Virus record (IMG/VR): IMGVR_UViG_3300017697_002808
Coordinates: 1 to 29,081 of that record
DNA: 29,081 bases
Direction: 5' to 3' (one strand)
Source of the DNA: a virus
Shown here: in pieces, positions 1-29,081 of the stretch
Layout of the letters: each line of letters begins with the position of its first letter
Position numbering within the stretch: the stretch's first letter is position 1
Made by a program: the position numbers and the translations under genes
The notes under the pieces: model-generated
The model's database searches: none
Seen by the model: only the letters and a program-made list of their open reading frames with translations
Told to the model about the DNA's origin: nothing

Positions 1-1661
1 AATGTCCATGAAACTCCATCTACGTCATCTTTTGCCTCTAAATCAGCACATCCTGCAACAGGACAGAAATTGTTAGAGCTAGCGAAAAGAAGTTGATCCT
101 CTGGCTGTCTGCTCTCCATGTCAATAGTATCGTAACGTACTCCTGCAAGAATACTGAGACCATTGTTCCATACAAAATCTCCCATTACAGCAAACCCTAA
201 GTTTGTGTACTCACCGATATAATACTCGGTGTAATCATCATCAATTTGAGTGGCTAGAACTCGCTTTGACAAGGCTGTATTTTGTGGCTGTGACAAGTCA
301 CGTCGCCCAAAATATTCATTAGTGTAGTCATCTCCATGCTCGAAGTCAGTATGACGAATCGAAGGAGAAACTTGAACAGAAGCTGACATGCTATCAAAGT
401 CATATGTCTTTGACAGTATCACCTTATTCTCAACTACCCAACTTTCATGAAATTGCGAGAAACCATACGCATTTTCATTCAAGTTGTCATAAGACTCATA
501 GAACAACTGGTTCTTGATCTCCCAGTCATTATCCAGTGCTACAATTACATCGAAATATAACGTAGTAACTGTATTTTCTAGTAAGTCTTCTGGGTCTACT
601 AAAACTTGGTTTCCTTTTAGCTTAGTAAGCCCAGGATTTATTAGTGCAAGTGCAGACGTATCGCCTACAAACACTTCTAAATCCGCCAGAGTCTCTACAG
701 ACCCCGGAGTGAGTGCTCCACCAGCAGCCCCGCTTAAGAAATCAAACCTAAAAGGATTGAAATTCGTAAAACCACTGCCATCAGTATCGTACTCTTGGTG
801 AGATACTTTACCATCTCCATTAACATCAAGAGAAGCCGGAGATCCTGTAATGTATGTCCCATTATCAATTAAGTCTTGGGTGATTCGGTTCCACCCTGCT
901 ACTTGGTTACCCGAATAGTCATGATACATACCTCCAAACTGCAAGCGAACTCTATCTGTAATATCCATATCAAAGGATGTTTGAAATAGATTTTGCCCCA
1001 CTCCAGAGTTGTCATAATAACTATCTGAGTCTTCTACTTCTGTGTAGACATAATACCCTAGATCCCTACCTAATATAGTAGCTGGTCCGCCTACTTCAGC
1101 AGTTAGAATACTCTTACCCCAACTACCTGTAGTATACGAAAAACTACCTTCTGGCATTTCAATAAATTGTCCAGTCTCTTCTATACGCGCCGACTTAGGA
1201 TTGAAGTTTAAGTAACCACCAATCTTAGAAGGGCCATATATAGGAGAAGCTGGGCCTCTTACTATATCTACTCTATCCGAAGCACCAATAGGTGTTGGAT
1301 AGTTTCCTGGATTGTCCAAACGACGCACACCTCTAAAGTATGTTTCGCCTGGAGTGCCTCGTACGTCTAAGCCGCCCGCAACTCCAAAAAATGATTGAGT
1401 AAAGCTGCCGGGGGCTAGTGCAACTAACTCATCGATATCTTGCATGTTAAAACGATCCATCATCTCTTCCGAGATAGTAGAAGCAGATCGTGGAGTCTCT
1501 AGTATGGACTTATTAAATCCAAATACAGACTTTACACTCTCACCTGGTAAACTACCGAGATCGCCTTTAACTACAATTTCTACCATTTCTTGTGCAGAAA
1601 CTTGGGAAATACTTCCTAGCAGTACTGCGCTTGCCATAAAACTTTTCACAAAGCGGTTCAT
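1..1661 (-). CDS. TonB-dependent outer-membrane receptor (partial, runs off the left edge)
   Basis: The frame is open from an ATG at 1661 to base 1 (about 553 codons), so the C-terminal barrel is missing. Residues 1-23 look like a Sec signal peptide ending V-S-A before Q24. A possible TonB box (EIVV, about 28-31) follows. Residues about 55-160 match a TonB plug: ETPRSAST near 55, a receptor-typical RG..YFRG stretch at about 101-111, and DRVDIVRGPASPIYGPSKIGG at about 129-149. The rest is barrel-like, with alternating and aromatic residues. An EF-hand-like loop (D279, N281, D283, E290) sits in the barrel part. In bacteria this family imports siderophores, haem, cobalamin or glycans. The start overlaps the stop of the 55-aa gene (TAATG) and has an AGGAGG-type SD, so it belongs to the phage nrd operon. 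The substrate is unknown; a role in superinfection exclusion is also possible. Confidence 0.93.
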   Translation of the reverse strand, partial: MNRFVKSFMASAVLLGSISQVSAQEMVEIVVKGDLGSLPGESVKSVFGFNKSILETPRSASTISEEMMDRFNMQDIDELVALAPGSFTQSFFGVAGGLDVRGTPGETYFRGVRRLDNPGNYPTPIGASDRVDIVRGPASPIYGPSKIGGYLNFNPKSARIEETGQFIEMPEGSFSYTTGSWGKSILTAEVGGPATILGRDLGYYVYTEVEDSDSYYDNSGVGQNLFQTSFDMDITDRVRLQFGGMYHDYSGNQVAGWNRITQDLIDNGTYITGSPASLDVNGDGKVSHQEYDTDGSGFTNFNPFRFDFLSGAAGGALTPGSVETLADLEVFVGDTSALALINPGLTKLKGNQVLVDPEDLLENTVTTLYFDVIVALDNDWEIKNQLFYESYDNLNENAYGFSQFHESWVVENKVILSKTYDFDSMSASVQVSPSIRHTDFEHGDDYTNEYFGRRDLSQPQNTALSKRVLATQIDDDYTEYYIGEYTNLGFAVMGDFVWNNGLSILAGVRYDTIDMESRQPEDQLLFASSNNFCPVAGCADLEAKDDVDGVSWT

Positions 1662-1828
1662 TATTGTGTCGCCTCCTCCTGCGATACTTGCGGCTGCATT
1701 TGTGGAGCCGCTTGATTTTGAATAGAAGTTATAAGATTCATACTTACCTTAGCAGGTAGTTCCGCCAAGCCTTGTATGATAGTATTAGTCTCTTCTATAG
1801 TTAATTGTAAATCTATTTTGTCGTTCAT
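1661..1828 (-). CDS. Small conserved-looking phage protein, 55 aa
   Basis: This 55-residue ORF begins MNDKIDLQLTIEETNTI and ends in a Gln-rich tail. It has an acidic/amphipathic N-terminal part containing LTIEETN and GLAELPAK, and no membrane segment or cysteine. Its ATG overlaps the nrdB stop (ATGA, 1825-1828) and its TAA overlaps the receptor ATG, so it is translationally coupled on both sides. The end of the gene carries the AGGAGGAGG that serves as SD for the receptor. From memory, similar short proteins with the pattern LTIEETN..L..L.ELPAK occur in many marine phages; I could not check this. Function unknown. Confidence 0.82.
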   Translation of the reverse strand: MNDKIDLQLTIEETNTIIQGLAELPAKVSMNLITSIQNQAAPQMQPQVSQEEATQ

Positions 1829-2784
1829 TTAAATATATCCTGCCAGTTCCCTGTAGTGCTTGCCCGAGAATACTCGGTAGCCCTGTTCTCAAAGAAATTA
1901 GTGTGCTCTACTCCGTTTAACATGTAGTCTAACCATGGTAAAGGATTCGCCTCACTTCCAAATATTTTCTTCAAACCCAGCCCTAATAACCTACGATCTG
2001 CAATGTAGCGAATGTACTCTTTTATTTCTTCTGCTGTTAGATCAGGTACTTCTGCACCCTCAAAACAGAGGTTAATAAAAGCATCCTCTAGCTCTACGGT
2101 GCGTTCTGCTGCACAGTAAATTTCATACTTTAGATCATCTGTCCATAGTTGTGGGTTTTCCTGTACAAAAGATCGGAATAAGTGTGACATGCCTTCGACG
2201 TGTAAAGTCTCATCTCGAACTGACCATGTTACAATTTGTCCCATACCTTTCATAAGGTTATGCCTTGGAAAGTTCAATAGAATAGCAAAACTACTAAACA
2301 GTTGAACTCCTTCGGTAAACCCTGAGTATATTGCCATTGTTTTAGCAATATCCATAGGAGTTTTCATACCGAAGTTACCAAGATACTCGTGTTTATCAAG
2401 CATTTCTTTATGCTCGAAAAACTTTTGGTACTCATCATCCCTAAAGCCTAATGTCTCTAGTAATAGTGAGTACGCTTCTTGATGCACCGCTTCCATAGCT
2501 GCAAAAGCGGAAAGCATCATTCTTACCTCAGGCTGCTTGAACGTAGGGAGGTAATGCTTTGCATACCCACAACATACATCTACGTCAGCCTGTGTAAAGA
2601 ATCTAAAAATCTGTCCTAATAATCTCTTATTAGCCGGAGACATCTTCTCCCGATAGTCTCGTAAATCATCTGCAAGGTTAACTTCATCAGGTAGCCAATG
2701 CATATGCTGTTGTTGTTTATAATACTCAAAAGCCCACGGATAATTGAAAGGCTTGTAATACTCTCGTTCTTCTAATAAATTCAT
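1825..2784 (-). CDS. nrdB: Ribonucleotide reductase class Ia, beta (radical-generating) subunit
   Basis: This 319-aa protein holds the di-iron/tyrosyl-radical site that starts NDP reduction by NrdA. The whole metal site is visible with the same spacing as E. coli NrdB: D67, E98, H101, E158, E192, H195, with radical tyrosine Y105 seven residues after E98. The C-terminal tail (NWQDIFK) is where the NrdA-docking peptide should be. At 319 aa it is somewhat shorter than E. coli NrdB (about 375 aa). The start has an AGAAGGAAA SD. It lies after nrdA and a small membrane gene in one operon and overlaps the next ORF by ATGA. It should be an active iron-dependent enzyme. Confidence 0.97.
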   Translation of the reverse strand: MNLLEEREYYKPFNYPWAFEYYKQQQHMHWLPDEVNLADDLRDYREKMSPANKRLLGQIFRFFTQADVDVCCGYAKHYLPTFKQPEVRMMLSAFAAMEAVHQEAYSLLLETLGFRDDEYQKFFEHKEMLDKHEYLGNFGMKTPMDIAKTMAIYSGFTEGVQLFSSFAILLNFPRHNLMKGMGQIVTWSVRDETLHVEGMSHLFRSFVQENPQLWTDDLKYEIYCAAERTVELEDAFINLCFEGAEVPDLTAEEIKEYIRYIADRRLLGLGLKKIFGSEANPLPWLDYMLNGVEHTNFFENRATEYSRASTTGNWQDIFK

Positions 2785-2794
2785 CTATTTCCTT

Positions 2795-2959
2795 CTACCA
2801 ATTATGTACTATGTTTGTCATAATAAAAAAACAAGTTATAAAATTAACTAAAACAATAATAGTTCTTAGTATAGCTACTATATTATCATGTTCTGCTGTC
2901 TTTTCATCTGAAAAACTACCAATAGTGTACTTCCAAATAGTCCATAGCTTAGCCTTCAC
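2795..2959 (-). CDS. Small single-pass membrane protein between nrdA and nrdB, 54 aa
   Basis: The GTG at 2957-2959 lies inside the last codons of nrdA and is preceded by AAGGA about 10 nt upstream. A longer version of the frame would run deep into nrdA, so the GTG is preferred. The protein starts VKAKLWTIWKYTIGSFSDEK, then has a hydrophobic helix (about residues 30-48, IVAILRTIIVLVNFITCFF) and a short tail ending HNW. It fills the whole nrdA-nrdB gap. I recall similar small proteins with a GSFSDEKT motif beside nrd genes in marine phages, but cannot verify it. Function unknown; a membrane anchor or regulator is only a guess. Confidence 0.75.
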   Translation of the reverse strand: MKAKLWTIWKYTIGSFSDEKTAEHDNIVAILRTIIVLVNFITCFFIMTNIVHNW

Positions 2960-4718
2960 AAGCCAAGCATCCTTCGTCGTCAATACTATCAAATATATAC
3001 TGTCGCAATACTTCGTCAGATACATTTTCTGCCCGTTTCATTGCTTCGCTTCTAAGATAGTATAGAGTCTTTACTTTCTTCTTCCAAGCCATCATGTGTA
3101 TAGCGTGTAACTCTTGCTTTGACACATTAGACGGAAAGAATATATTCAAAGACTGACTCTGGCATATCTCCTCTTGTCTATCTGCTGCCATCTCAATAAC
3201 CCATCTCTGGTCTATCTCAACCGCAGTTTTAAATACTTCTTTTTTCCATTCATCCAGAAAATCTAGATGCTGTACTGATCCACCGTTAGTAATGATACTT
3301 TTCCATACTTCATCAGTGTCTTGATCTATTTCTTGAAGCGCGTGTTCTAAGTACTCGTTCTTCAATAAAGAAGATCCCGATTTAGTCTTCTGTGTAAACG
3401 CGTTAGCCCTGTAAGGCTCAATGCTGGGAGAAGTATTACCACAAATAATACTACTGCTAGCGTTAGGAGCCACAGCCAACAAATGAGCATTCCTAACATT
3501 AGCGCTAGATCCATCAGGACAAGCGCCCCGCTCTTCAGCCAATTTTTCGGTTGCATCTTTTGCTTCTCCTTTAATATGCTTGAACATCTTAATGTTCCTG
3601 CTCTTTGCCATAGCACTCTCAAAGGGAATGTCGTGACGTTGTAAATAGGCATGAAAACCCATAGCACCTAGTCCTAGGCTTCTCTCTGCTTTTGCACTAT
3701 TTACTGCTTTCCAGAGTTCTGGAGGTGCTGTATCACAGAAGTAAGTTATCACATTATCTAGCATACGGATAAGATCAGGGATGAAGTCTTTATTGTTTTT
3801 CCACTCATCATACTCTTCTAAGTTTACACTTGATAGACAACATACTGCTGTACGCTCACTATTGGTTGCGAGTGTAATCTCGGAGCATAGGTTAGAGTGA
3901 TTAACTTTCAAGCCTAAGTCTTTCTGAAATTCTGGGAGAGCGTCTTGTACCGTGTCTTTAAACATGATATAAGGCTCGCCTGTTTCAACTCTGTTCTGGA
4001 TTAACTTCACCCATAACGTTTTAGCAGATACTCTCTTTGTAACTCTTCCTGAATGTGGGTCGATTAAGTCCCATGAATCGTCAAAACCTTCTATTCTGGT
4101 AGCTTGTTCTATGATATCCATAAATTTATCATCAATAATAATACCATGATGTAAATTAACAGATTTTCGGTTAACATCGCCGCCTGTAGGTTTACGAACA
4201 TCCAGAAACTCTTCGACTTCTGGATGAGATATGTCCAAATACGCTGCATAACTTCCACGTCTTGTTACTCCTTGAGAAAATGCTAACATTTCTGCGTCTA
4301 CTACCTTCATAAAAGGTATAACGCCTGTACTTTCTGACCCACTAGAGGTTTTTGAGCCTACTGAACGTATATCGCTCCAAGAGCCCCCAACGCCACCACC
4401 CACACTAGATAAGAAGGCATTCTCAGTGTAATGCCCGGTAAGTCCTTGTCTGCTGTCCTCAACATAATTAAGAAAGCAACTAATAGGCAGCCCACGGGAT
4501 GTTCCACCATTAGAAAGTATAGGAGTAGAAAACATGAACCAAAGTTTACTAGCATAATCGTATAGCCTCTGTGCGTGTGAGTCATCATCAGAAAACGCCT
4601 TAGCTGCTCGTGCAAATGCATCTTGGGGAGATGTTTCCCCGTTCACTAAGTATCTGTCTTCTAGTGTTTTAAGACTGAATTCAGACAGGTATTTGTCCCT
4701 GCTGTACATAATTTTCAT
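2949..4718 (-). CDS. nrdA: Ribonucleotide reductase class Ia, alpha (catalytic) subunit, no ATP-cone
   Basis: This 589-aa subunit reduces ribonucleoside diphosphates using the NrdB radical. Visible active-site features are C81 in GLPISC, the N-x-C-x-E triad N276/C278/E280 (NLCSE), C293/C294 as partner of the redox pair, a Tyr-Tyr radical relay pair in KTLYYLR near the C-terminus, and a C-terminal CLAC disulfide-exchange tail (C584, C587). E. coli NrdA is about 760 aa. Here the protein begins directly near the catalytic core and lacks the N-terminal ATP-cone, so dATP feedback through that domain should be absent. Its ATG overlaps the exonuclease stop (ATGA). Confidence 0.97.
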   Translation of the reverse strand: MKIMYSRDKYLSEFSLKTLEDRYLVNGETSPQDAFARAAKAFSDDDSHAQRLYDYASKLWFMFSTPILSNGGTSRGLPISCFLNYVEDSRQGLTGHYTENAFLSSVGGGVGGSWSDIRSVGSKTSSGSESTGVIPFMKVVDAEMLAFSQGVTRRGSYAAYLDISHPEVEEFLDVRKPTGGDVNRKSVNLHHGIIIDDKFMDIIEQATRIEGFDDSWDLIDPHSGRVTKRVSAKTLWVKLIQNRVETGEPYIMFKDTVQDALPEFQKDLGLKVNHSNLCSEITLATNSERTAVCCLSSVNLEEYDEWKNNKDFIPDLIRMLDNVITYFCDTAPPELWKAVNSAKAERSLGLGAMGFHAYLQRHDIPFESAMAKSRNIKMFKHIKGEAKDATEKLAEERGACPDGSSANVRNAHLLAVAPNASSSIICGNTSPSIEPYRANAFTQKTKSGSSLLKNEYLEHALQEIDQDTDEVWKSIITNGGSVQHLDFLDEWKKEVFKTAVEIDQRWVIEMAADRQEEICQSQSLNIFFPSNVSKQELHAIHMMAWKKKVKTLYYLRSEAMKRAENVSDEVLRQYIFDSIDDEGCLACEG

Positions 4719-5536
4719 ATAAAGTTATCCTTAATCTCGGCAATATTATGCTTACCAATAGCGTCATCACAATACGTTACCAGATCCATCAATTCATAGT
4801 TCTGGAGTATCTGTTCATAGTTCTCATTTAGAGATTCGATGTACTTGTACTTGCCAGGAATAGGAGCCGCGTCATAGATGCTAAATGCATCTCCATATTC
4901 TTTTATTAGAGTTAAAGCCCTCTTTGGGCCGATACCTGGGATTCCAGGAACGTTATCTCCTTTGTCTCCGGTAAGACACTTAAGAGATATAAACTCCTCT
5001 GGAGTAACCTCATAGTGGTCTGACCAGTTATCTATGGTCACTTCCTTACGATTTACATAAGAAAATCTACTAACGCCTTCTTGAATAAGTAAGTCCCAGT
5101 CCCTATCACTAGAGATTAACCATACATTATCCAGTCCGTAAGCATCTTTATTCTTTACTAAATGTGCTGCTATATCATCTGCTTCTACACCTGAAAACTG
5201 TAATACAGTCCATACTTCAGCGGATACTTCAAGTGTGCACTTGTATTCTTCAAAAAACTCTTCAAACGCAATTTTTTCTTCTTCCGTCTGAGTAGCGTAC
5301 TTTTCTTTTCTATTACCTTTGTAATCTTCCCTTATATTTTTTCTATAGTCAGACGAGCCTCCGTCTGCTGTAATTATTACTTTATCGCACTTGTAGGAGT
5401 CGGCCAAAGACTGAACTGTCTTCTGATACTCGTATCTAAAATCTGTTCTTCCTTGGTGCTTCCATCTAAACGCTAAGTTCAATGCGTCGACTACAAGTGT
5501 TCCTTTCCTTCTTTGATCGTTGAAACTAAGTGCCAT
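4715..5536 (-). CDS. 5'-3' exonuclease / flap endonuclease (T4 RNase H, T5 D15 family)
   Basis: This 273-aa nuclease should remove RNA primers and 5' flaps during lagging-strand synthesis. The PIN/FEN metal-ligand pattern is complete: D17 (VVDALN), D58 (TADGG), the VEADD cluster E118/D120/D121, and SSDRD with D144/D146. A helix-3-turn-helix DNA-binding motif follows (TGDKGDNVPGIPGIGPKRA). The PolA encoded at 12978-15248 lacks this domain, so this gene supplies the function in trans. It overlaps the nuclease gene upstream by 11 nt and nrdA downstream by 4 nt. Confidence 0.93.
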   Translation of the reverse strand: MALSFNDQRRKGTLVVDALNLAFRWKHQGRTDFRYEYQKTVQSLADSYKCDKVIITADGGSSDYRKNIREDYKGNRKEKYATQTEEEKIAFEEFFEEYKCTLEVSAEVWTVLQFSGVEADDIAAHLVKNKDAYGLDNVWLISSDRDWDLLIQEGVSRFSYVNRKEVTIDNWSDHYEVTPEEFISLKCLTGDKGDNVPGIPGIGPKRALTLIKEYGDAFSIYDAAPIPGKYKYIESLNENYEQILQNYELMDLVTYCDDAIGKHNIAEIKDNFI

Positions 5537-5969
5537 TTATAAATTTCACCTCTTCTTTATTTAACCACTCTTCTGCAAGAGAAACGTAGCAGTTTAAGTC
5601 ACTAACGTATATATAAGGTATACTTTCGGGTTTTACTTCTGTACCTACATATATCTTTGATCTATTATACTTAAAGAAGAGAAGAGGGGCTTGACCCCCT
5701 CCCTCTGCTTGTATAAGTAACTTTCTCCACCACTGGGTTAAATGATTAGTCTTCTTTTGTGTAAGTATTTTATCAGTGAGTGGTGACTCAGCGTAATTCT
5801 TTACTTCAATACAAAAGAAGTTTTTCTCATTTGGAACATACAAGTCTCCTTTTAGATATTCCAGTGCGCCTGACATTGGCACTCTTTCAAACTGTAGTCC
5901 TGTATACTCTCTTAATAAGTCTCTTACTAGATATTCTCCTCTAGCTCCCTTCGCTCTGCTATCAACCAT
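5526..5969 (-). CDS. PD-(D/E)XK nuclease, Hjc-like Holliday junction resolvase
   Basis: This 147-aa protein shows the archaeal Hjc-type layout. There is an early KGARGEYLVRDLL helix with E12, then VPMSGAL, and the PD-(D/E)XK signature G-D42-L...E55-V-K57 in FFCIEVKNY. The most likely job is resolving branched DNA made by phage recombination, which would replace T4 endonuclease VII. A different structure-specific or VRR-type nuclease of the same fold cannot be excluded. It starts 1 nt after the gp46-like stop with GGAG as SD, and overlaps the flap exonuclease start. Confidence 0.82.
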   Translation of the reverse strand: MVDSRAKGARGEYLVRDLLREYTGLQFERVPMSGALEYLKGDLYVPNEKNFFCIEVKNYAESPLTDKILTQKKTNHLTQWWRKLLIQAEGGGQAPLLFFKYNRSKIYVGTEVKPESIPYIYVSDLNCYVSLAEEWLNKEEVKFINGT

Positions 5970-5970
5970 T

Positions 5971-7764
5971 TTACTCCAATTTACTTATATTTTCTTCTTT
6001 CACTACTTCGATTTTATCGAGAAGTGGATGTGTCCATTCGTGAGATACTATATAAGTGTTCAAATCTTCGTTGATAAGAACTTCTATCAGCTTCTCTCTA
6101 CCTGTGTCATCTAATACTGCAATGACTTCATCTAAGAAAAGTATATTGAGTTTAGACTTAGATATGCTACTCATTAACTTACGAATAGCTATCAGGGTGG
6201 CAGTATTTACTCTTGCTAGCTCTCCTGAAGAAAGTGCGAGAATATCTACTATTTTACCGTTGTCTGTAACCTGCACATTTAACTTGTCATTAGATACTAC
6301 GAACTCGAGTGTAAACCTACCATCAGATAGCTCTGCAAGATAGGTATTCGCGAGTTCTTCCAACTCTTTTACAAGGTTTTCAATCTTGTACGCGAGCAAA
6401 CCATTGGTACTAAACGCTTTCTTCAGTATATCCAAATTGGACGCAAGATCCTGCTGTGTATTTAGCTTCTCTTGCATTTCTGAAAGTTGGTTTAGGAACT
6501 CTTCTGTTTGCTCCTGTATTACTTGGATTCTTGTGTTGTGCTTTGTTCTTCTTTCGTTTTCCTTTGCTGTGCTTCCCAACTGCTCTTTGCGTTGAAGTAG
6601 CTCAGCTCGTACTCTCTCCAACCTTTCTTCAAGCTTTGCTTTCTCCAAGAGATGCTTAGGGAGACTCTTGTCAATACTTCGATAAATTTCTTTCCAATCG
6701 TTTTCAAGGTTCTGAATACGAGTGAATTCGTTATTATCTCTTTTAATCTGTTTAATTCGTCTTTCAATTTCATAAATCTGCTTCTCCGATTCGAGCATCT
6801 TTCGAGACTCTGTGTCTACAAGAGACTGTTTAAAACTTGGATCAACTTCTTGTTCACAAGTAGGACACACATCTCCTAATTGTTCTAGTTTTGCTACGAG
6901 GCGTTTAGACCCCGCTGCGATTTGAGAATGGTTTCCCATCTCTGTTTGTAAGTCGTCATAGGACTGTCGTTGCGTTACTGGCGTATTTTGTACTTCCTGT
7001 AAATCAATTTGTTCCAGCATGTGAATCATTTGATTATTCTTAGAGATTTTTTTGTTTTTCTCCAAGATATTTTCAATTTCTTTCGTTAAAGTGTGGAACT
7101 CTTTCTCTTCTTCTTCCGTAGAAATTTCTAAATTTAACATAGGAAGTATATTGGTATCACTCAATTTGTTATCTGAGAGCCATTTTTCTATGGTACTAAC
7201 GGCGGATTGAACCCCCATCATTTCCTGCGTTATGTCTTTAGACTTCTCTTTGAACACCTCGAATAGGTTTACATACCCTTCAAGATGTAACAGATCAATC
7301 AAAAATTTCTTACGGTTTGTATCGGTCGCAGTTAAAAACTGTAGACTCGCATTAGTGCTTTGGTATACTAGCTGTGAGAAGGTTTTAAAGTCTACACCTA
7401 TAACATCTTGAATAGTCTTGTAGGTATTTGTAGCTGTATGGCTAGATATATCTTCACCATTCTTCTCCAACTTGACCTTTACCGTGGTTTTTCTATCTAT
7501 ACTCACTGTATAGGTATCTTCGTCCTTGGTAAAGGTTAGTTGTATATTATACCCATTACCGACGTATCGGTTAGGTATGTCTGCTTTCTTAATTCCTTTC
7601 GAATTTTTATTGTACAGAGCTTCTTCTATAATTAAAGGTATAGAAGACTTGCCAGTACCGTTTGTACCAATAATTTGAGTTACAGTGTTATCATCTAAAA
7701 CTAACGCGTTGTCGGAACCATAGCTAAAGCAATTATTCCAGTGTAGCTGTTTGAGAGTAATCAT
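5971..7764 (-). CDS. SbcC/Rad50-like recombination ATPase (T4 gp46-type)
   Basis: This 597-aa SMC-like ATPase partners SbcD/gp47 to process DNA ends for recombination-dependent replication. It has a Walker A at 33-40 (GTNGTGKS), long Glu/Lys-rich coiled-coil stretches at about 170-290 and 310-450, a zinc-hook CPTC (C300, C303) between them, the ABC signature LSSGE (511-515), and a Walker B ending D545-E546 followed by the D-loop. The size matches T4 gp46 (about 560 aa) and not bacterial SbcC (about 1050 aa). Its start lies inside the gp47-like gene (32-nt overlap), which suggests coupled synthesis of the two subunits. Confidence 0.95.
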   Translation of the reverse strand: MITLKQLHWNNCFSYGSDNALVLDDNTVTQIIGTNGTGKSSIPLIIEEALYNKNSKGIKKADIPNRYVGNGYNIQLTFTKDEDTYTVSIDRKTTVKVKLEKNGEDISSHTATNTYKTIQDVIGVDFKTFSQLVYQSTNASLQFLTATDTNRKKFLIDLLHLEGYVNLFEVFKEKSKDITQEMMGVQSAVSTIEKWLSDNKLSDTNILPMLNLEISTEEEEKEFHTLTKEIENILEKNKKISKNNQMIHMLEQIDLQEVQNTPVTQRQSYDDLQTEMGNHSQIAAGSKRLVAKLEQLGDVCPTCEQEVDPSFKQSLVDTESRKMLESEKQIYEIERRIKQIKRDNNEFTRIQNLENDWKEIYRSIDKSLPKHLLEKAKLEERLERVRAELLQRKEQLGSTAKENERRTKHNTRIQVIQEQTEEFLNQLSEMQEKLNTQQDLASNLDILKKAFSTNGLLAYKIENLVKELEELANTYLAELSDGRFTLEFVVSNDKLNVQVTDNGKIVDILALSSGELARVNTATLIAIRKLMSSISKSKLNILFLDEVIAVLDDTGREKLIEVLINEDLNTYIVSHEWTHPLLDKIEVVKEENISKLE

Positions 7765-8692
7765 TGTAAGTCCCTATAATGCTTGATATTTTGTCTTGTG
7801 GAAGTTCTAATATATAAGTAAAGTATTCTGCTAACTCTTCTTCTATGCTCATTTCTTTACTAAGAAGAAGCGTGGCTTCTGTACTCCGCTTAACTACTTT
7901 CTTATCGAGTAGTTCTGAGTTTTTAACTTTAGATAAATCTTGTATATCTCCTTCCAGTTCATATATTGTGTGATGATATGTACTAGGTATCATCTCTGCT
8001 GGATCTTGTACTGTTTTTCTCAGTAGCTGTGGCAGATCAAATCTGTCCCACATCCATGACCAGTCTTTGTCATTTATTAGTAGATAACCTGTCTCGACTA
8101 TGTTTCTATGAAACGAAGTTGTCATAGGGCTACCTGGGTATACAATGTTTTGTTGTGTATTACTATGTGCATGTAAGTCACCCGCAAATACTACTGGAAA
8201 GTCCTCAAGTCTTGCTAGGTCAACTTCAGGCTTTACATGTGGAGGAATCTCTCCTCGTACATGAGTAAACAGAGGCCACTCAGTATTGAAGGCTTCTATA
8301 CTATTCTTTCTGTGTAAGTCTGCGTAAGGCAGAACATTAAACCCTCTGTCTTTGTCCACATAGGATAAGTCTGCAATATGAATGAAAGGATTAATATCCC
8401 TGCTCACTTGCTTTAGCTGACTAAAAAAGGTTTTGTTCTTCTTTGTGGCTTCGTGATTCCCATCATAAATTAGAGTAGGTATTCCTACTTGCCTTATGAA
8501 TGTGAAGTACAACTCCAACTCTTCCATAGTTGGAAGACGATCAAAGAGATCGCCCCCAATTATGTGCATACTACACTCGTTTTCTATTTCATGAATTTGG
8601 TTAAAGAAGGCTTCATACCTTTTCTTTGCCCAGTCAACTGGGACATTTTTCTGTCCCAGCTTTAAGTGCCAGTCTGCTGTGAATAAAATCAC
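7733..8692 (-). CDS. SbcD/Mre11-like nuclease (T4 gp47-type)
   Basis: This 319-aa metallophosphoesterase is the nuclease of the gp46/gp47 complex. The motifs are in order: D7-x-H9 (TADWHL), GGD48LFDR, GN79H80E, and a late GDLHAH (D172, H174, H176). The start is GTG at 8692 and overlaps the SSB stop as GTGA. The 3' end overlaps the ATPase gene by 32 nt. The length is close to T4 gp47 (339 aa). Confidence 0.95.
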   Translation of the reverse strand: MILFTADWHLKLGQKNVPVDWAKKRYEAFFNQIHEIENECSMHIIGGDLFDRLPTMEELELYFTFIRQVGIPTLIYDGNHEATKKNKTFFSQLKQVSRDINPFIHIADLSYVDKDRGFNVLPYADLHRKNSIEAFNTEWPLFTHVRGEIPPHVKPEVDLARLEDFPVVFAGDLHAHSNTQQNIVYPGSPMTTSFHRNIVETGYLLINDKDWSWMWDRFDLPQLLRKTVQDPAEMIPSTYHHTIYELEGDIQDLSKVKNSELLDKKVVKRSTEATLLLSKEMSIEEELAEYFTYILELPQDKISSIIGTYNDYSQTATLE

Positions 8693-9315
8693 CCTACGTT
8701 AAACTCGGCTTCAAGAGTCTCGTCTACTTCCGTAGTGTTTGCCTGTCGTACACGATCCAACAGCTCCTTCTGAGCATCTGGAGTTGGTCGAGACATTACT
8801 TCGTCCATGGACTTCACTTCAGCAGCAAGAGCTGCATCTGCGGCACTAAGAGCGGCAGGCTTGCACTTCAAAGGCTGAAGCTGGTACTCTACGTTATAAG
8901 GCAGAGGGCCAGTCTTAACGCGCTTGAACTTAATGTCCCATCCAGTTTCTGGGTCTGTAGGATCTCCTAAGTCTTCGGCAGCAGTAATAATCTGCTCCCA
9001 GAGCTTCTTCTTGAGATTGACAACTTTCACTTCGCCATTGTCAATACACTGTGTGGCATAGCTCCATCCACACTTAAGATCAGGGTAGTACTCACGAACC
9101 CAATCTTTTTCTTGGTTTGTAAATGCTTCTGCATTCCTATCGAAGGACAGACACTCTAAAGGAATGTTCTTGTCGTTCTCGCCTTTCACCCAATATACAT
9201 AGCGAGCAAGAATATCACCTACGATACGCATTTGATTGTCGCCATCCTTGTATTGGAAAGTGCTGATAGAAGTCTTTTGTGCAGAACCTTTCTGCTGATT
9301 AAACGATATAGCCAT
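8689..9315 (-). CDS. Probable single-stranded DNA-binding protein
   Basis: This 208-aa protein starts MAISFNQQKGSAQKTSISTF. It has an OB-fold-like middle with many aromatic and Lys residues (WVKGENDKNIPLEC, WSYATQCIDNGEVKVVNLKK), then an Ala-rich, acidic C-terminal tail ending ETLEAEFNVG, as in SSBs that recruit partners through acidic tails. Two cysteines are present, but no obvious gp32-type zinc site. The position directly upstream of gp47/gp46 and the exonuclease supports an SSB role. I recognise the pattern from marine phage SSB annotations; homology is inferred, not computed. Confidence 0.75.
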   Translation of the reverse strand: MAISFNQQKGSAQKTSISTFQYKDGDNQMRIVGDILARYVYWVKGENDKNIPLECLSFDRNAEAFTNQEKDWVREYYPDLKCGWSYATQCIDNGEVKVVNLKKKLWEQIITAAEDLGDPTDPETGWDIKFKRVKTGPLPYNVEYQLQPLKCKPAALSAADAALAAEVKSMDEVMSRPTPDAQKELLDRVRQANTTEVDETLEAEFNVG

Positions 9316-9316
9316 A

Positions 9317-9718
9317 TTAATTTATCTCCGTTGGAACTTCTTCATGTAAAAAATGTATTTCTCCATTCTCTATATAAAGTAGTTTATTGTTGTCTAAAAA
9401 TAGTTGGGGATCTTCCTGTATATGCAGGGGATCTAGTGTTATCTTACCATTGACTTTGTACTCTCCATACGAACGCAATGAAGCAAGCGCAAGATAAATG
9501 CAAATGTCTCGGTAAGAATATTTATATGAATTGTATAGCAGAACATCTGGGTGTACTAAAAAACTCTCGCCTGTAAAGTTCATATCTGCATACTTGTACA
9601 GATTATCATACTTATTTCGCGGGATTTGCTTTTCCACCATCATTTTAAAGACCTGCATGATCTCGAAAGTATTCGCCTTGCAAGTTCTAAAGATTCTGTT
9701 CCAATTATATAAGAGCAT
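9317..9718 (-). CDS. Conserved phage protein of unknown function, 133 aa
   Basis: The protein begins MLLYNWNRIF and contains KQIPRNKYD, SFLVHPDVLLYNSYKY, a run YRDICIYLALASLRSYGEY, and ends near IHFLHEEVP. It is rich in Tyr and looks globular and soluble; no catalytic motif is recognised. It is the first gene of the SSB-gp47-gp46 operon, one base before the SSB start. Its ATG at 9716-9718 directly abuts the -10 box of a perfect sigma70 promoter. A transcript from that promoter would start inside codons 2-3, so the full protein must be made from helicase read-through mRNA. Otherwise translation starts later, for example at M21. Confidence 0.72.
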   Translation of the reverse strand: MLLYNWNRIFRTCKANTFEIMQVFKMMVEKQIPRNKYDNLYKYADMNFTGESFLVHPDVLLYNSYKYSYRDICIYLALASLRSYGEYKVNGKITLDPLHIQEDPQLFLDNNKLLYIENGEIHFLHEEVPTEIN

Positions 9719-9747
9719 ATTATATCAAAAGTTGAAGTTAATGTCAA
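9719..9747 (-). promoter_or_regulatory. Perfect sigma70-type promoter (P1) before the SSB/recombination/nrd operon
   Basis: On the minus strand TTGACA (9742-9747), a 17-nt spacer and TATAAT (9719-9724) match the consensus exactly. An A-rich tract and AAATAGTTC precede the -35. The spacer contains TTGA-N8-TCAA. The predicted start (about 9712) lies inside the next ORF, so this promoter mainly serves the genes from SSB onward. Confidence 0.85.
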
Positions 9748-9758
9748 GAACTATTTTT

Positions 9759-11042
9759 TTATAGTTGGTCTATCTTGTATCCCTGTTTCATATAGTATCC
9801 CATCCTATTGGAAGCCTGTCTTCGGGCGGTGTTTCCCTTTAGGTGGATATCTATCACTACAGGTGATCTTTTATTTTCTTGCTTGCGTATGATACGCCCT
9901 ATTAGCTGAGTCAATAGTGGCTCATTATTAACAGGAGTACCAAGAATCAAACAACTTAAGTTATCAACAGAGATACCCTCTGAGAAGATTGCTTGTGTAC
10001 CGTATAGAATATCTTTTCTACCCGCACGAATCTCATCCAGAAGAGTCTCTCTATCTTCATGTGCTACTTCTCCGGTAACACAGATTGCTCTGTCTCCCGT
10101 AAGTTCAGCACAGGCTTGCAAGAAGTGTACTCTATCGCTGACCACTAAAACCTTGTGGCCTTTTGCAGCGTAGGCGGCCGCTATCATAGATACGCTATGC
10201 CTATACTCATCTTGGTTTGCCAAGTGTGTAACTTTATTAGCCCAAGGAGTTCTTTGGCCGTCCATGAAGCGTATCTCCGAAGGATACACTGTTATAGACG
10301 GAACCATATAGTTCTCTTTTGGTGGCTTAAATACTTTACTGCCAAAGTAATCTCGAAAGACTACATGCTTTCCATCTTTTCTTTCTATAGTTCCCGACAA
10401 TCCTATCTTATATCGAGCATAGTTTGTGTCTATTACTTTAGAAAAGGTAGGCGAAGATACGTGATGCATTTCATCTAGTATGATAGTGCCGAACTCCTTA
10501 TTTATCTTGAGAATATTTCTGTATAAACTTTGAGTATTGCCTATCACTATAGGAGCATCAATATCGAACTTTCCACTGCCTATAATGCCAGGAGAAATTC
10601 CGTATACTTTTTCTACTTCTTTTGCCCACTGGTTTCTTAGAGGCACAGTGTGAACAATGATAAGTGTTTTCTGTCCTAGCTTACCAGCTATCGCAAGACC
10701 TGTAAAAGTCTTTCCCCAACTAACCCAAGCGTTAATTATAGAGTTGTCTTCGATCTCATCGTAGACCTCCTGCTGGCTTGGTCGTAACGGAAACTTAAAC
10801 TCAGGAAACTGCACCGGCTTATTGACACGCTTATCGACTATCTCGTAGTCATTTGGTATCAAATCCGTTCTTCCTATAGGTATACTCACCAACGTATCTC
10901 GTACTCGTGCCATATTCTTTATGACAAAAGGCGGATCTTTTGGATTGAACGAAGGAATAGTATAAGTAAGTTCTTTACTTAAAACTTCCTTGTATTCTTG
11001 CGTTACCTCAAGGTAAATGCGATTACTGATTAGTGCTTTTAT
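9759..11042 (-). CDS. UvsW-like SF2 DNA helicase, apparent ATA start
   Basis: This DExH helicase should unwind branched recombination intermediates, as T4 UvsW does. Visible motifs are Q-box-like LRPSQQEVYDEI, a Walker A variant WGKTFTG (motif I), LDEMHH (motif II), GLSGT (motif III), and TQLIGRIIRKQ (motif VI). From the first ATG (10913) it would be 384 aa. The frame stays open upstream for 43 more codons with clearly protein-like sequence (KALISNRIYLEV, then IPSFNPKDPPFVIKNM), bounded by an in-frame TAA. No ATG, GTG or TTG occurs in that stretch. The best start is ATA at 11040-11042, overlapping the phoH stop as ATAA, with AAGGA 9 nt upstream (427 aa). Confidence 0.92.
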   Translation of the reverse strand: MKALISNRIYLEVTQEYKEVLSKELTYTIPSFNPKDPPFVIKNMARVRDTLVSIPIGRTDLIPNDYEIVDKRVNKPVQFPEFKFPLRPSQQEVYDEIEDNSIINAWVSWGKTFTGLAIAGKLGQKTLIIVHTVPLRNQWAKEVEKVYGISPGIIGSGKFDIDAPIVIGNTQSLYRNILKINKEFGTIILDEMHHVSSPTFSKVIDTNYARYKIGLSGTIERKDGKHVVFRDYFGSKVFKPPKENYMVPSITVYPSEIRFMDGQRTPWANKVTHLANQDEYRHSVSMIAAAYAAKGHKVLVVSDRVHFLQACAELTGDRAICVTGEVAHEDRETLLDEIRAGRKDILYGTQAIFSEGISVDNLSCLILGTPVNNEPLLTQLIGRIIRKQENKRSPVVIDIHLKGNTARRQASNRMGYYMKQGYKIDQL

Positions 11043-11698
11043 AGTCCTATTTCCTTTTTAGCTATTAGATATTCTTTTACGAAGTCACTCCGTACAATGT
11101 CTTGTACTTCAAAGTTAACCATGTCAAAAGCGCCCATTGTTTCCAAGATTCTTATAAAGGACATTAGCCCATTATTTTTTAAGTCAGACTGTTCAAAGTC
11201 TCCGCAAAACATAACTCTACAGTATTTTCCTACTCGTGTAATAATTGAGTCTAGTTCTTGAAACGTCATGTTCTGGCACTCATCTATCAGTATAACAGAG
11301 TCTTTCAAAGTTATACCTCTTATGTAAGAAGTAGTCATAAAATGAACTAATCCTTTAGTCTTGAGTATTTGATATGCGTCTCCACGATTAAATAGCTCGT
11401 TTGCAACTTCCTTATACGGTTCTTCATAGACTGAAGCCTTCTCCTTTTCACTACCGGGCAAGAAACCAATGTCCCTTGTAGGTACTGCACTTCGGATTAT
11501 AACTAAATTACTATACTGTTTTTTAACCATATCATCGAAAGCTAAGTAACAAGATATAAAAGTCTTTCCTGTTCCTGCGACCCCGTGGAGAACTAAGTTC
11601 TTCTCGGACTCAAAGGCTATCAGTTGATTTTTAGTTAAAGGTTCTACTTCTTCCAGTTGAAGACCGGAGCCGTTCAAAGTTTTACGCTTGTTGCCCAT
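11039..11698 (-). CDS. phoH: PhoH-like ATPase
   Basis: This 219-aa P-loop protein has Walker A GVAGTGKT (about residues 39-46), IIRSAVPTRDIGFLPGS, and Walker B VILIDECQN, followed by MFCGDFEQSD. This is the standard order of the PhoH family, a common phage gene. The biochemical role is unsettled; ATPase/RNA-helicase or RNase-coupled functions have been proposed for relatives. The SD AAGGAAT lies before the ATG. The gene sits between an unknown gene and the UvsW-like helicase, and its TAA overlaps the helicase start. Confidence 0.93.
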   Translation of the reverse strand: MGNKRKTLNGSGLQLEEVEPLTKNQLIAFESEKNLVLHGVAGTGKTFISCYLAFDDMVKKQYSNLVIIRSAVPTRDIGFLPGSEKEKASVYEEPYKEVANELFNRGDAYQILKTKGLVHFMTTSYIRGITLKDSVILIDECQNMTFQELDSIITRVGKYCRVMFCGDFEQSDLKNNGLMSFIRILETMGAFDMVNFEVQDIVRSDFVKEYLIAKKEIGL

Positions 11699-11705
11699 AT
11701 ATTCC

Positions 11706-12200
11706 TTATACCTTTCTTCGAGTGTCTTTAAGTTTTGTCTTAGAGTACTCGTATAACATCCAAGGTGTATCGCCTACATGTAGTATTCCTGCCCAGTTCC
11801 TGCCATCCTCTGGTGGTCTAGGAATGGTAAAGGAAGTAGTAACGTGATGCACCCATAATAAAGAAGCAGTACCTTTACGATCAACTCTACGAATCTTGTA
11901 GTATTTTAACTTGCAGAACGCAGTTTTCTCATATGTAAAGGGAACGCCTCTTGAATCTATAAAATTTTTCTTTTTCTGTTTTAATAATCCTATGTGACTT
12001 ATAAGCGATCTTCTCAGAGGTAAGAGTTCCGTAAAAGGAGTCTGTAGCCTACGAATGCCAAGAGTATCTCCTGGCATATTAGTATCATCTACTAATAGAT
12101 CGTCTATAAACAACAGTCCGTCAGAATAGCTCCAGTTGTCGGAAGGTATCTGAAATACTGGAAACTTCAAGTCCTGGACGTCCCTGTATGTAATGATCAA
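11706..12200 (-). CDS. Conserved-looking phage protein, 164 aa, TTG start
   Basis: The protein begins (M)IITYRDVQDLKFPVFQIP. It contains GLLFIDDLLVDDTNMPG, LGIRRLQTP, a Lys/Arg/Tyr-rich centre, FTIPRPPEDGRNWAG and PWMLYEY. No family assignment is possible from motifs alone. The start codon is TTG at 12198-12200. An in-frame TAA lies immediately before it, so no upstream start exists, and GGAG is 6 nt upstream, a good SD. The start lies inside a 44-aa ORF in another frame. It precedes phoH by a few bases in the same direction. Confidence 0.72.
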   Translation of the reverse strand: MIITYRDVQDLKFPVFQIPSDNWSYSDGLLFIDDLLVDDTNMPGDTLGIRRLQTPFTELLPLRRSLISHIGLLKQKKKNFIDSRGVPFTYEKTAFCKLKYYKIRRVDRKGTASLLWVHHVTTSFTIPRPPEDGRNWAGILHVGDTPWMLYEYSKTKLKDTRRKV

Positions 12201-12255
12201 TTAAAACTCCATCGTAGTATACTTTTATCTCTACCTGTAATGCTTCCTGTAACAT
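12121..12255 (-). CDS. 44-aa leader ORF overlapping the next gene
   Basis: The ATG at 12253-12255 has the strongest SD of the region (AGGAGG, spacing 4). The ORF reads MLQEALQVEIKVYYDGVLID and continues to TGA at 12121. Its last 80 nt overlap the TTG-started 164-aa gene in a different frame. It could be a leader peptide whose translation opens the internal GGAG/TTG site. The alternative, a single protein joined by frameshift, is less likely because the second ORF has its own SD. Function unknown. Confidence 0.5.
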   Translation of the reverse strand: MLQEALQVEIKVYYDGVLIDHYIQGRPGLEVSSISDTFRQLELF

Positions 12256-12294
12256 GTTACCTCCTAGGTAATTAGTAGAATTGCAAATTCATAC

Positions 12295-12322
12295 AAAAAA
12301 TATATAACCGTAAGACCGGCTA
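12295..12322 (-). terminator. Weak intrinsic terminator or attenuator after iscU
   Basis: The minus-strand RNA forms TAGCCG-GTCTTA-CGGTTA (6 bp including one G-U), followed by TATATTTTTT. It is short and AU-rich. It could end transcripts from iscU or act as an attenuator for the promoter just upstream. Confidence 0.38.
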
Positions 12323-12325
12323 AGC

Positions 12326-12355
12326 ATTTTACTAGTTGTGTTATCCAATAGTCAA
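12326..12355 (-). promoter_or_regulatory. Possible promoter for the phoH/helicase block
   Basis: TTGACT (12350-12355), an 18-nt spacer and TAAAAT (12326-12331) on the minus strand give a moderate sigma70 match. It overlaps the iscU stop and leaves a leader of about 65 nt before the 44-aa ORF. It is weaker than the eight perfect promoters. Confidence 0.42.
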
Positions 12356-12732
12356 GATTCACCGTTCTTTTCTCTATAATTCTTTATAGCGGCTTTTATT
12401 GCATCTTCTGCAAGCACGCTACAATGAATCTTCACAGGGGGAAGGGCTAACTCTTCGGCTATCTCAGTGTTTTTTATTACACCTGCTTCGCTAAGAGTTC
12501 TGCCTTTTACCCACTCCGTCAAAAGAGAAGAAGAAGCTATAGCACTACCACAGCCATAGGTTTTAAACTTGGCATCTTGTATAACGCCTTCTTCTACTTT
12601 TATTTGTAACCTCATCACATCGCCACAGGAAGGCGCTCCCACCATGCCTGTACCGACATCATCAGTCTCATCCATTTTGCCTACATTACGAGGGTTCTCA
12701 TAATGATCCATTACTTGGTTACTATATGCCAT
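12352..12732 (-). CDS. iscU: IscU/NifU-like iron-sulfur cluster assembly scaffold
   Basis: At 126 aa the protein is as long as bacterial IscU (128 aa). All cluster-site residues are present: C36-G-D38, C61 (YGCGSAIASSS) and H103-C104. The HscA-chaperone recognition motif LPPVK is intact at 97-101, so it should dock on the host HscA/HscB and IscS machinery. The most likely role is transient [2Fe-2S] assembly for phage or host clients during infection. GGAGG lies 9 nt upstream of the ATG. It follows a membrane-protein gene and PolA, and no other isc genes are nearby. Confidence 0.94.
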   Translation of the reverse strand: MAYSNQVMDHYENPRNVGKMDETDDVGTGMVGAPSCGDVMRLQIKVEEGVIQDAKFKTYGCGSAIASSSLLTEWVKGRTLSEAGVIKNTEIAEELALPPVKIHCSVLAEDAIKAAIKNYREKNGES

Positions 12733-12738
12733 ATTAAA

Positions 12739-12978
12739 TTACCTCCAAGGTAACATAGTCATGCCAATTACATTTAGCAATAACTCAAGTATAATAAAAA
12801 ACAGTACACAAGGGCCTAACTGCCATGCCCACCATTTCCAACCTTCTAAACTATTGACCCAAGTAGCTAACTTACTTTCTCTTGCTTTATCGTAAGCTCC
12901 ACTACTCTCACCTATTCTTTCAGCCCAATAATTAGGATCAACTGCGTTTTTTAGTTTTCTTAGCATTTTTACTAACAT
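12739..12978 (-). CDS. Small membrane protein, 79 aa
   Basis: It starts MLVKMLRKLKNAVDPNYWAE, has an amphipathic charged N-terminal half, then a Trp-rich stretch (GWKWWAWQLG) and a hydrophobic segment of about 20 residues (about 55-75), ending LPWR. A single-pass inner-membrane protein is likely. The ATG overlaps the PolA stop (TAATG), and the end carries the SD of iscU. No family recognised. One transmembrane segment plus a basic end does not by itself make it a holin. Confidence 0.7.
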   Translation of the reverse strand: MLVKMLRKLKNAVDPNYWAERIGESSGAYDKARESKLATWVNSLEGWKWWAWQLGPCVLFFIILELLLNVIGMTMLPWR

Positions 12979-15248
12979 TATATATTTCCATACTGCTTGT
13001 CGAACTTGCCCATGGAGTAGTCATCTCCTACTTCAAAGTCACATCCTACAGGCGCTCCAGGAATTGAAAGTCCTCTATCCATTTGTATGTAGTATTCTAA
13101 CTGATCGCAGTACCCATCTACTTCTGAGTAGGGTACTTCTGCAAGTATCGAGTCATGCACTAAAGCAAAGATTTTTGCCTTAGACTTAGTAGCTTTTAAG
13201 TAGTTGTGCATATCTATAGCCCCAAGAAGGTTAATGTCACTAGCAGCAGACTGAACCAAAAAGTTAAGACCAGAACGAATGCTATGACTCTTGATGCCCG
13301 CGTCTGACGATTTGACATTTGGTAATCTCCTTTTTCTGCCAAAGTAGCTATACACAAAGCCGTTTTGCTCTATGAATCTGTGATTGCTTTCTATCCACTT
13401 TTTAAGTTGGTGGAATGATTGAAAGTAGTCATCAATAACTTCTTTAGCTTCGTTCGGACTAAAAAATTTGCCCGAGTCTTTGGTTACTTGTTCACTAATC
13501 TTCTTCGGTCCTGCACCATACATGATACCGAAAGTTACTGCCTTTGCAGCCTGTCGTTGTGTGCCAAATAGCTCAGCTACTTCCTCTACTTCGCAGGGTA
13601 GTCTGAATACTGTCTTCGCAATGGTACTATGAAAGTTTCCGCCGCTGCGGAATACATCCATAAGAGCTTTGTCCTCTGCTAGAATAGCAGCAACATAAAC
13701 CTCGGCAGTTGTTAAGTCCATAGCTACAATCTTGTGTCCTTCGGCAGCTCGTATACAGCCCTTTACTATAGGGTTATCCCTAGGCAACTGCTGCATATTA
13801 AGTTTGCCACTAGAACTAAGACGACCACTAGTGGTACTATGAAGGTTGAAGCCAGTACGAAGTCTACTATCTTTATCCAACTGCGGTATGATTTTGTCCA
13901 GATAAGTATTTTTAATTTTGGATCTTTGACGTATGTCAAGGATAAGTCCAGGAACTTCAGATTGGGATGCAAGCTCTCCGAGTACTTCCGCATCCGTTGA
14001 GTTAGCTCCCGTTCCTGTTTTCTTGCCAGTAGGATGTAGACCGAGAAAGTCAAAAAGGAGACCGCGAAGCTGCACAGTGCTATTAGGATTAAAATCTTTT
14101 CCATTTATTTTCTCAAACTTAGCTATCTCAGGGTTCTGATACAGTGTAGCCACGGACTTATCTATTTCTGTCTGCATCAGCTCTTGAGATACACAGAGCC
14201 TGTCCTTATCAAAGGGTACACCATTGTCCTGTGCATCTACTAAGAAACGAGTGCCAGGAATAAGAATCTCATCATACACTTTCTTGAGTTTAGGATTCTG
14301 TTTAATTTTTACAAATTTTTCGTATAGAAGAAACGTGCATAGAGCATCCATAGCTGCATATGTTTTCATTACCTCAAACGGAATAGACTCCCACTGAAAG
14401 TCACTCTTGAGTATGCCGTGTTCTTTTCTATACTTATCCATCCACTCATACATAGGCTTCTCATAATCGCCATAGGGTGTGTACTTGATAGACAGTGGCT
14501 TAAGACCGTGCCCTCCCGGATTCTCGTCTATGAGATAATGGAGCAACATGGTGTCTTCTATTACAGGGAAATTAAAATTAAAATGATACTCAAAGAACGC
14601 TACGTCGAACTTAGCGTTATGAAATATTACTGTCTTCTTCGTAAACAGTTCTTGTAGTAGCTTTTCAGTTTGCTCATCAAAGCATTCTGTATTAATATAA
14701 GCTCCTTTTTTACCATCATAACAAAGCGAAATGCCCAGTATATAGCCATCTCTAGGGTATAAACCAGTAGTCTCCGAATCAAGCGCGATATATGTCCCGC
14801 TATGATCAATAGCTGCTTGTATAAAGGTGTTACATTCTTCTGTCTCTTCGATTCCAATAGCAATGTTTTCATCAATAACTACCTCCTCTATTAAACCTTT
14901 TATATGATTAATGATACTTTCTTTAGAAGTCTCCCACGTTTTACGAGCCTCAGGTTTAAATGTGAGCATCGCAGGATTAATTACTGGTAAAAATTTCTCA
15001 TCTACTCTTTTACCGGAGTATTCGGTTACTGAATTGATTTTGGTAAAGTACTTGAGCGCGTCACTACCCACTAGAATAACCCAGTCGTAGTTGTCTGTGT
15101 TTATATCTATATCACAGTCTCGCTTTAATACTTTCTTAATTGTAGGGTCGGAACACAGTTGATATTGATCAAAATCAAACTCATTATCAAACTCTCTTGC
15201 AAAGTTTGTTCTACCCTTTTTAGTTTCTACTAAGGCAACTCTAGCCAT
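12978..15248 (-). CDS. polA: Family A DNA polymerase with 3'-5' exonuclease and N-terminal UDG-like domain
   Basis: This 756-aa replicative polymerase has three parts. Residues 1-125 resemble a uracil-DNA-glycosylase-type fold (YDWVILVGSDALKYF, then FLPVINPAMLTFKPE); this is an inference and no glycosylase active site is obvious. The proofreading domain has D157/E159, N211/D215 and Y297/D301. In the polymerase domain, motif A is D511LTTAE516, motif B is R565..K569...F573GIMY577, and motif C is H698-D699-S700, where many relatives have H-D-E. F573 is the E. coli Phe762 position, which in marine phage surveys is linked to virulent phages. There is no 5'-3' exonuclease domain; that is the gene at 4715-5536. 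The start overlaps the primase end by 8 nt with AGAGGAAG as SD. Confidence 0.95.
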   Translation of the reverse strand: MARVALVETKKGRTNFAREFDNEFDFDQYQLCSDPTIKKVLKRDCDIDINTDNYDWVILVGSDALKYFTKINSVTEYSGKRVDEKFLPVINPAMLTFKPEARKTWETSKESIINHIKGLIEEVVIDENIAIGIEETEECNTFIQAAIDHSGTYIALDSETTGLYPRDGYILGISLCYDGKKGAYINTECFDEQTEKLLQELFTKKTVIFHNAKFDVAFFEYHFNFNFPVIEDTMLLHYLIDENPGGHGLKPLSIKYTPYGDYEKPMYEWMDKYRKEHGILKSDFQWESIPFEVMKTYAAMDALCTFLLYEKFVKIKQNPKLKKVYDEILIPGTRFLVDAQDNGVPFDKDRLCVSQELMQTEIDKSVATLYQNPEIAKFEKINGKDFNPNSTVQLRGLLFDFLGLHPTGKKTGTGANSTDAEVLGELASQSEVPGLILDIRQRSKIKNTYLDKIIPQLDKDSRLRTGFNLHSTTSGRLSSSGKLNMQQLPRDNPIVKGCIRAAEGHKIVAMDLTTAEVYVAAILAEDKALMDVFRSGGNFHSTIAKTVFRLPCEVEEVAELFGTQRQAAKAVTFGIMYGAGPKKISEQVTKDSGKFFSPNEAKEVIDDYFQSFHQLKKWIESNHRFIEQNGFVYSYFGRKRRLPNVKSSDAGIKSHSIRSGLNFLVQSAASDINLLGAIDMHNYLKATKSKAKIFALVHDSILAEVPYSEVDGYCDQLEYYIQMDRGLSIPGAPVGCDFEVGDDYSMGKFDKQYGNI

Positions 15249-16068
15249 ATAACTTCCTCTTTAATTTATCTACTGAAGTTTGGGATAATGCACCAGGATC
15301 TGTATCCTTAAAATGGATGTTCCTAGCTACGAGACCAGCTTTCTCACACGCACCCTTTAAATTTTCTGCCGCAGTTTGGCCTGCGTCGTCTCCATCAAAA
15401 AAGACTTCTACATACTCTGCTCCTTGTACTCGGAGCATAGACAGTTTAGCCTCATTATAATTATTAGTTCCAAAGCAACATACCGCATTGGTGAGTCCTT
15501 TATCGTGCAAGTTTATCATATCATACATACCCTCCACTAATATAACAGAGCCTTGTATAAACTCTACTATAGGAAAGAAAGGTAGTTTTGCCCCAGGAGG
15601 GGAGAACTTGTACTTAGGAACACCGTTAGAGGTATGCCTTCCTTGAAACGCTACTATCTTACCCGATATATCACGAATCGGAAAGACAATTCTTCCCACA
15701 TGATCTGTATGTGGGTGTTGAAAAGCCTCAAATCTTCTATAAGTTTCTGGACGAATATCTCTCCAGTTACCGACATAAGGCAATCTATTTTGGGGGAAGG
15801 ACAAACCAACACTTTCGGAGCGTTTTTGTATAAGTTTTTTCTTAAAAAGGTCTCTCTGTTGCTGTAATTGATTTGCCCTTTCCCCAAAATGATTAAATAA
15901 GTTACCCTTGTAACCACACGAAAAACAGTTAAAGATACCAGTAATCTGGTCAATTCTCATACTGGGATTTTTATCATCATGTTCAGGACTTAGACAGCGT
16001 ACTAAATAGTCTGCACCCTTCTGCATAAAGTATATGTTCTTTTCCTGTAGTATTCGTTCTATTTCCAT
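15241..16068 (-). CDS. DnaG-type primase (zinc-binding plus TOPRIM)
   Basis: This 275-aa protein makes RNA primers. An N-terminal zinc-binding site is C25, H30, C48, C51 (RCLSPEH, then FNCFSCGYKGN). The TOPRIM core has E179 (VILVEGMYD) and D225/D227 (FFDGDDAG). Bacterial DnaG is about 580 aa and carries a C-terminal helicase-binding domain, which is missing here; the DnaB-like helicase is a separate gene nearby. Its ATG overlaps the stop of the 42-aa ORF (TAATG). Confidence 0.93.
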   Translation of the reverse strand: MEIERILQEKNIYFMQKGADYLVRCLSPEHDDKNPSMRIDQITGIFNCFSCGYKGNLFNHFGERANQLQQQRDLFKKKLIQKRSESVGLSFPQNRLPYVGNWRDIRPETYRRFEAFQHPHTDHVGRIVFPIRDISGKIVAFQGRHTSNGVPKYKFSPPGAKLPFFPIVEFIQGSVILVEGMYDMINLHDKGLTNAVCCFGTNNYNEAKLSMLRVQGAEYVEVFFDGDDAGQTAAENLKGACEKAGLVARNIHFKDTDPGALSQTSVDKLKRKLYG

Positions 16069-16196
16069 TAAGCCCTTTCATGTGGTTTGTAGTCTGATTC
16101 TTCTTCTTGACCGTCTGAATTAAGGTCAAGCATATCCCGCACTCTTTTCCTATAGCTTTCTATGAACTCTAATATTTCTTCTGTTTCTGATTCCAT
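16068..16196 (-). CDS. Small acidic protein upstream of primase, 42 aa
   Basis: The ORF begins MESETEEILEFIESYRKRVR and has DMLDLNSDG and many Glu residues, a likely single amphipathic helix followed by an acidic linker. Its TAA overlaps the primase ATG, as expected for translational coupling, and it fills the gap between its neighbours. A similar pattern (EFIE.YR.R..DMLDLNSDG) is one I associate with small marine phage ORFs, unverified. Function unknown. Confidence 0.65.
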   Translation of the reverse strand: MESETEEILEFIESYRKRVRDMLDLNSDGQEEESDYKPHERA

Positions 16197-16199
16197 GAA

Positions 16200-16421
16200 T
16201 TAGTCCCAAAACTTAGTAGTCTCTCTTACCATACTTGGTAAACAATATGCGGTTATATCTCTACTACCATACGTGTAGTATGATGTGTCTTTATCTTTGT
16301 ATGTACCTGATTCTATTTTGTGTGCAAAATAATTACACCTGTTTATATTTTGAAAGTACATCTCATCTGTAGGAACGGCTGTCCCTCCAATAAATACTTT
16401 CAATAAAAATGCCATTACCAT
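16200..16421 (-). CDS. Small protein of unknown function, 73 aa
   Basis: The N-terminus MVMAFLLKVFIGGTAVPTDE is hydrophobic, followed by FQNINRCNYFAHKIE and a Tyr-rich part with two cysteines (C29, C60). The N-terminus may be a short membrane helix or an uncleaved signal. The ATG follows the stop of the 95-aa gene directly (TAAATG), with AGGT as SD; a second ATG two codons later is possible. No family recognised. Confidence 0.65.
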   Translation of the reverse strand: MVMAFLLKVFIGGTAVPTDEMYFQNINRCNYFAHKIESGTYKDKDTSYYTYGSRDITAYCLPSMVRETTKFWD

Positions 16422-16709
16422 TTATCTACCTATATCCTCAATACTTTCTTCACTAATTACTTGATACGCGCCCTTGTTGTACGCAGGTGCGATTGTATAA
16501 CTAGAAGAAATATCTCTTTTGTACGTCTCGTCTTTTGCAGGACGATACGGTGTCATTGGAGCAGACGGGTAATAAGGAGTTTCTCTAATAGTAGGCTCTT
16601 CTCTGTTAAGAGTATGAAATATAACTTTCTCTTTTCTTCTTGCTGTGGAAATTTTCTTACGTCGTCTACCGCTCATAGTGTGCCTCATACTTCCTTGAAT
16701 AATTGACAT
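16422..16709 (-). CDS. Basic protein of unknown function, 95 aa, first gene after a perfect promoter
   Basis: The protein starts MSIIQGSMRHTMSGRRRKK and has an Arg/Lys-rich N-terminal third, then a Tyr/Pro-rich section (YYPSAPMTPYRPAKDETYKRD) and an acidic end (EESIEDIGR). This suggests a disordered nucleic-acid-binding protein. It has the textbook SD AAGGAG and lies 26 nt after the -10 box of promoter P2. It leads the small ORFs-primase-polA-iscU unit. Confidence 0.68.
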   Translation of the reverse strand: MSIIQGSMRHTMSGRRRKKISTARRKEKVIFHTLNREEPTIRETPYYPSAPMTPYRPAKDETYKRDISSSYTIAPAYNKGAYQVISEESIEDIGR

Positions 16710-16735
16710 TCGGACTCCTTGAAAATTGAAAGTAT

Positions 16736-16764
16736 ATTATACTAAATTTTGACATAAGTGTCAA
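16736..16764 (-). promoter_or_regulatory. Perfect sigma70-type promoter (P2) for the primase/polA/iscU unit
   Basis: TTGACA (16759-16764), 17 nt and TATAAT (16736-16741). The -35 forms an inverted repeat TTGACA-N4-TGTCAA. The leader ATACTTTCAATTT then AAGGAG is almost the same as that of promoter P3 and has the same 26-nt length from -10 to ATG. Confidence 0.88.
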
Positions 16765-16774
16765 GATATATTTT

Positions 16775-18127
16775 CTACATGTCGTCTATGTCTTCATTAG
16801 TTTTTTGGTCATTATCTGCTCTCTCTGTTGGAGTCAGCGCAGTGTCAGGGCCAATCTTTAAAGTTTCCCAGTCCATGGTCGAGGTGAAGGAACGCATAGC
16901 GGCGGCTCTCATTTTAACACAGTTAAATGAAATACAATTATCTTCTTGACTCCATGGTTCCATAGAGTATGCGGCATCAGCAGCATCAAGAATACCTTTG
17001 GCAAAACGAGCTTCACCGCTAGCGTCTGTTTGATATGGCGAGAATATGGGGGTTTCATACTCCTGTGCCATGCTCTTCAATGCTTTACTAACTTCTATTT
17101 GTTCTGTCCAATCGTACTGCCCTCCACGAGAAGGTATACTAGAACGCTTTACTTGATTGATGTAGTCAACGATAATCACGCCAACATCCATCTTGCTTTT
17201 AACTTTTTTATCAAGCTCTGAGCGTATCTTTGCAATAGTAAGAGAGGGGTCATAGACTACATCTAGCTGTTGCTTGGGGTGAAGCTCACAGGTAGATTTT
17301 AGCTTATCGTGGAACTGTTCAAAATTTCGATGATCTCGATACTCTGCCAGTCGCTCTTGACTATTTTCATATCGGTTAGCCCACCAAGCTGCAACCCTCT
17401 CCCACTCTGTCACGTTAAGATTCTTAGCGCGCAGACGGGAGAATGGTATAGCAGTTGCAATCGAACAACACCTTTGCAGTATCGCTCGACTGTCCATCTC
17501 AATAGTGAAATAGATTGCAGACTTTCCAGATTCATAGACATTATTAGCAATGTTAGAACAGGTGATAGATTTCCCTGCCCCTCGGCGACCGCCTACAAGA
17601 ATTAAGTCTCGGGGGGAGAACGAAATCTCGTAGTCATTATCGGTATTCAAGCCAAGAGGCAGGTACTTTCCTAACTCCTCATCAGGTTCAAACAAGGGAA
17701 TACGTTGCATACTCTCTTGGGGTTCTTGAAGCTCTACTTTGTCTTCGATATCAAGAACGATCTGATGTAGGTGTCCTACAGATTCCTCTGCATCCTCGAA
17801 GGATATAGAGTTATCAACGTAGTCCTCAAGGGATAGTAGTATCTCTTTCTGAGTATACTCATTTTTCAGGTACTGAAGAAGCATATACGCATCTGCGTCA
17901 ACTTCAACACCGTCTATGGCAAAGAGCAGTTCCTTTGTGGCACTATCTCTTAGCTCAAACTTGAGGTCTTCAAACGTAGGGAGCTTATGAAATTTTTCAC
18001 AGTGCTTATCTATCTCAGAAAATAATCTGTGATAGTTTGTAGGCAAGTAGTGCTTACGCACGGCTGACCAAGACTCAAAATCTTGCAGCTCTAATACTTG
18101 CTTTAGAAAAGCACTTGCTAAATTCAA
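16775..18127 (-). CDS. DnaB/gp41-like replicative helicase
   Basis: This 450-aa RecA-fold hexameric helicase has an N-terminal helical part (1-165), then Walker A GGRRGAGKS (179-187), catalytic E210 (YFTIE), and Walker B VGVIIVD321YINQVK. A sensor-like SPYQTDASGEARFAKG region follows. It should unwind DNA at the fork with the primase at 15241-16068. The start is TTG at 18125-18127 behind a GGGGG SD; no ATG or GTG lies between it and an in-frame stop. An RNA hairpin lies just upstream, at 18147-18176. Confidence 0.93.
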   Translation of the reverse strand: MNLASAFLKQVLELQDFESWSAVRKHYLPTNYHRLFSEIDKHCEKFHKLPTFEDLKFELRDSATKELLFAIDGVEVDADAYMLLQYLKNEYTQKEILLSLEDYVDNSISFEDAEESVGHLHQIVLDIEDKVELQEPQESMQRIPLFEPDEELGKYLPLGLNTDNDYEISFSPRDLILVGGRRGAGKSITCSNIANNVYESGKSAIYFTIEMDSRAILQRCCSIATAIPFSRLRAKNLNVTEWERVAAWWANRYENSQERLAEYRDHRNFEQFHDKLKSTCELHPKQQLDVVYDPSLTIAKIRSELDKKVKSKMDVGVIIVDYINQVKRSSIPSRGGQYDWTEQIEVSKALKSMAQEYETPIFSPYQTDASGEARFAKGILDAADAAYSMEPWSQEDNCISFNCVKMRAAAMRSFTSTMDWETLKIGPDTALTPTERADNDQKTNEDIDDM

Positions 18128-18146
18128 TAGTTCCCCCGAATGAAAT

Positions 18147-18176
18147 GTAGCCAGAACAACCCCTTGTCCTGACTAC
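18147..18176 (-). promoter_or_regulatory. RNA hairpin in the leader of the replicative helicase
   Basis: The minus-strand RNA folds as GTAGTCAGGACAA, loop GGGG, TTGTTCTGGCTAC: 13 bp with two G-U pairs. On the plus strand the same positions are C-A mismatches, so the fold belongs to the minus-strand RNA. No U-tract follows, so a terminator is unlikely. It could be a translational operator or a processing site. Confidence 0.6.
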
Positions 18177-18191
18177 AAAAGTTACCGCTTC

Positions 18192-18920
18192 TTAGGAAGC
18201 AGCTTTCTCTTTCTTTGCAGCTCCATCATAGTCTGACGCTGTCAGGCCACGACGGGTAAGCATAGTTTTGACGCCTCGTGCAGTTTTACCGATTTGCTCT
18301 GCAATCGACTCAACTGTCATTTCAGACACATCGCCCAACTCAGCCAAAGGATCTTCCTTTGCAGAGCCTTTTGTATGCTCCTGACGGGGGATAGCGTCAA
18401 TGTCGCCGGAACGAAGAAGGCTAAGAGCCTTGCCTCGAATACTGTTTACAGTACGGTCTAACTTCTCTGCGATTGCTTCCACAAACGCTCCGTCATTAAC
18501 CATAGCTACGAAAGTCTCTTCTTCTGAAGGAGAGTAAGTTCGTACAGTCTCCACTTTGGGAGCAGCTTTGACATGGTCAGTAAGTTCCATAGAAAGAATC
18601 TTACCTTGAATAGACTTAGCACTAAATGCTCCGCCTTCAAAGTGAGATGCAATCTCTGCGTAGGTATACTGTCCGCTGTTGTCAGAGACAAAAGCAGAGA
18701 GAGTAGTTTCTTGGCTGTCGCTGAAAGCGCGAGCGCTCTTAGCTGAAGCAAGTTCTACATCAAAACCCATCTTTCGCAGTTTGCTAGAAACTGACCGTGT
18801 AGTTGTGTCAAGCTGGTCTGCAGCTTCTGCTACAGTAGCTTGAGAGACCGGAGTCTCATCACCGACAAAATTAGTGAGCTCGTCGGTACGCTCATCAGTC
18901 CACTTAGGCAGTGTTGCCAT
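18192..18920 (-). CDS. Multi-repeat HTH/Myb-like DNA-binding protein, 242 aa
   Basis: At least four related helix-turn-helix-like units can be read: about 5-50 (WTDERTDELTNF, TTRSVSSKLRKMG), 66-115 (YTYAEIASHF, AKSIQGKILSM), 128-168 (YSPSEEETFVAM, VEAIAEKLDRTVNSIRGK) and 195-233 (TVESIAEQIGKTARGVKTML). Each follows E/T-I-A-E-x-L....R-S-V-..K-L. The C-terminus is Lys/Ala-rich. This suggests binding to repeated DNA sites, perhaps the shared promoters, or genome compaction. It is not a known regulator family that I can name. It overlaps the ligase C-half by 17 nt. Confidence 0.75.
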   Translation of the reverse strand: MATLPKWTDERTDELTNFVGDETPVSQATVAEAADQLDTTTRSVSSKLRKMGFDVELASAKSARAFSDSQETTLSAFVSDNSGQYTYAEIASHFEGGAFSAKSIQGKILSMELTDHVKAAPKVETVRTYSPSEEETFVAMVNDGAFVEAIAEKLDRTVNSIRGKALSLLRSGDIDAIPRQEHTKGSAKEDPLAELGDVSEMTVESIAEQIGKTARGVKTMLTRRGLTASDYDGAAKKEKAAS

Positions 18921-19674
18921 TTGTTTCTCCTAAAAAATTTAATAGATTGGTTACTATTGTTACGCCAGAATTTCTGGCTTTCTTTGTTTTTGCACTCTCT
19001 ATACCACTCTCATTAACTAGAATGGTTACATCTTTTGTTACACTGCTTTTGACATTGTAACCTTGTAAGCAGAGAGCGGCGGTTGCAGCACTCTTAGTAG
19101 GAAAACTTTTTAACTTACCACTAATACATACTGTACCAACAGCCTCTACTCTTTCCTTGGCTTTAGCAAACTTAAAATCAAATGGTAAAAACTCAAAATT
19201 ATTAATCCATTCATTTTCGTACCAATCCATTAAACTCTCAGCAGTCTTAGCTCCAAGACCAGCGTCACGACATTTGTCCATGCTAAGCTCATTGAGGCCG
19301 CTAATTATTGTGGACAATTTCTCTGTTGCGGTTTTTCCCACTAAGGGTATACTAAAAGCTGGTAGTAATTGGTTTAAGGTAGCTTTCTTACTATGTTCAA
19401 TTTCTCTTATAAGTTTCAAGGCTAGTTTATCTGAGGAGAGAGCAATCTGTGTAAGATCGTAGTCAAGCGCATATACTTCCCATAAGGTCGTAATTGACAG
19501 CTTTTCTATAGTCTTTGGCCCAAGTCCCTTGATTTTTAAGGTCTTGGCAAAATGCTCAATCTGCTTACTAATTTGTGCAGGACATTGAGAGTCCTCACAA
19601 AAAAGTAAGTCGTTTCTCCACACAAGTACAGAACCGCATGAACCACAAGTAGTGGGGGCTAGTATCGCTTGCAT
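18904..19674 (-). CDS. NAD-dependent DNA ligase, C-terminal half (Zn-finger, HhH, BRCT)
   Basis: This 256-aa protein holds the parts of LigA that follow the OB domain. A four-Cys zinc finger (C10, C13, C26, C31) comes first. Helix-hairpin-helix repeats follow (IKGLGPKTIEKL at about 48, FSIPLVGKTATEKL, then AGLGAKTAESL), then a BRCT domain from about 178 (GTVCISGKL). It has no adenylation domain and needs the product of the gene at 19739-20692. T5 also encodes its NAD ligase as two polypeptides. Start: AGGAG then ATG, 26 nt after the -10 of P3. Confidence 0.9.
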   Translation of the reverse strand: MQAILAPTTCGSCGSVLVWRNDLLFCEDSQCPAQISKQIEHFAKTLKIKGLGPKTIEKLSITTLWEVYALDYDLTQIALSSDKLALKLIREIEHSKKATLNQLLPAFSIPLVGKTATEKLSTIISGLNELSMDKCRDAGLGAKTAESLMDWYENEWINNFEFLPFDFKFAKAKERVEAVGTVCISGKLKSFPTKSAATAALCLQGYNVKSSVTKDVTILVNESGIESAKTKKARNSGVTIVTNLLNFLGETNGNTA

Positions 19675-19700
19675 TGAGACTCCTCTGAAATTGAAAGTAT

Positions 19701-19729
19701 ATTATATAGAATTTTGAGATTATTGTCAA
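19701..19729 (-). promoter_or_regulatory. Perfect sigma70-type promoter (P3) for the ligase C-half
   Basis: TTGACA (19724-19729), 17 nt and TATAAT (19701-19706) on the minus strand, inside the gap between the ligase halves. The spacer has TTGA-N8-TCAA. Leader sequence and length nearly duplicate those of P2. Confidence 0.88.
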
Positions 19730-19738
19730 GATTTATTT

Positions 19739-20692
19739 TTAGTTAACTCTTCGGACAATACGCGGGATAATTTCACCACTGCGTATGACTTCGACCTCGC
19801 AACCAATTTCTAATCCTAACTCTTCGATGTAAGACATATTATGCAGGGTTGCTCTTTGTACAAGCGCGTCACCAATCATTACAGGGCTAAGAATTGCTAC
19901 TGGTGTAACAACTCCTGATTTCCCTGTGTGCCACTCAACATCTTTTAGCCAAGTTATCTCACCTTCTTTCTGCTCTTTGAAAGCAATAGAACCCCGTGGA
20001 TGATGTGCAGTAAATCCTGCGTCTTCCCAGTCTTGTAGATTATCAAGTCTGTAGACTACGCCATCTGTGGGGAACTTCTTTGACTCAAGGTCTGTAGTAT
20101 CTGTATAAAACCCAAGATTGTAACAATAATTAAGTTTCTCACTCCAGTATTCAAACATATCATCTGGTCGCATATCATGCACTACAAAAAATAAGTAAGG
20201 TCTTCGTTCTATGAACTCATCCTCGCTTTTGAGATTTAACGCACCCGCTGCAAAGTTTCTTGCATTTGGAATATCACTTGGTGCTACTACTTCACCGTCA
20301 ATCTGACAGTAATCACTATGGTTAATTCTCCAAGGGACTGTTTGTAGATGACGTACATTTGCTGTAATGTCAACACCTGTTTTACCGTCCCCACGGCTGG
20401 TAGCTCGTACTAGCATCCCATTCTCATAAACGAGAGATATGGCAGCACCGTCTAGCTTGGGTGTAGCAACAACATTTTTGTCGCCCATCCAATCCAAGAC
20501 TTCTTGCTCTGAAAAAGATTTCTTCAAAGAATACATAGGAAAGATGTGGTCAACGCCTCGACTGGGAGTATAACCAACGTCTTTGTCAGTGCCTTCTAAA
20601 GCATCCCACTCTTCATCACTTAGAGGGCTTTCACCGTCTTCGTAATAAAGTTTGGCTATCTTGTTCCTGTATGCGTAATCTATATCTGTCAT
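19739..20692 (-). CDS. ligA: NAD-dependent DNA ligase, N-terminal half (adenylation and OB domains)
   Basis: This half carries the nucleotidyl-lysine motif KLDG (K79 counted from M at 20692), SRGDGKTGVDITANV, IDGEVV, DGVVYR and FKEQ, followed by an OB-fold (SGVVTPVAILSPV to IIPRIVRRV). It activates with NAD and seals nicks together with the C-half. The N-terminal Ia domain is short. Two ATGs are possible. The first (20704) has no SD and only about 6 nt of leader from promoter P4. The second (20692), chosen here, has GAGAG upstream and about 18 nt of leader. It ends 65 nt before the C-half and has its own promoter. Confidence 0.93.
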   Translation of the reverse strand: MTDIDYAYRNKIAKLYYEDGESPLSDEEWDALEGTDKDVGYTPSRGVDHIFPMYSLKKSFSEQEVLDWMGDKNVVATPKLDGAAISLVYENGMLVRATSRGDGKTGVDITANVRHLQTVPWRINHSDYCQIDGEVVAPSDIPNARNFAAGALNLKSEDEFIERRPYLFFVVHDMRPDDMFEYWSEKLNYCYNLGFYTDTTDLESKKFPTDGVVYRLDNLQDWEDAGFTAHHPRGSIAFKEQKEGEITWLKDVEWHTGKSGVVTPVAILSPVMIGDALVQRATLHNMSYIEELGLEIGCEVEVIRSGEIIPRIVRRVN

Positions 20693-20716
20693 AGGTTCTC
20701 TCATTTATTAAAGTAT

Positions 20717-20745
20717 ATTATACTAGAGATTACCTAAAATGTCAA
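20717..20745 (-). promoter_or_regulatory. Perfect sigma70-type promoter (P4) for the ligase N-half
   Basis: TTGACA (20740-20745), 17 nt and TATAAT (20717-20722). The -35 box contains the TGA stop of the upstream PC4-like gene. AAATAATTC precedes the -35. Confidence 0.87.
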
Positions 20746-21065
20746 GAATTATTTGCGGTTTCCTCTGGATAAATCTCTTTGATTAGCTCACCAAAGTTTT
20801 CTTCTATAATCTGCTTAGATTCAGCAAGGGATATAATTTCAGTCAAAGCACGGAACAACTCCTTAGAGTTATTAAAGTCGAGCGGTAGCGCTATTCCAAC
20901 AGGAGTAGGTTTCCATTCTTCTGTAAAATCCATGTAATACTTTCTAAGATGTAGATATTCTACCCCTCTGAAAGTGTTCACAGTGAGTCGTACTTGTTCT
21001 TGCTTTGCCTCATCGTAGTGAATTACATGTTCATAGTGGCTAGCAGGTTCAGTTATATCTATCAT
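20742..21065 (-). CDS. PC4-like ssDNA-binding protein, 107 aa
   Basis: From M at 21065 the protein begins MIDITEPASHYEH. The middle resembles the PC4/p15 coactivator fold: VRLTVNTFRGVEYLHLRKYY, then a basic-aromatic strand with PTPVGIALPLDFNNSKELFRAL, and a C-terminal amphipathic helix. Such proteins bind ssDNA and melted DNA and can influence transcription or repair. A longer frame starts at 21149 but overlaps the upstream gene. The M at 21065 gives a clean ATGA overlap with that gene's stop. The assignment is by eye. Confidence 0.68.
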   Translation of the reverse strand: MIDITEPASHYEHVIHYDEAKQEQVRLTVNTFRGVEYLHLRKYYMDFTEEWKPTPVGIALPLDFNNSKELFRALTEIISLAESKQIIEENFGELIKEIYPEETANNS

Positions 21066-21328
21066 GATTCGTTCTTTAGTACAGAAGCTAGCGGCACTAC
21101 ACTTGTTATATTGAAAGGCTTTAACAAACGGTAAGAGTCTGTGTCCCAACAGAATAACAACAGCGTATCGCTAGATTCTTTGGCTCTATTTTTCTTGCTT
21201 TGAATATACGGCGTACTGAAGTCCAACGTGCAAACATTGTACTTCAGTTTCTTTGAATTCTCACTACGATAGGTAATGATTGCATCACCGTACTCTCTCA
21301 CAAGAGAGGCTAGTTCTTCCTTTTTCAC
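21062..21328 (-). CDS. Small protein of unknown function, 88 aa, GTG start
   Basis: Starting at GTG 21328 (5 nt after AAGGAG), the protein reads VKKEELASLVREYGDAIITY. It continues with a beta-rich segment (LKYNVCTLDFSTPYI), a basic spot (KKNRAKE), then LLLFCWDTDSYRLLKPFNITSVVPL. It might be a small SH3-like or beta-barrel fold, but no family is recognised. A TTG one codon earlier is too close to the SD. Coupled to the PC4-like gene by ATGA. Confidence 0.62.
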   Translation of the reverse strand: MKKEELASLVREYGDAIITYRSENSKKLKYNVCTLDFSTPYIQSKKNRAKESSDTLLLFCWDTDSYRLLKPFNITSVVPLASVLKNES

Positions 21329-21386
21329 CAATGCTCCTTAGGTTTAGGTGTGTAAAATCTTTTACTTTCCTATAACTCACGGGCAT
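21285..21386 (-). CDS. Possible 33-aa ORF behind a strong hairpin
   Basis: ATG at 21386 with GGGGGAG 4 nt upstream opens MPVSYRKVKDFTHLNLRSIG and ends at 21285, overlapping the next gene out of frame by 44 nt. The SD lies in the 3' arm of the hairpin at 21390-21410, so its translation would be repressed unless the hairpin opens. It may be spurious. Confidence 0.3.
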   Translation of the reverse strand: MPVSYRKVKDFTHLNLRSIGEKGRTSLSCERVR

Positions 21387-21389
21387 GGT

Positions 21390-21418
21390 GCTCCCCCGCG
21401 TACGGGGGGCTTTGTTTT
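21390..21418 (+). terminator. Strong hairpin with U-tract only on the plus strand
   Basis: GCTCCCCCG, loop CGTA, CGGGGGGC (8 bp with one bulged T), followed by TTTGTTTT: a textbook intrinsic terminator when read on the plus strand. No plus-strand gene precedes it within many kb. On the minus strand it lies just after the stop of the 145-aa HTH gene, but no U-tract follows. Confidence 0.6.
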
Positions 21419-21854
21419 AAACTTCGCTGTAAATTACTGAGGTAAAATAGATTGCTGCTTTACCTGTTAGTTTGGATATTATAGCAGCGTCTACTTCTTT
21501 ACCCATAGCTCTGATAGCTTCGGTTAGCTCGTCTTGGGCATCTTGCTTTGATACTCGTGTTCCACCACTAGATTTAGCGGCAGAGCCACCAGTAGCGGCT
21601 TCTTTCTTCACATACACACCAGCTTTGCTAAGAATCATACGAACACCGTTAGGGCTTTCACCTAACTCGTCTGCAACGAATTTTACAATCTCCATAGATG
21701 TTTCTGGAGTTGGACTCTCTGCTTCGTACATTTCTACTGCTTGTGCTTTCTTTACGTCATCCCACGCCATTCTGCGTTTCCTTTTGTTAGTTGTTTTTAA
21801 TCCAGGGCAAGTGCCTAGATACTCTATTTGTTCTCGGTAAAATCGGTCGCCCAT
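21417..21854 (-). CDS. HTH-like DNA-binding protein, 145 aa
   Basis: The start is M at 21854, with AAGGAAA as SD and a leader after promoter P5. The frame stays open upstream to 21932, but the promoter lies inside that extension, so it cannot be coding from this promoter. Residues about 30-75 (WDDVKKAQAVEMYE, then IVKFVADELGESPNGVRMILSKAGV) form an HTH/Myb-like unit similar to those at 18192-18920. An Ala/Gly/Ser linker and a helical C-terminal part (DELTEAIRAMGKEVDAAIISKLTGKAA) follow. Probable regulator or DNA-organising protein; target unknown. Confidence 0.72.
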   Translation of the reverse strand: MGDRFYREQIEYLGTCPGLKTTNKRKRRMAWDDVKKAQAVEMYEAESPTPETSMEIVKFVADELGESPNGVRMILSKAGVYVKKEAATGGSAAKSSGGTRVSKQDAQDELTEAIRAMGKEVDAAIISKLTGKAAIYFTSVIYSEV

Positions 21855-21878
21855 TGGTTTCCTTAATTTTGAAATGAT

Positions 21879-21907
21879 ATTATATCGCGATTTAACATTT
21901 GTGTCAA
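21879..21907 (-). promoter_or_regulatory. Perfect sigma70-type promoter (P5) for the 145-aa HTH gene
   Basis: TTGACA (21902-21907), 17 nt and TATAAT (21879-21884), with AAAAATAATTC before the -35 and TTGA-N8-TTAA in the spacer. There are 24 nt between -10 and ATG, with AAGGAAA as SD. Confidence 0.87.
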
Positions 21908-21919
21908 GAATTATTTTTG

Positions 21920-22039
21920 CTATAGTAGCCAATTAAACCAGCCAGATTGCTGCATATCAAATAAAATTTCTGCAATATGAAGGGCTACCTCTAAGTACAA
22001 TAGGAATAATATTGTTTTTATGACTTTAAACTCTTCCAT
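21920..22039 (-). CDS. Small membrane protein, 39 aa
   Basis: The ATG at 22037-22039 lies within the end of the 75-aa gene, in another frame. The peptide MEEFKVIKTILFLLYLEVAL continues with a hydrophobic helix and ends GWFNWLL. It fills the gap up to promoter P5 exactly. SD support is weak (AAGGA 12 nt upstream). A real small membrane protein is plausible, not proven. Confidence 0.45.
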   Translation of the reverse strand: MEEFKVIKTILFLLYLEVALHIAEILFDMQQSGWFNWLL

Positions 22040-22245
22040 TCTATTATGCTATCCTTTACGATATCTTCATACATATTTGTTTCAACAGATACTGCCACCA
22101 CTTTATCACTGTAGTGGTTACTTGGCGAATTATATCCACCTATTAAAGTGTAAATGCCTTCGTGTATTTTATCCGAAGTGACACTTTTATACTTTATATA
22201 GCACTCTCCTACTGCTAATGCTTTTGTTAATTCGGTTGTGTTCAT
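22018..22245 (-). CDS. Small protein of unknown function, 75 aa
   Basis: Begins MNTTELTKALAVGECYIKYK. The layout is a short helix, then beta-rich sequence (IHEGIYTLIGG, VVAVSVETNMYED) and IIEWKSLKS at the end. It could be a small SH3-like barrel of the kind common in T4-like phages; this is a guess from the pattern. The ATG overlaps the stop of the 213-aa HTH gene (ATGA), giving good support for coding. Confidence 0.65.
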   Translation of the reverse strand: MNTTELTKALAVGECYIKYKSVTSDKIHEGIYTLIGGYNSPSNHYSDKVVAVSVETNMYEDIVKDSIIEWKSLKS

Positions 22246-22883
22246 ATCTTATTTAGATTAACTCCATACTCCTCTAAGTGAGAGAGCTTGCCCAGTTCAC
22301 AGGCGAGGACAAAGGCATAATAGCCACCGACAGTATCATTTTCTGTATTTTCCAGAATATATACTCGGTATCCTTTACTTTCATATTTGTTCTTTACTGT
22401 TATTTCTGCATCTACGATTGCAGGTGCGTGGTACTTTGCTGACCATACTTTCTCACCCGCGTTGAACGTGTCTGCTACACAATTCTCAGGAATTATACTA
22501 GGATGAACGCGCTCCTCTTGGCTTGCAGGTCGTTGTGGCACTCCTACTTTGTCGAGTATTCCACGCACAAAACCAGACGACCGATACAACCCCGCAGCTA
22601 TTTCGGAGATAGACTCTCCTTGCAAATAGTTTGTTATAGCTTCAGTTATCTCGTAAGCCTGAGCTTTTTTACCTTTGTTTGTAGCTTTTCGTTTTGCTAC
22701 ATACTCTTTATGCTCTTGGAACTCTGTTATGATCTTATTCAATCTCGTAGTGTTGTACGAGATGTTAAGTATCTCACATGCTTCCTTTTTCGTGATGGCC
22801 TTTTCTTGTGAGAGCAGTCCTATCACTTTCTCTATGTTCGTGTTCGTTAGGTTCTCGTAGTCCCTTTTCTTCACTCTCGGCAA
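22242..22883 (-). CDS. HTH-domain protein, 213 aa, TTG start
   Basis: TTG at 22883 with GGAGG 9 nt upstream. Residues about 1-50 hold a helix-turn-helix (KKEACEILNISYNTTRLNKII). Residues about 75-118 hold a second (ITNYLQGESISEIAAGLYRSSGFVRGILDKVGVP). A C-terminal beta-rich domain follows (AGEKVWSAKYHAPAIVDAEI, GYRVYILE, GGYYAFVLACELGKL). It looks like a sequence-specific DNA-binding protein with a sensor or oligomerisation domain. The first 110 nt overlap the MazZ-like gene in another frame, an unusually long overlap. Similar two-HTH proteins occur in marine phages as I recall, unverified. Confidence 0.72.
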   Translation of the reverse strand: MPRVKKRDYENLTNTNIEKVIGLLSQEKAITKKEACEILNISYNTTRLNKIITEFQEHKEYVAKRKATNKGKKAQAYEITEAITNYLQGESISEIAAGLYRSSGFVRGILDKVGVPQRPASQEERVHPSIIPENCVADTFNAGEKVWSAKYHAPAIVDAEITVKNKYESKGYRVYILENTENDTVGGYYAFVLACELGKLSHLEEYGVNLNKI

Positions 22884-23199
22884 TTAATTCATCCTCCAAT
22901 TTAAATAATAAACAACACATAGCATGTGCAAGGTGTGATAACCCTGTTTCTTCGTCTGCACTTTCACCATCTATGTGTGCGAAAATATGTCTCAAAGCAG
23001 CACTAGTATACCTATTCTGTAGGTCGTCTACTTTCCTCCAGTTGTGAGGATCGTACTTCTCTGCTCCAAATGTTAATACTTTTCCTATTTCGTTTATAGA
23101 CTTAGGAGGCAACAAATACAACTGCGGCTTGCCTCCGTCATACTTTCTTCCGTACTCTAAGTTCTTCATGATTTCAAGTAGTTCATCTCCTTCCGACAT
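22774..23199 (-). CDS. MazZ-like dATP/dGTP diphosphohydrolase (formerly DUF5664)
   Basis: This 141-aa protein has the family pattern: KYDGGKPQLYLLPPKSINEIGKVL, FGAEKYDPHNWRKV, RYTSAALRHIFAHIDGE, and DEETGLSHLAHAMCCLLFKLED, with Glu/Asp/His metal ligands in helices. Relatives hydrolyse dATP/dGTP to monophosphates and, as MazZ, support diaminopurine (Z) genomes; many phages have the gene without using Z. No purZ is in this window. The C-terminal tail (about 35 aa) is charged and overlaps the next gene. The ATG is coupled to the 66-aa gene (TAATG). Confidence 0.82.
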   Translation of the reverse strand: MSEGDELLEIMKNLEYGRKYDGGKPQLYLLPPKSINEIGKVLTFGAEKYDPHNWRKVDDLQNRYTSAALRHIFAHIDGESADEETGLSHLAHAMCCLLFKLEDELIAESEEKGLREPNEHEHRESDRTALTRKGHHEKGSM

Positions 23200-23399
23200 T
23201 AGTCTCCCTTTCGTACTTGCTCGTTGAGCAGTCTATTAATTACCCACTCGGGGGCTTCCATAATTCTCAGGTAATCTATAGCTTCGTTTTGAGACGCACC
23301 ATCACCTATCATACCATTCATGGTTATGTACCAGTCAAAAAACTGATCTTCATGCGACCCTTGAAAAGGTTCGTAGTTGTAGCCCATTCCATTTATCAT
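23199..23399 (-). CDS. Small protein of unknown function, 66 aa
   Basis: Begins MINGMGYNYEPFQGSHEDQF. It is Tyr/Trp/Asp-rich, with an amphipathic helix ASQNEAIDYLRIMEAPEWVI near the C-terminus. No family recognised. It is joined by overlaps on both sides (ATGA with the gene upstream, TAATG with the MazZ-like gene downstream), so it is very likely translated. Confidence 0.65.
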   Translation of the reverse strand: MINGMGYNYEPFQGSHEDQFFDWYITMNGMIGDGASQNEAIDYLRIMEAPEWVINRLLNEQVRKGD

Positions 23400-23968
23400 C
23401 TAGTTATCCTCTGTTCATACTCTGCTTCGGTTTCATCCCACCAAAAGGGTTTGTCTCGATACTTCCAAGACGCGAAGGTTGCTTTGTCTTTGAGATAGAA
23501 CTTACGATATGCAGCTATTCCATCTGATCCTTTGAGTTCCTCGGGCATGGCTTGAGCAAAATCAGTGAGTCCGTCTCGTGGTAAGGATATGGGTTCAGGT
23601 AAGTTAAGTATAACTTCATGCACGCTTTTGTGCGATTTTCCATATCTGTATCTGTATTCTTCATTAAGGGCAAGTGCGTAGCAGAATAACCATTCATAGT
23701 TATCCAGTGAGCTACGTGCCCAAATGGTACAAGGATGATTGTACATAGTAGGCAAATAAGGGAAATCTCTATCAGGGTTTGCCTTTGCTGTTTTAATGAT
23801 TGCCCACTCTTCTTTCGTAAGTTTTCTAGGAACGAATCCAATGTATTTCTCTACCCAATGATTTGTGCACAGCATCTGTGCTGCCTCTAAAGGCATTTTG
23901 ACAATATGTTTGTCAACGTGATATTCTGCACACTTATCAATGTCTTTGTCTAATATAAAAATATTCAT
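23396..23968 (-). CDS. Conserved phage protein, 190 aa, predicted leaderless mRNA
   Basis: The protein starts MNIFILDKDIDKCAEYHVDKHIV. It contains KMPLEAAQMLCTNHW, MYNHPCTIWARSSLDNYEWL, EEYRYRYGKSHKS, and PQAMPEE-like FAQAMPEELKG before AYRKFYL. I recognise this as a widespread phage/bacterial family (CAxYHxDKHxVKM...E.AQ.L) with no established function. Conserved Cys, His and Trp suggest an enzyme, and a glycosylase-like role has been guessed for relatives. The ATG is exactly 6 nt after the TATAAT of promoter P6, with no SD, so translation should be leaderless. Confidence 0.8.
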   Translation of the reverse strand: MNIFILDKDIDKCAEYHVDKHIVKMPLEAAQMLCTNHWVEKYIGFVPRKLTKEEWAIIKTAKANPDRDFPYLPTMYNHPCTIWARSSLDNYEWLFCYALALNEEYRYRYGKSHKSVHEVILNLPEPISLPRDGLTDFAQAMPEELKGSDGIAAYRKFYLKDKATFASWKYRDKPFWWDETEAEYEQRITR

Positions 23969-23974
23969 GAGCGT

Positions 23975-24003
23975 ATTATACTTCTTTTCAGTATTTGTGT
24001 CAA
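23975..24003 (-). promoter_or_regulatory. Perfect sigma70-type promoter (P6), predicted leaderless start
   Basis: TTGACA (23998-24003), 17 nt and TATAAT (23975-23980). The six bases ACGCTC then lead straight to ATG, which puts the expected +1 on the A of the start codon. Confidence 0.87.
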
Positions 24004-24010
24004 GAACTAT

Positions 24011-24367
24011 TTAGTCGTCTACGTCAGGTTGTGTGTCATCTCCTACTGTTCCATCGTACCCTTTGAACCTATAGTATACAGTTATTTCTTCTCCTCTCAT
24101 AATAGGTTTAATGATGTGTAATACTCTGTCTCCTTTGTCAGTCGCAATGTAACCATTCGGATCATCACTATGATTAATAAAACCTCCTAGTGGGGTTCTG
24201 ACCCATTCATGTCTATCCCGATTATGTACTAACACATGGGTTTCGCCTAATACAGTTCCTGCGTACAGATACTCACTAGCGTGTAATCCTAAGCCATCAA
24301 TTGGACTCGATTGGATAGTAGCTGCTTTGGGCAAAGGTCTGTACGTCTTTTCATTAAACGTCTTCAT
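24011..24367 (-). CDS. SET-domain protein (putative protein lysine methyltransferase)
   Basis: This 118-aa protein has the compact SET pattern: SPIDGLGLHASEYLYAGTVLGE, GGFIN65H66S67DDPN (the SAM-binding NHS..PN knot), and RGEEITVYYR with the conserved Tyr. It therefore probably methylates a lysine on a host or phage protein using SAM. It lacks pre-SET, and the C-terminus is a short acidic tail. It starts within the end of thyX (14-nt overlap) and ends just before promoter P6. The target is unknown. Confidence 0.85.
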   Translation of the reverse strand: MKTFNEKTYRPLPKAATIQSSPIDGLGLHASEYLYAGTVLGETHVLVHNRDRHEWVRTPLGGFINHSDDPNGYIATDKGDRVLHIIKPIMRGEEITVYYRFKGYDGTVGDDTQPDVDD

Positions 24368-25022
24368 ATGCTTTTATTACACTTGGAAAGTGCGTTCCTA
24401 TAATATCCCATGCACTTTCTGCAATAATCTGGTGCTCTTTCTGTGTTCCGTTTGCTTTTCTTAATTGACAGTAATGTATCCAACTTCTCAATGTTCCAGC
24501 CATGTACAGTGTAGTGCCTGTCAATCCTTCGGGAAGAACTGCCCTGGCCTGCTCTTTAGCAATACCTTGCTGTAAAGCCCACTCATATACTTCTCGAGTT
24601 TGTCGAAGAGCTTGAGTCTGCTTCATGTTCCACGCCTCTTGCAACATACGATCTTCCTTCACTCTACAGTCCATATCAATACTGTTCTGTCGGTTCTTTG
24701 GATCTTGGTATCTAGCTTCTCGCTTTTTAAAAGTGTTAGACACAGCGTATCGCTGGCTAAACTCTTGATAAGAGAAGCTACGGTGTCTTACTATCTGGTG
24801 AGAAATGTCTCTGGTTGTGTGAATTGCCATCGTTATAGATACCATTTCAAACGGGCTCCAGTGTTCATTTTTGATTAGATACTTAAGCAACCCCGCTGCG
24901 GTTTTACTATTACTCTGATTGTCGGGGTTACTTACTCTAGCGCAGTAAGCTATGAACTCATCTGCGGTGTGACAATCTGTTAATGCTGATGGTTTACTGA
25001 GTGCTACTAATTCTACGTTCAC
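24354..25022 (-). CDS. thyX: Flavin-dependent thymidylate synthase
   Basis: This 222-aa protein makes dTMP from dUMP with FAD and methylene-THF. The ThyX signature RHRxxSxxxxSxR is intact at 79-91 (R79-H80-R81, S84, S89, R91). EHWSPFEM (53-60) matches the FAD/dUMP-binding HxSxxE region, and the C-terminal QLRKANGTQKE region carries Arg/Gln contacts. The start is GTG at 25022, next to the lysozyme stop. It supplies thymidylate together with NrdAB. Confidence 0.96.
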   Translation of the reverse strand: MNVELVALSKPSALTDCHTADEFIAYCARVSNPDNQSNSKTAAGLLKYLIKNEHWSPFEMVSITMAIHTTRDISHQIVRHRSFSYQEFSQRYAVSNTFKKREARYQDPKNRQNSIDMDCRVKEDRMLQEAWNMKQTQALRQTREVYEWALQQGIAKEQARAVLPEGLTGTTLYMAGTLRSWIHYCQLRKANGTQKEHQIIAESAWDIIGTHFPSVIKAYEDV

Positions 25023-25466
25023 TTATGCTACATTCTCCATTCGTGTCATTAATCTTTCGGCTCGATTTGTTACTTGTTGATACCACTTTGAATCTCGCCC
25101 CTCTACTGCTGCTTGTTTCCAATCCTGCTCATACAATGCCCGGCTGAAGTTTTTGAACTTCGATAGGCGAGGTCTGCCCATGTTGAACATCATATTAATT
25201 AATATTTCTTTTACCTCTTGTGGCGCACTCATAAACCAAGGATAGAGTATAATGCACTCATTAGCTGCGGTATTTAAATCTTGTTCTAGGCACTCTTCTA
25301 CTCGTTCTTTGGATATCTCCGTTTTTTCTGGATAGTGATACTCTTTATCTGTGCGTAGAATTAGATGCCCTACTCCGAACGTAGGATATCCTAGATGATC
25401 CTTGTATATCTGGTACACCACACCTTCATCTAACTTGATCTGCTCTTTTAAATTGTTTGTTATCAT
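25023..25466 (-). CDS. T4-type lysozyme (endolysin, GH24)
   Basis: This 147-aa muramidase has the E-8aa-D-5aa-T catalytic triad E14, D23, T29 (LDEGVVYQIYKDHLGYPTFG). GVGHLI follows, and the C-terminal NMMFNMGRPRLSKFKNF and Trp/Arg tail are also typical. No signal peptide or SAR helix is seen, so release should depend on a holin. Its ATG overlaps the upstream stop (TAATG). It sits with the spanin genes, so this is the lysis cassette. Confidence 0.95.
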   Translation of the reverse strand: MITNNLKEQIKLDEGVVYQIYKDHLGYPTFGVGHLILRTDKEYHYPEKTEISKERVEECLEQDLNTAANECIILYPWFMSAPQEVKEILINMMFNMGRPRLSKFKNFSRALYEQDWKQAAVEGRDSKWYQQVTNRAERLMTRMENVA

Positions 25467-25777
25467 TAATATACCTTTATTAAATCCCAGTTCATAGGTT
25501 CTTCTGACCGTATTTCTACGGGATGTTTTTCCATATCCACAAACTTTATAAGTTTTGGACTTATTTTGTTTACTTTAATAGCTTTATAACTCTTAGCAAC
25601 TCTACGGTAGCTTGTGTTGCCTTCTGCATCTACTTCTTTTGCCGCTACAAACCAGATCGTTAAATGATACTCTTCATAGATTATCTTCTTCCACCATCTA
25701 ACAAGCCAGTTTTCTTTTGGTACTGCTGGTGGCGTTACTGTGGTTTTTCGTGTTGGAAGTTCTACTCCTCCGCCCAT
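25466..25777 (-). CDS. Conserved-looking phage protein in the lysis cassette, 103 aa
   Basis: It begins MGGGVELPTRKTTVTPPAVP, then WLVRWWKKIIYEEYHLTIWFVA and a basic beta-rich part (YRRVAKSYKAIKVNKISPKLIKFVDMEKHPVEIR), ending DLIKVY. No membrane helix. It is coupled to both neighbours by TAATG and has GGAGG as SD. Location suggests a lysis or membrane-linked role, but T4-like phages also carry such small beta proteins elsewhere. Function unknown. Confidence 0.68.
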   Translation of the reverse strand: MGGGVELPTRKTTVTPPAVPKENWLVRWWKKIIYEEYHLTIWFVAAKEVDAEGNTSYRRVAKSYKAIKVNKISPKLIKFVDMEKHPVEIRSEEPMNWDLIKVY

Positions 25778-26289
25778 TAATTTCCTCCGAACATTTTAGG
25801 AAGTTTAAAACCACTTGTCTTCTCTGTGATAGCTTCCTTAAACTCTTCTTGGTTCGGAGCAGTTTCTTGATCTGCTTGTAGCTCTGCATTCTTTTCAAGC
25901 CACTCGTCAGCTTCGTCAGCCGCATCTGTAGCCTTTCTGTAATACAGTATAATTTCTTTTTGCTGGCGAATAAACCTGCGTATCTCTTGCAAGTTATAAG
26001 CCATACTTTCATAGCCTGTAGGTGTGAGAGCGATTACTACGAACTCTGCACCCAGTAGTTCTTCTACTCTTGCAACTGCTTCTTCGTAGTTATTTTTTGT
26101 AATAATAAACCACGTCACATCTTGCATAGTTATTTCTTGAGGTAAAGGAGGCTGATAAATGTCTAACTTGACTTCTTCAGTTATAACCTTTACAGGCGGT
26201 GGAGGTGTGAAATCTACGGTCGGTAGAACACTACATCCACTACTCAGGAGTATCGTAAGACAACTCGTCGCTAGTATCGTCTGCTTCAT
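25777..26289 (-). CDS. Probable outer spanin (lipoprotein, Rz1-like)
   Basis: This 170-aa protein has a signal peptide with a lipobox-like LLSSGC (C19; S at -3 is atypical). A Pro-rich stretch (FTPPPPVKV, YQPPLPQEI), a globular part (TWFIITKNNYEEAV, FVVIALTPTGYESMAYNLQEI) and a coiled-coil-like charged C-terminus follow. The gene start lies within the 3' end of the coiled-coil membrane protein next to it, like Rz/Rz1 overlaps. It would span the periplasm and fuse membranes at lysis. At 170 aa it is longer than classical Rz1. Confidence 0.7.
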   Translation of the reverse strand: MKQTILATSCLTILLSSGCSVLPTVDFTPPPPVKVITEEVKLDIYQPPLPQEITMQDVTWFIITKNNYEEAVARVEELLGAEFVVIALTPTGYESMAYNLQEIRRFIRQQKEIILYYRKATDAADEADEWLEKNAELQADQETAPNQEEFKEAITEKTSGFKLPKMFGGN

Positions 26290-26692
26290 CTAATTCCCTA
26301 CTGTCTGCTTCCACTTGGCGAAATACTTTCGCCGTGCCATTATTAATTTTAGGCTCCATATACTCTGGTCTTGACCTTGCGGTCTTGGCTAGGCTATGTC
26401 GTTTAAATACATCTAAATACTTATTCTTCTCCAGCTCTAAAGCACTTGCCTTTTTAGTAAGCTCACCGAACGCTTGAGCCTGGGCTTTCATTTGCTTTTC
26501 CATGTTCTTAATAGTATTTATATTAGTTTGTGCAGCTGTTTGAAGAGCTACATTCTGTTGGGTTGCTGCTGCTATTTCCATCTGTTGTTGGTTGATACGG
26601 TTATCTTTTTCCTTTACTACTATCTTATGGTATCCAAACCCCGCACCTCCTACAATTAAAAGTATTGGCAGCATTTTAATCATTCCAAACAT
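26240..26692 (-). CDS. Probable inner spanin (Rz-like)
   Basis: This 150-aa protein has an N-terminal membrane helix (MIKMLPILLIVGGAGFGYH) and then a long Gln/Lys/Glu-rich coiled coil (about 30-100), which is the inner-spanin layout. An acidic, probably disordered tail (DELDEADDTSDEL-type) follows. It overlaps the lipoprotein gene by 50 nt in another frame, as expected for a spanin pair. Start choice is uncertain because an ATG three codons later has a better GGAA spacing. Confidence 0.72.
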   Translation of the reverse strand: MFGMIKMLPILLIVGGAGFGYHKIVVKEKDNRINQQQMEIAAATQQNVALQTAAQTNINTIKNMEKQMKAQAQAFGELTKKASALELEKNKYLDVFKRHSLAKTARSRPEYMEPKINNGTAKVFRQVEADSRELDEADDTSDELSYDTPE

Positions 26693-26719
26693 AGTTTTTC
26701 CACTTACTAGAGTTACACT

Positions 26720-26878
26720 CTATCTTGGCACATCATCGTCTACTTCTAGTAATCCACGTTCTACTAGATAGTTTACTGTGCCTTCTATTCCCACTTTTTT
26801 ACCCAGATGCCAGCAATGTGCCCCGCACCCTATAAGGCAAAAAGCAAATACTATAAAGCCAGCTATCGTTGTTTCCAC
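26720..26878 (-). CDS. Small single-pass membrane protein, 52 aa, GTG start
   Basis: GTG at 26878 has GGAG 7 nt upstream and lies behind promoter P7. The peptide begins VETTIAGFIVFAFCLIGCG, one transmembrane helix. The cytoplasmic tail is LGKKVGIEGTVNYLVERG, then an acidic end. The GIEGTV..L pattern recurs in small phage membrane proteins as far as I recall. It is the first gene of the minus-strand lysis unit; a holin is conceivable, but one helix and the tail are not diagnostic. Confidence 0.65.
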   Translation of the reverse strand: METTIAGFIVFAFCLIGCGAHCWHLGKKVGIEGTVNYLVERGLLEVDDDVPR

Positions 26879-26915
26879 ATTAATTCTCCATTGGGTATTA
26901 TTTTTACACGGGTAT

Positions 26916-26944
26916 ATTATACTTCATATTAACACTCATGTCAA
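26916..26944 (-). promoter_or_regulatory. Perfect sigma70-type promoter (P7) for the lysis/thyX/SET unit
   Basis: TTGACA (26939-26944), 17 nt and TATAAT (26916-26921) on the minus strand. It is divergent from P8, and the two -35 boxes are 35 nt apart. The spacer has TTGA-N8-TTAA. The 37 nt from -10 to GTG include GGAG. Confidence 0.88.
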
Positions 26945-26979
26945 GAAACATTTTTGGCATGTGCAGTAAAAAATAGTTC

Positions 26980-27008
26980 TTGACATCAACGTCATTCTTT
27001 AGTATAAT
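26980..27008 (+). promoter_or_regulatory. Perfect sigma70-type promoter (P8), leaderless, for the plus-strand operon
   Basis: TTGACA (26980-26985), 17 nt and TATAAT (27003-27008), then AGTTGC and ATG at 27015. The expected +1 is the A of the ATG, and no SD exists. Upstream AAAAAATAGTTC repeats the motif seen at the other promoters. Confidence 0.9.
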
Positions 27009-27014
27009 AGTTGC

Positions 27015-27200
27015 ATGAAAAATTATAAAAAGAAACCATGGAGTAAGCAAGAAAGGCTTCTATTAGTTAATAACTATTATTTAGTTACTAAACAAAACCT
27101 ATACGCAATCCTTCCAGATCGAACTCCCAACGCAATAACAAAGCAAGTTGCATACTTAAAGGCTAAGAGGTGGCCGTTTAGACGTGAAAGTAAAAGTTAG
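27015..27200 (+). CDS. Myb/SANT-like small DNA-binding protein, 61 aa, leaderless
   Basis: Reads MKNYKKKPWSKQERLLLVNN and continues with a three-helix pattern (W...E..LL...Y, NLYAILPDRTPNAITKQVAYL) and ends basic (RRESKS). The spacing of W, R-T-x-N-A-I and Q-x-x-x-L is that of a single Myb/SANT or HTH unit. First gene of the only plus-strand operon, from promoter P8 with no leader. It could be a regulator of the shared promoters; that is inference. Confidence 0.7.
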   Translation: MKNYKKKPWSKQERLLLVNNYYLVTKQNLYAILPDRTPNAITKQVAYLKAKRWPFRRESKS

Positions 27201-27384
27201 AAACAATAATATAGAAACCGCACTGAGAGCCTTCAAGAAGAAAGCAAGTGAAACCGTGTTTGAATATCGAGAGAGACAATACTACGATAGCCCAAGCGCA
27301 AAACGACATCGAGCTAAAAAAGCGGCACAAACTCGTGAGAAGAGACGCCAAGCTCAGGACAAAACACCAACAAGGAAATACTAA
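27184..27384 (+). CDS. rpsU: Ribosomal protein bS21
   Basis: This 66-aa protein has the bS21 hallmarks: VKVRNNNIETALRAFKKK, then E-x-R-E-R-Q-Y-Y-D-S-P-S-x-K-R-H-R-A-K, and a basic Arg/Lys/Gln C-terminal helix. bS21 sits on the 30S platform near the anti-SD. Phage-encoded bS21 is known from other marine phages, for example pelagiphage HTVC008M as I recall. The start is GTG at 27184, 17 nt inside the Myb-like gene. It could bias translation to phage mRNAs, some of which appear leaderless here. Confidence 0.9.
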   Translation: MKVKVRNNNIETALRAFKKKASETVFEYRERQYYDSPSAKRHRAKKAAQTREKRRQAQDKTPTRKY

Positions 27385-27776
27385 TGACACAAGCACAAGG
27401 AACTAACTTCGAATTGGTCGGAGACTTCATGGAAGCAATGGGACAGGATATTGAAATGCTTCCTATCTTTCCAGAAGATCATGTACAAAAACTTAGGATT
27501 GACCTAATTGAAGAAGAACTTGACGAACTAAAACTTGGAATAGATAACCAAAATTTAGTAGAAGTAGCTGACGCACTTACTGACCTACTTTATGTAGTTT
27601 ATGGAGCAGGACATGCTTTCGGAATTGACTTAGATGAGTGCTTTCAAGAGGTACACTGTAGCAACATGAGTAAATTGGGGGAAGATGGACGACCAATAAA
27701 AAGGGAAGATGGCAAGGTATTGAAACCCAGCACATACTTCCCTCCTGATCTTAAAACTATATTGGCAGGTCAGTAG
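27384..27776 (+). CDS. mazG: MazG-like nucleotide pyrophosphohydrolase
   Basis: This 130-aa all-alpha NTP pyrophosphatase has the ExxE...ExxD pattern E45/E48 and E60/D63 (EEELDELK, then LVEVADALTDLLYVV). The C-terminal section (SNMSKLGEDGRPI, KREDGKVLKPSTYFPPDL) matches the MazG-like family common in phages and integron cassettes. It may clear non-canonical dNTPs or alter ppGpp levels; the substrate is unproven. Its start overlaps the bS21 stop (TAATG). Its last 11 nt overlap the tRNA-Trp gene on the other strand. Confidence 0.92.
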   Translation: MTQAQGTNFELVGDFMEAMGQDIEMLPIFPEDHVQKLRIDLIEEELDELKLGIDNQNLVEVADALTDLLYVVYGAGHAFGIDLDECFQEVHCSNMSKLGEDGRPIKREDGKVLKPSTYFPPDLKTILAGQ

Positions 27777-27836
27777 GGACTTGAACCCCAACGAACGGTT
27801 TTGGAGACCGTTATGCTACCATTACATCACTGACCT
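27766..27836 (-). tRNA. tRNA-Trp (anticodon CCA), 71 nt
   Basis: Minus-strand cloverleaf. The 7-bp acceptor is AGGTCAG/CTGACCT, the D arm is short (ATGT...GCAT), and the anticodon stem ACGGT/ACCGT carries loop CTCCAAA, giving anticodon CCA. The T arm is TGGGG-TTCAAGT-CCCTA and the discriminator is G. CCA is not encoded. The 5' end overlaps the stop codon of the SleB-like gene by 2 nt, and the 3' end overlaps mazG, read from the other strand, by 11 nt. Confidence 0.93.
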
Positions 27837-28287
27837 ATTTATCTGTATAGAATATATGGTCGCCTATTACCGCTGTGCGGTGGTAAGCGTCAGCCCAGTA
27901 CGGTTGTACTTTACGGCTGTGATACCAGTAAGTATCCTTTGGAACTGTGCCTTGCCATCCTTGACTCATGACTACATGAGCTATAGTATAACATACGTTC
28001 CAATTATATAAATCTTTAGGTCTATCACTTTTACCATCACAAAACCAACTAAATTGACATATCCATTGATTTTGCACTATCTTTCGTTGTTCTACTACTG
28101 CACAAACATCATTAGGCCAACGTCTATCGTTTACGCGATTCAGAGTAACCTCTGCGACCGCATACATGCCTAAGAAGTTCTGATTACGAGCTTCGTAGTA
28201 GATATTCTTAGCGAGACACTCTACTTCATTTGCCTCTGCTGGTACTGCTATAAATGCACATATTAACGCCGCAATTACTTTCCTCAT
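27835..28287 (-). CDS. SleB-like cell wall hydrolase with signal peptide
   Basis: This 150-aa protein has a Sec signal (MRKVIAALICAFIAVPAEA) and then a Hydrolase_2/SleB domain. Visible parts are E32 in YYEARNQNFLGM, AVAEVTLNRV, C-rich QFSWFC, and WYHSRKVQPYWADAY, IGDHIFYT near the end. The family cleaves peptidoglycan as a lytic transglycosylase. Five cysteines may form disulfides in the periplasm. SD TGGAG lies 7 nt from the ATG. Its TAG contributes to the tRNA 5' end. It is a second wall hydrolase besides the lysozyme. Confidence 0.93.
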   Translation of the reverse strand: MRKVIAALICAFIAVPAEANEVECLAKNIYYEARNQNFLGMYAVAEVTLNRVNDRRWPNDVCAVVEQRKIVQNQWICQFSWFCDGKSDRPKDLYNWNVCYTIAHVVMSQGWQGTVPKDTYWYHSRKVQPYWADAYHRTAVIGDHIFYTDK

Positions 28288-28299
28288 ATAGTGACTCCA

Positions 28300-28569
28300 T
28301 TACTTTTTGGATTGAAATACCCTCCATAATGTTTCTATATCCCAGTTGGGACTGTTGTTCACTTCAAGTTGTCTTACTCTGCCCGAATAATTACTTCCGG
28401 GAGTTTCGCGTTTTTTCTCTGTCTCTATTCTACAGGCAAGTTCTGCCAGTTCCATACTATCAAATATGCCTATAATATAGGAGTGGTCAGAATGTTGGTA
28501 CTGACCCTCCTCCGGCTCTCTTTCCTCACATGCTTCCGCAACCCATACTATCAAGTTACTTGCTGGCAT
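28300..28569 (-). CDS. Small protein of unknown function, 89 aa
   Basis: Start M at 28569, with AAGGT 5-6 nt upstream. A longer frame from GTG 28641 overlaps the upstream gene by 86 nt and has a poor SD. The protein reads MPASNLIVWVAEACEEREPEEG, then DHSYIIGIFDSMELAELACRIE and WDIETLWRVFQSKK. It has mixed alpha/beta character with two cysteines. No family recognised. The start overlaps the upstream gene by 14 nt. Confidence 0.62.
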   Translation of the reverse strand: MPASNLIVWVAEACEEREPEEGQYQHSDHSYIIGIFDSMELAELACRIETEKKRETPGSNYSGRVRQLEVNNSPNWDIETLWRVFQSKK

Positions 28570-28672
28570 TTCGTACCTTCGGTGAGTTAGGCTTTCTTTT
28601 CGCTCTATAACTACCGTGGGATACAGTCTTTCTACCTTCACGTCTCATACGAATGGTTTCTTCTCTTGTCAT
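28556..28672 (-). CDS. Basic 38-aa protein
   Basis: ATG at 28672, 4 nt after the stop of the 47-aa ORF. Reads MTREETIRMRREGRKTVSHG and continues Arg/Lys-rich. No clear SD, so translation would rely on reinitiation. A longer version from 28804 would lie across the 47-aa ORF in another frame, and I consider it spurious. Possibly nucleic-acid-binding; function unknown. Confidence 0.48.
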   Translation of the reverse strand: MTREETIRMRREGRKTVSHGSYRAKRKPNSPKVRNASK

Positions 28673-28676
28673 CGGT

Positions 28677-28820
28677 CTAATCGATTGCTTCACTAACTTT
28701 TCTCCCGTCTCTAATTTGTTTTTTACCGTCTTGTCGACCCTTTGCTTTGTCCGCTTTACGCATTGCCTTAGTCCATTTACGACTAAGGGAAACGTGCTTT
28801 TCATTGCCTAAGGGTCTCAT
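28677..28820 (-). CDS. Basic 47-aa protein
   Basis: ATG at 28820 overlaps the TGA of the 63-aa gene (ATGA), good evidence of coupling. Reads MRPLGNEKHVSLSRKWTKAM, then a Lys/Arg/Asp-rich helix ending SEAID. It is likely small and helical. Function unknown. The ATGA coupling makes this frame preferable to the alternative frame on the same DNA. Confidence 0.55.
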   Translation of the reverse strand: MRPLGNEKHVSLSRKWTKAMRKADKAKGRQDGKKQIRDGRKVSEAID

Positions 28821-29008
28821 CTATTTCTGTCCCGCTTACGTTCTTCTAATTCTTTTTCTATAGCCTTGGCTTCTATTTGCCATCTGTCAAACTCTGTTCG
28901 TCTCAGGTAGTTAGAAGCGAGTCGAAACTCTCTGTCCCGACTTCTCAGCCGTTCTTTCAAAACTTCTTCGCTATACCACTCTATTTTGTCTTGATAAAAC
29001 TTACTCAT
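28817..29008 (-). CDS. Small helical charged protein, 63 aa
   Basis: Begins MSKFYQDKIEWYSEEVLKER and is composed of Arg/Glu-rich helix (EAKAIEKELEERKRDRNR), likely coiled coil. The ATG overlaps the stop of a gene running in from the right edge by 8 nt. No family recognised. Confidence 0.6.
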   Translation of the reverse strand: MSKFYQDKIEWYSEEVLKERLRSRDREFRLASNYLRRTEFDRWQIEAKAIEKELEERKRDRNR

Positions 29009-29081
29009 AGTGTGGCCGTTCTGACGGATAGTTCTTGCCAGGGTGCTCTTCTATACAGGCTCTTACGTCTGAGAAGCCCCA
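29001..29081 (-). CDS. C-terminal end of a gene entering from the right edge
   Basis: The frame is open from the window edge to TAA at 29001. The visible end reads GFSDVRACIEEHPGKNYPSE, then RPHYE. The stop lies inside the start of the 63-aa gene. Too short to assign. Confidence 0.55.
   Translation of the reverse strand, partial: WGFSDVRACIEEHPGKNYPSERPHYE

Follow-up and report, generated by a model that had tools for sequence, protein, structure and literature searches.

A host-derived TonB-dependent receptor gene coupled to a phage ribonucleotide reductase operon, with a predicted role in purine import

Introduction

Why should a phage place the gene for an outer-membrane transporter directly behind the genes for its own ribonucleotide reductase (RNR)? 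Phage DNA is usually regarded as being built from recycled host DNA together with the cell's own synthesis. The locus described here lies in a stretch of 29,081 bases, a whole IMG/VR record (hereafter the window), in which nearly every gene is on the minus strand and the gene run ends with nrdA, a small open reading frame (ORF), nrdB, a 55-aa ORF and a TonB-dependent receptor (TBDR) gene. The initial annotation read this arrangement as a TBDR within a phage RNR operon that might buy iron or another nutrient for the infected cell or, alternatively, replace a surface receptor and block superinfection.

Results

A receptor gene in the RNR operon

The window contains phage replication genes (T5-like DNA polymerase A, primase, DnaB-like helicase and NAD-dependent ligase), an SbcCD-like pair, a flap exonuclease and PhoH, as well as lysis genes for an endolysin and Rz-like spanins. 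Nucleotide metabolism is represented by nrdAB, ThyX and a dATP/dGTP pyrophosphohydrolase. Lysis and replication genes inside the window, together with adjoining tail-fibre and structural genes, place the host-derived receptor gene on true phage contigs. IscU is also encoded in the window, at 12352-12732. The features of the operon and of the nucleotide set are as follows.

3..1661, minus strand: TBDR, complete at its 5' end (signal peptide, TonB-box-like EIVVKG, plug and most of the barrel) and cut at its 3' end by the contig end; the full protein has 816 aa in locus L004
1661..1828, minus strand: 55-aa ORF between nrdB and the receptor gene, conserved at 52-83% in relatives
1672..1680, minus strand: strong Shine-Dalgarno sequence of the receptor gene, AGGAGGAGG
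1825..2784, minus strand: nrdB, class I RNR small subunit, with metal-ligand motifs and radical Tyr present
2795..3025, minus strand: small ORF with a hydrophobic stretch, its real start probably nearer 2959 (phrog_1679)
2949..4718, minus strand: nrdA, class I RNR large subunit, short form of 589 aa with the all-alpha domain from residue 11
22774..23199, minus strand: dATP/dGTP pyrophosphohydrolase-like gene of the phage nucleotide set (phrog_801)
24354..25022, minus strand: ThyX thymidylate synthase of the phage nucleotide set (TIGR02170)

The ATG of the receptor gene (1661) overlaps the TAA of the 55-aa ORF as TAATG, with the Shine-Dalgarno sequence upstream at 1680-1672. The 55-aa ORF itself overlaps the nrdB stop and is thus coupled to nrdB upstream and to the receptor gene downstream, while the small ORF and nrdA lie upstream of nrdB. 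The coupling described in the initial annotation is real and is conserved in relatives. The NrdA barrel, the NrdB metal ligands and the radical Tyr are those of a class I RNR, whose metal may be Fe or Mn. In NrdB, residues D43, E98, H101, Y105, E158, E192 and H195 are intact; the ligand roles are those presumed for class I R2 proteins in general. Of the earlier description of a di-iron class Ia NrdB, the intact motifs stand, and the metal has to be left as Fe or Mn, which look alike from sequence.

In the window, the receptor extends for 553 aa from its ATG before running off the contig end, and it contains a Plug domain (PF07715, E 3.6e-12). The suspicion that it might be truncated holds for this contig only. 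The copy in L004 is complete, with a signal peptide, a TonB-box-like motif, a plug, a barrel and a C-terminal YNF, and complete copies in relatives have 813-816 aa and end in F, giving the TBDR architecture of a plug inside a C-terminal barrel with an aromatic end residue. All receptor copies have intact frames free of internal stops, and a truncated pseudogene is ruled out by the complete ones. By inspection, the motif in the signal peptide/TonB-box region (...SQVSA-QEMVEIVVKGD) is kept in both phage and cellular copies and is predicted to bind TonB. Conservation is highest in the plug, for phage and cellular versions alike. The dN/dS of the receptor is 0.035-0.058, similar to that of nrdA, over distances at which synonymous sites approach saturation.

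Comparison of structures, which had been suggested as a guide to the ligand, returned generic TBDRs only. The model is poor (mean pLDDT 59, predicted from 24 sequences) and its top Foldseek matches are generic TBDRs at 9-15% identity, so no ligand can be read from it. Siderophore receptors provide the best general models and folds, but the protein falls below the curated cut-off of the TonB-siderophore receptor model TIGR01783 (123.8 vs 223.5 bits). Among solved structures no relative closer than generic TBDRs was found, and among cultured phages there was no close relative, the five matches having 22-34% identity. Four of these five are 'Acinetobacter phage MD-2021a' records with bacterial-type gene names.

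Two phage lineages acquired the receptor independently

A scan of viral contigs gave 21 loci with the receptor, at 61-98% identity. The sister contig G002 (locus L004; 41.9 kb) matches nearly the whole window at about 94-98% DNA identity and extends about 11 kb beyond the receptor gene, into opposing tail-fibre genes. The order nrdA, nrdB, small ORF, receptor is common to L002-L010, L012 and L021 (lineage A), so that ten viral contigs besides the sister keep the receptor beside nrd genes, two of which (L005 and L021) end inside the receptor gene. Other, independent contigs span the junction without a break, with DNA identities of about 96.6, 89, 80.6 and 76%; this excludes the chimeric join near 1661 that the initial annotation had raised, and with it a chimeric contig or a host fragment. 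L040, a MAG contig under the label Rhodobiaceae, matches phage L012 at 99.5% identity and was counted as viral.

A second group, lineage B (L013-L020 and L022, the last a short plug fragment at 90% identity), encodes receptors of this family, about 59-64% identical, without adjacent nrd genes. Its contig G011 is tailed-phage-like, with a terminase and very long tail genes. Lineage B carries PPK2, a TorF-family porin comes after its TBDR, and a 12/12 match to the sigma-70 consensus, a putative promoter, precedes the receptor gene. In the receptor tree, lineage A is one clade and lineage B another, nested in different bacterial branches over the full length of the protein, and joining them lowers the log-likelihood by 394 (AU test, p-AU 1.5e-38). 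Lineage A receptors are 73-78% identical to the nearest cellular ones. The two lineages took up the same receptor family independently.

Bacterial orthologues lie among purine genes

A single scan of bacterial genomes returned 56 loci, comprising the viral L040 and 55 bacterial loci (L041-L095). The bacterial orthologues are 56-78% identical, mostly full length and, by title, mostly from MAGs of marine Gammaproteobacteria. Genes of purine salvage or catabolism lie within about 5 kb of the receptor in 46 of these 55 loci, whereas the same probe set found them in none of 40 other TBDR loci, which were taken at even steps down the list from six genomes of the same order. The Fisher p value (2e-18) overstates the certainty, since the probe set was built from these bacterial receptor neighbourhoods themselves and the loci are mutually non-independent; the contrast is clear despite both caveats. 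The nine bacterial loci with no purine gene near the receptor include some short ones.

The recurring neighbours are a deaminase with a signal peptide, a NUP-family protein, a cytosolic adenosine deaminase, PuuE allantoinase, allantoicase, ureidoglycolate lyase, NCS2 and AzgA-like permeases, and purine phosphoribosyltransferases. Pfam and NCBIfam models identify NUP (PF06516, E 1.4e-103) and PuuE (TIGR03212, 3.8e-155), and also name adenosine deaminase, allantoicase, ureidoglycolate lyase and NCS2. Most common are the secreted adenosine deaminase and NUP (39/55 each), the former with a visible signal peptide and the latter with a lipoprotein-like one. Upstream of 51 bacterial receptor copies, a Fur-box was not enriched (7.9 mismatches vs 8.2 in shuffles, a comparison made without a positive control). 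Genes of the purine cluster were found in 0 of 38 phage loci, and a scan of viral contigs for NUP gave one weak fragment and nothing else.

A swappable slot behind nrdB

We surveyed the position after nrdB in 79 loci whose NrdB is 87-100% identical to that of the window. In most of them, genes of opposing orientation, many being tail-fibre-like, come straight after a small ORF. Within two NrdB-tree clades, an outer-membrane barrel occupies the slot in nearly every sufficiently long contig, and its kind is swapped among close relatives: a purine-family TBDR, a different TBDR of 756 aa (L131 and L133, with further cases in L287 and L289) or a TorF-family porin (L107, L118, L138, L145, L150 and L152, and alongside the TBDR in L002). 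L122 and L149 hold the purine-family TBDR, the label purTBDR+TBDR2 reflecting a one-gene cross-match at 24.5% identity. Five other loci have a 2OG-Fe(II) oxygenase; with this and the porin among its occupants, the slot is not exclusively purine-related. The receptor of L131 and the purine-family receptor of L007/L012 have the first residues MSRVIKLF in common, a pattern that cassette exchange downstream of a shared leader would produce.

The bacterial matches of the TorF-type porin are distant only (31-40%). For the second TBDR, 21 bacterial genomes gave no match at E 1e-120, and in a wider search the best bacterial homologues of the L131-type receptor had 42-61% identity. In all ten of the homologue loci examined, at least one purine gene is nearby: purine phosphoribosyltransferase-like genes, guanine deaminase, hydroxyisourate hydrolase, OHCU decarboxylase, ureidoglycolate lyase and allantoicase in L202, NUP and a secreted deaminase in L203, and AzgA-like permeases in the eight others. 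Counting this second family, purine-linked TBDRs have been captured by phages at least three times.

Discussion

Taken with the neighbourhoods of the bacterial orthologues, these observations make it probable that the phage carries a host-derived TBDR that imports a purine, most likely a nucleoside or nucleobase, and that is expressed together with its own RNR. The idea that the receptor buys a nutrient other than iron is thereby supported, purine being the predicted ligand. The broader proposal, for which we see about even chances, is that marine phages maintain a dedicated, swappable outer-membrane uptake slot beside the RNR genes and have made at least three captures of purine-linked TBDRs from two families, which would feed DNA synthesis from external purines as a phage-run, TonB-driven means of scavenging nucleobases or nucleosides. 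The purine specificity is predicted from gene neighbourhood, and from genomic context we infer the ligand and the benefit, and likewise the timing. The strongest single argument for a nutrient is that different receptors in different phages come from one metabolic setting. Six bacterial genomes encode 22-53 plug-domain proteins each, so an all-purine outcome of three captures would be an unlikely product of chance; assuming one or two purine-linked receptors per genome, we estimate its probability at below 1e-3.

In the proposed mechanism, the receptor would be exported, placed in the outer membrane and driven by the host TonB-ExbBD, and scarce purine nucleosides or bases would cross the outer membrane into the periplasm through it. 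From there onward, the host's secreted adenosine deaminase, NUP-family protein and NCS2/AzgA permeases would handle the purines, and the imported product would join the nucleotide pool from which the phage NrdAB makes dNTPs. The phage would thus contribute the outer-membrane step only, all remaining steps being those of the host. Since the phages lack the later steps, any benefit would depend on a host that has them, and a newly made importer may not repay its cost within the time of a lytic cycle. The slot after nrdB would act as a cassette site for purine-linked TBDRs of two families and the TorF-family porin.

The main rival, which we consider unlikely, is superinfection exclusion or surface remodelling, in which a phage's own copy of the receptor of rival phages, or a crowded outer membrane, closes the cell. 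TBDRs are classic phage receptors and are blocked by phages through other means, such as Cor on FhuA (PMC11436027) and Llp-FhuA (PDB 8a60). The several kinds of barrel exchanged in the slot (two TBDRs and a porin) would then correspond to different rival receptors, and the TorF-family porin behind the TBDR of lineage B fits as well. However, a random pick among the TBDRs of a genome would rarely be purine-linked in all three captures, conservation persists in the plug and the TonB-box region, and the predicted loops have not diverged unusually far from host versions (ratio 1.48 vs 1.35 for strands, in a poor model). Moreover, a host-like receptor would be expected to increase the number of adsorption sites, not to reduce it.

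The receptor might also be purine-linked and carry another cargo, namely extracellular DNA or RNA fragments, nucleotides, or a product such as urate or allantoin, whose degradation genes are likewise found in the bacterial clusters. We regard this as improbable: the secreted adenosine deaminase and NUP, the commonest neighbours, point to nucleosides (the NUP activity being taken from its family), and urate or allantoin would be useless for DNA synthesis.

Uptake of iron or siderophores to feed a di-iron NrdB and other iron proteins, as the initial annotation had suggested, would suit the intact NrdB motifs, the IscU gene and the resemblance to siderophore receptors, but we hold it to be highly improbable and have rejected it. 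That resemblance is generic at 9-15% identity, the siderophore model fails at its cut-off, and the bacterial context differs, purine genes adjoining the orthologues and the Fur-box showing no enrichment in the comparison above. Passive cargo, a host gene acquired by chance and kept without selection, would match the patchy presence of the receptor and a slot that is empty or otherwise filled in most of the wider nrdB group; it is rejected as very improbable, being strongly disfavoured by a dN/dS of about 0.05 (with synonymous sites near saturation) and opposed by intact frames, conserved coupling and repeated independent capture.

Several known systems resemble parts of this arrangement. Cyanophages carry the phosphate-binding protein PstS, likewise a part of nutrient uptake that is encoded by a phage and supplements what the host has; unlike the phage TBDR, PstS is periplasmic and serves phosphate, and is neither an outer-membrane protein nor TonB-powered. 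The Lc/NmpC porin of phage PA-2, which replaces a receptor in lysogenic conversion, is also a full outer-membrane transport protein from a phage, but it is a passive porin, is not purine-linked and lies outside any RNR operon. The bacterial purine-locus TBDRs (L041-L095) are homologous to the phage receptor; they are encoded on chromosomes with genes for purine enzymes and permeases on either side, whereas nothing of that cluster accompanies the phage gene behind nrdB. The exclusion proteins Cor (phi80/N15) and T5 Llp, which act on FhuA (PMC11436027; PDB 8a60), are also phage genes concerned with a TBDR during infection; they are small blockers of a host receptor, while the window gene is the receptor itself.

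Phage-borne uptake genes as a kind are thus already known, including a putative SusC-type TBDR of the marine megaphage Mar_Mega_1, which was proposed as an auxiliary uptake gene (PMC9723777). That case also concerns a TBDR in a marine phage with a suggested uptake role, but the receptor is of another type and was linked to carbohydrate uptake, and the passage describing it mentions neither an RNR link nor repeated capture. Marine viral genomes bearing IscU (PMC5332604) similarly combine phage genes with host-type metabolic genes, IscU being encoded in the window too; the main text of that paper makes no mention of TonB. In a literature search covering few subscription journals, we found no purine TBDR, phage-borne purine-linked TBDR, coupling of a TBDR to RNR genes or repeated capture.

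If the purine-import reading is true, an infecting phage would draw building blocks for its DNA also from the surrounding sea, perhaps from lysed neighbours, and viral lysis would be linked to purine cross-feeding among ocean microbes. TBDRs would gain a viral role beyond that of entry doors, and purines would emerge as the likely ligand class of two marine bacterial receptor families.

Genes accompanying the receptor

TorF-family putative porins (TIGR02001 / PF09694) are present in both phage lineages, where they lie immediately 3' of the TonB-dependent receptor (TBDR) gene or substitute for it:

L002 (lineage A phage), 4899-5483
L026 (lineage B phage), 8620-9192
L107 (porin in the slot after nrdB), 5124-5708

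In five other relatives (L136, L143, L153, L155 and L156), the position directly after nrdB is occupied by a 2OG-Fe(II) oxygenase gene.

In lineage B, the receptor of L014 is preceded by a match to the sigma-70 consensus promoter, and sites resembling it are visible in L015 and L019. Genes for polyphosphate kinase 2 (PPK2) were also observed a few kb from the receptor in two contigs of this lineage:

L014, 5979-6007, promoter match (12/12 consensus bases, 17-base spacer)
L019, 4813-5466, PPK2
L026, 2733-3353, PPK2

In the window, an NAD-dependent DNA ligase is apparently split into two ORFs; the first comprises the adenylation and OB part, and the separate ORF that comes after it matched no Pfam model:

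Window, 18904-20704 (-), NAD-dependent DNA ligase

Bacterial receptors and possible hosts

The TBDR family encoded at the 55 bacterial loci (L041-L095) is widespread and well conserved in marine Gammaproteobacteria and is tied to purine genes; no description of it was found in the literature searched. A further receptor, on a contig in a Rhodobiaceae-labelled MAG (L040, PAAM01000024.1), was rejected as a host gene, since 99.5% identity to phage contig L012 identifies that contig as viral sequence inside the MAG.

The window also encodes an IscU Fe-S scaffold, and similar genes occur in the lineage B contigs L034 and L035:

Window (lineage A), 12352-12732 (-), IscU (TIGR01999, 8.5e-64)
L034 (lineage B), 11284-11661, gene resembling the window IscU

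The IscU proteins of the receptor-holding bacteria are 82-88% identical to the window copy, a likeness that is consistent with bacteria of this kind being the hosts.
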